Source: Pseudomonadota bacterium (GTDB lineage: Bacteria; Pseudomonadota; Gammaproteobacteria; Acidiferrobacterales; Acidiferrobacteraceae). Taken from it: 64,000 nt of DNA. How positions within the stretch are numbered: the stretch's first letter is position 1; each line of letters opens with the position of its first letter. The position numbers and the translations under genes were made by a program. Under the pieces are notes generated by a model. That model ran no database searches, was not told the DNA's origin, and worked only from the letters and a program-made list of their open reading frames with translations. Shown in pieces: positions 1 to 64,000 of the stretch. The DNA lies in the NCBI GenBank assembly GCA_021777535.1, contig JAJYDN010000003.1, positions 1-64,000 on the forward strand. Reading direction: 5' to 3'.

Positions 1-1
1 G

Positions 2-292
2 ACGCTCACCGAAGAGAGCGGGCAGGAGGCCGGATCCTTGCCTGCATGGACGGCGGCCCAGCATCCGCTGGCCGCGCCGGTGTCGGGGAGCGTGTGGCGT
101 ATCGGTGTACGGGAGGGAGAGCGGGTCAATGCCGGGGATGTGATCATGACGATCGAATCGATGAAGATGGAGATCCATATCGAGGCGGGCCGGACAGGGA
201 TCATGGAGCGGATCTTGTGCCAGGAGGGTTGCGCGGTCGATGCGGGCGACATCGTGGCGGTGATTTCGGCGAGCGGGGAGGGGTGTGCCTGA
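2..292 (+). CDS. Urea carboxylase C-terminal biotinyl domain (5' partial)
   Basis: The reading frame is already open at the first bases, so the gene begins upstream of the window and only its last 96 residues are seen. They form a biotin carboxyl carrier (lipoyl-like) domain: a PVSGSVW lead-in and an ESMKME motif whose biotin-accepting lysine is the codon at 164-166. Biotinyl domains sit at the C-terminus of urea carboxylase and of acyl-CoA or pyruvate carboxylases. The immediately following allophanate hydrolase gene favours urea carboxylase, which turns urea, ATP and bicarbonate into allophanate. That assignment rests on context, because the catalytic domains lie outside the window. Confidence 0.8.
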   Translation, partial: TLTEESGQEAGSLPAWTAAQHPLAAPVSGSVWRIGVREGERVNAGDVIMTIESMKMEIHIEAGRTGIMERILCQEGCAVDAGDIVAVISASGEGCA

Positions 293-293
293 G

Positions 294-2052
294 ATGGACA
301 TGACGACGCTGCGTTTTGATATGAATACCCTGAACGATCTGTACCGGCGCCGCCGGTTGCGTCCGGAGGATGTGATCGAGCAGGTGTTTTCCCGGATCGA
401 GCGCGACCGGCGATATGGCGCCTGGATCAGCTGGTTCGATGCAAAGGGCCTGGCGCCGTATCTCGAGCGCTTACGGGCGTTATCGCCTGAACTAAAGCCA
501 CTCTATGGCGTGCCGTTTGCCGTGAAGGACAACATCGATGTGGCTGGTCTGCCGACCACTGCAGGCTGTCCGGCTTACGCCTACCATCCAGAGCAATCGG
601 CCGCGGTCGTGGAGAAACTGGTCGAGCAGGGCGCGATCCCGATCGGCAAGACGAATATGGATCAATTTGCCACGGGTCTCAATGGCACCCGGTCGCCTTA
701 CGGGATCTGCCGCAATGCCTTTGATCCCGGCTATATTGCCGGCGGATCCAGTTCCGGGTCGGCTGTTGCACTCGCTCGCGGCCACGTCGGTTTCGCGCTG
801 GGAACCGATACGGCCGGATCGGGGCGGGTACCGGCCGCCCTGCAGGGTCTGATCGGACATAAACCCACACGCGGGGTGCTGTCGGCCCAGGGGGTTGTGC
901 CAGCCTGCCGGTCCCTTGATACCGTATCGATATTCGCCTACACGGCCGGGGATGCCGAGATCATCCTGGGTGTTGCGGCGTTTCCGGATGTCCGTGATCC
1001 CCATAGCCGCCCATTGCGCCCCCACGGGGTCGATTTTTCGGCGGTCAACCCGTTGCGGGTCGCCATACCGCGCGCGGCAGACCGGGAGTTTTTTGGCGAT
1101 CACGAAGCGGCCGCGTTGTTTGGCGCCTACGTGGAGCGGCTGCGCGCCCTGGGCGCCGCCGTATCGGAAATCGACTGGGCACCGTTTCGGCGGGCGGGTG
1201 CCTTGCTCTACGAGAGTGCCCTGGTCGCCGAGCGGCTGGAGGCGGCGGGCGCCTTGCTGCGTACCCGATCCTCTGCGCTGCTTGCGCCTTTGCGCGAGAT
1301 CCTGGGTCCGGCCGGGCGCTACACGGCGCGGGAGGTGTTTGATGCCCAGCATGCCCTGAAGGTTTTGCAGATGCAGACCCGCGAGGTCTGGGAGCGGGTC
1401 GATGTGCTCGTGGTGCCGACGGCGCCGACGATCTTTACCGTAGGAGAGATGCAGGCCGATCCCGTGGGCGCCAACACCAAGCTCGAGTTGTACACCAGCT
1501 TCGTCAATCTGCGCGATCTCGCCGCCACCGCCGTGCCGGGCGGGGTACGCAAGAACGGTACCGTTTGGCGTCACGCTGGTGGCGCCGGCGCATCAGGATG
1601 GCCCCCTGCTGCATCTTGCTGCGCGGCTGACGGCGACGCCGCGGGCGGCGGTCGCGTTGCCGGCCAATCGGGCCCTGGTGGCGGTGGTGGCGGCCCACTT
1701 GCGCGGGCAGCCGCTGAACGGGGACTTGACGAGTCGCGGTGCCCGGTATGTGGCCACGACCGTGACGGCCCCGGGGTACCGGCTCTGCCTGTTGCCCGGT
1801 TCCGTGTTGCGGGCGGGTCTGGTACCGGCAGCCGACGGAGGCGCGATCGAAGTCGAGATATGGGAGATGGACCATGGCGCCCTGGGATCGCTGCTGCAGG
1901 AGATCGAGGCGCCACTGGCCATGGGCCGCGTGCACCTCGGCGATCGCGAGGTGACGGGCTTTATCTGTCCGGATCCCGGACCGGGCGCCCGCGACATCAC
2001 CGCTTATGGAGGATTCCGCCAGTATGTGCAGGCTGCGGCCAGGCTGTCCTGA
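294..2052 (+). pseudogene. atzF: Allophanate hydrolase, frameshifted
   Basis: This amidase-signature enzyme converts allophanate to ammonium and CO2, the second step of the urea carboxylase route. The first part carries the Ser-Ser-Lys triad: AVKDNID lysine, GGSSSGSA serine and GTDTAGSG serine. Near 1557-1561 the frame breaks. After ...RKNG the expected PFGVTLVAPA sequence continues in another frame (from 1561), which encodes the complete C-terminal domain to the stop at 2052. Two bases appear to be missing. The unshifted frame runs on to 2123 with non-homologous sequence. The ATG at 294 follows a GGGGAGGGG ribosome site and overlaps nothing essential of the upstream gene. Either a true pseudogene or a sequencing error; the amidase domain itself is nearly intact. 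Confidence 0.85.
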
Positions 2053-2077
2053 GGGTTCATCGGGGGTCTTCGTGTCG

Positions 2078-2086
2078 TGCTAGAAT
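2078..2086 (+). promoter_or_regulatory. Extended -10 promoter element
   Basis: TGC followed by TAGAAT forms an extended -10 box 34 bases before the ATG at 2120. No good -35 is visible at standard spacing. The same TGCTAGAAT string occurs upstream of aroF on the other strand. Confidence 0.45.
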
Positions 2087-2119
2087 GGGCGCTTGTACCC
2101 ATCTGGTGCAACATCGTTC

Positions 2120-5100
2120 ATGAGTCAAATTGCCGGCGCCCGGATTCGCGAGATCCCCTATAATTACACGTCCTTTTCGGATCGGGAGATCGTGATCCGG
2201 TTTCTCGGCGAACCGATGTGGGAAGTGCTGAACAGCCTGCGGGCGGCCCGTGTTACGGGACGTTCGGCGCGCATGCTGTTCGAAGTCCTGGGTGATATGT
2301 GGGTGGTGGGCCGCAATCCCTTCATCCAGGACGATCTGATGGCGCACGACAAGCGTCTGCGCTCGCTGATCGAGGCCCTCCACCATCGGCTCGACCAGAT
2401 CGTGATTCGGGCCCAGGGCAACAGCGAGGCCCTGGCGCTGGCGGCAGCGGCGCGAGGAGCGGTGAAGGAGTTCGAGGCGCGCTTTCCGCGGGACCGGGCA
2501 CTGCGCAAGAAGGTGATGCGCGTCCTGTCGCGGGTCACCCGCCGCGACAACATCGATTTCAGCGGCTATGCGCGTTCGGCCCATGTGACGGACGCGACGG
2601 ACTGGCGGGTCGAGTTGCCCTTTGTCGTGATAAACCCCGACAGCGAGGCGGAGATCCAGAAAATCGTACAGGGTTGCATCGATCTGGGCCTGACCATCAT
2701 TCCCCGCGGGGGCGGCACCGGTTATACGGGGGGCGCGGTGCCGCTTTATACCGACACCGCCATCATCAATACGGAAAAGCTCGAAAGTCTCGGCGCCGTC
2801 GAGATGCGGATGCTGCCGGGTGTCGATGCGCCCGTGCCGGCGATACGGGCAGGGGCCGGCGTGGTGACCATCCGTGTGACGGAGGCGGCCGAACGGGCCG
2901 GGCTGTCGTTTGCCGTTGATCCGACCTCACAGGATGCCTCGACGATCGGCGGCAACATCGCCATGAATGCGGGCGGCAAGAAGGCAGTCTTGTGGGGCAC
3001 TACCCTCGACAATCTCGCGTCCTGGCGCATGGTCACGCCGGATGCCTCGTGGCTCGAGGTCGAGCGCGTTCACCACAATCTCGGCAAGATTCACGAGGAG
3101 GCGGAGGTAGAATTCAGCATCCGCCGTTTCGAGGCCGATGGCAAAACCCCGCGTGGGCCGGCGGAGACCGTCCGGTTGCCCGGTGCGGCACTCCGCCGCG
3201 CCGGTCTCGGCAAGGATGTCACGGACAAGTTCCTCGGGGGCCTGCCCGGCATCCAGAAGGAAGGCTGCGACGGGCTCATCACCTCGGCGGTCTTCATCCT
3301 GCACAAGAAGCCGCTGTATACCCGCACGGTCTGTCTTGAGTTCTTCGGCGCGGATCTGCGCCAGGCGGTACCTGCCATCATGGAGATCAAGGACTATCCG
3401 CAGATCCACCCCGGTGTGGCGCTGGCGGGTCTCGAGCACCTGGATGACCGGTATCTGCGCGCGGTCCGCTACAGCACCAAGTCGCCACGCCACGAACTGC
3501 CGAAGATGGTCCTTCTGGCCGATGTGGCCGGCGATGACGAACGGCAGGTGGGTGAGGCGGCGGCGGCCTTTGTCCGCATCGCCAATGCCCGCGCGGGCGA
3601 GGGTTTCGTGGCGGTCAGCGCCGAGGCGCGCCGCCGCTTCTGGGCGGACCGGGCCAAGACCGCCGCCATTGCGGCGCACACCAACGCGTTCAAGATCAAT
3701 GAGGACGTGGTGATTCCGCTCGAGCGCCTGGCGGATTACAGCGAAGGCGTCGAGCGCATCAACATCGAGGAGTCGATCGGCAACAAGCTGAAGATCCTGG
3801 ATGCGATCAGCGGCTATCTGCGTGAAGGGGGGGCTGATGTAAAGCCCCAGGGCCAGTACGAGGAAAGCGCCGAAAGCAGCGAAATCACGGCGGCCAAGGT
3901 GCAGGGGGCGCTTGCCCACATTGCCGCCATCCGTGCGCGCTGGGCCCTGATCGGCAGTCATCTGGATCGGCCGCTTGCCGAACTGCCGGCGATTGCGGCG
4001 GATGTTCCCATGGAGCCGGCTGGCGCCACCGTGCTCCAGGTGTTGCTGTGCCGTGCCCTGCGCATCTCCTACAGGCGGGAGGTCGGGCACGTACTGAACG
4101 ACATATTCGGGGGACAGGAGTGGATGGCGGTCCGCCGCCGCATCCAGGACATTCACGCGCAGGTGCGCACGAGCCGGCTGTTCGTCGCCCTGCACATGCA
4201 CGCCGGCGATGGCAATGTGCATACGAATATCCCCGTCAACTCGAACGACTATGACATGATGCGGTCCGCCGATCAGATCGTCGACCGTGTCATGTCGCTG
4301 GCAACCGCGCTCGGTGGCGTCATATCAGGGGAGCATGGGATCGGCATGACGAAGCTGCGCTACCTCGACCAGGGAGCGCAAGCGGCATTTGCCGCCTACA
4401 AAGACCGCATCGACCCGCAAGGCCGCTTCAACCGCGGCAAGCTCCTTGCCGGCGGCGGCCTCGATCGCGCGTACACGCCGTCTTTGCGCCTGGTGCAGCA
4501 GGAGGCCTTGATCCTCGAGCGCAGTGAACTGGGCGATCTGAACGATGCGATACGCAACTGCCTGCGCTGCGGCAAGTGCAAGCCCGTCTGCACGACGCAC
4601 GTGCCACGCGCGAACCTCCTGTATTCCCCGCGGAACAAGATCCTGGCCACCGGGCTTATCATCGAAGCGTTCCTCTACGAGGAACAGACGCGGCGCGGCA
4701 TCTCCATACAGCATTTCGACGGCATGGCCGATGTCGCGGATCACTGCACCGTTTGCCACAAATGCGTTACTCCGTGTCCGGTCGACATAGATTTTGGCGA
4801 TGTCTCGATTCGCATGCGGGCCATCCTGAACGCCCAGGGCAAGCGGCGCATGAGCATCGGAACGCGCGCCTCGATGGCATTCCTGAATGTCACCGATCCG
4901 GCGACTGTGCGGTTGATGCGCACGGCGATGATCGAGTGGGGCTACAAGGCCCAGCTTTTTGGCCACAGGCTCGTGCGGCGCCTGGTCCCTCCCCGGCGGG
5001 GGGCGCCCCCGGCGACGACCGGCAAGACGCCGCTGCCGGCGCAGGTCATTCATTTCTTCAAAAAGCCCATGCCGGCCAATCTTCCGCGCCAGACGATGCG

Positions 5101-5965
5101 GGCGCTGCTTGGGCTCGAGGACAACAAGTTTGTCTCCATCCTGCGGGATCCCGCCAGGATCAACGAGGACACGGACGCCGTCTTCTATTTCCCCGGATGC
5201 GGTTCCGAGCGGCTGTTCAGCCAGGTCGGGATCGCCACCCTGGCCATGCTGTATGCGGTGGGGGCGCAGACCGTGCTGCCGCCGGGCTATCTCTGCTGCG
5301 GATATCCGCAGACATCGGTAGGCGATGAGGCGCAGGGGCGGAAGATCACCACCGATAACCGGGTATTGTTCCACCGGGTGGCGAACACGCTCAATTATCT
5401 CGACATCAAAACCGTCATCGTGTCGTGCGGAACGTGCATGGACCAGCTCCTGAAGTATGAGTTCGAGCAGATTTTCCCTGGCTGCCGCCTGCTCGACATC
5501 CATGAATATCTGATGGAAAAGGGTGTGCGCGTCGACGATGTGGGGGGCGTGCAGTACATGTACCACGATCCTTGCCATACGCCGATGAAGACCCACAATC
5601 CCCTCACGGTGGCCCGCACGCTGATGGGGGAGGGGGTTCAACTGTCAGACCGGTGTTGCGGCGAGGCGGGGACCTTTGCGGTTTCCCGGCCCGACATCGC
5701 GACGCAGGTCCGCTTTCGCAAGGAAGAAGAGTTGCGCAGCGGCATCCAGCAACTGACGGGCGCACCGAAGGCGCATGACGGGGGCGTGAAGATCCTGACC
5801 TCGTGCCCGGCCTGCCTGCAGGGATTGTCGCGCTACCGGGAAGACACGGGTCTCGATGCCGACTACATCGTCGTGGAAGCTGCCCGCAAACGGCTGGGTG
5901 AGGCATGGCAGCAGCACTTCATCGACGCGGCGCGCGCCGGCGGGATCGAGCGCGTACTGCTCTAG
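2120..5965 (+). CDS. FAD-binding and Fe-S oxidoreductase (DUF3683, GlcD/GlcF-like fusion)
   Basis: A 1281-residue protein. Residues about 1-140 match the DUF3683 type of N-terminus. An FAD-binding PCMH domain follows, with [10 protein letters not shown] near residue 195, then an FAD-oxidase C-terminal region with [12 protein letters not shown] near 692 and [10 protein letters not shown]. Two 4Fe-4S motifs follow ([11 protein letters not shown] near 814, [12 protein letters not shown] near 876), then two cysteine-rich CCG modules ([27 protein letters not shown]). The order equals glycolate or lactate oxidase subunits GlcD plus GlcF on one chain, so it probably oxidises a 2-hydroxy acid and passes electrons to a membrane carrier. 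The substrate cannot be read from sequence. The start is ATG 2120; an in-frame TTG at 2093 is less likely. Confidence 0.9.
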
Positions 5966-5983
5966 AGGACATCGCCTGCCAGC

Positions 5984-6008
5984 AAAAACCCCCTCCTTGC
6001 GGAGGGGG
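5984..6008 (-). terminator. Intrinsic terminator between convergent genes
   Basis: A perfect 8-bp stem (CCCCCTCC / GGAGGGGG, loop TTGC). Read on the minus strand it is followed by five T residues, so it should end the HtrA-type protease transcript. On the plus strand the following bases are less T-rich, so it would act weakly for the oxidoreductase gene. Confidence 0.85.
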
Positions 6009-6051
6009 TCGTCTGTGTGCCGGGGCGGTCCGTCGCCCCGGGAGGCCGCTT

Positions 6052-7479
6052 CTACTGCAGCGTTATGACGATGTAGATGCTCTGGTCTCCGTGACGGATG
6101 AGGACCGGGACGGGGGTCCGGACCGGCAGGCTTGCGACCAGGTGCGCGAACTGTGCCGGACTCGTCACCGCCTGGCTTGCCATCTCCTGGATGATCATGC
6201 CCGGCATGATGCCGGCCGCTTCCGCGGGCCCGCGGCTTACGGTCAGCACCACCACGCCGTGATGGATGTCCATGTCGCTCAGCGCTTCGGGCGTCAGCGG
6301 TCCCACCTCCATGTCGAGGCGCGGGATCGACTCGGTGGTGCTGGTATTCTGGTGCAGGCTGTTTGGCAGCGTGCCAACCTCTACCCGTAATGTCATGGGA
6401 CGGCCGTCGCGCATGATGCCGATTGGCACCACCGCACCGGGTTCCGTGTTGCCCACGAGCGGCGGCAACTGTCCAACGCTGTACACCGGCTTGTTGTCGT
6501 AGGTGATGATGACGTCACCGCGCTTTAGGCCGGCGTGCGCCGCGGGTCCCTTGCGGACCAGTCCCGCAATGAGGGCGCCGACGGGCTCCTTCAGCCGCAT
6601 GGCGCGGGCCATCTCACTGCTCACGCCCTGGACGTCGACGCCAAGCCAGCCGAATTTGATCTGCTGGTGTTTCTCCAGTGCCTGGACGACGCGCATCGCG
6701 GTGTTGATCGGAATCGAGAACGACAGGCCCATGTAGCCGCCGTTGCTCGTGTAGATCTGATCGTTTATGCCGACCACCTGTCCGCGCATGTTGAACAGCG
6801 GGCCACCCGAATTGCCGGGATTGATCGGCACGTCGCTCTGGATGAACGGAATGTATTCGTCGTCGGAAAGCGGGCGGTTGATGGCGCTTACCACCCCCTG
6901 GGTCACGGTGTTGTAGAAACCGAAGGGGGCGCCGACGGCGAGCAGCCACTGGCCGGCCTCCAGTTTGTCGGAATCGCCCAGCGGCACAATCGGCAGATCA
7001 TGCGCCTCGATCTTCAAGAGGGCCGTGTCGTAGCGTACCGACAGCCCCACGAGCCGGGCCTTGTAGACGTGATGGTTGGACAGTCCCACGACGATGTGGG
7101 TCGCCCCGCGCACGACGTGCGCGGCAGTGACGATGTAGCCGTTGCGGCTGATGATGAAGCCCGAACCCAGCGACTCGATCTTCTCCTTGTGCGACGGCGC
7201 GCCATTGGGGGCCGAGAAGAAATGCTGGAAGAACGGATAGAAAGGATTGTTGGGCGGCAGCGGATTGACCGGCAACTGGTTATGCACCAGGCGGGTGCTC
7301 GTGCTGCTGATGTTGACGACCGCCGGTCCGTAGGCTTTGACGATGGACGTGAAATTCGGCAAGGCGACCATCGGATCGGCCGCCATTGCGCCTTGCATTG
7401 CCACGGCGCCATACAGTCCTAGACCAAACGCGAATGCCTTCAGTCGACGACGAATGGACCGGTCCTTTCTGTGACCCAT
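6052..7479 (-). CDS. Periplasmic Do/HtrA-family serine protease
   Basis: A 475-residue trypsin-fold protease for periplasmic protein quality control. A hydrophobic signal peptide ends at about QGAMA-ADP. The catalytic triad is visible: TAAHVV histidine near 120, YDTALLK aspartate near 150, and NPGNSGGP serine near 223. Two PDZ regions follow (GWLGVDV onward and the C-terminal AAGIMPG region). Length and layout match DegP/DegQ/MucD. The ATG at 7479 was chosen because GAGGAGAG lies just before it and the signal peptide then begins with a normal basic n-region. A long leader upstream holds a candidate promoter. No neighbouring anti-sigma or rpoE genes are present to refine the name. Confidence 0.93.
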   Translation of the reverse strand: MGHRKDRSIRRRLKAFAFGLGLYGAVAMQGAMAADPMVALPNFTSIVKAYGPAVVNISSTSTRLVHNQLPVNPLPPNNPFYPFFQHFFSAPNGAPSHKEKIESLGSGFIISRNGYIVTAAHVVRGATHIVVGLSNHHVYKARLVGLSVRYDTALLKIEAHDLPIVPLGDSDKLEAGQWLLAVGAPFGFYNTVTQGVVSAINRPLSDDEYIPFIQSDVPINPGNSGGPLFNMRGQVVGINDQIYTSNGGYMGLSFSIPINTAMRVVQALEKHQQIKFGWLGVDVQGVSSEMARAMRLKEPVGALIAGLVRKGPAAHAGLKRGDVIITYDNKPVYSVGQLPPLVGNTEPGAVVPIGIMRDGRPMTLRVEVGTLPNSLHQNTSTTESIPRLDMEVGPLTPEALSDMDIHHGVVVLTVSRGPAEAAGIMPGMIIQEMASQAVTSPAQFAHLVASLPVRTPVPVLIRHGDQSIYIVITLQ

Positions 7480-7595
7480 GAAACTCTCCTCATCAATAGC
7501 GCATCGGCGCCCATGGACGAAATGCACGCACGCACAATCCTCATGTCCGCCCCCGTTTAGGGGGCGCATCCATCGTCCGTGATGTGCCGGCTTTG

Positions 7596-7601
7596 AATAT
7601 A
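7596..7601 (-). promoter_or_regulatory. Candidate -10 box for the HtrA-type protease gene
   Basis: TATATT on the minus strand, with a weak CTTCAG hexamer 17 bases upstream. It would give a leader of about 110 bases. No convincing sigma-E type GAACTT/TCTGA pair was found in the 259-base gap. Confidence 0.35.
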
Positions 7602-7738
7602 AAGACGGGCAAAGCGTGCTGAAGGCTTTGAACCGCCACGCGCCGCTTTGTTCCCGGAACTACGTAAACAGACAGCCCGCCATGCGTTTGCGATCCATAG
7701 TAACGGCTTCAAAAGGGATTGCAAGCATTAGCGGCAGG

Positions 7739-8116
7739 TTACCATGTAAGCACCCGACCGGCGCGCGCTAACGAAGGGAGTGCGGCACTGGGTGTCAGCA
7801 AGGGAACCTGTTTGGCAAGATCGGCGGCGGTCATCCCGTTTAGCTCGAGCGACTGTGCGCAGCCTATGATGCGCACGCCATTGTCTTCCGCGAGTTTCAT
7901 GAAATCCGCGATGGATTTGCCGCCGGCCATGGGAAACAGCGTTTCGGCGACACCCTTCCTCAAAAGTTCGGTGGCGGGCCCCGTGAAATACATGAGGACG
8001 TCTTGTTCCTCGGCGGCCGCGGTCGCAGCCAGGAAGAAGGCGGAGGGCAGGCGCTTGGGGTTTTCGGGGCCGGCGATCAGGACGATGACGAAATCAGGGG
8101 CTTTGTCTGCGGCCAT
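7739..8116 (-). CDS. DsrE-family protein
   Basis: A 125-residue protein resembling the DsrE/DsrF-like fold found in small sulfur-relay and peroxiredoxin-like proteins. It has an alternating strand-helix pattern beginning DFVIVLIAGPENPKR, an AEEQDVLMYFTG segment, and a conserved single cysteine in RIIGCAQS near residue 87, the usual persulfide-carrying position. The start is strongly supported by CTAAGGAGG six bases upstream. It is transcribed away from the outer-membrane protein gene across a 120-base divergent gap. With soxYZ in the same window a sulfur-trafficking role is plausible, but substrate and partner are unknown. Confidence 0.75.
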   Translation of the reverse strand: MAADKAPDFVIVLIAGPENPKRLPSAFFLAATAAAEEQDVLMYFTGPATELLRKGVAETLFPMAGGKSIADFMKLAEDNGVRIIGCAQSLELNGMTAADLAKQVPLLTPSAALPSLARAGRVLTW

Positions 8117-8202
8117 GCCAATATCCTCCTTAGTGGATTCCCGCTTACATGATAACCCCGGTTCCCTGTGCGGTCACGCAGGCGGCATGGCGCCAAATCC
8201 TC

Positions 8203-8208
8203 TATACT
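8203..8208 (+). promoter_or_regulatory. Candidate -10 box
   Basis: TATACT in the divergent gap, 28 bases before the ATG at 8237. No clear -35 hexamer at 16-18 bases. Confidence 0.4.
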
Positions 8209-8236
8209 GCGCCCGACACAACAGGGGCGGGACGGG

Positions 8237-9007
8237 ATGAGACGTTTGGCGTGGGGCTTTGGCTTGTTGCTGGTCGCCCAGGCGGCGGCCGCGGCATCAT
8301 GGACGCTCGGCAATCTCCCTTCCTGCACCACCGGCCACTACGGTACCGCGCACACGATCGGGATCTTCTACGACCCCACATTTCTCCAGTACCGGAACCC
8401 CCGCTGGCGGTTGAAGCTCACGATCCCCTACGTCCGCGTGTCCGGCCTGCCAAGCGGCTCGCTGCTCGCGGGCGGGACGGTGGCCGTGCGTTCCCGTGCC
8501 GCACAAACGGTAGATGCAGGCGGGCTCGGCGACATCTGGCTTGCGGCGCACTATACGGCCGTCAGGGAAAGCGGTCTGCAACCGGCGATCGTGCCCTACG
8601 CGAAGATCCAGTTTGGCACCGCGTCCAGGGGCGCGGGACTCGGCACGGGGCGCAACGATTACGAAGCCGGTCTAGGTTTTGACGACACCATCGGGACCAA
8701 TGTGTTTCCGTTTGCGCATGTCGGCTACCGGGTCGTGGGCAGTCCCCCCGGCGTACCATTGCGCAACAGCGCCCTGTTCGACGGCGGCGTGAGTATCGCG
8801 ACTTCGCCGCGGGACATCCTGACGGCCATGTACTACGGCTGGGCGCGCTCGGAGCAACCCGGTTATCCGGCGCCCGCCGATCTGATTCTTGCCTGGAATA
8901 TCAACCTGACTGCTGCCGGCAGCGGACTCGAAGTGTACGCGGACAAGGGCTTTAGTGCCGGGAGCCCCCGCCTGGGCGGCGGCATCGGGGGCCAGATCGT
9001 ATTCTGA
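8237..9007 (+). CDS. Predicted outer-membrane beta-barrel protein
   Basis: 256 residues with a signal peptide (MRRLAWGFGLLLVAQAAAAA) and then a run of short amphipathic strands with many aromatic and glycine residues: LKLTIPYVRVSG, DIWLAAHYTAV, IVPYAKIQFG and a final aromatic GGQIVF. An ending in phenylalanine is typical of Bam-inserted barrels. It resembles transporter-like and phenol-degradation (MetA) outer-membrane proteins of unknown cargo. Start at ATG 8237 places GGGACGGG just upstream; the longer in-frame start at 8168 would bury the signal peptide. Function not assigned. Confidence 0.7.
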   Translation: MRRLAWGFGLLLVAQAAAAASWTLGNLPSCTTGHYGTAHTIGIFYDPTFLQYRNPRWRLKLTIPYVRVSGLPSGSLLAGGTVAVRSRAAQTVDAGGLGDIWLAAHYTAVRESGLQPAIVPYAKIQFGTASRGAGLGTGRNDYEAGLGFDDTIGTNVFPFAHVGYRVVGSPPGVPLRNSALFDGGVSIATSPRDILTAMYYGWARSEQPGYPAPADLILAWNINLTAAGSGLEVYADKGFSAGSPRLGGGIGGQIVF

Positions 9008-9047
9008 GGCGCCTCTTGCGCAGACCGCCGTGTGCCACAGCGCCGGT

Positions 9048-10367
9048 TCAGCGCCATATCTGCGTAATCGCGTAGATGGCAAGGCCTACGGCGCCGCCCA
9101 CGAGGGTCCCGTTCAGGCGGATGAACTGGAGATCGCGGCCGATGTTGAGCTCGATCTGGCCGACCAGAAAATCGTCGCTCCAGCTTTTCACCTGCGCCGA
9201 GATGAATTCACCGAGAATGCGCCGATAGCGCGCGACGATGGGCGGTACGATCTTCAGGATCTGCTCGTCGATCCAGTCCTGGCTCGGGCGGTGGGTTGCC
9301 AGTACGCGGCCGAGATCGCTTGCGACTTCCCTGATCCGGCGGCCCAGGTTGCCTTCGGGCGCCTGGAGGTCACGCACGAGCCAGGCACGGATCCGGGCGA
9401 GGAGGTGCTGCATGGCAAGGAGTGTCTCGGGGTGAAACAGGAGCTCGCTTTGCAGGTGGTGGACGTCTGCGCGCAAGTCTTCGTCTTCGGCAAGTGCGCG
9501 CGTCAGATCATGGATGGCTTCGTCGAAGCGTGTCCGCAATACGTGATCGTGGTCGGCCCGCACGTCGGCAAGCAGGGTCTGCAAGGCCCCATACAGTCTC
9601 TGCAGGATGATACGGCCGACCCGTTCGTCGAGATTGAGTGTCGACGGGATGAACTCGATGTTGCGGGCGATTGCGCGCACCAAAGTGTCCCGCACATCTT
9701 CGTGCTGGAGATAGGCTTCCAGGCGGGCAAGCGCCTCGTCGAGCAGTATCTGATGACGGCGGTTTTCGCTCAGGATGCCGAGCGTGCGCGCGATGATCGA
9801 AGGCCCGTCCACCGTGGCCAGCTGCTGCTGCAGGATATCGATCAGGAAAGGCCGCAGGCGCGGGTCATCCGCGAGCTGCACCAGACGCAGGAGCACCGTT
9901 GTGATGAGCTGGCTCATGTGGGCGACGCTGTCCGGGCGATTCAGCCAGCGCGAGAGCCGGCGTCCGGGAGCGAACGTCCGGATTGCTTCGGTAACCTTCG
10001 GGGTCGACAGGAAACGGCTTTGGATGAACTCGCCGAGATTGTCGGCTATGCGCTGCTTGTTGGCCGGGATGATGGCCGTATGCGGCAACGGAATGCCCCA
10101 TGGATGCCGGAAGAGCGCCACCACCGCAAACCAGTCGGCGAGCGCACCGATCATCGCCGCCTGACTGAAGGCGGCCACATAGCCCGCCCAGGGGTGCTGC
10201 GCAAGCAGCGCCTCGGCGCCGGCATAGAGTACTGCGGCAGCGAGCAGCATGCCCGCGGCCAGGCCGCGCGCAAAGCGCAGGCGGGCGCGCTTGTGGTGTT
10301 CGCGGTCGGCTGCGGCGGCAGTGGGCGCGGTCGAGTGCATGTCTGACAGCATAGCGGGCGGCGTCAC
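9048..10367 (-). CDS. DUF445-family membrane-anchored protein (YjiN-like)
   Basis: 439 residues. After a short basic N-terminus there is a hydrophobic pair (ARGLAAGMLLAAAVLYAGAEALL and GYVAAFSQAAMIGALADWFAVVALF), including the ADWFAVVALFRHPWGIPLPHT signature of DUF445. A long helical region with coiled-coil character follows, and a final hydrophobic helix (GGAVGLAIYAITQIW). Role unknown in bacteria. The GTG at 10367 follows AGGAG but the gap is short; ATGs at 10352 and 10340 are alternatives. It is convergent with the outer-membrane protein gene. Confidence 0.8.
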   Translation of the reverse strand: MTPPAMLSDMHSTAPTAAAADREHHKRARLRFARGLAAGMLLAAAVLYAGAEALLAQHPWAGYVAAFSQAAMIGALADWFAVVALFRHPWGIPLPHTAIIPANKQRIADNLGEFIQSRFLSTPKVTEAIRTFAPGRRLSRWLNRPDSVAHMSQLITTVLLRLVQLADDPRLRPFLIDILQQQLATVDGPSIIARTLGILSENRRHQILLDEALARLEAYLQHEDVRDTLVRAIARNIEFIPSTLNLDERVGRIILQRLYGALQTLLADVRADHDHVLRTRFDEAIHDLTRALAEDEDLRADVHHLQSELLFHPETLLAMQHLLARIRAWLVRDLQAPEGNLGRRIREVASDLGRVLATHRPSQDWIDEQILKIVPPIVARYRRILGEFISAQVKSWSDDFLVGQIELNIGRDLQFIRLNGTLVGGAVGLAIYAITQIWR

Positions 10368-10436
10368 GGTCTCCTAGCGCTCATTGCGGCCACGGGCGGT
10401 CCCTGGATGCCTTCAGGCACCCCGGGGGCCGCCCGT

Positions 10437-11066
10437 TCAGAATCTGAGCCGTACGAGCTCGGCCGCGCTGACGAGGGCCGCGATACCGACCCCGATGATG
10501 GTGAGCGCCGACACGCGGTTGATGAGCAGGAGCGTGCGCGAGTGCAACTGGCTATGGAGATGGGCCGTGGTGAGCGTGAGCGCCGTCCACCAGAGCAGGC
10601 AGCCCGTAAAGAGGCCCGTTACCGTAAAGAGCAGGCCCATGAGGCTGTCGCGGTCGAGATGCAAGGTGGTAAAAACCACGATGAAGAAGAGGATGGTGAG
10701 CGGGTTGGCCAGGGTCAGCAGGGTCATGGACATGTAATTCCAGAGGAGCCCCCGGCCGCGATATCCATTGCTTGGCATGGTCTGCAGCGGCCGGAAGAAC
10801 ATCCCGCGTACACCAAACCAGAGACAGATGATGCCCGCGCTCGCATGGATCCAGATTTCCTGGCGTTCGAGGAACCCCGACACGGCGCCCAGTCCCAGAC
10901 CGGCCAGCGCTCCATAGAAGGCATCGGCGGTGGCGGCGCCGGCGCCGCTCAGGATGCCGGCGATGCGGCCCTGCCGGAGCGTACGCTGGATGGTCAGCAG
11001 ACCGACCGGCCCGATCGGTGCCGAGGTGATGATCCCAATGATGAGTCCCAATAAGAACGAAGCCAT
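10437..11066 (-). CDS. LysE-family amino-acid exporter
   Basis: 209 residues with about six membrane helices. The N-terminus GIITSAPIGPVGLLTIQRTL is the LysE/RhtB signature, and NYMSMTLLTLANPLTILFF is the matching second-half motif. Such proteins export lysine, arginine, threonine, homoserine or leucine by proton antiport; the substrate is not readable here. The gene is divergent from a LysR regulator, the arrangement seen for lysE-lysG and similar pairs, so the regulator may sense the exported amino acid. Confidence 0.85.
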   Translation of the reverse strand: MASFLLGLIIGIITSAPIGPVGLLTIQRTLRQGRIAGILSGAGAATADAFYGALAGLGLGAVSGFLERQEIWIHASAGIICLWFGVRGMFFRPLQTMPSNGYRGRGLLWNYMSMTLLTLANPLTILFFIVVFTTLHLDRDSLMGLLFTVTGLFTGCLLWWTALTLTTAHLHSQLHSRTLLLINRVSALTIIGVGIAALVSAAELVRLRF

Positions 11067-11362
11067 GCCGTCTCTCGGGCCTGACGCCCGCAGGTGTTCG
11101 TCTCTCCGCGCCTTCGGCGCCCCCTCTTTATAACCGCTTCTTGTCCTTCGGGTTGGATCGCGCGACGGGCGCCAAGCGTAGACAGCAGCCGGAATAGGGC
11201 GCTATCGTAAAGGCCGCAGCCAAGAAAGGCCAGCCGGGCGTGTGCGGCCCTGCCGGTAAGCGCAAGGGGCGCGGGCGAGGCGGATGCCGGAGCGGCAGGC
11301 GCAGCGGCGTTTTTTCCGGCATTTTTTTCCATCTTTTGCCTCATGGTCACGGATGTGTTCGT
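11067..11362. other. Divergent intergenic region lysE-like / lysR-like
   Basis: 296 bases without a convincing gene. On the minus strand TTATAAAG (around 11135) may be a -10 for the exporter gene. A small GCGCC-TTC-GGCGC hairpin lies near 11110. LysR-type T-N11-A sites are expected here, but I could not single one out. Several overlapping open frames are composition artefacts. Confidence 0.4.
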
Positions 11363-12265
11363 ATGGCTCGCTTAGATCCCCAATTGCTGTCGACCTGGGC
11401 CGTTGTGGCGCGTTGCGGCAGCATCAACGCCGCCGCCAGCGCGCTCGCTGTGTCGCAGCCGGCAATCTCCAATCAGCTCAAACGTCTGGCCGACTGGTTC
11501 GGTGAACCCCTCTACCGCCGTCACGGCCGCGGCATCACGCTGACGCCGGCAGGCAGCCGCCTGCTGCGGCTTGCCCAGCAGTTCGAGACGGTCTTGAGCG
11601 AGGCCGAGTCGCTGCGGGCCGACATCAACGGCCTCCTGCAGGGGAGCCTCATCATCGCCGCAAGCCAGACCAATGCCGAATTCCTGCTCGTGCAGGCGCT
11701 GGCGGCCTTCCAGCGCGCCTACCCCGGTGTGTCGGTGCGTCTTCATGCCGGCAATTCGGAACAGGCGCGCCGGCGCCTGGATGTGGCCGATCTCGTGTTC
11801 GTGGAGGATGATCCGGGCGGTGATACGGCGGAGGGGCTGGTATCGATGCCGCTTCTCGAAAGCGAAGTGCAGCTCCTGTTGCCGCCGGGACACGCCCTGA
11901 ATGAGCGTCCCCTGGCGGAACGGATACCACTTCGGGATCTTGCGCGTGAACCGCTCGTCTGGCGCGAGCCGGGGTCGGGCATGCGTGACCGCGTGGAAAG
12001 CGCCTTCCGGGAGGCCGGGATCGTGCCCGCGGTCCGTTATGAGTTCAGCGGTGCTGCGGCCGTGCGGGAAGCGGTGCGCTGGGGTTTGGGCCTTGGTTTC
12101 GTATCGGCATTGGCGTCTCCGCCGCCGGATCTGTGTGGCCGCGGCCTCATGCCGCCGGTCGTCCAGCAGCTCTCTGTTCTCTACCAAAAACCGCTCAGCC
12201 GGACCGGCGAGGAATTTCTCGGGCACCTGAAGTCGCTGTCGCTCCCGCCATCGCGCGGGTCGTGA
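11363..12265 (+). CDS. LysR-family transcriptional regulator
   Basis: 300 residues. Residues 1-65 form the winged helix-turn-helix (STWAVVARCGSINAAASALAVSQPAISNQLK, then RRHGRGITLTPAG). A periplasmic-binding-type effector domain follows from about residue 90 (GSLIIAASQTNAEFLL). Start at ATG 11363 gives the standard N-terminus MARLDPQLL; the longer in-frame start at 11240 would add an atypical basic extension. Its position divergent from the LysE-type exporter suggests it controls that gene. Confidence 0.88.
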   Translation: MARLDPQLLSTWAVVARCGSINAAASALAVSQPAISNQLKRLADWFGEPLYRRHGRGITLTPAGSRLLRLAQQFETVLSEAESLRADINGLLQGSLIIAASQTNAEFLLVQALAAFQRAYPGVSVRLHAGNSEQARRRLDVADLVFVEDDPGGDTAEGLVSMPLLESEVQLLLPPGHALNERPLAERIPLRDLAREPLVWREPGSGMRDRVESAFREAGIVPAVRYEFSGAAAVREAVRWGLGLGFVSALASPPPDLCGRGLMPPVVQQLSVLYQKPLSRTGEEFLGHLKSLSLPPSRGS

Positions 12266-12291
12266 ATCCGCCGCCGCCGCGCTGCATGATC

Positions 12292-12297
12292 TACAAT
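12292..12297 (+). promoter_or_regulatory. Candidate -10 box
   Basis: TACAAT 22 bases before the ATG at 12320. The upstream -35 region is GC-rich and unconvincing. Confidence 0.4.
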
Positions 12298-12319
12298 GCG
12301 GGAAGGGGAAGAGGGGGAA

Positions 12320-14110
12320 ATGATGCGGCGCAACGGCGGATTCCTGCTGGTCACGGCCATCGTGATTCTGGTGGTGTTGAGTATTGTGGCGGTCGTCCTG
12401 ACCCGTCTTTCGGAAAACAGCGATAGTGCCGCCGATCAGGACGTCCGCGGGGCACAGGCCCTTTACATTGCCGATGCGGGCCTGAACGAGGCGAGCCTTG
12501 GACTGTTGACGCCGACCGTCTACGACCCGGCCAGCACGGGCAACCGGCAGTCCTGCGCGACGATCGCGGCGAATCTCACCAATGTGCCGGTCGGCGCCGG
12601 CATGTTTGCGGTGACCGGCACGCTCTATGCGCCCGGCGGGACCACGGCGCCCGTGACGGTGAACGGCGCGCTGGGGGCGCCCACCGCCAGCAATCCCACG
12701 CCCGCCATACCCTTTACGGGGTCGGCCGCCGCCTACGCGCCGGCCGGACGCATCATGATCGATTCCGAGGAGATCGACTACAGCGCCATTTCGGCAAGCA
12801 GCACTACGTGCGGCACGGTGCCCGCACCCTGCTTCGCAGGCGTGATGCGCGGGGTCGACGGGACGGTGGCGGTCGCGCACGCAGGCGGCACGCCCATTGC
12901 CCAGTATCAGTGTACGGTGCAATCGCAAGGCGGCGTGCCGGGCGTCGCGGCGCCCCGCGCGCTGCGCACCCTGACGGGGGCGATCCAGCTGCAGGGCGGG
13001 TGGGCGGTGGGCAGCGAGGATGCAGCCCTCCTCGGTACCCCGCCTCGGGATGTCCTGCAGTGGCAGTCGAATGCCTGGATACAGCAATTGCCTCCAGGAA
13101 ACCGTCTCAATGCCGTGACCTGTACGAGTTATGCGGATTGCTGGGCGGTGGGCAGTGCGGATCTGAAAGGCCTCGTGGGGGGCGCCAAGGTCGCCCCCGT
13201 GGCCACGGCGCTGCAGTGGAACGGGCAGGCATGGACCGCGCAGTCCGTGCCCGCGGCACTGCGCAATCACGACCTCGATGGCGTGGCCTGCATAAGCTAC
13301 GGCAACTGCTGGATGGTGGGCGCGTTCACGCAGACGGGGAACAGGCGATGGACCCTGCTGCATTGGACCGGCACCTTTACCTCCCTCGCGCCCAGCAATG
13401 TCCTGGCGGCGCCCCAGAGCACGACGACGCTTTCCAACAAGACCTACCTGCAGTACGACATCGACGGGGTCGCCTGTGCCAGCGCCGATCAGTGCTTCGC
13501 GGTGGGCAGTCTGGGTCTTGCCTTCTCCGAGAAAGGCGGGCGCCTGGGCGGCGGACCATCCCCCACCTTGCTGCTGGCCTGGAACGGCGCGGCCTGGGCC
13601 CTGGATACGAAGGCGCTGCCAGGGGGCATCGCCGGGGACGATCTCGATGCCATCACCTGTCTGCCCCAGGGGTGCTGGGCGGTCGGGAGCTTTGGCCGCA
13701 AGAAGCCGGTTGCCGTGTATTGGGATGCGGCCAATGGGAAGTGGACGGCTGATTCTCCCACCAAGGGCCGTGACCTCGAAAGCATCGCCTGCGTGACCGT
13801 CAGCGATTGCTGGGCCGGCGGCAGCTGGGCCACGGGCAAGCCGGTGCTGGAACACTGGAATGGCACGGCGTGGGCGGACGTGACGCCGGCTGCGGCGGCG
13901 GCCGACATCGATGGGCTGAGCTGCCTGAACGCCAACGACTGCTGGGCCGTGGGCAGCATGGGGTCCGGAACGCTGCAGCTTCTGCATTGGAATGGGGCGG
14001 CGTGGACCAATCTCAGCGCGGATATCGCCACCCGGGACGATCTCGAGGGGATTTATCTGATCGGTTCCCGCGGCGCGCCGCAGGCCGCCTGGCAGGAGAC
14101 GTTTCCGTGA
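12320..14110 (+). CDS. PilX-like membrane-anchored protein with seven-repeat propeller-like domain
   Basis: 596 residues. The N-terminus RRNGGFLLVTAIVILVVLS has a prepilin-like Gly-Phe junction and a 20-residue hydrophobic helix. As in PilX-type minor pilins, position 5 after the junction is not glutamate. Residues about 35-220 are a pilin-like region (ADQDVRGAQALYIADAGLNEA is typical of PilX-type proteins). From residue 226 seven repeats follow with the pattern L-x-x-(V/I)-x-C-x4-(D/N/Q)-C-W-A-V-G-S ... L-x-x-W-N-G-x-x-W, most with a cysteine pair. This suggests a disulfide-stabilised seven-bladed beta-propeller displayed outside the cell. No other pilus genes are adjacent. The ATG follows GAGGGGG. 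A surface or adhesin role is inference. Confidence 0.7.
   Translation: MMRRNGGFLLVTAIVILVVLSIVAVVLTRLSENSDSAADQDVRGAQALYIADAGLNEASLGLLTPTVYDPASTGNRQSCATIAANLTNVPVGAGMFAVTGTLYAPGGTTAPVTVNGALGAPTASNPTPAIPFTGSAAAYAPAGRIMIDSEEIDYSAISASSTTCGTVPAPCFAGVMRGVDGTVAVAHAGGTPIAQYQCTVQSQGGVPGVAAPRALRTLTGAIQLQGGWAVGSEDAALLGTPPRDVLQWQSNAWIQQLPPGNRLNAVTCTSYADCWAVGSADLKGLVGGAKVAPVATALQWNGQAWTAQSVPAALRNHDLDGVACISYGNCWMVGAFTQTGNRRWTLLHWTGTFTSLAPSNVLAAPQSTTTLSNKTYLQYDIDGVACASADQCFAVGSLGLAFSEKGGRLGGGPSPTLLLAWNGAAWALDTKALPGGIAGDDLDAITCLPQGCWAVGSFGRKKPVAVYWDAANGKWTADSPTKGRDLESIACVTVSDCWAGGSWATGKPVLEHWNGTAWADVTPAAAAADIDGLSCLNANDCWAVGSMGSGTLQLLHWNGAAWTNLSADIATRDDLEGIYLIGSRGAPQAAWQETFP
12992..14107 (+). repeat. Seven protein-level CW..WNG..W repeats
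   Basis: Each unit is about 45-70 residues and contains a WAVGS-like core and a WNGxxW-like core. Unit cores start near CAG-GGC-GGG-TGG (12992), then near 13111, 13276, 13465, 13645, 13780 and 13912. The DNA is not tandemly identical, so this is a protein fold repeat rather than a DNA satellite. Confidence 0.7.
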
Positions 14111-14160
14111 CCGGGCCGGGGATCAACGGACCTGCGGCAGGGGAGGGGCCGAGCGGCGGT

Positions 14161-14730
14161 ATGGATCGCTTTACGGTCGATGCGCAGGGATGGATGAGGG
14201 GTGTGCGGCATGTGCCATCACCCAACTACGACGCGCGCCCCCCGGGTGCCGCAATCGAGCTCATCGTTGTACACTCCATCAGTCTGCCTGCGGGACGGTT
14301 TGGTACCGAAGATGTCGAACGGCTCTTTACCAACCGGCTGGATACGGCGCAGCCGGGCTATGGCGATCTGGCGGGCCTCAAGGTCTCGGCCCACCTTTTT
14401 ATCCGCCGTGACGGGGAGGTCGTGCAGTTCGTGCCCTTTGCGGCACGGGCGTGGCATGCCGGCGTCTCCCGCTGGCAAGGGCGGGAGCGCGTGAACGACT
14501 TTTCGGTCGGTATCGAGCTCGAGGGCACGGATCGGGGCCCGTTCGAAGACAGCCAATACCGCGCGCTCATCGATGTGACGCGGGCCTTGGCGATGGTCTA
14601 TCCTGCTGTGGACAGTGAACGGCTTTGCGGACACTCTGACATTGCGCCGGGACGCAAGACGGACCCGGGTCCATTTTTTGACTGGGCGCGCTATCGTGCC
14701 GCGCTTGCCGCGGCAAGCGACCCCGAATAG
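14161..14730 (+). CDS. ampD: 1,6-anhydro-N-acetylmuramyl-L-alanine amidase AmpD
   Basis: 189 residues of the amidase_2 (zinc) family. AmpD removes the peptide from anhydro-muropeptides in the cytoplasm during wall recycling. The hallmark SPNYDARP opens the domain. Zinc ligands are the histidine of IVVHSIS, a histidine in the RAWHAG segment or nearby, and the aspartate of RKTDPGPFF; CGHSDIAPGRKTDPGP is the family signature. Start at ATG 14161 gives an N-terminus the same length as in characterised AmpD. A GTG at 14107 that overlaps the previous stop is an alternative. ampE follows 13 bases later, the usual pairing. Confidence 0.93.
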   Translation: MDRFTVDAQGWMRGVRHVPSPNYDARPPGAAIELIVVHSISLPAGRFGTEDVERLFTNRLDTAQPGYGDLAGLKVSAHLFIRRDGEVVQFVPFAARAWHAGVSRWQGRERVNDFSVGIELEGTDRGPFEDSQYRALIDVTRALAMVYPAVDSERLCGHSDIAPGRKTDPGPFFDWARYRAALAAASDPE

Positions 14731-14743
14731 GAGAAACTAAGGG

Positions 14744-15670
14744 ATGGTGCACACCCTCATCATCATTTTGCTGGCGATGGCGCTTGACCGGGTGTTTCCG
14801 GACCGTGCGCGGATGCCGCCATTCGTCTGGTATGAGGACTGGGTGCGGTCGGTCGAGCAGCGCCTGAATGCCGGTACCCGCGGGCAGGGGGTCTTCGCGG
14901 TCATCGTCGTCATCGGACCGGTGCTCCTCGGTGTCGCCCTGATCCGCTATATCCTGGCGCATTTTGGTCAGCCGCTTGTGTATGTGTTCGATGTGTTCGT
15001 CCTCTATTTGTGCCTCGAACTCTACCGGCTCACGCGCACCGCGGCCGCGGTCGCGGAATCACTCGATGCAGGCGATCTGCTGACGGCGAGCAGCCACGCC
15101 GAAGAGATCACCTGCAAGACCGTCAGTGATGTGAGCGAGTCGGCGCTGGCCCAGACGACGATCGAAGCGGTGCTAAAGCGCACCAATGTCCTCATCATGG
15201 GACCGCTTTTCTGGTTCACGGTGCTCGGCCCCGTCGCCGTCGTGCTCGCCCGGCTGGCGGCCATGCTCGATCGCCTCTGGGGTCACCGCAATCCCGAATA
15301 TCAGGAGTTCGGCTGGGCGGCGGCGCGGCTGAACGACATCCTCGGCTGGGTGCCTGCGCGCATCACGGCATTGAGCTACGGCATCATGGGAAGTTTCGAG
15401 GACGCCCTGCACTGCTGGCGGCGCCAGGCCGGCATGTGGTCCGATATCAACAGCGGCCCGCTGCTCGCCTCGGGACTGGGCGCCATGCACCTGAACAATT
15501 GCGAAGAGGTCGAAGACGAAGACGCGCCCGGTCTGCGCACGGTACCGCCCAATGTCGCCAACGCAGGTGACATCCGCAGGGTCGTGGCGCTCGTCTGGCG
15601 CGTCCTGCTTTTTTGGCTCGCGGTGGCCGTGCTGATGGCCGGCGCCCGGCTCTTTGGCGTTTTCGGCTAG
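14744..15670 (+). CDS. ampE: AmpE-like inner-membrane protein (CobD/CbiB superfamily)
   Basis: 308 residues with hydrophobic helices at the N-terminus (TLIIILLAMALDRVF), near residues 50-90, near 145-170 and at the C-terminus. The central IMGPLFWFTVLGPVAVVLARLA and LGWVPARITALSYGIMG segments are shared with CobD/CbiB. Its position directly after ampD favours AmpE, the beta-lactamase regulatory signalling component, over cobalamin synthesis, since no cobalamin genes are nearby. The C-terminal stop overlaps the convergent HAD gene by four bases. Confidence 0.82.
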   Translation: MVHTLIIILLAMALDRVFPDRARMPPFVWYEDWVRSVEQRLNAGTRGQGVFAVIVVIGPVLLGVALIRYILAHFGQPLVYVFDVFVLYLCLELYRLTRTAAAVAESLDAGDLLTASSHAEEITCKTVSDVSESALAQTTIEAVLKRTNVLIMGPLFWFTVLGPVAVVLARLAAMLDRLWGHRNPEYQEFGWAAARLNDILGWVPARITALSYGIMGSFEDALHCWRRQAGMWSDINSGPLLASGLGAMHLNNCEEVEDEDAPGLRTVPPNVANAGDIRRVVALVWRVLLFWLAVAVLMAGARLFGVFG

Positions 15671-16323
15671 TGCTTGAGATGCAGGGCCGGCCACCGGCGC
15701 ACGCGCGCATGCGCGGCCAGGGCCGGATCGGCATCGACGACGATCGGGCGGCTTACGGCTTCGAGGAGCGGAATGTCGTTGTGTGAGTCGCTGTAGAACG
15801 TGCTGTCCCGGAGATCGAGGCCGCGCGCCTGCATCCACGCGTTTAGCCGGATGAGCTTGCCTTCGCGAAAGCAGGGCACGCCCGCGACCTTTCCGGTAAA
15901 GCGGCCCCCTTCCGTTTCGGGTTCGGTCGCGATCAGGTGGGGGACGCCGAGAAGGTCGGCGATCGGACGGGTGACGAAGCTGTTGGTGGCCGTGATGATG
16001 ACGGGCGTGTCGCCGGCGTTCGCATGCGCCTGGAGCATCGCCCGCGCCGCGGGCTTTACCATGGGCTCGATGCAGGTGGCAATGAAGGATGCGCGCCACG
16101 CAAGCAGCTGCGGATGCGGGTGACGGGCGAGCGGTTCGAGCGCAAAGGCAAGAAACGCCTGAATATCGAGGGTGCCGGCCCGGTATTCGTCATAGAAGCG
16201 CTGGTTTGTCCGCTCGTAGACTTCTCTGTCGACGGCGCCTACCTCGGCCAGAAATTGCCCCCAGGCGTAATCGCTGTCGCCGTCCAGAAGCGTATTGTCG
16301 AGATCGAAAAGAGCCAGTCCCAC
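15667..16323 (-). CDS. HAD-IB family hydrolase (SerB-like phosphatase)
   Basis: 218 residues. Motif I is FDLDNTLLDGD near residue 5-15, motif II is the ITATNSF threonine, and motif III/IV is the lysine region plus YSDSHNDIPLLE. An alpha-helical cap lies between motifs I and II. The family acts on small phosphomonoesters such as phosphoserine; this member's substrate is unknown. The GTG at 16323 puts motif I at the expected position; longer frames upstream have no homology and would cross the rppH promoter. Divergent from rppH. Confidence 0.85.
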   Translation of the reverse strand: MGLALFDLDNTLLDGDSDYAWGQFLAEVGAVDREVYERTNQRFYDEYRAGTLDIQAFLAFALEPLARHPHPQLLAWRASFIATCIEPMVKPAARAMLQAHANAGDTPVIITATNSFVTRPIADLLGVPHLIATEPETEGGRFTGKVAGVPCFREGKLIRLNAWMQARGLDLRDSTFYSDSHNDIPLLEAVSRPIVVDADPALAAHARVRRWPALHLKH

Positions 16324-16404
16324 TGTTTCCCCCGTTGCGTTGCCGTGTACGGTAAATTCTGCAAAAATGGGGCAGCATTGTAGGCTGCGAGCGTGGTCTT
16401 GTAC

Positions 16405-16878
16405 ATGATTGACAAAGATGGCTACAGACCCAATGTCGGTATCGTTCTGGCGAACCTGGAAGGCCAGGTGTTGTGGGCGCGCCGTTGTCGCTGCGACGGC
16501 TGGCAGTTTCCCCAGGGTGGAATCAAGCGCCGCGAGACGGTCGAGCAGGCGCTTTACCGCGAACTGTACGAAGAAGTCGGTCTTGCAAGCGACCAGGTCG
16601 AGGTGTGCGGGCGGACGCGGGACTGGCTTCGTTACGAGATTCCCGGCCATTACCGCCGCCAGGTCGGCAGCCGGGAATTCAAGGGACAAAAGCAGCTCTG
16701 GTATCTCCTGCGGCTGACCGGCCACGACAGCGACGTGCGTCTCGACTGCAGTCCGGAGCCGGAGTTCGACGCGTGGCGTTGGGTCGAATACTGGAGCCCG
16801 CTGGATTCGATCGTGTCATTCAAGCGCCAGGTTTATCAGTCGGCGCTGACCGAACTCGCGCCGTATCTGGGGCGGTGA
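16405..16878 (+). CDS. rppH: RNA pyrophosphohydrolase
   Basis: 157 residues of the Nudix family. RppH removes pyrophosphate from triphosphorylated mRNA 5' ends and so starts RNase E-dependent decay. The Nudix box is [22 protein letters not shown] (residues about 38-60). The N-terminus [15 protein letters not shown] and the later RDWLRYEIP and QKQLWYLL are close to the characterised enzyme. Start at ATG 16405 gives the canonical N-terminus. The stop overlaps the next ATG by one base (TGATG), so the following gene is probably translationally coupled. Confidence 0.96.
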
Positions 16879-17486
16879 TGGAGCGCCTGGCCGAACTGCC
16901 CGGGCGCACGATTTTTCTCGTTGGCGCGGGCCCCCCGGCCGTGTATTTCATTGCCGATCACAAGGCAGGCGGCATCCTGGTCAATGCGCCGATGTTCAGC
17001 GCGGCCCTGCATGCGGAGCTCGCAGGCCACGCGCCGCTGCGCTACCTGTTTCTGCCGAGCCATCGGGGGGCATGCGATCTCGCCGCCTGGCGTGGCCAGG
17101 GTGTCGAAATCCTGGCCTTCGCACAGGAACGGCCGTTTATCGGCGGTGTGGTCGACATTGTGGTGGATGGCCACCAGAAGCTCACCCGCACGATAGATTT
17201 CCTGCCGATGGCGGGCCGCACGGCCGGCACCTGCGGCCTGCGTATCAAGAACCTGCCCGGCGCCTTGTTCCTGGGACCGGCGCTGGACCCCGGTGACGAC
17301 GGTTGGCCCCGGTTACAGGCCCATGCGGACGACTATTCATACGAAACCCGCCTGATGGGCGTGTTCGGCTTGCGGGACGTGCGGTTCGATTACCTCTTTA
17401 CGGACAGTTTCGTGCCCGGCCGTACGCGTTTCGGGCCGGGCGCGGATCAGCACATGCGCGGCCATCTGGATGCGCTGCTGGCCTAA
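16878..17486 (+). CDS. Unknown protein coupled to rppH (possible degenerate metallo-beta-lactamase fold)
   Basis: 202 residues, not recognised with confidence. The strand pattern (TIFLVGAGPPAVYFI, AGGILVNAP, RYLFLPSHRGACDLAAW, then VDIVVDG) looks like the start of a metallo-beta-lactamase domain. The metal-binding HxHxDH motif is replaced by a sequence reading PSHRGACD, so no metal chemistry is predicted. The ATG overlaps the rppH stop. Possibly an accessory to RNA decay or to an unrelated pathway; function unknown. Confidence 0.6.
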   Translation: MERLAELPGRTIFLVGAGPPAVYFIADHKAGGILVNAPMFSAALHAELAGHAPLRYLFLPSHRGACDLAAWRGQGVEILAFAQERPFIGGVVDIVVDGHQKLTRTIDFLPMAGRTAGTCGLRIKNLPGALFLGPALDPGDDGWPRLQAHADDYSYETRLMGVFGLRDVRFDYLFTDSFVPGRTRFGPGADQHMRGHLDALLA

Positions 17487-17579
17487 GCGGGCGGTACACG
17501 GAATAAGTCGGCGCCCTCGCGCGTCCTACTCGAAGAGGATCGACCTCTATCTCTACCCAAACTGCAAGCGGAGAATTTC

Positions 17580-18059
17580 GTGAACCTTCCACGCCGAACC
17601 TTCTTGAAGCAAGCCTTCTCTGGCACGGCCCTGGCGGTTGCTGCCGGCGCCGGACTGCTGCGGCCCACACAGGCCCTGGCCCGCACGTGGCCCACATGGC
17701 CCGCCCAAACCTTCCACATCAAGCACTGGCAGGCGCTCGAGCACGCGCTTTTTGGCAGCAAGCCTGTCACCCACGGAGGCGTGCATCTGCATGCCCCGCT
17801 GGAGGCGGAAAACGGGGCCGTCGTACCGATGGTCATCAGCACCAAGGTGGCGTCACCCAAGCGGCTGGCCCTGGCCGTCGACCACAACCCGTATTCGCTG
17901 GCGACTCTGGTCAATCTGACCCCGCGGGCATTTGGATTCTTCAATGTCCGCATCAAGATGGGCAAGACTTCTCGGGTCCGTGCCTATGTAGAGACCGCAG
18001 AACGCGTCTACACCGTGGACCGTCTGGTCAAGGTCACCGTTGGCGGCTGTGGAGGCTAA
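17580..18059 (+). CDS. soxY: Thiosulfate-oxidation carrier protein SoxY
   Basis: 159 residues with a Tat signal (RRTFLKQAF followed by a hydrophobic stretch), as expected for periplasmic SoxY. The C-terminal GGCGG carries the cysteine (residue 157) to which sulfur intermediates are attached in the Sox cycle. It forms a heterodimer with SoxZ, encoded ten bases downstream. The GTG start is preceded by GCGGAG seven bases away. The rest of the Sox system (A, X, B, CD) is not in the window. Confidence 0.95.
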   Translation: MNLPRRTFLKQAFSGTALAVAAGAGLLRPTQALARTWPTWPAQTFHIKHWQALEHALFGSKPVTHGGVHLHAPLEAENGAVVPMVISTKVASPKRLALAVDHNPYSLATLVNLTPRAFGFFNVRIKMGKTSRVRAYVETAERVYTVDRLVKVTVGGCGG

Positions 18060-18069
18060 GGGAGAATTT

Positions 18070-18384
18070 ATGCATATCGCCACCAGAATGAAGACCCGCA
18101 CGCGGGGTGACGTTACCGAAGTCTTGGTGCTTGTGAATCACCCGATGGATACCGGCCTCGTGAAGAGCCCGGTCACCCACAAGATCATCCCGGCCCATTT
18201 CATCAAGACGCTGACCATCGCCATCAACCACGAGCCGGCAGTGATTACCGACATGGGTATCGCCGTCTCCAAGGACCCTCTCATCGCCGTCAAGCTGAAG
18301 GGCGCCAGGAAGGGTGATCTGGTTTCGGTCGACTGGATCGACAACGAAGGCATGACCGGGCATGCGGAAAGCCACGTGAGCTGA
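18070..18384 (+). CDS. soxZ: Thiosulfate-oxidation carrier protein SoxZ
   Basis: 104 residues with the SoxZ immunoglobulin-like fold (TEVLVLVNHPMDTGL ... PAHFIKTLTIAINH ... KLKGARKGDLVSVDW). It pairs with SoxY to present the sulfur-bearing cysteine to the other Sox enzymes. Ribosome site AAGGGAGAATTT precedes the ATG. A strong hairpin lies 10 bases after the stop, suggesting soxYZ is a two-gene transcript. Confidence 0.95.
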   Translation: MHIATRMKTRTRGDVTEVLVLVNHPMDTGLVKSPVTHKIIPAHFIKTLTIAINHEPAVITDMGIAVSKDPLIAVKLKGARKGDLVSVDWIDNEGMTGHAESHVS

Positions 18385-18394
18385 TCCGGATCGC

Positions 18395-18427
18395 GCCAGG
18401 AAGCGGCCCCCGGGGCCGTTTCCTGGC
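18395..18427 (+). terminator. Hairpin after soxZ
   Basis: A 16-bp stem (one G-U pair) with a one-base formal loop, GCCAGGAAGCGGCCCC / GGGGCCGTTTCCTGGC. The bases after it are only weakly T-rich, so it is either a weak intrinsic terminator or an RNA-stabilising hairpin. Confidence 0.55.
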
Positions 18428-18459
18428 AGATTCTGTCTCCGCCGCGCAAAAGGCCGCGC

Positions 18460-19758
18460 TTACTTCCCGCTCACACTCCACCGCGGCTGCCAGAGCGGCC
18501 GGTGGCCATCCGCCTGCTGGTCGAGGCGGGCGGCATCGTAGAAAAAGCCCTGTGCCCAGTCGATACCCAGATCCTCGACGATATGGGCGATCCCTGGTGT
18601 TTCCACGCCCTCGGCCAGGGTTTTGATGCCGAGTTCGGCCGCGATGCGCTGGATCCCCTGAACGATTTTGCGGGTGGTGGGTTCCGCCAGCCGCCGGATG
18701 AGACTCCCTTCGATTTTCAGAAAGGAAAACGGCAGGTCCGCCAGGTACTGGAAGGAGGAATAGCCATGGCCGAAATCATCGAGCGCAAGCTGTAGCCCGG
18801 CCTCGACGAACGGCATCAATATCGCCTTGGCGTGGGCGATGTCGCCAAAGAGTTCGCGCTCCGTGAGCTCGAGTACCATCATCCGGCCCTGGTGGCCTTC
18901 GGCCCTGCAGGTGGCGACATAGGCGCGGACCAGTTCCAGCAGCTCCTGGACGGCATCGGGATGGCGCAGGAGGTTGCCGGAGATATTGACGAAGTGGGCA
19001 TGGGGCTGCGGATTCACGCGATTGGCCATGCAGCGCTCGAGCGTCGCGCGGATGATGCTCTGGTCGATCTTGTAGGTGAGCTGCAGCTGCCGGGACACCT
19101 CGATGAACTCGTCCGCTGCGAGCAGTTCGCCGTCGGGCATCTGCAGGCGGGCGAGCGCCTCCTCGCCGACGACGGCCTTGGTCTTCAGTGAAACGATGGG
19201 TTGGTAGGCGGGTACGATCCGGTTTTCGTGCAGGGCCGCCTCCAGGGTGACGCCCATGCCCAGCACCCGCTTTTGAATGACGGTCGCACGGACCGCGCGG
19301 TTGCGCCCCCACTCTTTGGCGTGATAGAGGGCGGCGTCGACCGCATTCAGGAGGTCGGCCGCATCATGGCCGTCAGCGGGGTAACTCGCCACACCGAAAC
19401 TTGCCGTAATGCGGATGCGGCTGGTCGTCGACAGCAGCACCAGCCGCTCGACGCGATGACGCAGCTTCTCCACCTGGGCGTCGAGGTTCGCGATGTCATC
19501 GACGATGCACAGAAACTCCGGCCCGCCCCAGCGTCCGATGGTGCCGCCCGCCGCCAGGGTATCGCGCAATACCGCGGCCGTCTGGCAGAGGACGCGGTCC
19601 CCGAATTCATGGCCGAGGCTGTAGTTGATGAGCTTGAAGCGGTCTATGTCGCACAGTATGAGGCCGAAGGGCGCGCCTCGACGGATATGCTCGCTTACGG
19701 TCTGCCGCAGGGCACTGCGGTCCGGGATGCCGTCGTCGTGGTCACTCACTGGTGCCAT
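18460..19758 (-). CDS. GGDEF-EAL protein with degenerate GGDEF (probable c-di-GMP phosphodiesterase)
   Basis: 432 residues. Residues about 20-165 form a GGDEF domain whose signature is GGPEF: proline replaces the catalytic aspartate, so cyclase activity is unlikely. Residues about 180-425 form an EAL domain. EEALARL is present, as are the asparagine in HFVNIS, ELTE, DDFG (in LALDDFGHGYSSF), the lysine in FLKIEG (glutamate replaces the usual aspartate), EGVET and QGF. Most metal and catalytic residues remain, so phosphodiesterase activity is plausible, with GGPEF possibly binding GTP as a regulator. No sensor domain or membrane segment is seen. Confidence 0.85.
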   Translation of the reverse strand: MAPVSDHDDGIPDRSALRQTVSEHIRRGAPFGLILCDIDRFKLINYSLGHEFGDRVLCQTAAVLRDTLAAGGTIGRWGGPEFLCIVDDIANLDAQVEKLRHRVERLVLLSTTSRIRITASFGVASYPADGHDAADLLNAVDAALYHAKEWGRNRAVRATVIQKRVLGMGVTLEAALHENRIVPAYQPIVSLKTKAVVGEEALARLQMPDGELLAADEFIEVSRQLQLTYKIDQSIIRATLERCMANRVNPQPHAHFVNISGNLLRHPDAVQELLELVRAYVATCRAEGHQGRMMVLELTERELFGDIAHAKAILMPFVEAGLQLALDDFGHGYSSFQYLADLPFSFLKIEGSLIRRLAEPTTRKIVQGIQRIAAELGIKTLAEGVETPGIAHIVEDLGIDWAQGFFYDAARLDQQADGHRPLWQPRWSVSGK

Positions 19759-19804
19759 GTGTCATTTGCCCCCTCGCCAAAATTGCCACCAGCCCTTGAT
19801 TTCC

Positions 19805-19820
19805 GGCGGGCATGCCCGCC
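19805..19820. promoter_or_regulatory. Perfect 16-bp palindrome
   Basis: GGCGGGCATGCCCGCC lies in the 169-base gap between the kinase gene end and the GGDEF-EAL start. No T-run follows on either strand, so it is more likely an operator or RNA hairpin than a terminator. No protein can be named for it. Confidence 0.4.
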
Positions 19821-19927
19821 GTCCCGTTCAGGGTACGGCGATCCGGCCGATTGCTGGTGCTTTTTCCGATACCTGCCAGGTAAACCGCGGGGCTCCCGTT
19901 TCCAATCGCCCGCCACTCCCTGTTTTT

Positions 19928-21265
19928 TTATTTATTCCATGTCCGCCGACCGCAGCGAAGCGCCCATGATAATCCCTTTCCTTGCGCGCGTCCTTGACGC
20001 CACGACCCACGTAGTCCCCATTGCGCCAGACGGGCCGCGCCCACGGCGGCGCTGCCCTTTGCGCTGACGACCGGTATGCCGAGTGTCCCGGCGCGTATGG
20101 TTTGCCACGCCCGGTTGCGGGCGCCGCCGCCCAATGTGATGACGCTTGCCGGAAACGGGGCCCCGTGGAGCGCGAGCAACTCATAACCAAGACGTTCGAT
20201 CGCCGCCAATCCTTCCATCAATCCTTGTAAAAAAACGGCGTCGTCGGCCGGCCGTGGTGCAAGGCGGGGGGCCAGGCGGGGGTCGCGGACCGGAAAACGT
20301 TCGCCCGGCGCAAGCAGGGGATAGTAGTCGAGGCCTGTCGGCGTGCCGCATGGCAGCCGGGCCGAGAGCCGCTCGATCTCGCCGACCGAAAAGAAGTGGC
20401 GCAGGACCCGGCCGCCGCTGTTGGACGCGCCGCCCGCGAGCCACAGGTTTCCCAGCCGGTGGCTGTAGACCCCCATGTCGGGCAGTTCGACCGGGACGGG
20501 ACTTACCACCTTGAGGACCAGGGTCGAACCGAGCGTCGTGACGCCGGTGCCCGCAGGCAGGGGTCCGAGCGCCAGAATGCCGGCGGTGCTGTCGGTGGTG
20601 CCGGCAATGACCCAGGGGGGACTGCGCAATCCGAGCCGCCGGCACAGGGCCGGGCGGAGAGTGCCGATGCGCGTCCCGGCGGGCACGATGCGCGGCAAGA
20701 GGGCGGTGAGGCGCAGCGTGCGCAACCACGGCAGCCAGTGCTGGCCATGGGCGCCGAGCTTCAGGGCGTTGTGTTCATCGCAGACCGCGTAGCATCCGGT
20801 CAGCCGGCCGCTGACGAACGCGGCCTGCGGAAGTGCGCGCGCGGGCGTGAAGCGGTGGGCAAGGAGCCACAGGAGCTTGGCGGGACCGCCAGTGGCCCCC
20901 GTGGCGGCCGATGCCGTCGCGATGGCCGCCACGCGGGCTGCTTCATCGCGGGCCCGGTCGTCATCGTAGGCAAGCGCCAGGCCGCGCGGTGTTCCACAGG
21001 AACCGCACAGCATCACGGTCCCGGAGGTGCCGTCTATCGCGAGTCCCCGCACGCGGGTCCGATCGATGCGCCGCAGGAGTCGTGCAAGGAGGTCGAGTGT
21101 AAGACGGTTCCAGGCGCCGGGGTCCATCGCGCCGCCCGGGGGCCACTGCCGCGCAATGGTGCCCCGTACGCGCCCGGTGTCATCGATGGCGGCTACGCGA
21201 ACGCCGGAAGTGCCGAGATCGACGCCAAGAAAGAGGGCGCGCGGCCCCCTAATGGCGCGTGCCAT
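19928..21265 (-). CDS. FGGY-family carbohydrate kinase
   Basis: 445 residues with the actin/hexokinase fold. Phosphate-binding loop 1 is FLGVDLGTSGVR (residues about 12-23), loop 2 is GTTDSTAGI near 218, and the adenosine loop is TLGGGARNRAWQTI near 385. FGGY kinases phosphorylate xylulose, ribulose, sedoheptulose, glycerol and similar sugars. The shorter length and sequence style recall the ribulokinase-like branch, but the substrate is not certain. The ATG overlaps the queF stop (TGATG). Confidence 0.82.
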   Translation of the reverse strand: MARAIRGPRALFLGVDLGTSGVRVAAIDDTGRVRGTIARQWPPGGAMDPGAWNRLTLDLLARLLRRIDRTRVRGLAIDGTSGTVMLCGSCGTPRGLALAYDDDRARDEAARVAAIATASAATGATGGPAKLLWLLAHRFTPARALPQAAFVSGRLTGCYAVCDEHNALKLGAHGQHWLPWLRTLRLTALLPRIVPAGTRIGTLRPALCRRLGLRSPPWVIAGTTDSTAGILALGPLPAGTGVTTLGSTLVLKVVSPVPVELPDMGVYSHRLGNLWLAGGASNSGGRVLRHFFSVGEIERLSARLPCGTPTGLDYYPLLAPGERFPVRDPRLAPRLAPRPADDAVFLQGLMEGLAAIERLGYELLALHGAPFPASVITLGGGARNRAWQTIRAGTLGIPVVSAKGSAAVGAARLAQWGLRGSWRQGRAQGKGLSWALRCGRRTWNK

Positions 21266-21636
21266 CAGCCGAGGTGGGCGGGACGCGCTCCGTGCTCGGC
21301 CACCACGGTCGTGTAAAGGCCGCCACGGACGTTGAAATCGGCCACAAGGCGCATGTAGCGGGGGGCCACGGCGGCCACCAGATCATCGAGGATGGCGTTG
21401 GTGACCGCTTCATGAAAGGCGCCTTCGTTGCGAAATGACCACATGTACAGCTTGAGCGATTTGAGCTCGATGCAGGCACGATCGGGGATGTAAGTGAGCG
21501 TAAGTTCCGCAAAATCGGGCTGCCCGGTTTTTGGGCACAGGCATGTGAATTCCGGAATGCGGACCTGGATCTGGTAGTCGCGCCCGGGATGGGGGTTGAC
21601 GAACGTCTCGAGCTCCTTCGACGGCTTGGTAGGCAT
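21265..21636 (-). CDS. queF: NADPH-dependent 7-cyano-7-deazaguanine reductase
   Basis: 123 residues, the short unimodular (type I) QueF. The catalytic cysteine region is [15 protein letters not shown] and the substrate-binding block is [20 protein letters not shown]. It reduces preQ0 to preQ1 in queuosine synthesis. The start at 21636 gives the normal N-terminus [10 protein letters not shown] with GGGACCGAA before it; the longer in-frame extension has no homology. It is divergent from smc across 54 bases. Other queuosine genes are not in the window. Confidence 0.95.
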
Positions 21637-21690
21637 TTCGGTCCCTAATGTGCTAGCTTTGCGTCCATTGTAGCCTATCTGTCTTTCCCC

Positions 21691-24600
21691 ATGCGCCTGA
21701 AAAAAATCAAGCTGGCCGGATTCAAGTCCTTCGTCGACCCGACAACGGTGCCGGTGGCAGCCAATCTGGTCGGTATCGTCGGCCCCAATGGCTGCGGCAA
21801 ATCCAACATCATCGACGCAGTCCGGTGGGTGATGGGCGAAAGTTCGGCGCGCAACCTGCGCGGCGAATCGCTGACCGACGTCATCTTCAGCGGATCGAGC
21901 GCGCGCAAGCCCGTGAGCCAGGCGTCCGTGGAGCTCATCTTCGACAACACGGACGGGCGCGCCGGCGGGGAGTACGCCCGTTACAGCGAGATCGTTGTGC
22001 GCCGTGAAGTGGCACGTGACGGGGGGTCCGATTATTTTCTGAACAAGACCCGCTGCCGCCGCAAGGATATTACGGACCTCTTCCTCGGCACGGGCCTTGG
22101 GCCCCGTGCGTACTCCATCATCGAGCAAGGCATGATCTCGCGCATCATCGAGGCGCGGCCGGAGGATCTGCGGCTTTTCCTCGAGGAGGCCGCGGGCATC
22201 TCGCGTTACAAGGAGCGGCGCCGCGAAACGGAAACGCGTCTGCGCCATGTGCGCGAGAACCTCGAACGGCTAAACGACGTGCGCGGGGAGCTCGATCAGC
22301 AGCTGGGGCGGCTCAAGCGGCAGGCGGCAGCGGCGGAGAATTACAAGACATGGCGTGAACGGGAACGGCAGCTGCGCCTGGTGCTGTCGGCGAGCCAGTA
22401 CCGTGAGCTCGTGGCGGAGATCGCGCAGGCCGAAGACGCCCTGCGCAAGGCGCAGACCGCGCACGAAGGGGAGATGGCCCGCAAGCGCGCACTGGAGCGT
22501 GACAGCGAGGTGGCACGCGAGGCACGCAATGAAGCGGCCGAGCACATGCGTGTGGTCCACGAGCAGTATTACGCGGTTGGGGCCGAGATCGCCCGCATCG
22601 AGCAGGAGATCACGCACCTGCGGGCAACCCTGAGCGACCGGCGGGCGGAACATGAGGGTGCTGCGCAGACGTGCACGCGCCTGACGGCGGAGCTCGTCCG
22701 TGACGAGGAGCGGGAGCGCGCACTCGGCGCCGATCTCGAACAGCTGGGCCCGCGCTGCGCGGCGGCTGCGGCGGGCGCCGACCAGGCCACCGCGGCTTTG
22801 CGTGCCGCCGAGGCCGCAAGTGATGCCTGGCGCCGCGCTTTCGAGCAGGCGGGGCTTGCTGCGCAGGGCCCCACACGGGCCTATGCGAATGCGCGCAGCG
22901 ACGTTGCGCGGTTGCGCAACCGGGCAGAGGACCTCCATAAGCGTGTAGTCAAGCTCGGGGAGGAGCTGCAGGGCGCCGCTTCCGTGGCGATGGACGGGCT
23001 TTTGGCGCTGCGGGCGGCCGTGACGGCGGCCGACCAGGATTACAAGGATGCCCAGGAGCGGCAGACCGGTCTCGAGGAGCGTCTCGTCCAGCAGCGGCAC
23101 AAGCTCGATGCGGCGCTCGCTGAACTGAGTGAGCAGCAGGGTTCGGTCAAGGCAGCCGAGGCGCGGCTTGCGTCGCTCGGCAGCCGGCAGGCGCAGGCGC
23201 TGCGGGCCGGCCACGAAGCGATCGGGCGCTGGCTGCGCGAGCAGGGTCTTGCGGATGCGCCGCGCCTGGCGACCCGCATCCAGGCCGAGGAAGGATGGGA
23301 GCGTGGCGTCGAGCGGTGGCTCGGGGCCCGTCTCGCGGCCGTCTGCGTGCCCGCCGGAACGGTGACTGCGGAACGGGTGCGGTCGCTCATGGATACACCG
23401 GCCGTCCTGTTCGAAGTACGCGATGGCGGCACCGAAACGGGGGTTTTCGGCGGCAAGGTGAAGGCGCCTTTTGCGCTGGAGGGCCTCTTTGCGGTGGCCA
23501 CGCCGGTCGCGTCCCTGGATGAGGCCCTGGCACGGCGCGGGGAACTGGCGGCGCAGGCGATGTGGGTCACACCGGAAGGTATCTGCATCGGGCGCGACGT
23601 GATCGTGTTTGCGGGCGAAAACGATGAGCGGGCCGGGGTCCTTGCGCGCGAACGCGAGATCGCGGAATGGGGCAAGCGGCATGAACAGGCGCGCGTGGCC
23701 CTGGCGGCGGCCGAACGGCGGGCAGAGGACACACGCACAGAGGTCGCGCAACTCGACGCCCAGCGCGCGCAGGCGCGGCGTGCGGTCGACGGATGCGCCC
23801 AGCAACGGACCAAGGCCCATGCGGCCCTCGAGCGTGCCGAAGCCGAGGAGCGGGGCCGCTTCGCCCGCTATGAACGGCTGCGCGTGGAACTGGCCGAGGT
23901 GGAGCAGGAAGCGGGCGCGGTCACGGTCGAAGAGCAGCGGGCAGTGGCGCATGAGCAGCAGATGAAAAGCGAGGCCGAGCGCGCCGAGCAGGCATTGGCT
24001 TCGCTGTCCGCCGAGCGGGCCGCGCACCAAAGCGCGCTGGAAGACGCACGGCGGACCCTGCAAGGGGCGGGAGAGACCCGCCACCGGCTCGACATGGAGC
24101 GCCAGCATGCGGCGGCTACGCGCGAGGGTGTGCATGAACGGATCGCGCGGGTGCGGGCCGACCTTCTGGCGGCGGGCGGAAGGCGTGACGAGCTTGCACG
24201 GCTGATCGAGGAGACGGCCGCTGCGGAAGCGGTACCCAAGGCGCGTCTCGATGGCCTTCTCGAGGACCGGGCCCGCGCGGAAGCGGCCGTGGCGGCGGCC
24301 CAGCAGGCGGTGGGTGAGCGGGACGAGGCGCTGCGCCGGCTCGATCAGGCGCGCCAGCAGATCGAACGGGATGTCGAGCGGATGCAGCAGCAGCTGCAGC
24401 GGGCGGAACTTGCCGCGCATGAACTCAGGGTGCGGCGGGACAGCCTGGCCGAGGCGGTACGCGCGCAGGGGCACGACGTCGATCTGGCGGCCTACGCGGC
24501 GGAGGAGACGGGACAGGCGGCCGATATCGAGCGGGAGATCCAGGATCTTGCCGAGCGGATCACGCGTCTTGGTGCCGTCAATCTGATGGCGATAGACGAG

Positions 24601-25194
24601 TACGCCGAGCAGTCGGAGCGCAAGACTTTTCTCGATGCGCAGCATAATGATTTAAGCCAGGCGCTCGCCTTGCTGGAAGAGGCGATCCGCAAGATCGACC
24701 GGGAGACGCGGACCCGCTTCAAGGAGACCTTCGAGCGGGTCAACGAGGATTTCCGTGTATTCTTCCCCCGCCTTTTTGGCGGCGGCGACGCCCATCTTGC
24801 GCTCACGGGCGAAGACCTTCTGGAGACGGGCGTGAGCGTCATGGCGCGCCCGCCAGGCAAGCGCAACAGTACGATCCAGCTGCTGTCGGGCGGTGAAAAG
24901 GCGCTGGTGGCGGTCGCCCTGATTTTCGCCCTGTTTGCGCTGAATCCCGCCCCTTTCTGTCTGCTCGATGAGGTCGATGCGCCGCTCGACGAGGCCAATG
25001 TCGGGCGGTTCGCGCAGACGCTGAAGGAGCTTGCGCAGCATACGCAGATGCTTTTTATTACGCATAACAAGATCACGATGGAGGCGGCGGAAGTGCTGCT
25101 GGGCGTCACGGCGGCAGAGCCCGGCGTGTCCCGGCTCGTCAGTGTCGATGTGGAGGAGGCGCTTGATATGGTGGCCCAATCGGCAGGGGCTTGA
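21691..25194 (+). CDS. smc: Chromosome segregation ATPase SMC
   Basis: 1167 residues, typical length. Walker A is GPNGCGKSN near residue 32. Long coiled coils flank a hinge (about residues 500-650). Signature LLSGGEKA near 1064 and Walker [16 protein letters not shown] near 1090 form the C-terminal head. SMC dimers work with ScpA and ScpB, encoded about 9 kb downstream, to organise sister chromosomes. It overlaps none of its neighbours but abuts zipA directly. Confidence 0.98.
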
Positions 25195-28301
<3,107 letters not shown>

Positions 28302-28358
28302 AGTGGGCGGCGGGCGGTCTTTCCTGCGCTGTCTGCCCGGACGGGCCGGAGGCGGGAA

Positions 28359-28595
28359 GTGAAGCGGGTCATCGTGACAGTCGTGCTGGCGGGCGCGGGC
28401 GTGATTGCCGTGATCGTCCTCTGGGTCGTCCCCGGCCTGCGGTCCGGTGGCGGCCCCACGCCCACTGCGCTTCGCCGCATGGCGCGCGCGCCGGTGGCGG
28501 TCCCTGCCGCGCCGGGCACGGGCGGCCTTGGCCGCAAGCCCCCGCCCATCCCGGACGGGCAGCCCATGCGCCGCGGCCGCGTGCTCAGCGTGTAA
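28359..28595 (+). CDS. Small predicted single-span membrane protein
   Basis: 78 residues. The N-terminus is basic then strongly hydrophobic (VIVTVVLAGAGVIAVIVLWVV), followed by a proline/arginine-rich tail. The GTG start has a good GGAGGCGGGAA ribosome site. No homologue is recognised; it could be a small inner-membrane protein or a signal-anchored periplasmic one. It lies 57 bases after ligA and is convergent with the next gene. Confidence 0.5.
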   Translation: MKRVIVTVVLAGAGVIAVIVLWVVPGLRSGGGPTPTALRRMARAPVAVPAAPGTGGLGRKPPPIPDGQPMRRGRVLSV

Positions 28596-28620
28596 AAGGC
28601 GCGGCGCGCCCGGCCGCCGG

Positions 28621-29496
28621 TCAGGAAGGTACCCGTACCGGTGCCGATGGCGCGCGGGGCGCATCGGCGGCTGGCATGATGTGGATATGCGCGTGCGCGC
28701 GCAGGGCGGCCATCATGGTATCCACGCGGCGTTGTTCGATGGCGCGATAGAGTTGGCGCTCGACATCCGGAAACGGCGGTGGTGTATAGGGGCGCTCGGC
28801 CTCCAGCTGGATGATGTGCCATCCGAACCGGGTCTTTACGGGCGCCGGCGATATCTCGCCGACCCGCAGGCCTGCCACGGAGTGATAGAAGGAGGGCAGG
28901 ATGTCGCCGGCGCTAAACCAGCCGAGCTGGCCGCCGCGGCGGCCCGATGCGACGTCGAGCGAATAGGTGCGGGCCAGTGCCGAAAAATGCGCGCCACGAC
29001 GCAAGTCGGCGAGAATGGCCTGTGCCTGTGCCTCGGTGGCCACCAGGATGTGGCGGGCCTTGAATTCGACATGGGGCCCTTTCAGGACTTCCTGCTGGTA
29101 GAGGGTGTGCAGCCGCGCTATCGAGATCGGATGGGTGGCAAGGAAGTGCTTGAGCATCGCCCGCGCGAGGATGTTGTCGCGATCCTCTTTCAGGGCCACC
29201 GACACCTCGGGCTGGCGTTCGAGGTTGCGCTGCCGGGCGTCCTGGGCGAGCAGGACGCGGTTGATGAGCTCGTTCAGGATGATTTTCCTGCTTTGCGCAT
29301 TGTCCGGGAGTGCCGGTTCCTGGCGGTCGCGGGCGTGCACGTAGTTCACGTAATCCCGTTGCGTGATGCGTTCGCCGTTGACGGTTGCGAGCACGGTACT
29401 CTGATCGACGCGCGCGCGATTCTGGCAACCAAACAGGCTGCCGGCAACGACAAGCGCGCAGGCTAGACGCAAAAGGGAGGGTTCATGGCGGCGCAT
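28621..29496 (-). CDS. PpiC/SurA-type peptidyl-prolyl isomerase lipoprotein
   Basis: 291 residues. A lipobox LFGC places the acylated cysteine at residue 24. A helical chaperone-like N-region follows. A parvulin domain (EFKARHILVATEAQAQAIL to TRFGWHIIQLE, residues about 140-235) is present and followed by a helical C-terminal tail. Such proteins fold periplasmic or exported proteins. EpsD-type peptidyl-prolyl isomerases are similar, but there are no exopolysaccharide genes here. Confidence 0.85.
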   Translation of the reverse strand: MRRHEPSLLRLACALVVAGSLFGCQNRARVDQSTVLATVNGERITQRDYVNYVHARDRQEPALPDNAQSRKIILNELINRVLLAQDARQRNLERQPEVSVALKEDRDNILARAMLKHFLATHPISIARLHTLYQQEVLKGPHVEFKARHILVATEAQAQAILADLRRGAHFSALARTYSLDVASGRRGGQLGWFSAGDILPSFYHSVAGLRVGEISPAPVKTRFGWHIIQLEAERPYTPPPFPDVERQLYRAIEQRRVDTMMAALRAHAHIHIMPAADAPRAPSAPVRVPS

Positions 29497-29519
29497 GGCG
29501 GATGCCTCTATGGCGTTAT

Positions 29520-29780
29520 TCAGATGTCGCCCGGCACGAGGGCCCGGATCGACAGGGTATGTATGCCCTTTCGCAGGGGTTCGAGCGCCTCGTAGACGAG
29601 CCGGTGGCGCTCGAGCAAGGAGCGGCCACGAAAATGGTCGGACACGATCATCACCGTGTAATGGCCGCCGCCCGTCGCACCGGCGTGTCCGGCATGCTGG
29701 CGCGAGTCGTCGGTCACCTCGACCTCGGCGGGTGCGAAGCGTGCCAGGAGCCGGTCGCGGATATCTTCGGTCAAACTCAT
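29520..29780 (-). CDS. BolA-family protein
   Basis: 86 residues, about the normal length. The class II KH-like fold is seen as LTEDIRDRLLARF-x-PAEVEVTDDSRQHAGH followed by HYTVMIVSDHFRGRSLLERHRLVY. The conserved histidine in the HAGH loop and the RHRLVY motif are present. BolA proteins partner with monothiol glutaredoxins in Fe-S handling and influence envelope genes. The start overlaps the yciI stop (ATGA). Confidence 0.9.
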   Translation of the reverse strand: MSLTEDIRDRLLARFAPAEVEVTDDSRQHAGHAGATGGGHYTVMIVSDHFRGRSLLERHRLVYEALEPLRKGIHTLSIRALVPGDI

Positions 29781-30076
29781 GGCAAGGCCTGCACGAAAGG
29801 CTTGACGACGATATCCCGGTAAACGTCTGCCTGGATGTAGGGATCTTCCTGCGCCCATGCAGTGGCGGCCGACAGCGACGGGAATTCGGCGACGATGAGT
29901 CCCCCGGTGTAGCCGGCCGGGCCGGGGTCGGGGCTGTCGACGGCGGGCAGGGGGCCCGCTATGACGAGCCGCCCCTCGTTTTGCAGGGCAGTCAGGCGCT
30001 TGAGATGATCGGGTCGGGCCTTTGCCCGGCGCTCATGGCTTCCAGGCTCCACAAGGCCCATGATCATGTACAGCAT
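29777..30076 (-). CDS. YciI-family protein
   Basis: 99 residues, ferredoxin-like fold. MLYMIMG opening, RPDHLKRLTALQNEGRLVIAGPLPAVD and AWAQEDPYIQADVY match YciI with its conserved histidine and aspartate. Enzymatic role is unknown for the family. GGAGG lies seven bases before the ATG. It overlaps bolA by four bases, a common gene pair. Confidence 0.9.
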   Translation of the reverse strand: MLYMIMGLVEPGSHERRAKARPDHLKRLTALQNEGRLVIAGPLPAVDSPDPGPAGYTGGLIVAEFPSLSAATAWAQEDPYIQADVYRDIVVKPFVQALP

Positions 30077-30264
30077 CCACCGCCTCCGCCAGACGTGTGT
30101 GTCCGTAACGCGTATCGTAAGCGCCATTTCGGCGATAAGAAAGGGCGCCGGCAAGATTTTGCGGAGATTTTTGGCGCGCATGCCCCGGATTGGGTGCATG
30201 CCGGGTGCGCGGCCCGATCGCGATACGCCCGGAGGCGGCGGGTGTGCGCACCCGCGGGTCCCTT

Positions 30265-30993
30265 CTAGTGGCGGGCGCGTTGGGAGAAGGCGTGGAAGTA
30301 ATGCTGCATGACGGTGCGTACCTGCGGCGGGTAGTCGATGACCTCCATCTGGCGCATCCCCTCCTGGAAAAAGGCCGCCGCATCTTCCGGGAGGCGCTGG
30401 ATCAGTTCATCGAACACCCGGGTCATGCGGGCGATGTCGTGTGAGCGGGTGGCGACGATGGCGCAATTCAGGTTCAGGATCCGCCACGGGCGGCCGCGGT
30501 TGCTCCGGTCGAGATCGGCGCGTAGCGTGTCATCGGCGCCGTCTGCGAGCCTGTTCATGAAGTCCGCGACCTCGGCCAGTCCGGCCGGGTCCTGGACCTC
30601 GTTGGCTATGAGGGCGAGCCCATTTACAATGGGGTCAAGGGCGCTTATACGGCCGTGATGCCGCATGACCCAGTCGGCGACGGCCACCGTCACCCGTTCG
30701 ATTTCGCTTTTGATGCCGGTAAGGCCAAGCCGGCCGCTGCGGGACGCGAGTTCCGTGAAAATACCAAGGCCGGTGTTCCCCAGCCGGGTCGCCTCGTCGG
30801 CCAGGGCGGTGGTGGCGCCCTGCTCCTTGTCGAGCCTTATCAGCATGTCGATGAATTCCTGGGTGACGCCGAGCAGGGCTTCGAGATCGTCGTCCGGCCG
30901 CAAGGTCCCCGCAGGGGGCGCCACGGCCAGCAGGGACCGCCGGATGCGGGTCATCTGGACCGGTACCTCGGGGAGCGGCGGAATGGGGGTCAT
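30265..30993 (-). CDS. Conserved-looking hypothetical protein
   Basis: 242 residues, no recognised domain. The N-terminus is polar with prolines; the remainder is predicted to be almost all helical (EALLGVTQEFIDMLIRLDKEQG, then long amphipathic helices) with no membrane segment. It starts 33 bases from the divergent PHP gene, so the two may share a control region. A soluble helical bundle protein is all that can be said. Confidence 0.6.
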   Translation of the reverse strand: MTPIPPLPEVPVQMTRIRRSLLAVAPPAGTLRPDDDLEALLGVTQEFIDMLIRLDKEQGATTALADEATRLGNTGLGIFTELASRSGRLGLTGIKSEIERVTVAVADWVMRHHGRISALDPIVNGLALIANEVQDPAGLAEVADFMNRLADGADDTLRADLDRSNRGRPWRILNLNCAIVATRSHDIARMTRVFDELIQRLPEDAAAFFQEGMRQMEVIDYPPQVRTVMQHYFHAFSQRARH

Positions 30994-31026
30994 GGGGCCT
31001 TTGGTCCAGAGGAAAGGTAGCGGCAA

Positions 31027-31869
31027 GTGTACTACGATTTGCACACTCACACAGTCTGCTCGGATGGCCGGCTGACGCCCGAGGCACTGGTTGCCGCCGC
31101 CGCGGCGGCGGGTGTGCGCGTGCTGGCCGTCACCGACCACGATACCATCGTCGGTGTCGAGGCGGCGCGCGCGGCAGCGGGCGGGCACGACATGACGGTC
31201 GTTGCGGGTGTCGAGGTCTCGGCCATGTGGGAAGGGCATACGATCCACGTCGTCGGGCTCGATGTATGTCTGGATGACGCCGTTCTGAAAGGCGGGCTCG
31301 GCACGCTGCATGGCATCCGGGCGGATCGCGGCAGGGCCATCGCCGAACGGCTGACGGCACTTGGTGTGTGCGGTGCCGAGGGGCTTCTCGAACGGCATCC
31401 GGTGATCGGGCGCGGACACTTTGCGCAGTGGCTCACGGATACCGGTCATGCGCGCTCCAGGACGCAGGCGTTCAAGCTGTTTCTGGAACGCGGCCGCGCT
31501 GCCTATGTCGGCGTTGAATGGCCGCCCATCGGCGAAGTGGTCGGGTGGCTCCATGCCGCCGGCGGCTGTGCCGTGCTGGCGCATCCGACCCGCTATACAT
31601 TGAGCGGCGGCCGCCTGCGGCAACTGCTGTCCACCTTCGTGGCCGCCGGGGGAGACGCCCTCGAGGTGGTGAGCGCAGGCCTCGATGCCGGCGAGATCGG
31701 ACGCCTGGCACGCCTGGCCGCGCAGTTCGGCTTGCGGGCCTCGGCCGGTTCGGATTTTCATGATGCCCTGCCGTGGCGCAAGACACCGGGCGGGCTTGCC
31801 GATTTGCCGGCAGGATGCGTGGCTGTGTGGCATGATCGTCCCCGGATGCAGCGCGCGGATGGGATCTGA
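31027..31869 (+). CDS. rnm: PHP-domain phosphoesterase, RNase AM-like (YciV)
   Basis: 280 residues. PHP metal sites are visible: YDLHTHTVCSDG (motif I), VTDHDT (II), a GVEVS stretch (III), and a late GSDFH near residue 243 (IV). Early and late motifs match YciV, the 5'-3' exoribonuclease that trims rRNA 5' ends. The GTG start follows AAAGGTAG. The yciO-like gene begins two bases after its stop, the same pairing as in other gammaproteobacteria. Confidence 0.85.
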   Translation: MYYDLHTHTVCSDGRLTPEALVAAAAAAGVRVLAVTDHDTIVGVEAARAAAGGHDMTVVAGVEVSAMWEGHTIHVVGLDVCLDDAVLKGGLGTLHGIRADRGRAIAERLTALGVCGAEGLLERHPVIGRGHFAQWLTDTGHARSRTQAFKLFLERGRAAYVGVEWPPIGEVVGWLHAAGGCAVLAHPTRYTLSGGRLRQLLSTFVAAGGDALEVVSAGLDAGEIGRLARLAAQFGLRASAGSDFHDALPWRKTPGGLADLPAGCVAVWHDRPRMQRADGI

Positions 31870-31871
31870 TT

Positions 31872-32507
31872 ATGGCGCAATATTTCCATGTTCACCCGAA
31901 GAATCCCCAGCCGCGCCTGATACGTCAGGCAGCAGGCATCATCGCGGGTGGTGGCGTGGTGGCCTATCCAACCGACTCGAGTTACGCGCTGGCGTGCGGG
32001 ATCAGCAACAAGGAAGGCATGGAGCGCATCCGCCGCATCCGGACGCTCGACCAAAGCCACCCTTTCACGCTCGTTTGCCTGGATCTGTCGGAACTCGCCA
32101 CCTATGCGCGCGTCGACAACACGATCTTCCGCTTCCTGAAGGCCCATACGCCAGGTCCCTATACCTTCGTGCTGCCGGCGACCCGCGAAGTGCCGCGCCG
32201 CCTCGCCGACCCCAAGCGGCGCACCATCGGATTGCGGGTCCCTTCCAATGTGGTGGCCCGTGCGTTGCTTCAGGAACTGCACGCCCCTCTCATGAGCGTG
32301 ACCTTGTCGCTGCCGGACGGAGAGGATGGCCTGGGCGACCCGGAGGTGATTCGCGACCGCCTTGAGCACACGATCGACGCCGTGATCGACGGGGGAGTCT
32401 GTGCCGGCGCGCCTACCACCGTAGTCGAGTGGGAAGAAGGCGGATTCGTCGTGCGCCGCACCGGGGCAGGGAGCGTCGAGCCGTTCGCGCCATTGTCGGC
32501 GGGCTGA
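31872..32507 (+). CDS. Sua5/YciO/YrdC-family protein (YciO type)
   Basis: 211 residues. The family core is present: PTDSSYALACG, an IRTLDQSHPFTL block, PGPYTFVLPAT and the KRRTIGLRVP motif. Sua5/YrdC members make threonylcarbamoyl-AMP for tRNA t6A; YciO members are paralogues with an uncertain or weaker role. The lack of the Sua5 C-terminal domain and its place beside rnm fit YciO. Stop at 32507 sits within the promoter of the next gene. Confidence 0.88.
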   Translation: MAQYFHVHPKNPQPRLIRQAAGIIAGGGVVAYPTDSSYALACGISNKEGMERIRRIRTLDQSHPFTLVCLDLSELATYARVDNTIFRFLKAHTPGPYTFVLPATREVPRRLADPKRRTIGLRVPSNVVARALLQELHAPLMSVTLSLPDGEDGLGDPEVIRDRLEHTIDAVIDGGVCAGAPTTVVEWEEGGFVVRRTGAGSVEPFAPLSAG

Positions 32508-32513
32508 TATACT
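32508..32513 (+). promoter_or_regulatory. -10 box with start placed 7 bases before the ATG
   Basis: TATACT ends seven bases before the ATG at 32521; transcription from it would start at or next to the ATG. A weak TTCGCG lies 18 bases upstream. No Shine-Dalgarno is visible, so a leaderless transcript is likely. Confidence 0.5.
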
Positions 32514-32520
32514 GGCGCCC

Positions 32521-33189
32521 ATGAACGGTCTTACTCCCTTGCAAGCATTCAGCGTCTGGGCGCTGCCTATTTTGTTTGCCATCACGGTACATGAAGTCGC
32601 GCATGGATGGATGGCAAAAAGACTCGGTGATCCGACGGCGGAGCGGCTGGGCCGCCTGACCCTGAATCCCATCCGCCACATCGACCCGATCGGAACCATA
32701 CTGATCCCGGGCCTGCTGCTTTTGATGGGCACCGGCATCGTGTTCGGCTGGGCCAAGCCCGTGCCGATTACCTGGTCGAACCTGCGCCATCCGCGCCGGG
32801 ACATGGCGCTGGTGGCGATCGCCGGGCCCGGAGCCAATCTTGTCATGGCGCTCCTCTGGGCGGCCATCGGCCGGCTGGCGATGATAGTCCCGGCGATCTG
32901 GCCGCCATCCGCGTGGGCGGCGCGCCCGCTGTTCGAGATGGGTGTGGCAGGCGTCACCATCAACCTCGTGCTGATGGTACTGAATCTTCTGCCCGTCCCG
33001 CCGCTTGACGGCAGCCGCGTCGTGAGCGGGCTGCTGCCTGGACCGTGGTCCTGGCGCTATAACCGGATCGAACCTTATGGCTTATGGATCCTCCTTGCCC
33101 TGGTGGCGACCGGTATCCTGGGGCGCATTCTCGAGCCGCCGGTGGTGGCCCTGCAGAATCTGATCTTTTCCTTAAGCAGGATGAGCTGA
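32521..33189 (+). CDS. Site-2 protease family (M50) membrane metalloprotease
   Basis: 222 residues with about six membrane helices. HEVAHGW (residues about 21-27) is the zinc HExxH motif. The second metal site is in the LNLLPVPPLDGSR segment near residues 150-163, giving the NxxPxxxLDG pattern. Such rhomboid-unrelated proteases cut membrane-anchored factors. It is coupled to trpS by a TGATG overlap. Confidence 0.88.
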   Translation: MNGLTPLQAFSVWALPILFAITVHEVAHGWMAKRLGDPTAERLGRLTLNPIRHIDPIGTILIPGLLLLMGTGIVFGWAKPVPITWSNLRHPRRDMALVAIAGPGANLVMALLWAAIGRLAMIVPAIWPPSAWAARPLFEMGVAGVTINLVLMVLNLLPVPPLDGSRVVSGLLPGPWSWRYNRIEPYGLWILLALVATGILGRILEPPVVALQNLIFSLSRMS

Positions 33190-34406
33190 TGGCGTCGGCA
33201 TTGGTTCCGGGTACCCGGGTGGTGTCGGGCATGCGGCCTACCGGGCGCCTGCACCTGGGTCATTATCACGGCGTCCTGAAGAATTGGGTGCGTCTCCAGC
33301 ACGAATATGAGTGTCTGTTCTTCGTGGCCGACTGGCATGCCCTGACGACGCACTATGAGGGGCCATCGGTGGTCGCGCAGAGCGTGCGCGAGATGGTCGT
33401 CGACTGGCTGGCGGCGGGCATCGATCCGCACAGCGCGACACTTTTCGTGCAGTCGGATGTACCGCAGCACGCCGAACTGCACGTGCTGCTTTCCATGATT
33501 ACGCCCTTGTCGTGGCTGGAGCGCGTGCCCACGTACAAAGACCAGCAGGAGAACTTGCGGGAGCGCGATCTCGATACCTACGGATTCCTCGGCTACCCGC
33601 TCTTGCAGACCGCAGACATCCTTGCCTATCGGGCGGCGTTCGTGCCCGTCGGGGAAGACCAGGTTCCGCATGTCGAATTTTCGCGGGAGGTTGCGCGCCG
33701 GTTCAATCACCTGTACGGCCGCGAGACCGATTTCGCCGAACGGGCGCAGGAAGCGCTGCGCAAGATGGGGCGCAAGGCGGCAAAGGCCTACGAGGAGTTG
33801 CGCCTTGCGTATCGCGAGCGCGGGGACAGTGAGGCGCTCGGCACCGCGCGTGCCCTCGTGGAGAGACAGCCGAACGTCACCCTGGGCGACAAGGAACGTT
33901 TGTTGGGCTACCTTGAAGGGAGCGGGCGGCTGATTCTGCCGGAGCCGCAGGCGCTTTTGACGAGCCAGTCCCGGATGCCGGGCCTCGACGGGCGCAAGAT
34001 GGCGAAATCCTATGCGAATACCATCAGCCTGCGGGAGACGCCCGAAGATGTCACAAAGAAGATCCGCACCATGCCGACTGATACCAATCGGGTCCGGCGC
34101 ACCGATCCGGGTGAGCCGGAACGCTGTCCTGTGTGGGCACTCCACGGCGCTTATTCTTCCGTGGACACACGCGCCTGGGTGGAGAGGGGTTGCCGTAGCG
34201 CAGGCATCGGCTGTCTCGAGTGCAAGCAACCCGTGATCGACGCCATCAACGCAGAACTCGCACCCATGCGCGCGCGCGCCGAAGAGCTCGAACAGGATCC
34301 GTTGCGTGTGCGCACCATCCTTGCGGAAGGTGCGCGGCGGGCGCGCGAGGCCGCCGAGGAGACCCTCATCGATGTGCGCCGCGCCATGAATCTGGTGTGG
34401 GACTAG
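33189..34406 (+). CDS. trpS: Tryptophan-tRNA ligase
   Basis: 405 residues, class I synthetase. The HIGH-type motif is HLGH (in GRLHLGHYHG, residues about 17-26) and the KMSKS loop is KMAKS (in GRKMAKSYANTIS near residue 275). Longer than the short bacterial TrpS, with a middle insertion of about 60 residues (KMGRKAAKAYEELRL and on). ATG at 33189 overlaps the preceding stop. It sits in a run of overlapping genes that includes scpA and scpB. Confidence 0.95.
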   Translation: MASALVPGTRVVSGMRPTGRLHLGHYHGVLKNWVRLQHEYECLFFVADWHALTTHYEGPSVVAQSVREMVVDWLAAGIDPHSATLFVQSDVPQHAELHVLLSMITPLSWLERVPTYKDQQENLRERDLDTYGFLGYPLLQTADILAYRAAFVPVGEDQVPHVEFSREVARRFNHLYGRETDFAERAQEALRKMGRKAAKAYEELRLAYRERGDSEALGTARALVERQPNVTLGDKERLLGYLEGSGRLILPEPQALLTSQSRMPGLDGRKMAKSYANTISLRETPEDVTKKIRTMPTDTNRVRRTDPGEPERCPVWALHGAYSSVDTRAWVERGCRSAGIGCLECKQPVIDAINAELAPMRARAEELEQDPLRVRTILAEGARRAREAAEETLIDVRRAMNLVWD

Positions 34407-34410
34407 GCGG

Positions 34411-35178
34411 ATGAGCGCGGTCCTTGTTCATGGTGAGCCGCTTGCCGAGTTACCACCGGATCTCTACATCCCGCCGGACGCCCTCGAGGTCATCCTCGAA
34501 AGTTTCGCGGGACCGCTCGACCTGCTCCTTTATCTCATCCGCCGCGACAATATCGATATCCTCGACATTCCCATTGCCGAGGTGACGCGGCAGTATATGG
34601 CCTATGTCGAAGTGATGAAGGCCATCAAGCTCGAGCTTGCCGCGGAATATCTTGTGATGGCCGCAGCGCTGGCCGAGATCAAGTCGCGGATGCTCCTGCC
34701 ACGGCCGCAGACGGAAGGCGCCGAGGAGGAGGACCCCCGCGCCGAGCTCGTGCGCCGTCTTCTGGAGTACGAGCAGTATCGCGCCGCGGTTGAGCGCATC
34801 GACGCGCGCCCGCAGCTTGGGCGTGATTTCTGGGCAGCCGGCATCGGGACTGAAGGTCTCGACCAGGAACGGCCCGTGCCGGAGGTCTCGCTGGAGCAGC
34901 TGCTCGATGCGCTGCGGGGCGTATTGATGCGCGCGGATGCGTTTGCGCATCACCGCATTCTGCGTGAACCCCTGTCGGTGCGCGAACGGATGACGCGGAT
35001 CCTGGAGACCCTGCGGCCCGATGGTTTTACGGAATTTGCGCATCTTTTCGATGCCGGCGAGGGGCGTCTCGGTGTCGTCGTCACCTTCCTCGCCGTGCTC
35101 GAGCTCGTTCGCGAATCGCTCATAAGTCTTGTGCAGAATGAGCCGTTCGCCCCTATCCATGTGCGGTCTTGTGCATGA
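34411..35178 (+). CDS. scpA: Segregation and condensation protein A
   Basis: 255 residues, kleisin subunit of the SMC complex. FAGPLDLLLYLIRRDNIDILDIPIAEVTRQYM is the N-terminal helical motif, and a C-terminal winged-helix that contacts SMC follows (LARxxFAxxxxxExxR-like blocks around residues 190-250). Starts five bases after trpS; its stop overlaps the scpB ATG by four bases. Confidence 0.95.
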   Translation: MSAVLVHGEPLAELPPDLYIPPDALEVILESFAGPLDLLLYLIRRDNIDILDIPIAEVTRQYMAYVEVMKAIKLELAAEYLVMAAALAEIKSRMLLPRPQTEGAEEEDPRAELVRRLLEYEQYRAAVERIDARPQLGRDFWAAGIGTEGLDQERPVPEVSLEQLLDALRGVLMRADAFAHHRILREPLSVRERMTRILETLRPDGFTEFAHLFDAGEGRLGVVVTFLAVLELVRESLISLVQNEPFAPIHVRSCA

Positions 35179-35828
35179 GTGAAATGCAGCTGAAAGACAT
35201 TGTGTACGCAGCCTTGCTGGCTGCGGGTGAGCCCCTTACGCTCGACCGCCTGGGGGCGCTGTTCGATGAAGACGTGCGTCCGGATCGCGAGGTCTTGCGG
35301 GCGGCGCTTGGCGAACTGGAAGCGGCGCTCGCCACGGGTCCAGTCGAGCTCCAGTGCATCGACAAGGCCTATCGCCTGCAGACCCGGATCGCCTTCGCGC
35401 CCTGGCTTCGGCGGCTGTCTGCGGAGCGCCCCCCAAAGTACTCGCGGGCCACGCTGGAGACGCTCGCGATCATTGCCTACCGCCAGCCGGTGACACGCGG
35501 GGAGATCGAGGCGATACGCGGAGTGGCGGTCAGCAGCGAAATCCTGAAGACACTCATGCAGCGGGAGTGGATCCGCCAGGTGGGTACCAAGGAAGTGCCG
35601 GGCCGTCCGGCGCTCTTTGGGACGACCCGGGTCTTTCTGGAGTATTTCAGCCTGACGTCGCTTGCCGATCTGCCGCCGCTTGCGGACCTGCGCGCCGAGA
35701 GGATACCCGGGGAGACGGCGGACGACACGCCCGAAGACGCCGGGGCGGTGGCAGCCGATGGCGACGCGGAGCAGGCGGCAGTTACGGAAGAGGCCGCCGG
35801 GCCGCAGCCGCCTGTTGCCGATGAGTGA
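35175..35828 (+). CDS. scpB: Segregation and condensation protein B
   Basis: 217 residues with two winged-helix domains (KDIVYAALLAAGEPLTLDRLG; then LETLAIIAYRQPVTRGEIEAIRGV, the ScpB hallmark). The last 35 residues are an acidic alanine-rich tail. It stabilises the SMC-ScpA interaction. ATG 35175 overlaps the scpA stop; an upstream TTG at 35169 is a less likely start. Confidence 0.95.
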   Translation: MSEMQLKDIVYAALLAAGEPLTLDRLGALFDEDVRPDREVLRAALGELEAALATGPVELQCIDKAYRLQTRIAFAPWLRRLSAERPPKYSRATLETLAIIAYRQPVTRGEIEAIRGVAVSSEILKTLMQREWIRQVGTKEVPGRPALFGTTRVFLEYFSLTSLADLPPLADLRAERIPGETADDTPEDAGAVAADGDAEQAAVTEEAAGPQPPVADE

Positions 35829-36570
35829 GAAACTCCAGAAGGTACTGGCCCAACGAGGCCTTGGTTCGCGACGCGAGATGGAGCGTCTGATCGAGGCGGG
35901 GCGCGTGCGCATCGGCAGCCGGGTGGCTCAGCTTGGCGACCGCATCGAGGGGGACGAGGAGATCGCGGTCGACGGCTGGCGGCTCGGTGAGAAGCGGCAG
36001 GCGGCGGGCCGGGTCCTCATGTATCACAAGATGACGGGCGAAATGTGCACCCGCAGCGACCCGAAGGGCCGGCCGCTCGTGTTCGACCATCTGCCTCCCA
36101 TCCGGCAGGGCCGCTGGGTTGCCGTCGGCCGCCTGGACATCAATTCGTCGGGTCTCATGCTCTTTACGACCGATGGTGAACTGGCGGCGCGGCTCATGCA
36201 TCCGGCGCAGGGTATCGTGCGGCGCTATGCGGCGCGCGTGCTCGGACGGGCAAGCGCCGAGGCGATGGCAGGTCTCGTCAAGGGCCTCATGCTCGAGGAT
36301 GGCCCGGCACGGTTTCTCGACATTCAGGATGCCGGCGGCGAAGGCGCCAACCACTGGTATCACGTGTCGATCGGAGAAGGGCGCAAGCGGGAGGTTCGCC
36401 GCCTGTTCGCCGCCGCGGGACTTACCGTGAGCCGCTTGATCCGGATCGCCTATGGCCCGGTGGAATTGCCGCGTACCCTCCGGCCCGGGTACAGCCGCCC
36501 GGTGCCGCCGCCGCTCGTCGATCAGTTATACCGGGAGGCAGGCCTGCCGGTGCCGGCGCGCAAGACGTGA
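35821..36570 (+). CDS. rluB: 23S rRNA pseudouridine-2605 synthase
   Basis: 249 residues. An N-terminal S4 domain (EKLQKVLAQRGLGSRREMERLIEAGRVRI) is followed by the RsuA-type catalytic domain, with the aspartate in VGRLDINSSGLMLFTTDG and the REVRRLF block. Its ATG lies eight bases upstream of the scpB stop. The scpB-rluB order is common. Confidence 0.95.
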   Translation: MSEKLQKVLAQRGLGSRREMERLIEAGRVRIGSRVAQLGDRIEGDEEIAVDGWRLGEKRQAAGRVLMYHKMTGEMCTRSDPKGRPLVFDHLPPIRQGRWVAVGRLDINSSGLMLFTTDGELAARLMHPAQGIVRRYAARVLGRASAEAMAGLVKGLMLEDGPARFLDIQDAGGEGANHWYHVSIGEGRKREVRRLFAAAGLTVSRLIRIAYGPVELPRTLRPGYSRPVPPPLVDQLYREAGLPVPARKT

Positions 36571-37277
36571 CCACACGCCCATCCCTGATGGCGGCCTTTG
36601 AGCGCCTGCTCGCCGCGTACGGGGGGCAGTCGTGGTGGCCGGCCGAATCGGATTTCGAGGTCATGATCGGGGCCATTTTGACCCAGAATACCGCCTGGGT
36701 TAATGTGGAAAAGGCCCTGCTGCGGCTGCGCGAGACGGTGGCGTTCGATGCGCAGGCCATCGCCAGTCTGCCGCTTGCGGCGCTTGCGCAAGCCATCCGG
36801 CCGGCGGGCTACTTCAATGTCAAGGCGCGGCGCCTGCACGCCTTTTGCGGGTGGCTTTTGGCGCAGGGTGGAATCGCGGCGCTGGCCACGCGGCCGACAC
36901 CTGAGCTGCGCGGTGCGTTGCTTGCGGTTCATGGTGTGGGGCCGGAGACGGCAGACGACATATTGCTGTATGCGTTCGGGCGTCCGGTGTTTGTCGTCGA
37001 TGCCTATACGCGGCGCATCTTTGGTCGTCTGGGTGTGCTGAAGGGTGCGGAATCCTATGAAGAGATCCGGGCCCTTTTCGAGGGGAGCCTGCCGGCGGCA
37101 GCCGGTCTCTTCCAGGAGTACCATGCGCTGATCGTGACGCATGGCAAGGATGTCTGCCGGACCAAGCCGCGCTGCGACGCCTGCTGTCTGCGGGAGGTCT
37201 GTCCGCCCGTGGCCCGGCAGGTCCCATCGCGCCGGATAAGGAGAAAAATGAAGAACGTACAGGGCGAGGGTGGCTGA
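36567..37277 (+). CDS. Endonuclease III-like HhH-GPD protein
   Basis: 236 residues. Helix-hairpin-helix LLAVHGVGPETADDILLYAFGRPVFVVDAY contains the catalytic aspartate (VVDAYTRR). The C-terminal [4Fe-4S] cluster motif is CRTKPRCDACCLREVC, with a slightly unusual spacing because of an extra cysteine. It excises oxidised or mismatched bases. The GTG start overlaps the rluB stop by four bases, and its own stop overlaps mlaA. Confidence 0.9.
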   Translation: MTTRPSLMAAFERLLAAYGGQSWWPAESDFEVMIGAILTQNTAWVNVEKALLRLRETVAFDAQAIASLPLAALAQAIRPAGYFNVKARRLHAFCGWLLAQGGIAALATRPTPELRGALLAVHGVGPETADDILLYAFGRPVFVVDAYTRRIFGRLGVLKGAESYEEIRALFEGSLPAAAGLFQEYHALIVTHGKDVCRTKPRCDACCLREVCPPVARQVPSRRIRRKMKNVQGEGG

Positions 37278-37984
37278 TGCGGTTTCGGAGTCTGGCGGTC
37301 GGCGCCTGTGTGGCGTCTTTGGTGAGTGGATGCGCCTCGGTCGGCGCGCGGCCTGCGCATGGGTCCGATGATCCGCTAAAGCCGCTCAACAAGAAGATTT
37401 TCGTGTTCAATCAGCGCCTGGACGAGACTATCCTGAAGCCGACGGCAACCGCCTACACGGACATGACGCCCTTGCCCCTGCGCCGTGGCCTGAGCGATTT
37501 TTTCAACAACATCAAGGATGTGGGTGTCATCGTCAACGAGGGTCTCCAGGGGCGGCCGGTGCCTGCGTTCCTCGAGACGGCCCGGTTTCTCGTCAACTCG
37601 ACACTGGGTATGCTGGGCTTCGTGGATGTGGCCACGCCGCTCGGTCTCCGGGCCCGGCAGGCGGGTTTCGGGGAGACTCTGGGGGTATGGGGCGTGCCGA
37701 GCGGGCCCTATGTCGTACTGCCGCTTTTTGGCCCATCGGACGTCCGCGACAGCTTCGGCCTCATCGGGGACCTGTATACCAACCCCGGCACCTACCTGAC
37801 GAGCTCCGCGGCACAGTGGGACGTCTATGTGGCGCAAACCATCAATACCCGCGCCCAATACCTCCATCAGGGGGCGCTTTTGCAGATGGCCGCCGGGGGA
37901 GACGAGTACGATTTCGTCCGGGAGGCGTTCTGGCAGAAGCGCCGCCACGAAATTGCCGAGCACCGCGGCAACGCCCATCAATAG
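37277..37984 (+). CDS. mlaA: MlaA (VacJ) outer-membrane lipoprotein
   Basis: 235 residues. Lipobox LVSGC puts the acylated cysteine at residue 19. Family motifs DPLKPLNKKIFVFNQ, FFNNIKDVGVIVNEG and NTSLGMLGFVDVATPLG-like segments, plus FGETLGVWGVPSGPYVVLPLFGPS, are present. MlaA removes phospholipid from the outer leaflet and hands it to MlaC. The rest of the Mla system is not in view. Confidence 0.95.
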   Translation: MRFRSLAVGACVASLVSGCASVGARPAHGSDDPLKPLNKKIFVFNQRLDETILKPTATAYTDMTPLPLRRGLSDFFNNIKDVGVIVNEGLQGRPVPAFLETARFLVNSTLGMLGFVDVATPLGLRARQAGFGETLGVWGVPSGPYVVLPLFGPSDVRDSFGLIGDLYTNPGTYLTSSAAQWDVYVAQTINTRAQYLHQGALLQMAAGGDEYDFVREAFWQKRRHEIAEHRGNAHQ

Positions 37985-38010
37985 GATTTCTATTTTTGAC
38001 CGATCCGGGG

Positions 38011-38016
38011 TAGAAT
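38011..38016 (+). promoter_or_regulatory. Candidate -10 box for rpsP
   Basis: TAGAAT 43 bases before rpsP. A TTGACC hexamer lies only nine bases upstream, too close to serve as its -35, so the promoter is uncertain. Confidence 0.35.
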
Positions 38017-38059
38017 CGCCCATTTTCCGCGCCCAGCCGGCGCCTTTTCTGGGGGTTTA

Positions 38060-38299
38060 ATGGTAACGATTCGTCTGACACGCCGCGGGGCCAACAAGCG
38101 GCCCTTCTACACCATCGTTGTCGCGGACAAGCGACGCGCTGCGGGCGGCGCCTTCATTGAGCGCGTGGGCTTTTTTAATCCGATCGCATCGGGCTCCGAA
38201 GAGCGTCTGCGTGTCGATCGCGAGCGCGTGCAGTATTGGCTGGACCGCGGTGCACAGGCTTCCGAGCGCGTTGCGGGTCTGCTGAAGACCACCGCCTGA
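38060..38299 (+). CDS. rpsP: 30S ribosomal protein bS16
   Basis: 79 residues, [25 protein letters not shown] is the standard bS16 opening; length is normal. It heads the conserved rpsP-rimM-trmD-rplS operon. Confidence 0.99.
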
Positions 38300-38303
38300 G
38301 AGC

Positions 38304-38816
38304 ATGGCCGGGGCCGGACCTGCGGATTGGATGGAGGTCGGCCGCGTCGGCGGTGCCTATGGTGTAAGAGGGTGGTTGCGGCTCGTGTCCTATACGGCCG
38401 AGCCCGGGGCATTGGCCGGGTACAGGCCGTGGCGGTTCCGCGGAGATCCGGGAACACTGCAGCCCACGATTCTCGAAGTGCGGCCGCACGGGCGGGGTTT
38501 CGTGGTGCAGGTTGCGGAGTGCGCAACGCGGGATGATGCCGAGAGGTGGCATGGTGCCACCGTGGAAGTGCCGGTGAGCGTACTGCCTGCGCTGGCGCCG
38601 GGCGAGTATTACTGGGGCCAGCTTGTGGGGCTTGCGGTGGAGACGCAGGAGGGCCAGGCACTGGGTACCGTGGCGCGCCTTCTCGAAACGGGCGCGAACG
38701 ATGTGCTGGTCGTGCAGGGCGCGCGCGAGCGGCTCCTGCCATATGTGCCGCAGGTGGTGCGGCACGTGGATCTGGCCGGCCGGCGGATGATCGTCGACTG
38801 GGATCCCGAGTTCTGA
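38304..38816 (+). CDS. rimM: Ribosome maturation factor RimM
   Basis: 170 residues. An N-terminal beta-barrel ([15 protein letters not shown], then [15 protein letters not shown]) and a C-terminal PRC-barrel domain ([23 protein letters not shown]). It assists 30S head assembly with uS19. The gene follows rpsP by four bases and precedes trmD by one. Confidence 0.97.
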
Positions 38817-38817
38817 C

Positions 38818-39564
38818 ATGCGCATCGATGTGGTGGCTTTGTTTCCGCAGGCGGTGCAGGTGTTTTGCGAGACCAGCATGATCGGCCGGGCGGCTGCGGC
38901 GGGTCTTGTGGAGTTTGGTTTCTGGAACCTGCGGGATTACGCGCAGGATGCGCGCCGGACGGTCGATGATCGCCCTTACGGGGGCGGCCCCGGCATGGTG
39001 CTCATGGCCGGTCCTTTGGTGGCGGCCATACGGGCGGCCCGGGCGCGGCAGCCGGCTGCGCGGGTTGCCTATCTGTCGCCACAGGGTGCGCTGCTTGATC
39101 ATGGCGCGGTGATGGAACTGTCCAGGCGCAGCGGCCTGATCCTGGTTGCGGGACGCTACGAGGGTATCGACGAACGGGTTGTCGAGAGCGAGATCGACGA
39201 GGAATGGTCGATAGGCAGCTATGTCCTGTCCGGTGGTGAAGCGGCGGCGGCCGTGGTGATCGACGCCGTGGTCCGGCAGTTGCCGGGGGCGCTGGGACAT
39301 GAGGACTCGGCGCGGGAAGATTCGTTCGTGGAAGGTTTGCTGGACTGCGGGCACTACACGCGCCCGCCGGTTTTTGAGGGACGAAAGGTCCCCGAGGTGC
39401 TTTTGTCGGGCGATCATGGTCGCATCCGGCGGTGGCGCCTCATGCAATCGCTGGGCAGGACGTGGCTCAGGCGGCCGGATTTGCTGGCCGGCCGGAAACT
39501 GACGGTTGAAGAAGAAACGCTTCTGGAAGAGTTTAAACGAGAGTATAGAGGATTGAGGTCATGA
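38818..39564 (+). CDS. trmD: tRNA (guanine-37-N1)-methyltransferase
   Basis: 248 residues with the deep trefoil knot of SPOUT enzymes. GGGPGMVL and [22 protein letters not shown], and [13 protein letters not shown] form the SAM site; the catalytic aspartate lies in the EDSFVEGL region. It makes m1G37, which prevents frameshifting. The stop overlaps the rplS ATG by four bases. Confidence 0.99.
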
Positions 39565-39905
39565 GTCACGTTATCGAACAGCTGGAAAAGGAATTCATCA
39601 AATCGGACATCCCGGATTTTGGTCCCGGCGACACCGTTGCCGTTCATGTGAAGGTGGTCGAAGGGGAACGCGAGCGGTTGCAGGCGTTCGAGGGTCTGGT
39701 CATTGCGCGGCGCAATCGGGGTGCGCAGTCCTCCTTTACGGTCCGCAAGGTTTCCTACGGTGAAGGCGTCGAGCGCGTGTTTCCGCTGCACAGCCCGATC
39801 GTCGCGCGGATCGAAGTCAAGCGCCGCGGCGTCGTGCGGCGCGCGAAGCTCTATTTCCTGCGGCAGCTGACGGGCAAGGCGGCACGCATCCGCGAGCGCG
39901 TCTAG
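39561..39905 (+). CDS. rplS: 50S ribosomal protein bL19
   Basis: 114 residues. [13 protein letters not shown] and the C-terminal [19 protein letters not shown] match bL19 with standard length. Last of the four-gene operon; xerD starts 9 bases later. Confidence 0.99.
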
Positions 39906-39914
39906 GACAAGGGT

Positions 39915-40808
39915 ATGGCCGCCGACGGGGACCTGATCGACCGGTTCCTGGATGTGGTATGGGCGGATGAAGGCCTGCGGGCGGCGAGTGTGGCGGCCTA
40001 CGGAGCGGACATGCGCGCCTTTGCCGCCCATGCCGCGAGGCGAGGCCGCAGTCTCACGGAAGTGGGCCGTGACGATATCACGGCTTATCTGGCAGCCGAG
40101 GTGGCTGCGGGGCGGCGGCCGCGCACGACTGCGCGCAGGCTGTCGAGCCTGCGCCGCTTCTATTCTTACCTGATGCGCCGCCAGGAGATCGCGTGCGATC
40201 CCACCGACGGCATCGAGGGCCCACGTACCGGTCTCAATCTCCCCCGTTCATTGAGTGAAGAAGATGTCGGGCGCCTTCTGGAGGCGCCGGATGCCCATGA
40301 CGCGGAAGGTTTGCGGGATCGCGCCATGCTGGAGGTCCTGTACGCAACGGGCTTGCGCGTCTCCGAGCTCGTGCACCTAAAGACGCATGAGGTCGACCGT
40401 TTGGCCGGCGTCGTGCGGGTGATGGGCAAGGGGGGCAAGGAACGGCTGGTGCCGCTCGGCGAAGAGGCGCTCGTCTGGCTCGACCGCTACATGCGGGAGG
40501 CGCGGCCTGCGCTGACGGGCGCGACCGGGACCAACGGGCTCTTTCTCACCCGGCGCGCGGCGCCGATGACCCGGCAGGCATTCTGGTACAACATCAAGCG
40601 ATACGCGATGAAGGCGGGGATCGGCGTGCCGTTGTCACCGCATACCCTGCGCCACGCCTTTGCCACCCATCTCATCGACCACGGGGCCGACCTGCGCGCC
40701 GTGCAGATGCTGCTCGGGCATGCAGACCTTTCTACCACGCAGATCTATACGCATGTGGCGCGGGAGCGGCTCAAGCGTTTCCACCAGAAGCATCATCCGC
40801 GCGGCTGA
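39915..40808 (+). CDS. xerD: Site-specific tyrosine recombinase XerD
   Basis: 297 residues. N-terminal SAM-like DNA-binding domain, then the catalytic domain with R (ATGLRVSELV), K (GKGGKERLVPLG), HxxR (SPHTLRHAFATHL), H (LGHADLSTTQIYTHV) and the tyrosine nucleophile in IYTHV. Length and sequence match XerD rather than XerC. It resolves chromosome dimers at dif. The gene may be co-transcribed with rplS. Confidence 0.93.
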   Translation: MAADGDLIDRFLDVVWADEGLRAASVAAYGADMRAFAAHAARRGRSLTEVGRDDITAYLAAEVAAGRRPRTTARRLSSLRRFYSYLMRRQEIACDPTDGIEGPRTGLNLPRSLSEEDVGRLLEAPDAHDAEGLRDRAMLEVLYATGLRVSELVHLKTHEVDRLAGVVRVMGKGGKERLVPLGEEALVWLDRYMREARPALTGATGTNGLFLTRRAAPMTRQAFWYNIKRYAMKAGIGVPLSPHTLRHAFATHLIDHGADLRAVQMLLGHADLSTTQIYTHVARERLKRFHQKHHPRG

Positions 40809-40815
40809 GCCGCCG

Positions 40816-41541
40816 TCAGGCGAAATCGCTTGTGAGGCTGCGGGATTCGGTATCCTGCTGCTCGATCAGGAAAGCCTCGCCGCGGGAGGGCTGGGTATAA
40901 CCGAGGATCGCAGCCGTCTGGCGCACAACCGCCCGCCAGTTGATGTGCCGGACGCGGCGCCGGAGGATCTCGGTCAAGTCGTCGCGGAGCGATTTTTCTT
41001 CCCGTTTCAGCAGGGACAGGGAGTAGTAATGGTCGGCGCACAGATACCCGAATACCAGGGTCACGGCCTCCATGAGGGTCGCCGGTGGACTCATGAGGAG
41101 GGCGCCGGCCAGGCTCGCTGCGGCCGCCGCGCCCATGGAGCGCCCCTGGCGGCGTGAATGGTGGTGCGCGAAGACGTTTTCTTCGAGTGCCGCGCGCAAC
41201 TGCCGTTCACGCTCTTCGCTTGCGCGGACATGCACATCGTGGAAATGGCGGATGATGCGCAAAAGCTGTAACAGCCGGTCGCTATGCGTGTCCTTCGTGA
41301 TGCCGCAGTGGGCCAGATCCTGCCGGCGCGCCAGCGCAAAATCATCGAAGGTGTACGTGCAATCGAATTCGGCGGCCCGGTCGATAAGATTGTGGCTGAG
41401 ATAACGGAACTCGAGAATCTCGGAGACCGGAATGGGAAACCGTAAACTGATGAGTCCGCGATAAAAGAATGGAAACGTCTCAGGTGACGCAGCCGCGACC
41501 TTTGCCAGATGATCCGAAAGTACCCGTTCGCGAGATTCCAT
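40816..41541 (-). CDS. Hypothetical protein with a possible membrane hairpin
   Basis: 241 residues, no recognised family. A histidine-rich segment HHHSRRQGR lies before an alanine/serine hydrophobic stretch (SMGAAAAASLAGALLM), then LMEAVTLVFGYLCADHYY, suggesting two short membrane helices near residues 140-185. The rest is helical and charged. AGGAAGCC before the ATG supports translation. Convergent with xerD; divergent from the patatin gene. Confidence 0.6.
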   Translation of the reverse strand: MESRERVLSDHLAKVAAASPETFPFFYRGLISLRFPIPVSEILEFRYLSHNLIDRAAEFDCTYTFDDFALARRQDLAHCGITKDTHSDRLLQLLRIIRHFHDVHVRASEERERQLRAALEENVFAHHHSRRQGRSMGAAAAASLAGALLMSPPATLMEAVTLVFGYLCADHYYSLSLLKREEKSLRDDLTEILRRRVRHINWRAVVRQTAAILGYTQPSRGEAFLIEQQDTESRSLTSDFA

Positions 41542-41613
41542 GGCTTCCTAGTTCCTGGGGCGGATGGACAAGGCTCCTAAACTGGACCCTATTGTAGCAT
41601 CAGATGGGGGGTT

Positions 41614-41643
41614 TTGTGCATGCGGTGGCCAATCCGGTACACT
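41614..41643 (+). promoter_or_regulatory. Promoter for the patatin-like gene
   Basis: TTGTGC (-35) and TACACT (-10) separated by 18 bases, with the ATG 20 bases after the -10 and a GGAGG ribosome site between. A standard sigma-70 layout. Confidence 0.55.
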
Positions 41644-41662
41644 AAAGCCCGGAGGATCTCGC

Positions 41663-42682
41663 ATGCAGCCATCCGGGATCGTGTTGGCGCTCGGTGCGGG
41701 CGGGGCGCGCGGACTTGCTCACATAGGCGTCCTGCAGGTGCTGGCAGAGCAGGATATCCCAGTCAGGGCAATAGCGGGCTCAAGTATCGGGGCGCAGGTG
41801 GGCGCGCTGTATGCGCGCCTCGGGGATCCCGCGCAGATTGCGCGGATCGCGATGGGGGTCGACTGGAAGCAGACCCTGCAGCTGTTCCTGCCGGACCTGG
41901 GATCCGGCGGCTTGTCCTCCGGCCGCAAGATCATGGAATTCCTCCAGACGCATCTGGGCGCGGCGCGCATCGAGGATCTGACGCTCCCCTATACGGCGGT
42001 GGCGACGGATCTCCATAGCGGCGAAGAGGTGTTGCTGCGCCGCGGCAGGGTCGTGGACGCCGTGCGGGCCAGTATCTCGCTGCCGGGGCTGCTGAGCCCG
42101 TTCCTGCACGGCGAGCGGCTGCTCGTCGATGGCGGTATCGTCAACCCGGTCCCCTTTGACGTCGCCCGCGCACTGTATGGCGGTCCCGTGGTGGCGGTCG
42201 CCGTCCATCAGGGTGCGCGCGGTCTTTCGGCAAGCGAGATGACACCCGTGCCACCACCTTCGTGGCGGACACAGCTCCGGCGTTTCCTCGATCAGCCCTG
42301 GACCCATCATGCGGGCCCCGTCCGGCAGTGGCTGGAAGAGCAGCTCGCGACACCGTCCGTGCAGGACGAGCACGTGAATGACTGGCGTCCCCGCCACGTG
42401 CTCACGCAGGCGGTAAACATCGCGCAGGCGCAGATGGTGCGGTTGCGCCTGCAAAGCATCCCGCCGGATCTCTATCTGATGCCGGATGTCGATGCGCTGG
42501 GGCCGCTCGAATTCTACCGGGCGCGCGAAGCGATTGCCGCCGGCCGTGCCGCGGCGCTCGAGCAGTTGGCGGATTTGTTCGCGCTTGCACACCGGCGGCC
42601 GGAGGCCTACGGGGCTCCTGGCACGGTTCCGCGTGTGCCGATGGGCGGTCCGGTGCCACCAATCGACGCGGACAATCCCTGA
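41663..42682 (+). CDS. Patatin-like phospholipase (RssA-like)
   Basis: 339 residues. The oxyanion hole LGAGGARG (residues about 10-17), nucleophile elbow GSSIG (serine 41) and the dyad aspartate in LVDGG near 156 are all present. Such proteins hydrolyse acyl lipids. ATG 41663 was chosen for its GGAGG site; a frame extending upstream to 41564 lacks homology. Confidence 0.9.
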   Translation: MQPSGIVLALGAGGARGLAHIGVLQVLAEQDIPVRAIAGSSIGAQVGALYARLGDPAQIARIAMGVDWKQTLQLFLPDLGSGGLSSGRKIMEFLQTHLGAARIEDLTLPYTAVATDLHSGEEVLLRRGRVVDAVRASISLPGLLSPFLHGERLLVDGGIVNPVPFDVARALYGGPVVAVAVHQGARGLSASEMTPVPPPSWRTQLRRFLDQPWTHHAGPVRQWLEEQLATPSVQDEHVNDWRPRHVLTQAVNIAQAQMVRLRLQSIPPDLYLMPDVDALGPLEFYRAREAIAAGRAAALEQLADLFALAHRRPEAYGAPGTVPRVPMGGPVPPIDADNP

Positions 42683-42706
42683 GCTGTCGCAAATACCGCG
42701 GCCCGG

Positions 42707-44689
42707 TCAGTCCTGCAAGAGCCCGCGCAGGCCGGCAATGTGCGTGGCCCCGCGCTGCTGGCGCTCTTCGGCGCTCGGCTCCTCGCGTCCGTCCCATACC
42801 AGGTCTTCCGGCGGTATTTCGCCCAGAAAGCGGCTGGGACTCGTTTCGAGGATCTCGCCCTGGCGCCGCCGCCGGCTGGCGTAACTGAGTGTCAGCGTAA
42901 GACGCGCACGCGTCATGCCGACATAGGCGAGGCGGCGCTCTTCTTCGAGGCCGTCGCCGCCGAGTGAAGCGTGATGCGGGAGGATGTCCTCCTCCACGCC
43001 GGCCAGGAAGACATGCGGGAACTCGAGGCCCTTGGCGGCATGCAGGGTCATCAGGCGGACACCGGTATCGTCCGTGTTTTCACCGTCTCCCATGCCGGCC
43101 AAGATCATGTGGGACACGACTTCGCCGAGGTCGCGGCCCGCCTCCTCGCGGCTGATGTGGTCTACGAAACCCAGAAATTCCTGCAGCGTCTCGATGCGGC
43201 GCCGGGCGGCGCGGCCATCTTCGTGGATCTGCACGATGTGCTCTTCGTAGGCGATTTCCGCGAGCAGCTCCCGCAGGACCGCCCCGGCGGGCCGGCCGGT
43301 GGCCTTGTCGCGCATGCCATCCATGAGGACGGCAAAGGCGCGGAGGGCGGCGGCCTGCTGGGAGGACAGGGTGCTGGCAAGACCGAGTTCATGGCAGCAG
43401 GCGAGCAGCGGCTGCTGGCGCCGTTCGGCGTATTGGCGCAGGCGCTCGATGGTGGCCGTGCCTATTTCCCGTTTGGGCACGTTGCAAATGCGCAGAAACG
43501 CGGCATTGTCCGCGGGATTGTGCAGCAAGCGCAGGTAGGCGATGGCGTCGCGCACTTCGACCCGGTCGAAAAACGAGGTGCCGCCGGTGAGCACATACGG
43601 GATGCGGTGCTCGCGCAGGACCTGCTCGAAGGGGCGCGCCTGATGATTGCTGCGGTAGAGGATGGTGTAGTCAGCGAATTCCCCCTTGCGTGTGAATTTG
43701 TCGTGCAAGAGGCGCATGACGACGCGTTCGGCCTCGTGGACCTCATCACGCGAGACGAGTACGCGGATGGGATCGCCAAAGCCCAGGGCGCTCCACAGCC
43801 GTTTCGGAAAGAGGTGCGGATTGTTGTCGATGACGGCGTTGGCGGCTTTCAGGATGCGGCCGGTGGACCGGTAGTTCTGCTCGAGCTTGATGACGGCCAG
43901 ATCGGGATAATCCTGGACGAGGCGGCGCAGGTTCTCGGGACGCGCGCCGCGCCAGGAGTAGACGGACTGATCATCGTCGCCCACGGCCGTGAAGGCTTCG
44001 CCTGCGAGCGCGCGTGCCAGGCGATACTGGCCATCGTTCGTATCCTGATACTCATCGACCAGCAGGTAGCGCAGCTGTTCCCGCCAGCGCGCCCGGGCAC
44101 CCGCGTCTTCGGCAAGGAGTTGCGCGGGCTTCAGGATGAGATCATCCAGATCGACCGCATTGTAGGCGCGCAGCTGTTCCTGGTAGGCGTGGTAGATGGC
44201 GCCTTCCGCGGGCGCCTCCAGACAGGCGGTGGCGGGCTCGACTGCCGCATCCTTCCACGCGCGCAACCGCGCATGGACGGTTTCGTAATCCCTGTCCGAA
44301 CCCGCGTGCGTCCGGCACAAATCCTTGATTACCGCCTCGGTGTCGTGGGGGTCAAGCAGCGTGAAGCCGGGACGCAAGCCAAGCGCCTCCCATTCGGCGC
44401 GCATGATCTTGAGACCGAGGGCATGGAAGGTCAGCACCGTGAGGCCACGGCGTTTCGGCGCCGGCACCAGGGCGGCGACCCGCTCGCGCATCTCGCGGGC
44501 CGCCTTATTGGTGAAGGTGACGGCGGCAATGTGTTCTGCATCATATCCGCCGCCCGTGAGGAGATGGGCGATCTTGCGGGCGATGACGGTCGTCTTGCCG
44601 CTGCCAGCACCCGCCAGGACCAGCAGGGGGCGGTCGATCAGGGCCACGGCTTGGCGTTGCGGTTCGTTCAGGCCCTGCAGGTATTCCAT
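42707..44689 (-). CDS. rep: ATP-dependent DNA helicase Rep
   Basis: 660 residues, UvrD/Rep superfamily 1A. Walker A AGAGSGKTTV near residue 28, VDEYQDTN (motif II), GDDDQSVYSWRGA (III), NYRSTGRI (IV), and VRLMTLHAAKGLEFPHV (V). Length and C-terminus (LVWDGREE and following) match Rep. The start is ATG 44689; the frame continues upstream without homology. Convergent with the patatin-like gene. Confidence 0.95.
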   Translation of the reverse strand: MEYLQGLNEPQRQAVALIDRPLLVLAGAGSGKTTVIARKIAHLLTGGGYDAEHIAAVTFTNKAAREMRERVAALVPAPKRRGLTVLTFHALGLKIMRAEWEALGLRPGFTLLDPHDTEAVIKDLCRTHAGSDRDYETVHARLRAWKDAAVEPATACLEAPAEGAIYHAYQEQLRAYNAVDLDDLILKPAQLLAEDAGARARWREQLRYLLVDEYQDTNDGQYRLARALAGEAFTAVGDDDQSVYSWRGARPENLRRLVQDYPDLAVIKLEQNYRSTGRILKAANAVIDNNPHLFPKRLWSALGFGDPIRVLVSRDEVHEAERVVMRLLHDKFTRKGEFADYTILYRSNHQARPFEQVLREHRIPYVLTGGTSFFDRVEVRDAIAYLRLLHNPADNAAFLRICNVPKREIGTATIERLRQYAERRQQPLLACCHELGLASTLSSQQAAALRAFAVLMDGMRDKATGRPAGAVLRELLAEIAYEEHIVQIHEDGRAARRRIETLQEFLGFVDHISREEAGRDLGEVVSHMILAGMGDGENTDDTGVRLMTLHAAKGLEFPHVFLAGVEEDILPHHASLGGDGLEEERRLAYVGMTRARLTLTLSYASRRRRQGEILETSPSRFLGEIPPEDLVWDGREEPSAEERQQRGATHIAGLRGLLQD

Positions 44690-44975
44690 CGGCCGCAGTC
44701 TACAAGGTCTGCCGGGCGCCCGCCACGCTTGACAGCGGGGTGGTTGGGGGTTTCGGCTCCGGCACGGGCCATGCCAGAGACCGCGCGCCCGTAAGCCCCC
44801 GTGCGCCAAGACGCCGTGGTTGCCAATGCGCAGGAGCAGTCCCGGTGCGGGCGTACTTCCGGTGCGCGGCCCCGCTGCCGAGAAAACAGGGCCGCCATGG
44901 CCCGGGCACCGGGAAGGGAGGCGGGAGCTTGGCGTCCGCCTTGCGTACTGGCCTGTCGCATCTGTGCGCAAAAAC
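44690..44975. other. Gap between otsA 3' end and rep start
   Basis: 286 GC-rich bases with no gene. On the minus strand GGGCC-ATGGC-GGCCC followed by TGTTTTC could be a weak terminator for otsA. No clear promoter for rep was identified. Confidence 0.35.
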
Positions 44976-46469
44976 CTAAAGGGATATCGCTTCAGTGTGC
45001 GGAACGTATTCCTCGGGCGCCGGAAAATCGCTGAGATCCCGGGCGATGGCGGCCTGCAGGAAGGAGTCCACCCACCAGAATATGTCGTAATCGCGTACCG
45101 ACCGGCGCATCTTGTGCATGCGCGCGCGGCGTTCATCCGTGGGCATCTGTACCGCGCGGTGGATGGCCTCGGCGACTTCCTCGACGTTATAGGGATTGAC
45201 GAGCAGCGCGCCCTTCTGGAGTTGCGCGGCGGCCCCTGCGAATTCGCTCAGGATGAGCGCGCTGTCGCGCTCGGAACTTGCCGCGCAGAATTCCTTGCAG
45301 ACGAGGTTCATGCCGTCTTTCAGGGGGGTGATGAGGGCGATCTCGCAGGCACGGTAATAGGCAAGGAGCTCGGTGCGGTTGAGACTGCGGAATATGTAGT
45401 GGATCGGCACCCATCCCGATTGGGTGAACTGGCCGTTGATCTCGCCTACGAGCCGCTCGAGGTCCATTTTCAGCATGTGGTATTTGGGGATGTCTTCGCG
45501 GCTTGGCACGACGACCTGGATCAGCGTCACCCGGTGGTGGAGTTCGGGAAAGCGCTGCAGGGCGTTGCGGAAGGCCTCGAAGCGATGACAGACGCCCTTG
45601 GTGTAGTCGAGGCGGTCGATCCCGAGCAGCACCTGGCGTCCGGGCAGGTCTTCGTGCAGGTGGTTGGCCGTGCGCACCACGGTCTCCGATTGGCCTTCCT
45701 GGGCGAACTCGTGGAAGTCGATGCCGATCGGGAACGTGCCGACCCGAACCTCGCGCGAACCGACGCGCACCGTGATCACCTGGCCCTTGCCGCTGATGCT
45801 GAGGTCAGGGGCGATGAGGCGCAGGCATTGCAGGAAATTGCGCCGGTCGCGCAGGGTCTGGAAACCGATCAGGTCGTACTCGAGGAGTGCGCGCAGCAAA
45901 GGAAACCGCCAGGGCAGTTTCATGTAGATGTCCAGAGGCGGAAACGGGATATGCAGAAAGAAGCCCATGCGGGCGCTCATGCCAAGGGCCCGGAGTTCGC
46001 GTCCCACATTCATCAGTTGGTAGTCATGGACCCATATGAAATCGTCGGCGCGGGCATTCTCCGTTATGACCTGCGCAAAGCGGCGGTTGACCTTCTGGTA
46101 GGCGTCCCAGTACCGCGGTTCGAAGTTGCAGTGGGACTGGAGGTCATGAAAGAGGGGCCAGATCACCTCGTTCGAAAAGCCGTGATAGAAATCATCGCGC
46201 TCGGCCGCCCCGAAGGTTACGGGTTTCAGCGTGTAGCCGGAATCGCGCGTCGCCTGGCGCAGCAGCTGCGAGAGCAAAGGCGCCTCGCCTTCCACCACGC
46301 CGGGCCAGCCGATCCAGGTGCCGCCCCGGTTACGCAACACGGGCGCCAGTGCGCCTACCAGGCCGCCGGATCCCGGCCGGAAAATCCAGCGGCCGTCTTC
46401 GTGTTTCAGGATCACGGGCAGCCGGTTCGAAACGACGATGAGGCGATGAGACGGATGGGCGTGCGTCAT
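44976..46469 (-). CDS. otsA: Trehalose-6-phosphate synthase
   Basis: 497 residues, GT20 family. LIVVSNRLPV opens the protein, GGLVGALAPVL is the N-terminal loop, and WVHDYQLMNVG, RVGTFPIGID, LGIDRLDYTKG and TPLKDGMNLVCKEF follow. It makes trehalose-6-phosphate from UDP-glucose and glucose-6-phosphate. ATG 46469 follows GAGGAGACC. A 369-base gap separates it from otsB on the same strand, so it may have its own promoter. Confidence 0.97.
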   Translation of the reverse strand: MTHAHPSHRLIVVSNRLPVILKHEDGRWIFRPGSGGLVGALAPVLRNRGGTWIGWPGVVEGEAPLLSQLLRQATRDSGYTLKPVTFGAAERDDFYHGFSNEVIWPLFHDLQSHCNFEPRYWDAYQKVNRRFAQVITENARADDFIWVHDYQLMNVGRELRALGMSARMGFFLHIPFPPLDIYMKLPWRFPLLRALLEYDLIGFQTLRDRRNFLQCLRLIAPDLSISGKGQVITVRVGSREVRVGTFPIGIDFHEFAQEGQSETVVRTANHLHEDLPGRQVLLGIDRLDYTKGVCHRFEAFRNALQRFPELHHRVTLIQVVVPSREDIPKYHMLKMDLERLVGEINGQFTQSGWVPIHYIFRSLNRTELLAYYRACEIALITPLKDGMNLVCKEFCAASSERDSALILSEFAGAAAQLQKGALLVNPYNVEEVAEAIHRAVQMPTDERRARMHKMRRSVRDYDIFWWVDSFLQAAIARDLSDFPAPEEYVPHTEAISL

Positions 46470-46838
46470 GTGGTCTCCTCGGTGTCGATCATGACCGCCT
46501 GGATGTGCGGCGGACATGCGATCGCGGATTTTCGGGCGGACACGGAGGCCGGCTGATGGCGAGATGTGTCCGGCGGATACGGGATATGATTCCCTGTGCC
46601 CGGATGGCCCGGGCCGCCAGCCTGCAATGTCCCAGGTGCGCCGAGTATGCGCGGGCCGGTAGTCCTTGACGCCTCCATCCTAGCCGTTCTTGGCGCATGA
46701 GGAAAGTCTGCGGTGAGGCCGGCCGCATCGATGGGGTGTGCGCAATCGGTTTTGGGCGGGATGAAACTGCCAGCAGGCAGGCTCTGGGCGCAGACGGTGG
46801 CAAAGATCCCGAAAGGCAGTGCGGGCAACAGACGGGGG
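46470..46838. other. Gap between otsB and otsA
   Basis: 369 bases with no supported gene; the open frames are compositional. On the minus strand CTGCC-TGCT-GGCAG followed by TTTC (46767-46780) is a weak terminator-like hairpin after otsB. An otsA promoter probably lies here but no strong -10/-35 pair stands out. Confidence 0.35.
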
Positions 46839-47621
46839 CTAGCGTGCGGGCAGCGGGCCTGCCTGTGTCCATGAAGAGAGGAATGCCAGCAGATCCCCGG
46901 GCGGACACAACCAGAGGTGCGCGCGGGTCGGGCGCAAGAGGGGGCGCACGAGTACGCCGAGCCCTTCCGGCGGCAGCGCGGCAAATGCGTCTTCGTCAGT
47001 GAGATCGTCGCCCAGATAAGCGACCGTGGCGCCCGCATGGCGCTCGAGCAACGCAACGAGCGCCGTGCCCTTGTTGATACCGCGTGTACGGAATTCGAAG
47101 CCGCCATCGAAGGGAATGCCGAGGAGCGTGGCGGGAAGGGACGGGAGGATCCCGTGCAGTTCCCGTTCGATGCGCGCGCGCAGCTCGGCGGATGCATCGC
47201 GCCAGTGGACGGCGATGGTACCGTGTTTGCGTTCGGCACATGCCAGAAGTCCGGCGCCCATGAGCTTGCGCTCGATGTGCGCGAGCGCAGAAAGGGCATC
47301 CGCCGGCAGCGGCAACTGGTGAATGCGGCCGTCGCGATCCCGATGTTCGTGACCGTGTGCACCGAAGATCTCGATATCGGTCCACGGCAGGCGGGCCGCC
47401 ATTTCGGCTGCGCCGCGGCCGGTTATGAAGGCGACGGTGGTGCCGGCGCCGATGATCTCCCGCAGTAGCGGTGCCACGCCCGGATAGAAGGCGGCTTTGT
47501 CGCGCGTGGGCGTGAAAGGCGCAAGCGTTCCATCGTAATCGAGAACGAGCAGGCGTTCGGCAGCACCCGCAAGGCGCGCAAGAAAGCGGCCGAGCGAATC
47601 TGCCGATGTGAGCTCCTGCAT
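46839..47621 (-). CDS. otsB: Trehalose-6-phosphate phosphatase
   Basis: 260 residues, HAD superfamily. The nucleophile aspartate is in LVLDYDGTLAPF (residues about 25-36). FITGRG and GIPFDGGFEFRTRGINKGTAL, then YLGDDLTDEDAF, complete the active site. It removes phosphate from OtsA's product to give trehalose. Start at ATG 47621 with GGAG nine bases upstream. Trehalose production suggests osmotic or desiccation protection. Confidence 0.95.
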   Translation of the reverse strand: MQELTSADSLGRFLARLAGAAERLLVLDYDGTLAPFTPTRDKAAFYPGVAPLLREIIGAGTTVAFITGRGAAEMAARLPWTDIEIFGAHGHEHRDRDGRIHQLPLPADALSALAHIERKLMGAGLLACAERKHGTIAVHWRDASAELRARIERELHGILPSLPATLLGIPFDGGFEFRTRGINKGTALVALLERHAGATVAYLGDDLTDEDAFAALPPEGLGVLVRPLLRPTRAHLWLCPPGDLLAFLSSWTQAGPLPAR

Positions 47622-47686
47622 GGACCGCGTCTCCCCGCGCCTGTTGGGCGTATCCCATTATACCGCAGCCCGGCGGGCGGCCCGAT

Positions 47687-47715
47687 TTGCGAAGCCGCGG
47701 CCAAGTCGCCATACT
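47687..47715 (+). promoter_or_regulatory. Promoter with near-leaderless start for dacB
   Basis: TTGCGA and CATACT separated by 17 bases, with the ATG seven bases after the -10. No Shine-Dalgarno is visible in the short leader. Confidence 0.5.
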
Positions 47716-47722
47716 GTCGCGC

Positions 47723-49138
47723 ATGCATCATCGTGTCCGCTTGCTCTTGCCTCTGCTGGCAGTCTTGGGTTCCCCTGTTTCCGCTCAAAGTCTGCCGCCG
47801 GCCATCCGTATCCTGTTGCAGCGCGCGCATGTGCCGCTTTCGGGTATCAGCATCTATGCGCGCGAGATCGGTCACCGCAAGCCGGTGCTCGCATTCAATG
47901 CAGAGGTGCCGCGTGATCCGGCCTCGGTGATGAAGCTCGTGACCGGGCTTGCCGGTCTGTATACCCTTGGGCCCGCTTTCCAGTGGACGACGGCGGCCTA
48001 TGCGCGGGGACCGGTGCGGGCGGGCGTGTTGCACGGCAATCTGTATCTGCGGGGCGAAGGGGACCCCTATCTCATCACGAAGTCCTTCTGGAACCTGTTG
48101 CACGGCCTGCGCCGGCTGGGTATCCGGCGGATCGATGGCAATGTGATCCTGGACGAGCGCTACCTGACCACGCCGTCGGCGCCACGCGGTTCTTTCGATG
48201 GTGATGTCGATAGGACGTACAACGTGCGGCCACAGGCGTTGCTGGTCAACTTTCAGGCAGTCGACTTCCGCTTTCTGCCGGGGCGGCGAACGGTGCGGGT
48301 CATTCCCGATCCGGATCCCACGACCCTCGCGGTGGTCGATCATGTGCGCCCAAGCGCGGGCCCATGCGGCGCATGGCGCGCGAATCTGCATCTGCGTATC
48401 CAGCGCGAACATGCGCGCAATGTGGCGATCTTTACGGGCGAGTATCCGCGTGCCTGCGGGATCCAGCATCTTTACCGGGTGACCGACAACAACCACCGCT
48501 ATATCGCCGGAGTCTTCCGCGAGTTGTGGCGCGAACAGGGTGGACAGTTCGCGGGCCAGGTGTTGCTGGGCGGCCGGCCCCCACGGACCAGGCTGCTCTA
48601 TCGTGTGCGGTCGCGGCCGTTTGCCGATGTGCTGCGCAGCATCGACAAGTACAGCAACAACGTCATGGGAGGGCTGCTGGTCATGACGCTCGGCGCGGTA
48701 CGCGAGGGGCCGCCTGGCACCAATGCGAAGGGCCTTCATGTGATCCGGGCGTGGCTGCGCGGTCACGGACTCATGCTGCCGGGCCTTGTGCTGCGCAATG
48801 GAGTAGGGCTGTCGCGGACCGATCGCATCACTGCGGCCGACGTCGGCCGGGTCCTTGCCTACGCCTACCGCGGCCGCTATATGCCCGAGTACGTCTCCTC
48901 GTTACCGATCGCGGGTGTTGACGGGACCCTGCGCTATCGGTTTGTCTATAGTCCGGTAAAGGGTCACCTGCATGCCAAGACCGGGACGCTGGACGGCGTG
49001 GACACGATCGCGGGCTATCTCCAGTCCGGCCGCCACCGCTACATCGTGGTCGTTTTGGAGAACTATCCGGGCGCGGACACGGAGCAGGGTTTTCAGGCCG
49101 AAGACGGCGTCGTCCAATGGTTATTTGTCCATCAGTAA
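47723..49138 (+). CDS. dacB: D-alanyl-D-alanine carboxypeptidase/endopeptidase (PBP4 type)
   Basis: 471 residues with a signal peptide (RLLLPLLAVLGSPVSAQ). Penicillin-binding motifs: SVMK (serine 68), SNN (serine 311) and KTG (lysine 419). The order and spacing match class C low-molecular-weight PBP4/DacB, which trims and cuts peptidoglycan cross-links in the periplasm. Together with ampD and ampE the window covers wall remodelling and recycling. Confidence 0.93.
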   Translation: MHHRVRLLLPLLAVLGSPVSAQSLPPAIRILLQRAHVPLSGISIYAREIGHRKPVLAFNAEVPRDPASVMKLVTGLAGLYTLGPAFQWTTAAYARGPVRAGVLHGNLYLRGEGDPYLITKSFWNLLHGLRRLGIRRIDGNVILDERYLTTPSAPRGSFDGDVDRTYNVRPQALLVNFQAVDFRFLPGRRTVRVIPDPDPTTLAVVDHVRPSAGPCGAWRANLHLRIQREHARNVAIFTGEYPRACGIQHLYRVTDNNHRYIAGVFRELWREQGGQFAGQVLLGGRPPRTRLLYRVRSRPFADVLRSIDKYSNNVMGGLLVMTLGAVREGPPGTNAKGLHVIRAWLRGHGLMLPGLVLRNGVGLSRTDRITAADVGRVLAYAYRGRYMPEYVSSLPIAGVDGTLRYRFVYSPVKGHLHAKTGTLDGVDTIAGYLQSGRHRYIVVVLENYPGADTEQGFQAEDGVVQWLFVHQ

Positions 49139-49147
49139 GAGGGTGCT

Positions 49148-50434
49148 ATGGTGAGTTACATACAGGCAGAAATCGTGGACGGCGTGGCAGAGGGTGGATT
49201 TCCGATCCAGAAGGGCACTCTCGGGCCGCAGGCGGTCGACATCCAGAGCCTGTACTCCCGGTACGGCCTGCTGGCCTACGATCCCGGCTATCGCTCGACG
49301 GCATCCTGCAAGAGCGCCATCACCTTCGTTGACGGCGACAACGGCATCCTGGCCTATCGGGGATATCCGATCGAGCAGCTGGCCCAGCACAGCAATTTTC
49401 TCGAGGTGACCTATCTGCTCATGTTCGGCGAGCTGCCGACGGCCGAGCAGGCGGAGCGTTTCCGGGGCGACGTGCAGCAGCACAACCTGCTGCATGAACA
49501 GGTGATAAGTTTCTACCGGGGATTCCGTCGTGACGCGCATCCCATGGCGGTGATGGTCGGTGTGGTCGGCGCGCTGTCGGCCTTCTATCACGATGACATG
49601 GATATCCGCGATCCGGCGCAGCGCCTGAATGCGGCCATCCGCCTGATCGCCAAGATGCCGACGATCGCGGCTGCGAGCTACACCTATAGCATCGGCCGCC
49701 CGCAACGCTATCCGCGCAACGAATACGATTATGCGGCGAACTTCATGCAGATGCTGTTTGGGATGCCCAATCAGGACTTCGTGCTCGATCCCGTGCAGGC
49801 GCGGGCGATGGACCTGATCCTGATCCTGCACGCCGATCACGAGCAGAATGCATCGACATCGACCGTGCGCATGGCGGCGTCATCGGGCGCCAATCCCTTT
49901 GCATGCATTGCCGCCGGCATCGCGAGCCTCTGGGGCCCGGCCCACGGGGGCGCCAACGAGGAAGTCGTGAAGATGCTGATGGAAATCGGCACGCCCGAGA
50001 ACATTCCGCAGGTGATCGCGCGTGCCAAGGACAAGAGAGACCCGTTCCGCCTGATGGGCTTTGGGCACCGCCTGTACAAGAACATCGATCCGCGCGCGAA
50101 GGTCATCCAGGCGACGGCGCGCAAGATCCTTGCCCATCTGGGCCTCGAAAACGATCCCCTGATGGCCGTGGCGATGGAGCTCGAGCAGATTGCCCTGAGA
50201 GACGAGTATTTCATCGAGCGCAAGCTCTATCCGAACGTGGATTTTTATTCGGGCATCCTGCTGCGTGCGCTCGGTATTCCCACGAAGATGTTCACGGCCG
50301 TATTTGCCGTGGCGCGGACGGCCGGCTGGGTAAGCCAGTGGCTCGAACTGCACAACGACAGCACCCATGGGATCGACCGGCCCCGCCAGCTGTACATCGG
50401 CGCGGCGCTGCGCGATTATCCGGCGGGGCGCTGA
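49148..50434 (+). CDS. gltA: Citrate synthase
   Basis: 428 residues, type II-like length. Catalytic residues are seen in GPAHGG (histidine), GFGHRLYK (histidine) and VDFYSG (aspartate). It condenses oxaloacetate and acetyl-CoA at the entry to the TCA cycle. The ATG is ten bases after the dacB stop. Confidence 0.98.
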
Positions 50435-50443
50435 CGCGGCGCG

Positions 50444-50476
50444 GGCCCCGGGGCGCGCCATGCGGTCCCCGGGGCC
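50444..50476. terminator. GC hairpin between gltA and aroF
   Basis: A 10-bp perfect stem (GGCCCCGGGG / CCCCGGGGCC) with a 13-base loop in the convergent gap. No T-run on either side, so it is a weak or factor-dependent terminator at best. Confidence 0.45.
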
Positions 50477-50485
50477 GGGCGGGGA

Positions 50486-51622
50486 TCAGCCCCGGCTGGC
50501 CTGCTGGCGCGCCTGGAAGGCTGCGGCTGCCTTGACGCGGCGCTCGTAGGCGTCGCGCGCAATGGCGATGTCTTCCAGGAAGTAGGGGAGCTCCGTGAGC
50601 AGGAGCGCCTGGGGCCCGTCGACCAGGGCCTTCTGCGGGTGCGGATGAAAGTCGACCAGCACCATGTTCGCGCCCGAGATGACGGCCTGCGCCGTGACCT
50701 GCTGAATGTCCAGGATACCGTCCGGCCCGCGGTCGCGCGAGCCCACCGAGTGGGACGGATCGATGCAGACAGGCATGCGCGTCAGGCGCTTGACCACCGG
50801 CACATGCGCAAAATCGACCATGTTGCGGTGCGGATCGCCCATGTTGGTCTTCATGCCGCGCAAGCCGAAGACCACGTTCCGGTTGCCTTCACTCGCGATG
50901 TATTCGGCGGCATTCAGCGACTCTTCCAGCGTGATGCCAAAGCCGCGCTTCAACAGCACCGGGAATTCGCTCTGGCGGCCGGCGATCTTCAGCAATTCGA
51001 AGTTTTGTGTGTTGCGTGTCCCGATCTGCAGCATGACGCCGGTCGGTGCCCCGGTCTGTTGGAGCGCCGTGCGGATCTCATCGATATGTGCGTCATGGGT
51101 GATCTCCATGGCGATCACCCGGATGCCGTATTTGCCGGCGAGGTCAAAGACCCACGGCAGGCAGGATGCGCCATGTCCCTGGAAAGAGTAGGGGTTTGTG
51201 CGGGGCTTGTAGGCGCCCATGCGCGTGCACACCTGGCCGTTGGCGGCGAGCGCCTTCATCATTTCCTCGACGTGCGTCGGGTTGTCAACGGCACACAGGC
51301 CCGCGAAGACGTTCAGGGTATCCTGGCTGAAACGTACACCATTGTACTCGAACCCGGTTGGCCGGCGGTCGTCCCGATGGCGGCCAAGAATGCGGTATTC
51401 CTCCTCGATGCTCACCACCCGCTCGACACCCGGCAGCGCCTCGATCTCGGTCTTGTCGAAGGCGCTGGTGTCGCCGATCAGATAGATTTCGGTGAGGGTC
51501 ATGAGGGCGCCGACCTCCTCATGCACCCGCACGGTGATGCCGGGCTTGTTGTTGAGGAAGGCCATCAGTTCGGCGAAAACCGGACTGTCCTTGGTGACGT
51601 GTGATTCCAGTACGATGATCAT
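50486..51622 (-). CDS. aroF: 3-deoxy-7-phosphoheptulonate synthase (AroF I-beta type)
   Basis: 378 residues. The first 80 residues are a ferredoxin-like regulatory domain (MIIVLESHVTKDSPVFAEL and following); the rest is the TIM barrel with KPRTNPYSFQG, LQIGTRNTQNFELL and CIDPSHSVGSRD. It commits erythrose-4-phosphate and PEP to aromatic amino acid synthesis. The start is ATG 51622 with AAGGG before it. Confidence 0.93.
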   Translation of the reverse strand: MIIVLESHVTKDSPVFAELMAFLNNKPGITVRVHEEVGALMTLTEIYLIGDTSAFDKTEIEALPGVERVVSIEEEYRILGRHRDDRRPTGFEYNGVRFSQDTLNVFAGLCAVDNPTHVEEMMKALAANGQVCTRMGAYKPRTNPYSFQGHGASCLPWVFDLAGKYGIRVIAMEITHDAHIDEIRTALQQTGAPTGVMLQIGTRNTQNFELLKIAGRQSEFPVLLKRGFGITLEESLNAAEYIASEGNRNVVFGLRGMKTNMGDPHRNMVDFAHVPVVKRLTRMPVCIDPSHSVGSRDRGPDGILDIQQVTAQAVISGANMVLVDFHPHPQKALVDGPQALLLTELPYFLEDIAIARDAYERRVKAAAAFQARQQASRG

Positions 51623-51652
51623 GGATAACCCTTGGGCCAGCTAAGGGCCGGT

Positions 51653-51661
51653 ATTCTAGCA
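51653..51661 (-). promoter_or_regulatory. Extended -10 promoter for aroF
   Basis: TGCTAGAAT on the minus strand, 31 bases before the aroF ATG. No good -35, consistent with an extended -10 promoter. Identical to the string before the gene at 2120. Confidence 0.5.
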
Positions 51662-51738
51662 AAAGGCCGGGTGCCGAGCCTACAAAATTCGCGAATACCG
51701 GCAACGGGTGAGGTCCCCCCGTGCCGACGGGGCCGCCG

Positions 51739-51767
51739 TTGTCTTGCCTGGGCACTTGACGTAGGAT
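51739..51767 (+). promoter_or_regulatory. Candidate cspA promoter with long leader
   Basis: TTGTCT and TAGGAT with a 17-base spacer, leaving a leader of about 107 bases before the cspA ATG. The leader contains a CCCCC-GCC-GGGGG hairpin (51776-51788). Long structured leaders are typical of cold-shock genes. Confidence 0.45.
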
Positions 51768-51880
51768 TATTTTCACCCCCGCCGGGGGCGGCTGCGTCAA
51801 GGACTGGACCGTAGTGTGCGCCACCTCGATTCGGCTTTAGAACAACGACGAGGCCCGCGGGCCTGGAGTGATGAGAATTT

Positions 51881-52084
51881 ATGCAGACCGGTACCGTAAA
51901 GTGGTTCAACGAAGCAAAGGGTTTCGGGTTTATTACGCCCAGTGATGGCAGTGCGGATGTCTTTGTCCATTTCTCCACCATCGAGGGGGATGGTTTCCGT
52001 ACATTGGCCGAGGGTCAGCGTGTCGAGTTCGAAGCGACCCGTGGCCCCAAGGGAATGCAGACCACGCGGGTAGTGCCACGCTAA
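51881..52084 (+). CDS. cspA: Cold-shock protein of the CspA family
   Basis: 67 residues forming one OB fold. RNP1 KGFGFI and RNP2 VFVHF are intact. These proteins bind single-stranded nucleic acid and loosen RNA structure. A strong terminator follows within 90 bases, so this is a single-gene transcript. Confidence 0.95.
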
Positions 52085-52140
52085 CCGGTCGCAATTGATG
52101 CCGCATCGTCGGCGGGGGCTTCTTCCCGCCGGACGCTGAG

Positions 52141-52171
52141 CCGGCCGTCCCGTACAGGGGGCCGGTTTTTT
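52141..52171 (+). terminator. Intrinsic terminator of cspA
   Basis: CCGGCC ... GGCCGG stem with an inner CCC/GGG pairing, then six T residues. A second hairpin (GGCGGG / CCCGCC, 52111-52130) lies just before it. Confidence 0.85.
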
Positions 52172-52264
52172 GTTGGGGATCGTCGCCCGTTTTTGTAACC
52201 TTTCCTCCGTTGCATCACACAGTCCGTGCTAGCATTTTTTGAAACCTCCACGCGGACGGTGTGC

Positions 52265-52813
52265 ATGTCGCTTGCAAATCTCGTTCACGGCTATGGATAT
52301 CTCGCCGTTCTCATCGGCACGTTGCTCGAGGGCGAGACCATTCTCGTGCTGGGCGGCGTGGCCGCGCAGCAAGGTTATCTGGCGTTGCCATGGGTCATGG
52401 TGGCGGCCTGTGTCGGCAGCGTCTCGGGCGACCAGATCTTTTTCTATGCCGGACGCTCCTATGGATTCCGGTTCCTCGAGGGGCGCCCGCGACTGCAGCG
52501 GGTGGCCGGACTTTTGCAAAACTGGCTCCACCGCCACCAGAACTGGCTGCTTGGGACTTTCCGTTTTCTCTATGGCCTGCGTACCGCCGCGCCCTTCGTA
52601 TTCGGCGCGGCCGGCGTCGGCCGTGCCCGGTTTCTGCTCTTCGATGCCATCGGCGGGGCCGTATGGTCTGTCGTGCTGGGCTACGGGGGCTACCTTGCCG
52701 GACAGGCCGTGTCGGCTTTTCTCGGCCACGTGATCCACTATGAACTCGAGCTTTTGCTGGTAGTGGCGGCCGGTGGCGCCGGGGTCTGGCTCGTCTGGCG
52801 CTATTGGCGTTAA
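52265..52813 (+). CDS. DedA-family membrane protein
   Basis: 182 residues with about four to five hydrophobic segments. GYLAVLIGTLLEGETILVLGGVAA is the family opening, and an F-R-x(2)-Y-G-L-R motif occurs near residue 100. Family members are lipid scramblases or proton-dependent transporters needed for membrane homeostasis. ATG 52265 is chosen; a GTG at 52226 overlaps a TGCTAGCAT promoter-like string. Confidence 0.88.
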   Translation: MSLANLVHGYGYLAVLIGTLLEGETILVLGGVAAQQGYLALPWVMVAACVGSVSGDQIFFYAGRSYGFRFLEGRPRLQRVAGLLQNWLHRHQNWLLGTFRFLYGLRTAAPFVFGAAGVGRARFLLFDAIGGAVWSVVLGYGGYLAGQAVSAFLGHVIHYELELLLVVAAGGAGVWLVWRYWR

Positions 52814-54075
52814 GGGGCCGCCGGCCTTCGGTCGAAGGCCTGCGCAAAGAAGCCGTCGGTGCCATGCCGGTGGGGCAGCAGATGCAGCGCGGTGCCCGGC
52901 GGCGCATCGGGCAGGGCGATCTTGCGGCGCGTCAGGATGGCCTGGGTGTCGATGGCGGCAAACTCCGGATGCGCACGCAGGAAGGCTGCCGCCACTTCCT
53001 CGTTTTCGGCCGGCAACACACTGCAGGTCGCGTAGACCAGCCGGCCGCCTGGCCGCACGAGGCGCGCGGCGGCCGCGAGAATGGCAAGCGCCTCGTGCGC
53101 AAGGCGCGTCACCGTCTCGGGTGTGATGCGCCACTTGATGTCGGGACTGCGGCGCAGCGTGCCGGTGCCGCTGCAGGGGGCATCGACGAGCACGCGATCG
53201 ATCTTGCCGTGGAGGCGCTTGATCTTCTGGTCATGGTGGCCGGTTATGGTCTGGATCCGCACGTTGTCGAGTCCGGCCCGGGCCACCCGGCCTTTCATGC
53301 GCTCGAGGCGCTTGGCGGAAGTGTCGAAGGCGTAGAGCGTGCCGCTATTGCCCATGAGTGCGCCGATGTGGAGGGTCTTGCCGCCGGCGCCCGCGCAGAA
53401 ATCCACGATGCGCTCGCCGCGGCGCGCCTCGAGCAGGGGCGCGATCAGCTGGCTTGCCTCATCCTGCACCTCGAAGCGCCCCTCGCTGAAGGCCTGGGTG
53501 CGAAAGAGCGGTGCGCGGGACGCGCGCCGCAATCCCCATGGCGAGTAAGGTGTCGGCGAGAGTTCATGGCCTTCCGCGCGCAGCTGCTCCATCAGGAGGG
53601 CGCGCTCCCCGCGAATGGTGTTGCAGCGGATGTCGAGGGGGGCGGGCTTGAGCCAGGCGCGCGCCAGTTCCTGCGCCTCGTCGGCGCCGAGTGCCCGTGT
53701 GAGGTCTTCGGCGAGCCAGTCGGGGATGCTGGTGGCCACCGGCCATGGCCAATGGGCTTCACGGTGCGCACCCGCCAGCAGCTCATCCGTTGCCTGCAAC
53801 CCGAGCGCATCGAGGGCCCGGGCGCTCAGGCCCTCGACGGTGGCGAGATAGGCGCCCACGAGCGCAACCGGCGCCGTGTCACCGGATATTGCCGTCAGCC
53901 GTCTGTAATGGCGCAGGCATCCGTAGGTGATTTCGGCAATCTGTCCCCGCTCGCGGCCGCCCAAAGATTTGTGGGCGCGGAAGAAGCGCTCCATGATGGC
54001 GTCGGCCGCTCCCGGTCCGCGCAGAACCGACTCGAGAAGTCCGGCGCTCAGGGCGATGATGCGGGGCGGACTCAA
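52810..54075 (-). CDS. rsmB: 16S rRNA (cytosine-967-C5)-methyltransferase
   Basis: 421 residues, RsmB/NOP type. An NusB-like N-terminal helical domain is followed by a methyltransferase domain with FCAGAGGKTLHIG (SAM loop) and two catalytic cysteines, VDAPCSGTG and YATCS. The start is a TTG at 54075 that overlaps the previous stop in the pattern TTGA and gives a normal N-terminus (SPPRIIALSAGLL). No ATG or GTG is available nearby. The frame continues upstream over the amidase gene, but that part is unrelated. Confidence 0.88.
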   Translation of the reverse strand: MSPPRIIALSAGLLESVLRGPGAADAIMERFFRAHKSLGGRERGQIAEITYGCLRHYRRLTAISGDTAPVALVGAYLATVEGLSARALDALGLQATDELLAGAHREAHWPWPVATSIPDWLAEDLTRALGADEAQELARAWLKPAPLDIRCNTIRGERALLMEQLRAEGHELSPTPYSPWGLRRASRAPLFRTQAFSEGRFEVQDEASQLIAPLLEARRGERIVDFCAGAGGKTLHIGALMGNSGTLYAFDTSAKRLERMKGRVARAGLDNVRIQTITGHHDQKIKRLHGKIDRVLVDAPCSGTGTLRRSPDIKWRITPETVTRLAHEALAILAAAARLVRPGGRLVYATCSVLPAENEEVAAAFLRAHPEFAAIDTQAILTRRKIALPDAPPGTALHLLPHRHGTDGFFAQAFDRRPAAP

Positions 54076-54950
54076 TCGCGATAGCGCCGCACGAGGTCGG
54101 CGTAGGCGTCGATGCGCCGGTCGCGCAGGAAGGGCCAGATGCGGCGCACGCTTTCGGTGCGGCCGGAGTCGATGTCGGCAAAAAGGACGGCCGGTTCGGC
54201 GCCAGCGCGGGCGAGGAGCTCGCCTTGCGGGCCGCAGGCGAAGCTCGCCCCCCAGAACTGGATGCCGCCGTCGGCATCGGCCGGATCCGGCTCGAACCCG
54301 CAGCGGTTGCAGGAGAGGACCGGCAGGCCGTTGGCCACGGCATGGCCGCGCTGAATGAGTTCCCATGCCTCGCGCTGGCGCTGCTGTTCGGCTTGCGCAT
54401 CGCGCGGATCCCACCCGATGGCGGTCGGGTACAGGAGCATGTCGGCGCCGGCGAGCGTCATGAGGCGCGCCGCCTCGGGGTACCACTGATCCCAGCACAC
54501 GAGCACACCCAGGCGGCCGACGCTGGTATCGATGGGCGTGAACCCGAGATCGCCGGGGGTGAAGTAGAATTTCTCGTAGAACCCCGGGTCGTCCGGGATG
54601 TGCATCTTGCGGTAGCGGCCGATCAGGCGGCCGTCGCGCTCGAAGACCACGGCGGTGTTGTGGTAAATCCCGACCGCCCGCCGCTCGAAAAGGGAGCCGA
54701 CGAGGACGATCCCATGGCGGGCCGCCAGCGCCCCGAGCCGCTCACTGCCCGGCCCCGGTATGGGTTCTGCCTCATCGAAGACAGCGAGGTCCTCGCGTTG
54801 GCAGAAATAGGCGCCCATGTGCAGTTCCTGCAAAAGGACGAGCTCTGCGCCACCGCGGGCCGCCTGGCCGACCGCCTCTTCCGTGCGGGCCCACACCAGG
54901 GCGTGGTCACCGTAGCTGTTTTGCTGAATGAGCGCCGCACGTAGCTTCAT
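54072..54950 (-). CDS. aguB: N-carbamoylputrescine amidase (carbon-nitrogen hydrolase)
   Basis: 292 residues, nitrilase superfamily. The Glu-Lys-Cys triad is in LLQELHMGAYF, RYRKMHIPDD and VLVCWDQWYPE. AguB-like length and sequence. It converts N-carbamoylputrescine to putrescine. aguA sits directly upstream with an ATGA overlap, so the two steps of agmatine breakdown are co-translated. Confidence 0.93.
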   Translation of the reverse strand: MKLRAALIQQNSYGDHALVWARTEEAVGQAARGGAELVLLQELHMGAYFCQREDLAVFDEAEPIPGPGSERLGALAARHGIVLVGSLFERRAVGIYHNTAVVFERDGRLIGRYRKMHIPDDPGFYEKFYFTPGDLGFTPIDTSVGRLGVLVCWDQWYPEAARLMTLAGADMLLYPTAIGWDPRDAQAEQQRQREAWELIQRGHAVANGLPVLSCNRCGFEPDPADADGGIQFWGASFACGPQGELLARAGAEPAVLFADIDSGRTESVRRIWPFLRDRRIDAYADLVRRYRD

Positions 54951-56020
54951 GGGATGACCCCCTGGGGCAGCTGCATGGTCGCGCAGTGCAGGCTGCCGTG
55001 CTGATGGATGAGGCTCAGGCAGTCGATGCCGATGACCGCGCGGCCCGGAAAGCACGTGGCGAGAACCTGCAGGGCCTGTGCATCGGCGCGATCCGCGTAG
55101 GTCGGCACCAGTACGGCGCCATTGATGATGAGGAAATTGGCGTAGGTGGCCGGCATGCGCTCGCCGTCTGCATCGAGCTTTGCGGCAGGCCATGGCAGTG
55201 CAGCCAGCCGGTACGGCGCGCCACCGGCGGTGCGCAGTGCCTTCAGTTCGTCTTCCATCGCTTTCAGTGCCGCATAGTGTTCATCGCCCCGGTCCGGGCA
55301 CTGGACGTAGGCGATGGTTTGCGCATCGCAAAATCGCGCCAGGGTATCGATATGTCCGTCGGTGTCGTCGCCTGCGAGATAGCCGTTGTGCAGCCACAGC
55401 ACGCGTTTGGCGCCAAGTTCCATCCGCAGGCGCTCTTCGATTTCCGCGGGGGTCAAGGTTGGATTGCGCGAGGGCGCAAGCAGGCAGCTCTGGGTGACGA
55501 GCAGCGTGCCTTCGCCATCACTTTCGATGCTGCCGCCTTCGAGCACCAGGTCGACGTCCAGGGTGGGGGTCGCGCCAAACCATCCCTGTGCCGCCAGGGC
55601 GCGCGTCAGCGCGTCGTCCTGCGCGTGCCGGTACTTTCCGCCCCAGCCGTTGAAGCGGAAATTGAGCAGCAAGGGCCCGGAGTCTGTCAGTACGGTGATG
55701 GGGCCGTGGTCGCGCACGAAGACATCGTCGGAACCGGCGATGGCGATGCGCACCCGTGTGCGTTCGGCGCCGTGGCGGTCGAGGAGTTCTTCGATGTGCC
55801 GGCGGTGCTCGGCATCGGCGGCGGTGATGTGCACGGCCTCATGCCGGCTGATGGCCGCGGCGATGGCCGCAAAGGCAGGATCCGCGGCCGCCAGTCCGGC
55901 GGCCCAGTCGCCAAGGCGGTGCGGCCAGGTGATCATGACGCCGGACTGGGTTTCCCACTCGGCGGGGAGGCGGCGGGTCCCATGCGCCAGCGGCGCTTTC
56001 CTGATTGGAATCGTCGTCAT
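54947..56020 (-). CDS. aguA: Agmatine deiminase
   Basis: 357 residues of the Porphyromonas-type peptidyl-arginine deiminase family. PAEWETQSGVMITWPH, RDHGPITV, FNGWGGKYR, EGGSIESDG and the nucleophile cysteine in HGSLHCATM near the end are present. It makes N-carbamoylputrescine from agmatine. GAGGATGG precedes the ATG. The polyamine product would serve growth and stress tolerance. Confidence 0.95.
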   Translation of the reverse strand: MTTIPIRKAPLAHGTRRLPAEWETQSGVMITWPHRLGDWAAGLAAADPAFAAIAAAISRHEAVHITAADAEHRRHIEELLDRHGAERTRVRIAIAGSDDVFVRDHGPITVLTDSGPLLLNFRFNGWGGKYRHAQDDALTRALAAQGWFGATPTLDVDLVLEGGSIESDGEGTLLVTQSCLLAPSRNPTLTPAEIEERLRMELGAKRVLWLHNGYLAGDDTDGHIDTLARFCDAQTIAYVQCPDRGDEHYAALKAMEDELKALRTAGGAPYRLAALPWPAAKLDADGERMPATYANFLIINGAVLVPTYADRADAQALQVLATCFPGRAVIGIDCLSLIHQHGSLHCATMQLPQGVIP

Positions 56021-56048
56021 CCACCATCCTCACGAAAAGGCGGGGATA

Positions 56049-56747
56049 TTAGCCGTTTGTGCCTTGCTCGCCAAGCGCCGGTTCCTGGAGGATTGGTGCC
56101 AGGAAGCCCCGCAGATCATCCATTTCCTCCTCGGTGACGTTATGGCCGGTCTGGTAGCTCTTGAAAAACGGTTCGCCGCCGGCCGCCTTGATGAGATCGC
56201 GCGAGCGGACGCCGAAAGAGAAGGGCACCATCATGTCCTCGGTCCCGTGCGCCATGAAGAGCGGGGTCTGCGGATTCCGGCAGCTGAGCGGAAAGCTCCC
56301 GGCGAGGGGCAGGTAAGTCGACCAGGCCACGAGTGCGGCGAGTCTTTTCGGTCCGGTCAGGCCGACGTGGAGCGCAAGCGCCCCGCCCTGCGAAAAGCCG
56401 CCCAGCACCACCCGATGCGGCGCAATGCCGCGGCGGTGTTCCTGTTCGATCAGTTCGGTAATGGCGGCCGCCGCATGGCCAAGACCCGCCTGGTCCTGGG
56501 GATCTTCCGGGGTGGTGCCGTAGAGATCGAACCATGCCGGCATGAGCGTCCCGCCATTCAGCGTCACCGGCCGTATGGGTGCGTGGGGAAAGATGAAACG
56601 TATGGGTTCGGCCCGTGAATCCGCGAGCGGCTGCAGAAGATCCGCAAAATCGTAGCCGTCGGCGCCGAGGCCATGCAGCCACACCAGCGTGTGGCGGGGT
56701 TGCGGCCCGCTGCAGTATTCCAGGGGTGACCGGTCAAAGAAGGACAT
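56049..56747 (-). CDS. Alpha/beta-hydrolase, phospholipase/carboxylesterase family
   Basis: 232 residues. Oxyanion region WLHGLGADGYDF, nucleophile GFSQGG near residue 112, acid aspartate and histidine (HGTEDMMVP and QTGHNV). This is a YpfH-like serine esterase with unknown substrate. ATG 56747 was chosen because the -10 box immediately upstream sits at 56756-56761; the longer frame from 56777 would start within the promoter. Confidence 0.85.
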   Translation of the reverse strand: MSFFDRSPLEYCSGPQPRHTLVWLHGLGADGYDFADLLQPLADSRAEPIRFIFPHAPIRPVTLNGGTLMPAWFDLYGTTPEDPQDQAGLGHAAAAITELIEQEHRRGIAPHRVVLGGFSQGGALALHVGLTGPKRLAALVAWSTYLPLAGSFPLSCRNPQTPLFMAHGTEDMMVPFSFGVRSRDLIKAAGGEPFFKSYQTGHNVTEEEMDDLRGFLAPILQEPALGEQGTNG

Positions 56748-56755
56748 AGGGCGGC

Positions 56756-56761
56756 AGTATA
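56756..56761 (-). promoter_or_regulatory. -10 box 8 bases before the esterase ATG
   Basis: TATACT on the minus strand with TTTGCC about 16 bases upstream. Transcription would begin within about two bases of the ATG; no Shine-Dalgarno present. Confidence 0.5.
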
Positions 56762-56811
56762 CCGCGCTCACCCACACGGCAAAAGCGGGGCGGCTGTGGT
56801 TCGGCTGTCCC

Positions 56812-57024
56812 TTAGCCGGGGGCTTTCCCCTTCTTCAGCGGGGCGCGGCGCAGGGCAAAGGCCGCCGGTGCGGATACCGCGAGCCGCACGGAGCGGGCGC
56901 TGGTATGGGCGACGATGACCTCGATCGGGCCGTGGGCCGCCAGTTCACGCACGGCGTCGCCGGCGGCTGCCGCATCGAGCGTGATGAGCAACCGCTCACC
57001 GGCCTTGCAGTCGATCATGAGCAT
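56812..57024 (-). CDS. CsrA/RsmN-like RNA-binding regulator
   Basis: 70 residues. The shape is CsrA-like: a beta start MLMIDCKAGERLLITL, then IEVIVAHTSARSVRLAVSAPAAFALRR corresponding to the late CsrA strands. Between them is an insertion of about 16 residues (DAAAAGDAVRELAAHGP) that looks like a helix, the topology of Pseudomonas RsmN/CsrN, where a helix sits between strands 2 and 3. The basic C-terminal tail KKGKAPG also resembles RsmN. The usual N-terminal TRR is replaced by DCK; a late arginine pair is kept. AGGACA precedes the ATG, and it overlaps the XRE gene stop by 10 bases. Confidence 0.65.
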   Translation of the reverse strand: MLMIDCKAGERLLITLDAAAAGDAVRELAAHGPIEVIVAHTSARSVRLAVSAPAAFALRRAPLKKGKAPG

Positions 57025-57266
57025 GTCTTGTCCTGTGGCGGTCCGGGGGTATTGTCGCACTCGAGCAATTCGCGCACGCTGAGACCGAAGGCGTCCGCCA
57101 ACCGCTCGAGATTGTCGAGTCCGACGTTGCGCGCGCCCCGCTCGATGGCGCTCACGTAGGTGCGATGGAGACCGCTCTGTGCGGCCAGTTGTTCCTGTGA
57201 CCAGCCCCGCAGAAATCGCAGGAGGCGCACCTTGTGGGCGACGATGGCCCGGGCGTGTTTTGCCAT
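57015..57266 (-). CDS. XRE-family helix-turn-helix regulator
   Basis: 83 residues. One HTH domain (residues 20-66): SQEQLAAQSGLHRTYVSAIERGARNVGLDNLERLADAFGLS. The ten-base overlap with the downstream CsrA-like gene makes the two a coupled unit, with a DNA-binding and an RNA-binding regulator made together. AAAAGGA lies just before the ATG. Targets unknown. Confidence 0.85.
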   Translation of the reverse strand: MAKHARAIVAHKVRLLRFLRGWSQEQLAAQSGLHRTYVSAIERGARNVGLDNLERLADAFGLSVRELLECDNTPGPPQDKTCS

Positions 57267-57464
57267 GGTCCTTTTGTAGCCTGAAAGGCGTCCATCGTCG
57301 ATAGCCGATCGGCAACGTTTTGCAGACTATATGCATCGAAATGACGAATATGAATCACAAGTGGCCTGGGATCCCATGTACGCGGTGCCACGGGCCTTGT
57401 GGCGGCCGCCTCGTTTACATGGCGCGGGAAATGGTTTTGAATGCGCACCTTCCAAGGAGATTTT

Positions 57465-58673
57465 ATGTCGCTCATTCGCCCTTTCCGCGGCTGGCGCCCC
57501 CTGCCGGAGCGTGCCGCCGATGTCATCGCGCCTCCCTATGACGTCCTGTCGAGCCGCGAGGCCCGCCTTGCCGTGGCCGGCCGGCCGTTCAGCTTTTTGC
57601 ATGTTTCCAAGGCCGAGATCGATTTGCCCGCAGACACGGATCCGGCGGATGAGGCGGTTTTCGTGCGCGCCCGCGAGAATTGGCAGCGGCTGTGCCGGGA
57701 GGTCATGAAGCGTGACGCCACGCCCTGCTATTATGTCTACGAGCTCATCATGGGGAGCCATCGGCAGCGGGGCCTGGTGGCGGCGGCCTCCGTCGCGGCC
57801 TATGAAAGCGGCCGTATCCGCCGCCATGAATTCACGCGGCCCGACAAGGAGCGCGACCGTATCCGGCATATCGAAGCCCTGAATGCCCAGACGGGCCCCG
57901 TTTTTCTGACCTTTCGGGCGGATCCGGTGATAAGCGGGCTCATGGATGCGGCGACCGGGCAGGCGCCCGCGATCGATGCCAGCCTGGAGGGCGTGCGCCA
58001 CCGCCTGTGGCCCGTGTCCGATGCGGAGGCGATAGAGGCGCTGACGACAGCTTTCGAGGGGCTTGCACGCGTCTACATCGCCGATGGCCATCACCGCTCA
58101 GCCGCGGCCGCCCTGGTGGCGGCGGCCCGCAAGGGCGCGGGTGCCCACAACCGTTTCCTGGCCGTTTTCTTCCCCGACAACGAGATGCAGATCCTGAACT
58201 ACGACCGGGTGGTTGCCGATCTGAACGGCCGCAGCAAGGAGGATTTTGTCGCGGCGCTCGCCGCGCGCTTTGTCGTCACCAGGGAAGCGGGGGTGGTCGA
58301 ACCGCGCGGGCGGGGCGAATGGGGCATGTATCTGGCGGGCTCCTGGTACCGGATGGCCTACCGGCTGCCGCTGCCAGAGGACCCGGTGGCGCGACTCGAC
58401 GTCAGTCTGCTGCAGGACGAAGTGCTGGGGCCGCTGCTCGGTATTACCGATCCCCGGCGCGACCAGCGCATCGATTTCGTGGGAGGAATCCGGGGCCCGG
58501 CTGCCTTGGCGGCGCGGGCGGATGCAGTGGGCGGGGTGGCTTTCCATCTCTACCCGACGGCGCTTGCCGACCTGATGGCGGTGGCGGATCAGGGTGAGGT
58601 CATGCCGCCGAAGTCGACGTGGTTCGAACCGAAGCTCGCCGATGGCCTCGTCTCTTACGGGCTCGATGACTAG
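57465..58673 (+). CDS. DUF1015-family protein
   Basis: 402 residues. RPFRGWRPLPERAADVIAPPYDVLSS is the family opening; HEFTRPDKERDRIRHIEALNAQTGPVF and IADGHHRSAAA are the conserved blocks. The biochemical role is not known; it is often encoded near serine-related dehydrogenase genes, not seen here. AAGGAG is seven bases before the ATG. Its stop overlaps the DUF3579 gene stop (convergent). Confidence 0.88.
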   Translation: MSLIRPFRGWRPLPERAADVIAPPYDVLSSREARLAVAGRPFSFLHVSKAEIDLPADTDPADEAVFVRARENWQRLCREVMKRDATPCYYVYELIMGSHRQRGLVAAASVAAYESGRIRRHEFTRPDKERDRIRHIEALNAQTGPVFLTFRADPVISGLMDAATGQAPAIDASLEGVRHRLWPVSDAEAIEALTTAFEGLARVYIADGHHRSAAAALVAAARKGAGAHNRFLAVFFPDNEMQILNYDRVVADLNGRSKEDFVAALAARFVVTREAGVVEPRGRGEWGMYLAGSWYRMAYRLPLPEDPVARLDVSLLQDEVLGPLLGITDPRRDQRIDFVGGIRGPAALAARADAVGGVAFHLYPTALADLMAVADQGEVMPPKSTWFEPKLADGLVSYGLDD

Positions 58674-58987
58674 GCGGGACAGAAGTGGCTGGAGGCAGCA
58701 TCCTTGGTGTTGCCTTCATCGCAGCCGTGGATCTTCAGTTTGTTGCCTTTGGCAAAATCCATGAGGAAACTGAAGGCGCTCGGATTCACCTTCTTCAGTT
58801 CAGGGTCGATGACCAGACATTTGCCGCCGTCGATGATCTGGGGCTGCAGGTAGTGCGAATAGCGGATGCGGCGGTCCATGCCGAAAGTCGACAGGCTGCC
58901 GCTGATGCGTTCGATCCAGTCGCTTGGCCGGAAGGTGCGTCCATCCTCGGTGACGCCCTCGATGACAATCATACCCTGTGTGTCCAT
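58670..58987 (-). CDS. DUF3579-family protein
   Basis: 105 residues. IVIEGVTEDGRTFRPSDWIERISG is the family hallmark, and RIRYSHYLQPQIIDGGKCLVIDPEL follows; MDFAKGNKLKIH ends the domain. Function unknown. GAGG sits eight bases before the ATG. A palindromic promoter region lies upstream. Confidence 0.85.
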   Translation of the reverse strand: MDTQGMIVIEGVTEDGRTFRPSDWIERISGSLSTFGMDRRIRYSHYLQPQIIDGGKCLVIDPELKKVNPSAFSFLMDFAKGNKLKIHGCDEGNTKDAASSHFCPA

Positions 58988-59038
58988 TATTCTTACCTCG
59001 CGATCCGGGTGTGAGTCGGTCTGAACACGTTAGGACAC

Positions 59039-59067
59039 ATCATAGACCGTTTTTCGCGAAACTTAAC
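59039..59067 (-). promoter_or_regulatory. Promoter with palindromic spacer for the DUF3579 gene
   Basis: TATGAT (-10) and GTTAAG (weak -35) with a 17-base spacer that includes a perfect TTTCGCGAAA palindrome (59052-59061) next to the -35. An inverted ACCGTT / AACGGT pair surrounds it. Could be an operator; the factor is unknown. Confidence 0.4.
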
Positions 59068-59071
59068 GGTT

Positions 59072-60166
59072 TCAGCGCGATTTCTCTGACAAAAGGCGCG
59101 TGCGTGCGATCTCGAGTGCAGCCGGCAAATCGGGCGCGCCGGTACGGGCGACGTGGCGCGCGAGCCCCCTGACGATCGCGGTGACAAGCCGCGGACCCTT
59201 GTAAATGAGACCCGTGTACACCTGGATCAGACTCGCGCCTGCCACGAGATGCCCCCAGGCGCTGTCGGCGTCATCGATTCCGCCGACGCCGATGATGGGG
59301 ATAGTTGCCGGTAAGCCCTTGTAAAGCAAGGCAATGACGTGGCGCGCAAGTCCCCGGAGGGGTGTGCCGCTCAAACCCCCCTGTTCATCCTGGAAGGGCA
59401 CGGGTCCCGCAAAGGGACGCTGGATGGTGGTATTGGTGGCGATGACGGCATCGCATTCGACCGCCACCAGAACCGGCATGAGTGCTGCGATCGCGCGATC
59501 ATCGAGATCCGGCGCAATCTTGACGGCGAGGGGTACGTGGCGGCCCAGAACCGGGGCAAGCCGCCTTTGTTCCTCTTTCAGCATGCCGAGGAGGGAACGC
59601 GCCATGTCCGGTTCCTGGAGGCTGCGCAGCCCCGGGGTATTGGGGGACGACAGGTTGACCGTCACATAGTCGGCATGGGGTGCAACGGCACAGAAGGCCG
59701 ACCGGTAATCATCGGCCGCCCGCTCCACCGGCGTGTCACGATTCTTGCCGATGTTAACGCCGACCGGCATCGTGCGGGGATAGGCCGAGAGGCGTGCGAT
59801 CAGGGCATCGGTCCCTTCGTTGTTGAAGCCCATGCGATTGATGAGCGCGCGGGCCTCGGGAATACGAAAGAGGCGCGGGGGCGGGTTGCCGGGCTGCGCG
59901 CGGGGCGTGACGGTGCCGATCTCGGCAAAACCGAAACCAAGCGCCTCGAGGGCTGGCAGACAGCGCCCGTCCTTGTCGAAGCCCGCCGCGAGCCCCACGG
60001 GATTGCGCAGCGTCCGTCCAAAGAGCGGACACGGCAGGGCCGGCGGATGCTGGGCCAGGAGGTGACGGGTGGCGAAGCGGCCGGTGTGCTCGAGGATGCG
60101 GATCGTGGCGTCGTGCGCTGTTTCGGGTGGCACCCGAAAGAGGAGCGGCCGGAGCAGGCGGTACAT
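59072..60166 (-). CDS. pyrD: Dihydroorotate dehydrogenase (quinone type)
   Basis: 364 residues, class 2. The N-terminal hydrophobic extension [22 protein letters not shown]-binding NPVGLAAGFDKDG, catalytic serine in NLSSPNTPGL and the GVGGIDDADSAW loop are present. It makes orotate and passes electrons to ubiquinone. ATG overlaps the preceding pseudouridine synthase stop. Confidence 0.98.
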   Translation of the reverse strand: MYRLLRPLLFRVPPETAHDATIRILEHTGRFATRHLLAQHPPALPCPLFGRTLRNPVGLAAGFDKDGRCLPALEALGFGFAEIGTVTPRAQPGNPPPRLFRIPEARALINRMGFNNEGTDALIARLSAYPRTMPVGVNIGKNRDTPVERAADDYRSAFCAVAPHADYVTVNLSSPNTPGLRSLQEPDMARSLLGMLKEEQRRLAPVLGRHVPLAVKIAPDLDDRAIAALMPVLVAVECDAVIATNTTIQRPFAGPVPFQDEQGGLSGTPLRGLARHVIALLYKGLPATIPIIGVGGIDDADSAWGHLVAGASLIQVYTGLIYKGPRLVTAIVRGLARHVARTGAPDLPAALEIARTRLLSEKSR

Positions 60167-60873
60167 CAGAAGCGCTCGTCCGAAGCCAGGTAACGCCAGC
60201 GGCCGGCCGGCAGTCCACCGAGACGCACGCGCCCGATGCGCACGCGTTTTAGCCCCACCACGTCATGCCCGACATGGGTGAGCATGCGGCGGATCTGCCG
60301 CTTGCGGCCTTCCGTGAGGACCATGCGCAGGTAGTCGGGGCCGAGCCGCCAGACCCCGACCGGACGCAGCGGGCGGCCGTCGAGCACGAGCGGGCCGCGC
60401 AAGGCGGCGAGGGCGGCATCATCGAGGGGGTGGCGCACACGCACCAGATATTCCTTCTCCATGGTCTGTCCTCCGATCAGCTGGCGGGCGATACGGCCGT
60501 CGTCGGTCAATACGAGCAGGCCCTGGGAATCGATGTCGAGGCGCCCGGCGACTGCAAGGTGGCGTGGCGGTTTCCCGCCGGGCCCGAGCTGGCGGTCTGG
60601 CGTGAGCAGGACATGGGCGCTTTGGTAGCCGGCCTCCGGCTGGCCGGACACGTAGCCGACGGGTTTGTGGAGGAGAATGGTTACCCGTCCGCGCTGGCGC
60701 TCCACCGCGGCGCCCTCGAGGGTGATATGGGCGTCCGGGTCCGCCCGTTCGCCGAGCTCTGCCACGCGGCCGTTTACGCGGACGAGCCCCCGTTCGAGAT
60801 AGTCATCGGCCTCGCGCCGCGAGCAGAGTCCCCGCTGGGCGAGGAGTTTCGAAATGCGTACCGGTTCCGTCAT
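60166..60873 (-). CDS. RsuA/RluB/RluE/RluF-type pseudouridine synthase
   Basis: 235 residues. S4 domain ([29 protein letters not shown]) and catalytic domain with the aspartate in [17 protein letters not shown], then [10 protein letters not shown]. Closest in style to RluF, but the exact uridine target cannot be decided; it is a second family member beside rluB. It overlaps pyrD (TGATG). Confidence 0.88.
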
Positions 60874-60916
60874 GCGCCAAGGATAGCGCCGTGCGGGCGC
60901 GACGCAAGCGGTGAGG

Positions 60917-60946
60917 TTGGCGGCGGCGGCGGGCGGCCGGTACAAT
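60917..60946 (+). promoter_or_regulatory. Promoter for ilvD
   Basis: TTGGCG and TACAAT with an 18-base spacer, 26 bases before the ilvD ATG, and a GGAGGGAGGG ribosome site between. Confidence 0.55.
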
Positions 60947-60972
60947 GGTGCGCTTTGGTGGAGGGAGGGAGC

Positions 60973-62649
60973 ATGCCAAAGCTTAATCGGTACAGTGAAC
61001 GAATCACGGCGCCCAAGTCGCATGGCGCATCGCAGGCGATGTTGCATGCGACCGGCCTGAGCGACACGGATATGGCCAAGGCCCAGGTGGGCATCGCCAG
61101 CGTCTGGTTCGAGGGCAACCCCTGCAACATGCACCTTCTGGATCTGGCGGGACTCGTCAAGCAGGGCGTGGCACAAGCCGGTCTGGTCGGCATGCGGTTC
61201 AACACGATCGGCGTGTCCGATGGAATTTCCATGGGCACCAAAGGGATGAGCTATTCCCTGCAGTCGCGCGATATCATCGCCGACTCCATCGAGACGGTGA
61301 TGAGCGCGCAGTGGTACGACGGCCTCGTCACCCTGCCCGGTTGCGACAAGAACATGCCGGGCTGCCTGATGGCGATGGCGCGCCTCAATCGCCCCGGACT
61401 CATGGTGTACGGCGGTACGATCAAGCCCGGGCATCTCCACGGCAAGACGCTCGACATCATCTCCGCCTTTCAGGTCTACGGCGAATATCTGGTCGGCAAG
61501 GTGACAGAGGAAGAGCGGGCCGACGTCGTGCGGCATGCCTGTCCAGGCCCCGGCGCCTGCGGGGGCATGTACACCGCCAACACCATGGCATCGGCCATCG
61601 AAGCGCTGGGCATGACGCTTCCCTACAGTTCCTCGACGCCGGCCGTTGATCCCGGCAAGCAGGACGAATGCCGCCGCGCCGGGGCCCAGGTCCGGTTCCT
61701 GCTCGAGCGCGACATCAAGCCGCGCGACATCATGACGCGCGAGGCATTCGAGAACGCGCTCGCAATCATCATGGTGCTCGGTGGCTCCACCAATGCGGTA
61801 CTCCATCTGATTGCCATGGCGCGGGCTGCCGGCGTCGCATTGACGCTTGCGGATTTCCAGGCCATGAGTGACCGCGTTCCGCTGCTTGCCGACCTGAAGC
61901 CAAGCGGCCACTATGTCATGGAAGACCTGCACACCGCGGGCGGCGTGCCGGCGGTCATGCGTCTTTTGGCGCAACACGGGCTGTTGCACGAACACTGCCT
62001 CACCGTCACCGGCAAGACCGTCGGCGAGAACCTTAAGGAGGCGCGCGACCTCGTGCCCGGCCAGTCGGTGATTCGGCCGTTCAATGATCCGGTCAAGGCG
62101 ACTGCGCACATCCAGATCCTGACCGGCAATCTGGCGCCGGGCGGATCGGTCGCCAAGATCACCGGCAAGGAAGGCCTCCGGTTCCAGGGTCCGGCGCGGG
62201 TGTTCGATGCCGAGGAGGATATGCTGGCGGCCCTGGAGCAGGGCAGGATCGCGCGCGGGGATGTGGTGATCATCCGTTACGAGGGGCCCAAGGGTGGGCC
62301 CGGCATGCCCGAGATGCTGACGCCCACCTCCGCCCTTATGGGGGCCGGGATGGGCGGCGATGTGGCCCTTATCACCGATGGCCGGTTCTCCGGCGGGTCG
62401 CACGGCTTTATCATCGGGCATGTGGTGCCGGAGGCGCAGGAGGGGGGACCCATTGCGCTGGTGCGTGATGGCGACATGGTGACCATCGATGCGCAAACGC
62501 GGCGGATCGATGTGGATGTCGCCGAGGCGGAGTGGGCGGCGCGGCGGGCGGCGTGGACGATGCCGCCCTACAAGGTGTCGCGCGGGACGCTCTACAAATA
62601 CATCAAGAACGTCAAGGATGCGGCCGCCGGCTGCGTTACCGACGAATAG
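60973..62649 (+). CDS. ilvD: Dihydroxy-acid dehydratase
   Basis: 558 residues, Fe-S enzyme. Cysteines are in [18 protein letters not shown] and [12 protein letters not shown]. It converts dihydroxy-isovalerate and the related methylvalerate to keto acids in branched-chain amino acid synthesis. The ATG at 60973 gives the correct N-terminus. Followed after nine bases by a CDGSH protein gene. Confidence 0.97.
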
Positions 62650-62657
62650 GAGGTTTT

Positions 62658-62852
62658 GTGGCAAAGATCACGGTCAAGGCAAATGGTCCCTATCTGGTCG
62701 AAGGCGCCGATGTGGTCGACGGCGAGGGACGTCCCTTCAAGGTGGAGGCTGGCAAGCCGGTTGCACTGTGCCGGTGCGGGCAGTCGTCGCGCAAGCCGTT
62801 TTGTGACGGCACGCACATGAAGACCGGATTCAAGTCCGAAGAGCACGCTTGA
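62658..62852 (+). CDS. CDGSH iron-sulfur domain protein
   Basis: 64 residues. The motif [16 protein letters not shown] supplies three cysteines (38, 40, 49) and one histidine (53), the C-x-C-x8-C-x3-H ligand set of mitoNEET-like [2Fe-2S] proteins. Small soluble bacterial members act in Fe-S or redox handling. GTG start after a perfect AGGAGG. The 3' third of this gene is duplicated about 1.07 kb downstream. Confidence 0.9.
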
Positions 62853-62933
62853 GGCTCAAGCCCCGCCGGGCGGCCAGCCGATGGTGGCCCGCACCGGCAG
62901 GTGGTCGGAACCGACTTGCGTGACGTGGGTTGC
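62773..62933. repeat. Direct repeat, left copy
   Basis: 161 bases that match 63840-64000 with three differences. It covers the CDGSH gene end and the end of a minus-strand exonuclease-like gene. The true left boundary of homology is here; the right boundary may extend past 62933, because the other copy runs off the window. Confidence 0.9.
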
Positions 62934-62990
62934 GTGCGCATGGAGATCGACCAGTGCCTGCGGCGGCGGGATATAATGGATCCTGCTCCC
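62856..62990 (-). pseudogene. C-terminal fragment of an endonuclease/exonuclease/phosphatase family protein
   Basis: About 44 residues: GSRIHYIPPPQALV ... QVGSDHLPVRATI and a stop at 62856. GSDHLPV is the signature end of the EEP fold and SRIHYI the strand before it. Upstream of 62990 the frame remains open but similarity stops. It duplicates the end of the intact-looking copy at 63923 onward (QVCSDHLPV there), so this copy is a truncated remnant. Confidence 0.7.
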
Positions 62991-63084
62991 GGGATCTTGA
63001 TGATCTTCTTGGGCGGCAATCGATGAACCTGCGTCGACACCGGCGCGCAGCCATGATTCGCCCGGTGTCATACCGGTGATGGAT

Positions 63085-63113
63085 TTGACCAGGTCCCAAT
63101 ATGGGACTATGAC
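63085..63113 (+). promoter_or_regulatory. higBA promoter with embedded operator
   Basis: TTGACC (-35, 63085-63090) and TATGAC (-10, 63108-63113) with a perfect 17-base spacer. The spacer holds GTCCCA-ATA-TGGGAC (63093-63107), a perfect inverted repeat, probably the antitoxin binding site. A second CCGGT ... ACCGG repeat lies at about 63062-63076. Confidence 0.75.
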
Positions 63114-63119
63114 GCGGGC

Positions 63120-63422
63120 ATGCGTGTCATTGCCGTGTCGACCCTCAAGGCGTTCTGGACCGGCACGCCGGCATACCGGGACGCCGAGGGGCCCACGATG
63201 GCGTGGTATCGCGAAGCGGTCAGGGCCGACTGGTCCACGCCCGATGATGTGAAACGGCAATTTCGCAACGCCAGCATCCTGAAAGACGGGCGGGTCGTCT
63301 TCAACATCGGCGGCAACAAATACCGGCTGGTCGTCTGGATCAGCTATCCATGCCGGGTGCTGTCCGTCCGCTTCCTGGGTACACACGCGCAGTACGACCA
63401 CATCGACGCACAGGCCATCTGA
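63120..63422 (+). CDS. higB: HigB-type mRNA interferase toxin
   Basis: 100 residues, RelE superfamily, HigB/YgjN branch. RVIAVSTLKAFW opening, DWSTPDDVKRQF, VVFNIGGNKYRLV and RFLGTHAQYDHIDA match the family. It cuts mRNA on translating ribosomes unless neutralised by HigA. The ATG lies six bases after the -10 box with no ribosome site, so the mRNA is probably leaderless. Confidence 0.93.
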   Translation: MRVIAVSTLKAFWTGTPAYRDAEGPTMAWYREAVRADWSTPDDVKRQFRNASILKDGRVVFNIGGNKYRLVVWISYPCRVLSVRFLGTHAQYDHIDAQAI

Positions 63423-63431
63423 GGGCACTTC

Positions 63432-63824
63432 ATGGATATCCACCCCGTCAAGAGCGACGCCGACTACCGCAGGACGCTACAAGAAATCGAAACCCTGATG
63501 ACAGCCGGGCCGGGATCCGAAGAGGGTGACCGCCTCGATGTGCTGGTGACTCTGGTCGAGGCGTACGAGCGCCAACACTTTCCGCTGGATTTGCCCGATG
63601 CCGTGGAGGCCATCAAATTCCGCATGGAGCAGCAGGGCCTGACTGTTGACGACCTGGTCCCCGCGATTGGACGCAAGAACCGGGTCTACGAGATTCTGGC
63701 CCGCAAACGGCCGCTGACCGTGCGGATGATGCAGGCCTTGAGCCAGCAATTCGCGATCCCGGCCGAAAGTCTGCTGAATCAGCAGGTCCCCCGGCGCACG
63801 GCTTCTGTGCGGCGCCCTGCGTGA
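63432..63824 (+). CDS. higA: HigA-type antitoxin
   Basis: 130 residues. Helix-turn-helix (VDDLVPAIGRKNRVYEILARKRPLTVRMMQALSQQFAIPAESLL) follows an N-terminal helical toxin-binding region. GAGGG precedes the ATG. It represses the operon and neutralises HigB. The gene order toxin then antitoxin is the usual one for higBA. Confidence 0.93.
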   Translation: MDIHPVKSDADYRRTLQEIETLMTAGPGSEEGDRLDVLVTLVEAYERQHFPLDLPDAVEAIKFRMEQQGLTVDDLVPAIGRKNRVYEILARKRPLTVRMMQALSQQFAIPAESLLNQQVPRRTASVRRPA

Positions 63825-63919
63825 TCGCGCACATCCCCGGGTGCGGGCAGTCGTCGCGCAAGCCGTTTTGTGACGGCACGCACATGAAGGCCGGATTCAA
63901 GTCCGAAGAGCACGCTTGA
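63821..63919 (+). pseudogene. C-terminal remnant of the CDGSH gene
   Basis: The GTG at 63821 overlaps the higA stop and reads in frame through [14 protein letters not shown] and FKSEEHA to 63919. It lacks the first two cysteine ligands, so it is a fragment created by the duplication. Confidence 0.7.
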
Positions 63920-64000
63920 GGCTCAAGCCCCGCCGGGCGGCCAGTCGATGGTGGCCCGCACCGGCAGGTGGTCGGAACAGACTTGCGTGACGTGGGTTGC
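63840..64000. repeat. Direct repeat, right copy
   Basis: 161 bases matching 62773-62933 (offset 1067) with differences at three positions: one changes GSDH to CSDH and another G to D in the exonuclease-like protein. It runs to the window end. Confidence 0.9.
63923..64000 (-). CDS. C-terminus of an endonuclease/exonuclease/phosphatase family protein (partial)
   Basis: The last 25 residues (HVTQVCSDHLPVRATIDW ... stop at 63923), minus strand; the gene continues beyond the window. SDHLPV with the aspartate and histidine is the catalytic end of the family. Most likely the intact copy. Confidence 0.65.
   Translation of the reverse strand, partial: ATHVTQVCSDHLPVRATIDWPPGGA

Follow-up and report, generated by a model that had tools for sequence, protein, structure and literature searches.

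Does an allophanate hydrolase gene whose reading frame changes near a contig end mark a pathway that its host has lost or a fault in the assembly, and which pathway would be affected? The question arises at the start of the window, by which we mean the whole 64,000-nucleotide stretch of Acidiferrobacteraceae DNA that was analysed (G000:C11:1-64000, G000 being the source genome); window base 1 is a contig end. There is nothing unusual in itself about a draft genome with a catabolic gene out of frame, and this assembly consists of 76 contigs, with an estimated contamination of 0.64%, a figure that does not measure strain mixture.

Table 1. Features of the operon end, its intact neighbour and the comparison loci (window positions unless a locus is named).
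Feature	Location	Strand	Evidence or remark
Guanidine-type urea carboxylase, C-terminal end (biotinyl domain, ESMKM)	2..292	+	Biotin_lipoyl 60.7 bits; TIGR02712 positions 1128-1200; tblastn with G002 carboxylase, residues 1124-1213
Allophanate hydrolase, amidase part, frame 3	294..1559	+	NF006043 547 bits and Pfam Amidase 265.9 bits on 285-1559
Frame break, GGT / one base / CCG	1557..1563	+	Sequence; adjoining matches in two frames
Allophanate hydrolase, last amidase-fold stretch and C-terminal AH_C domain, frame 1	1561..2052	+	AH_C PF21986 120 bits; NF006043 positions 422-597
FAD-oxidase/CCG-domain fusion with DUF3683, intact neighbour	2084..5965	+	Pfam and NCBIfam matches; single-frame match, 88% identical to G002
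Scar of deleted guanidine operon	L147:3251-3865 (G001:C20)		615 bases; between flanks that are intact in G000
Sister-genus carboxylase	L214:5747-9085 (G007:C1:1453746-1457084); also L048, L049, L051, L052, L053	+	

The preliminary description had seen two family-matching frames with one base where a codon is expected, and this is what the sequence contains: GGT at 1557-1559, a single A at 1560 and CCG at 1561-1563. The upstream frame, with ATG 294 and a GTG in frame at 285, stays open to 2123. Its piece 285-1559 matches NF006043 over positions 4-420 of 600, above the cut-off of 487 bits, and reaches 507.0 bits against TIGR02713, below the cut-off of 511.05; the downstream piece 1561-2052 far exceeds the AH_C cut-off of 27 bits. 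The amidase domain and the AH_C domain of the family are both present, the latter in a different frame, and one continuous reading frame is absent. The GGSSSGSA and VKDNID stretches of the N-terminal piece presumably have a catalytic role. They form its Ser-Ser-Lys signature region and were aligned to PDB entries 4cp8 and 4gyr via the protein of the congener G002. Like AtzF of Pseudomonas sp. ADP (4cp8) and the 4gyr protein, the hydrolase has recognisable amidase and C-terminal domains; unlike AtzF, it changes frame about 20 residues before the aligned amidase core ends, at position ~456 of the 487-residue 4cp8 chain, with the alignment continuing to 477. The downstream part had been called a well-preserved C-terminal half; it is well preserved, but with ~163 of ~590 residues it is not a half.

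The closest relatives of the hydrolase are those of G002 (same genus) and G017, to which it is 78% and 81% identical; the piece 294..1559 is 78-81% identical to G002 and G017, and the piece 1561..2052 is 76-78% identical to G017 and G002. Comparison with relatives, proposed earlier as a check, bears out the break: in both genomes one frame runs through the site, and the matching ends are separated by exactly one codon. No further member of the species was among the 60 genomes searched, G000 included. The amidase domain was matched at 91 other loci (G002 and G017 included), of which 78 have the C-terminal-domain match in place and 13 lack it; the two domains share one frame in 76 of the 78 and are shifted in two (L012, L086). 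Because G002 and G017 are open at the site and 76 of 78 homologous loci keep one frame, the break is real in the assembled sequence and is not a feature of the family. We found no second lesion in the hydrolase gene and no second copy in G000, where the runner-up is an amidase of 40% identity. Two allophanate hydrolases elsewhere also have their C-terminal domain in a different frame from the amidase domain, one in Methylophilus aquaticus (L086:10001-11742) and one, inspected residue by residue, in G003 (L042:7532-9198, G003:C10); G003 has no match to a urea- or guanidine-type carboxylase.

The hydrolase gene could be alive despite the shift, through programmed frameshifting or as two separately translated halves, but we consider this very improbable. 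GTG 1579 could start a 157-residue C-terminal protein, and the amidase part of AtzF is active by itself according to PMC3944691. Against this, the break precedes the end of the amidase fold, inspection by eye shows no Shine-Dalgarno-like stretch ahead of 1579 and neither a slippery run nor an in-frame stop at 1557-1563, nearly all homologues keep one frame, and the carboxylase gene of the same operon is broken too (see below).

The identity of the pathway follows from the other side of the contig gap. Of the carboxylase, which is cut at window base 1, just the final 96 codons are in the window; the remaining gene lies on contig G000:C6, from base 2 to about 3306 on the minus strand. Upstream of it on C6 are ABC transporter genes, UAAP1- and UAAP2-type genes and two guanidine riboswitches: Guanidine-I at L039 (C6) 7389-7489, minus strand (80.8 bits, gathering threshold 63), and Guanidine-II at L039 (C6) 3287-3330, minus strand, directly before the carboxylase (37.8 bits, threshold 32). 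The UAAP1 and UAAP2 matches score 284.8 bits (cut-off 205.95) and 316.9 bits (cut-off 284.7), and we take these families to be the two subunits of carboxyguanidine deiminase. This assignment fits PMC12186494 and PMC11410670. Apart from the carboxylase and the hydrolase, every gene of the operon has an open frame and matches a protein family along most of its length. The same contig carries a fluoride riboswitch at L039:15938-16002 (+), with a syntenic copy in the congener G001 (L147:13509-13573).

According to PMC11410670, guanidine carboxylases require aspartates at positions 1330 and 1584 of the Kluyveromyces lactis enzyme. G000 has both, the first in GAIDFTGD and the second in LGLGDVYLG; the second position was counted by hand from the alignment, and its last few residues (beyond ~1577) rest on a shorter K. 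lactis chain. The G000 enzyme thus shares both aspartates with the guanidine carboxylase of that report, and has the biotinyl ESMKM motif; it differs in that its gene is split over two contigs and, on C6, over two frames. The gene order on C6 and in the window is that of the guanidine-assimilating enterobacteria Raoultella terrigena and Klebsiella michiganensis, in which, according to PMC12186494, importer and deiminase genes stand behind a Guanidine-I riboswitch and carboxylase and allophanate hydrolase behind a Guanidine-II riboswitch. Unlike in those operons, the carboxylase and the hydrolase of G000 are each out of frame in the assembly.

On the strength of the two riboswitches, the two deiminase-type genes and both signature aspartates, we read the locus as a guanidine operon, and the substrate, judged from these sequence features, is guanidine and not urea. 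The predicted chain runs from guanidine through carboxyguanidine and allophanate to ammonia and CO2, and "urea carboxylase route" would be the wrong name for it. The start of the window would then be the end of an operon for an ABC importer, a two-subunit carboxyguanidine deiminase, a guanidine carboxylase and an allophanate hydrolase, with two riboswitches. The preliminary description had the urea carboxylase route cut after allophanate while its carboxylase end remained. This does not hold: the window contains only the carboxylase tail, the part on C6 is also frame-changed, and the substrate is guanidine. No match to a urease alpha subunit, as a possible by-pass, was found in G000.

The second frame change lies in the carboxylase at C6:649 (L039:649), minus strand. 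In the numbering of the G002 protein, one frame covers residues 9-894, ending at C6:649, and another covers residues 895-1110, from C6:649 to C6:2. The match picks up again in the window at residue 1124, which leaves ~13 codons of a variable, poorly conserved linker missing between C6 and C11. The break falls in the carboxyl-transfer part, upstream of the biotinyl domain. The best single piece of the carboxylase scores 1250.2 bits against TIGR02712, and no piece reaches the cut-off of 1303.85; with the frame change at C6:649 and the contig gap, an intact carboxylase with BC, CT and BCCP domains is not found. None of 53 other loci with a carboxylase match is in more than one frame, although many are cut by the stretch examined and G017 has only residues 1114-1211. 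No second lesion was found in this gene either. Should both breaks be real, the first step of the pathway is the one that fails, and the hydrolase break is secondary.

The two breaks lie 649 and about 1560 bases from the facing contig ends inside the carboxylase gene, which suggests thin coverage there. On C6 the carboxylase match extends to base 2; on C11 it begins at base 5 at the protein level (weakly over the first ~40 bases) and at base 53 at the DNA level, and neither end sequence was found repeated elsewhere in the genome. With matches running to contig ends that are not repeated, missing coverage is likelier than a collapsed insertion element; an insertion element at the gap is not favoured, though a short foreign stretch at the C11 end is possible.

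We asked how local the breaks are by scanning 111 G000 gene loci (102 kb, with matches in 11 of 22 stretches) against the open reading frames of G001 and G002. Only two loci were broken, the carboxylase and the hydrolase. An earlier, cruder scan had flagged 5 of 68 loci, three of them falsely (near 39910, 49140 and 60900), where upstream neighbours lie in another frame. Run in reverse, the filtered scan gave 4 flags among 106 G001 loci and 1 among 61 G002 loci; judged by their positions, these are probably the same neighbouring-gene artefact. Genome-wide indel noise was rejected as the cause, with no other break in ~97 kb beyond the operon. At an upper-bound uniform rate of 3 events per 97 kb, two breaks in the ~5 kb of the operon have P = 0.011; because one of the two breaks had determined which place was examined, a fairer figure is the ~3% chance that the second falls in the carboxylase (3.3 of 102 kb). 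As only the two genes of this operon are broken among the loci compared, the cause is probably local, either loss of the operon or trouble at the contig gap.

Neither gene carries a clear sign of long relaxed selection in substitution counts or branch lengths. Carboxylase substitution counts in G000 are like those in G002 with three different outgroups (four were intended, and L081 was not found). In a tree with outgroups, the branch from the shared node to the N-terminal part of the hydrolase is 0.140 for G000 and 0.166 for G002, and that to the C-terminal part 0.179 against 0.128, at most a mild acceleration; the intact DUF3683 neighbour gives 0.077 and 0.080. Deviations at conserved sites number 9/114 in the hydrolase N part (G017 7/113, G002 8/113) and 3/31 in the C part (G017 3/31, G002 4/31). 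In the N part of the carboxylase they number 22/311 (0.071), above 49 of 50 other sequences (maximum 0.078), in a comparison that contained no full-length close relative. With G017 as outgroup, relative rates differed in the hydrolase C part (22 vs 8, p = 0.016) and less so in the N part (45 vs 32, p = 0.17). We rejected this excess as evidence of decay because the G017 hydrolase sits next to that of G002 in the tree (support 75 and 84) and is no outgroup. Of the marks of a long-inactive pseudogene, relaxed constraint or several lesions, neither was found: each gene has one lesion. The inactivation, if real, would be recent. "Very recent loss or sequencing error", the pair of readings offered at the outset, is still the right one, with no clear relaxed selection and no second lesion in the hydrolase.

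Between these two, we give about even chances to the reading that both frame changes are real small deletions, of recent date and independent origin, which have ended guanidine use in the G000 lineage. The carboxylase break would stop the first step of the pathway, and the hydrolase break would remove the last amidase-fold stretch and the C-terminal domain from the translated protein. That both frame changes are consensus or assembly errors at a poorly covered non-join of C6 and C11, the organism's guanidine operon being intact, is a serious competitor to which we give somewhat less than even chances. Both breaks flank the same contig gap, its non-repeated ends make missing coverage likelier than a collapsed insertion element, and neither gene has a second lesion or, in the carboxylase, raised rates; the hydrolase deviates at conserved sites about as much as G002 and G017 do, although the N part of the carboxylase stands above nearly all sequences compared. 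On the other hand, homopolymer runs are absent from both sites, the other contig ends showed no flagged break (0 among 17 further HSP loci lying no more than 2.5 kb from an end, a set that includes overlapping and antisense frames), and two errors would have had to hit by chance a pathway that is known to be lost in a congener. Genuine recent inactivation is slightly preferred because G001 has lost the operon and no other compared gene is broken; the shared unclosed gap, the otherwise intact state of both genes and the single genome count against it. A mixed population with broken and intact alleles, from which the assembly drew the broken ones and in which the gap reflects strain variation in the variable linker, is again very unlikely. 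The position of the gap in the poorly conserved linker and the many contigs would fit, but estimated contamination is low, for what that figure says about strain mixture.

The loss in the congener on which this preference leans can be followed in detail. In G001 (94% complete), the flanks, an adenylylsulfate kinase gene and the DUF3683 fusion, which is the right-hand flank and is syntenic in G001 and G002, lie ~0.6 kb apart and the operon between them is gone. The scar contains three parts in order: one similar to the Guanidine-I region of G002 (69.5%, E 1e-4; the weakest), one similar to hydrolase residues ~349-424 (76%, DNA E 5e-42) and one similar to residues ~535-593 and the downstream spacer (74%, DNA E 2e-39). 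At the protein level, the hydrolase end fragment (residues 547-593) reaches 59.3 bits, above the best of 200 shuffles (30.4 bits); the other two hydrolase matches, at 27.7 and 25.8 bits, are below this maximum and rest on the DNA match of E 5e-42. A riboswitch remnant is probable, though less certain than the hydrolase fragments: the shuffle control covered the protein-level matches, unrelated sequences reached E 0.006 in the DNA search that produced it, and Rfam found no guanidine riboswitch in the scar. The DUF3683 tree joins G001 and G002 as sisters (support 86) and leaves G000 outside. Together with the scar, this places the operon in the ancestor of all three and its loss in G001. Guanidine use would accordingly be dispensable here, the sister species G001 having already lost the whole operon by deletion. 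The scar in G001 and the breaks in G000 affect one operon at one genomic location, but G001 lost it by large deletions whereas G000 has one small lesion per gene.

Among the 18 genomes of the family that were searched, Guanidine-I was found in seven and Guanidine-II in seven, with both in G000, G002, G005, G007, G008 and G010. In G017, the open hydrolase (L040:5592-7064, G017:C61) follows a carboxylase of which only the biotinyl tail is left, with a tRNA gene upstream, and it groups with the hydrolase of G002, from another genus; horizontal transfer and a foreign or misbinned contig (contamination 4%) are both possible.

A further variant of the carboxylase occurs in six genomes of the sister genus (G005, G007, G008, G010, G012, G013). 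It is one open frame of 1015-1133 codons (cut by a contig end in G012) that ends before the biotinyl domain in all six, and in five of them it stands directly behind a Guanidine-II riboswitch, the site in G012 being cut off by the contig end. In all six the GGGGIGM loop is missing from the biotin-carboxylase part, and the ERDC...RRHQK and EVNTRLQVEH stretches are altered in all five readable sequences (G013 is masked), so that the ATP loop and the apparently catalytic motifs of this domain are lost. From known biotin carboxylases, loss of these motifs is expected to abolish biotin carboxylation. The enzyme retains both guanidine-type aspartates. Calculated for five of the six genomes, dN/dS is 0.30-0.41 for the biotin-carboxylase part and 0.07-0.13 for the transferase part, so both parts are constrained. 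Across 57 genomes of the order, matches to this carboxylase domain of at least 59% identity were found only in these six, and the next best by score is 36% identical. The pathway may have been dismantled stepwise across the family that contains Acidiferrobacter, with G000 having just lost both end enzymes and the sister-genus carboxylase being biotin-independent or acting in trans; we offer this only tentatively, as possible rather than probable. A limited literature search returned no description of a biotin-independent enzyme of this type in guanidine metabolism, and nothing on guanidine use by Acidiferrobacter.

For the organism, these observations correct the annotation from urea to guanidine and place the failure of the pathway, if it is broken, at its first step. 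They also set the break in a genus whose species differ in this operon: one has it open, a second has lost it and keeps a recognisable scar, and in a third its state is doubtful. This makes it possible to test there whether guanidine use has been lost. The biotin-less carboxylase of the sister genus is the more surprising lead and, if functional, would matter more than the hydrolase break.

Follow-up and report, generated by a model that had tools for sequence, protein, structure and literature searches.

The question raised by positions 12320–14110 of the window (the whole stretch of 64,000 nucleotides analysed here) is what a protein that begins like a prepilin and continues into a repeat domain may do where no pilus gene is adjacent to it. 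The reading frame is intact and real at the coordinates given in an earlier note on this DNA, from an ATG at 12320 to a stop codon ending at 14110 on the forward strand, and encodes 596 residues; the product is called P0001 below. Its neighbours in the window are a LysR gene and ampD/cobD-like genes. The remark in that note that no pilus genes surround it is locally true but misleading, since homologs in relatives sit in MSHA-type loci. The features used in the following are listed here with the evidence for each.

11363–12265, + strand: LysR-type regulator, upstream (context)
12320–14110, + strand: coding sequence of P0001, a K/PilX-type minor prepilin with an inserted propeller (open reading frame, Pfam, dN/dS)
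12320–12340, + strand: prepilin leader MMRRNGG, with a predicted prepilin-peptidase cut after Gly7 (sequence; Gly7 conservation)
12338–12487, + strand: PilX_N N-terminal helix, residues 7–56 (Pfam PF14341; within helix 6–63 of the model)
12509–12988, + strand: pilin beta domain, residues 64–223 (AlphaFold2 strands 94–103, 197–206 and 214–223)
12989–14068, + strand: seven-bladed propeller, residues 224–583 (motif count, repeat HMM, AlphaFold2, structure matches)
12986–13087, + strand: blade 1, the three N-terminal strands, no Cys pair, completed by residues 577–581 (HMM, AlphaFold2)
13106–13243, + strand: blade 2, Cys pair (HMM, AlphaFold2)
13268–13387, + strand: blade 3, Cys pair (HMM, AlphaFold2)
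13451–13603, + strand: blade 4, Cys pair (HMM, AlphaFold2)
13643–13750, + strand: blade 5, Cys pair (HMM, AlphaFold2)
13772–13879, + strand: blade 6, Cys pair (HMM, AlphaFold2)
13904–14011, + strand: blade 7, Cys pair (HMM, AlphaFold2)
14048–14062, + strand: closing strand of blade 1, residues 577–581, in the DLEGIYLIG segment (AlphaFold2)
14090–14101, + strand: C-terminal strand AWQE, residues 591–594 (AlphaFold2; tail comparison)
14161–14730, + strand: ampD-type amidase, downstream (Pfam Amidase_2)

Analysis of the N-terminus, MMRRNGG|FLLVTAIVILVV, reveals a class III (prepilin) signal, MMRRNGG|FLLVTAIV, with Gly at position -1 and a hydrophobic helix that covers residues 6–63 in the model; Gly7 is conserved in nearly all aligned homologs. 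The mature protein starts F-L-L-V-T and thus has no Glu at position 5, as is also the case in the homologs. PilX_N (PF14341) is recognised by Pfam at residues 7–56 with 27.6 bits, against a curated cut-off of 25.5, and P0001 is the sole protein of its own genome to match this family above the cut-off. The leader cut site and the Pfam score thus bear out the PilX-type anchor proposed in the earlier note. A prepilin peptidase gene was found in the same genome. All three species of the genus retain the P0001 gene, and comparison of two sister species reveals purifying selection on its codons (dN 0.17, dS 1.32). A search of NCBIfam with P0001 assigned no family, and searching the PDB by sequence yielded a single chance match. 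The promoter that the earlier note ascribed to the gene was not recovered: no sigma-70-like promoter was found in 12150–14300, and the gap between lysR and the ATG measures only 54 bp.

In the repeat domain there are seven occurrences of the motif [CG]W.VG..W....W; in 20,000 shuffled versions of this domain the count never exceeded one. The repeats are WAVGS...W..W units, six of the seven containing a pair of cysteines (for example CTSYADC), which agrees with the seven mostly cysteine-paired repeats described before; such a pair would clamp strands one and two of a blade together. Both cysteines are missing from the first unit because its first strand is the C-terminal segment DLEGIYLIG. The fold prediction advised by the earlier note was performed with AlphaFold2. 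An earlier run on an alignment of 8 rows modelled the propeller alone (pLDDT 58), and the final model, from an alignment of 22 rows, reaches a pLDDT of 80.7 and a pTM of 0.82 and comprises the helix 6–63, the pilin beta domain and, after these, seven four-stranded blades arranged in a ring. Strands within residues 226–256 form blade 1 together with the C-terminal strand 577–581, and the short strand 591–594 comes last; the latter is, putatively, the final strand of the pilin domain. Completion of a blade by a C-terminal strand is the usual closure of propellers, and the closure foreseen in the earlier note is reproduced in the model, where the DLEGIYLIG segment supplies the missing strand of blade 1. 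The closest structures to the model are seven-bladed designs and natural seven-bladed propellers, with a Z score of 29.5 to the design 7bid (2.3 Å, 271 residues), and the top Foldseek ranks are taken by YCF48 and kelch domains. The seven HMM units, the strands with their closure and the match to 7bid are those of a closed seven-bladed ring, as a prediction, and the two-domain model (a pilin plus a second folded module) is that of a modular pilin.

Matches between a predicted model and known structures would indicate fold and not function. YncE, YCF48, kelch and WD40 proteins were rejected as functional guides, fold alone being in common, and no function was transferred from them. The Rax2 propeller of Pfam (18.8 bits for a cut-off of 28.8) and DUF2510, also scoring under its cut-off, were discarded as well. 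Residues 144–190 (12749–12889), within the pilin domain, form a segment GRxxIDxExIDY...RGxDGTxAxAHxxGT that is absent in the other K clade; we take its GRxxIDxExIDY...RGxDGTxAxAH part to resemble motifs of phage tail proteins.

We further analysed the pilus genes present elsewhere in the genome, a search also advised in the earlier note, and found an MSHA locus on contigs C36 and C29 and a second minor-pilin cluster on contig C5. The MSHA locus spans two contig ends, C36 carrying mshE, mshG, the major pilin and wzy, and C29 carrying H-I-J and mshI to mshN; two of its markers, the MshL secretin (TIGR02519) and the c-di-GMP-binding N-domain of MshE (NF053729), score over curated cut-offs. Both here and in the sister species G001, where the locus is unbroken, no more than about 70 bp lie between J and mshI, and there is no K gene at this place. 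The MSHA-type order in relatives is mshE, mshG, major pilin, often a wzy-like gene, H-I-J, a K homolog, mshI, mshJ, mshL, mshM and mshN. The K homolog follows the minor prepilins in the MSHA loci of G004, G019, G053, G054, G056 and G021/G026/G034, and it precedes mshI except in G054 and G056, in which further prepilins, MshP and MshQ intervene; the contig of G019 stops before mshI. Contig ends interrupt some of these loci, and of the three small prepilins the motif scan overlooked one or two in some. In the tree, the pilin part of P0001 groups with the in-locus gene of the sister genus G004 (support 99/99). The orphan gene between lysR and ampD is the best match for the K gene missing from the MSHA locus; since it is unlinked to this locus in the genus, its assignment to the MSHA pilus rests on elimination and on the relatives. 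Relatives of genus g2 of the compared genomes, which we take to be Acidiferrobacter-like, have lysR adjoining ampD with no gene between. The simplest scenario has the K gene leaving the MSHA locus for the lysR/ampD gap in the ancestor of the genus, and this relocation away from pilus genes hides the nature of the P0001 gene. A wzy/O-antigen-ligase-like gene, possibly involved in pilin glycosylation, lies between the major and minor pilins in MSHA loci of the order (L105 9600–10874, and relatives).

A search for homologs in a sample of 369 genomes of the class yielded matches in 16 genomes besides the own one (E ≤ 1e-6), and secreted proteins of the repeat family were also recovered from Actinomycetota and Chloroflexi. 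Twelve of the 16 have the homolog beside prepilins of an H-I-J set; in these, in G004 and in the relatives of the order it comes fourth after H-I-J, and not in the own genus, where it is an orphan. The H-I-J prepilins of G093 are found 0.7 kb upstream of the homolog, the homolog of G372 is truncated at a contig end, that of G072 is an orphan as in the own genome, and in G183 this propeller is part of a secreted protein that is not a pilin. Three of the 12 in-locus genomes (G150, G110, G368) have K proteins with an insert other than the WxVG propeller, and K genes with a seven-blade propeller are present in about 3% of the sampled class genomes. The notion of a fusion that is isolated, uncommon and lacks a pilus system is not supported, the same architecture being found in MSHA loci across Gammaproteobacteria.

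By an iterated repeat HMM, 16 K proteins of many families, including one truncated at a contig end, each contain exactly seven units, as does one non-pilin relative. The f5 genomes G021, G026 and G034 give five to six units by HMM and seven by eye, and the counts for G019 (5+6) and G056a (4) come from fragmented assemblies in which repeats may be collapsed. G053 and G054 show seven units, a half unit and then six, which, to judge from the sequence, would be one seven-bladed ring set into the blade 1 loop of a second; these putative ring-in-ring K subunits of about 896 residues are encoded at L080 2030–4714 (G053) and L081 8434–11121 (G054). A second orphan K-propeller gene is found in G072 (L176 1213–2730), outside any pilus locus and near a mur/mra region, which suggests that relocation of such genes may have happened more than once.

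We therefore propose, with a probability of about 0.72, that P0001 fills the K (PilX/GspK) position as tip minor pilin of the MSHA-type type IVa pilus of its genome, bears an inserted propeller and is a probable adhesin. Its K identity is well supported; assembly into the MSHA pilus, the tip position, adhesion and a ligand are inferred. K/PilX subunits have no Glu5 and occupy the very tip of the filament, where those of ordinary type IV pili carry the separate propeller protein PilY1 (PMC9934059, PMC7541494), and modules grafted on pilins have a role in adhesion (PMC8179133). According to this proposal, prepilin peptidase would cut P0001 after Gly7, and the disulfide-stapled seven-bladed propeller would be inserted in the pilin domain directly ahead of its last strand. 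Without Glu5, the protein would sit atop the H-I-J minor pilins, whose genes are still in the MSHA locus, and so would cap the filament and display the propeller at its very tip, where it would probably bind a surface, glycan or protein ligand. One chain would thus do the job of PilX and PilY1, in a genome without MshQ: a search of the own genome for DUF6701/MshQ (PF20419) gave no match, and 10 of 60 relatives have one. The tip or surface attachment protein suggested in the earlier note is retained as the best reading; the promoter and the isolated, pilus-less setting given to it are not supported.

Comparison of the K proteins among relatives reveals that the insert is variable. K proteins of the Acidiferrobacter-like genus and of G040 are short and without insert, those of G018, G028, G023 and G056b have other inserts, and those of G150, G110 and G368 have inserts that appear beta-helix-like by eye. 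The same slot with differing inserts is seen at L079 4228–6108 (G056), L111 14108–15112 (G028), L114 4901–6007 (G018), L182, L183 and L187, the types being other W-rich repeats, a lone beta-rich domain and beta-helix-like domains. Nearly all K proteins end with a W-x-[EQ] tail (AWQETFP, QWHEIES, AWREVFP, TWEEFN, and VTGWAEQ in a short K), the exceptions being G150, G110 and the second K genes of G023 and G043. The constancy of this tail points to the loop ahead of the final pilin strand as the entry site of inserts, and a closed propeller, whose ends meet, suits insertion into a loop. We put forward tentatively, at somewhat less than even odds, that the MSHA K tip subunit is a cassette site where receptor-binding domains are swapped before the last strand, changing the targets of the pilus; the swapped elements would be seven-blade propellers, a nested propeller, beta-helix-like or other domains, or nothing, with the W-x-[EQ] end fixed, and the genus studied here would even have relocated the cassette gene away from its locus. 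Since some K proteins are without any insert, an adhesive module is not essential to K.

The variability of the insert also bears on the idea that P0001 is the MSHA K tip subunit with a propeller that acts as a priming or scaffold domain holding a secreted tip protein, or as a protective cap. PilY1 primes assembly besides adhering (PMC7541494), minor pilins of the CofB type are adapters for a secreted protein (PMC8179133), and the propeller of P0001 belongs to no recognised ligand family; the replacement of the insert by unrelated domains, or its absence, among relatives is nevertheless what is expected of a ligand-facing and not of a structural module, and we consider this idea unlikely. Still less probable is service in the other type IV pilus (contig C5) or in the type II secretion system in place of the MSHA pilus. 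The own genome does encode a type II secretion system along with the second minor-pilin cluster on C5, and minor pilins can be exchangeable between systems (PMC9934059), but both C5 systems have a subunit without Glu5 of their own (PilX-position, L103:7928–8512; GspK-position, a weak match at C5:36621), the MSHA locus alone is without one, and the homologs of P0001 in relatives are located in MSHA loci. A displaced, unassembled orphan, that is a membrane-anchored periplasmic propeller without a filament, would fit the place of the gene outside the pilus locus, with no pilus gene near and no recognisable promoter, but it is made very improbable by purifying selection, the intact cleavage site, conservation in all three species of the genus and an MSHA locus without replacement K. 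The locus context led us to reject the reading as a generic extracellular propeller whose N-terminus is hydrophobic by chance.

The C5 cluster itself (L103 4548–9708) encodes a PilW-like protein, the PilX-like protein without Glu5 and a protein of 1126 residues with no Pfam match. The PilY1 search of the own genome gave no match, but its controls were silent too, and the latter protein, which follows the PilX of C5, is for this reason referred to as being in PilY1 position only.

P0001, as the MSHA K subunit proposed above, shares with PilX/GspK pilins the absence of Glu5, PilX_N, a predicted pilin fold and, in relatives, the fourth place in an H-I-J-K set. The pilin sheet of GspK likewise accommodates an inserted domain (PMC8179133), but this is an alpha domain where P0001 has a seven-bladed propeller, and the P0001 gene lies outside the operon in its genus. 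The likeness to PilY1/PilC concerns a propeller shown at the tip atop PilX, the function of P0001 resembling PilX and PilY1 in one chain; PilY1, however, is a protein of its own, soluble and equipped with an ordinary signal peptide and the domain PF05567, and its propeller family differs in sequence from that of P0001, in which Pfam finds no PF05567 match and the N-terminus is a prepilin leader. PilB (vWA) and PilC (lectin) of Streptococcus sanguinis are, like P0001, prepilins bearing a module, proposed to be at the tip and adhesive (PMC8179133, PMC9934059). Their module is C-terminal and PilC retains Glu5 (PMC9934059), whereas P0001 is a K without Glu5, with an insert before the last strand and a closed ring as module. 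MshP is a prepilin without Glu5 at the same relative position as K, and MshQ (DUF6701) is a large protein after MshP; this set coexists with the K-propeller set in G054 and G056, whereas in the genome of P0001 there is no DUF6701 and one protein replaces two. Secreted proteins with WxVGx..W repeats from Actinobacteria and Chloroflexi belong to the repeat family of P0001, often with 7 or 14 units, but a prepilin N-terminus was seen in none of the 27 examined.

Modular pilins and tip K subunits are already known, and the seven-bladed propeller in an MSHA K is a new variant of them. A literature search, in which few subscription journals were covered, found no paper describing a PilX-propeller fusion or a K-inserted propeller of MSHA pili, and none on MSHA pili in Acidiferrobacterales. 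MshQ, MshM and MshF are named as being of unknown function (PMC9815625), and a K of the P0001 type is a concrete tip-adhesin candidate for MSHA pili without MshQ, spread through Gammaproteobacteria. It also indicates that a propeller and a PilX anchor, which usually belong to two proteins, can be combined in one chain. Moreover, a tip subunit may be encoded far from its pilus locus, and locus-based annotation misses such genes. P0001 is further a candidate for attachment to solid substrate in an apparent sulfur oxidiser; that such attachment would be useful to it is speculation.

Two further observations were made. A soxY and soxZ pair is present in the window at 17580–18381, which fits the apparent sulfur oxidiser, and secreted WxVGx..W repeat proteins of Actinomycetota, Chloroflexi and others are encoded at L003–L005, L008 and other loci.
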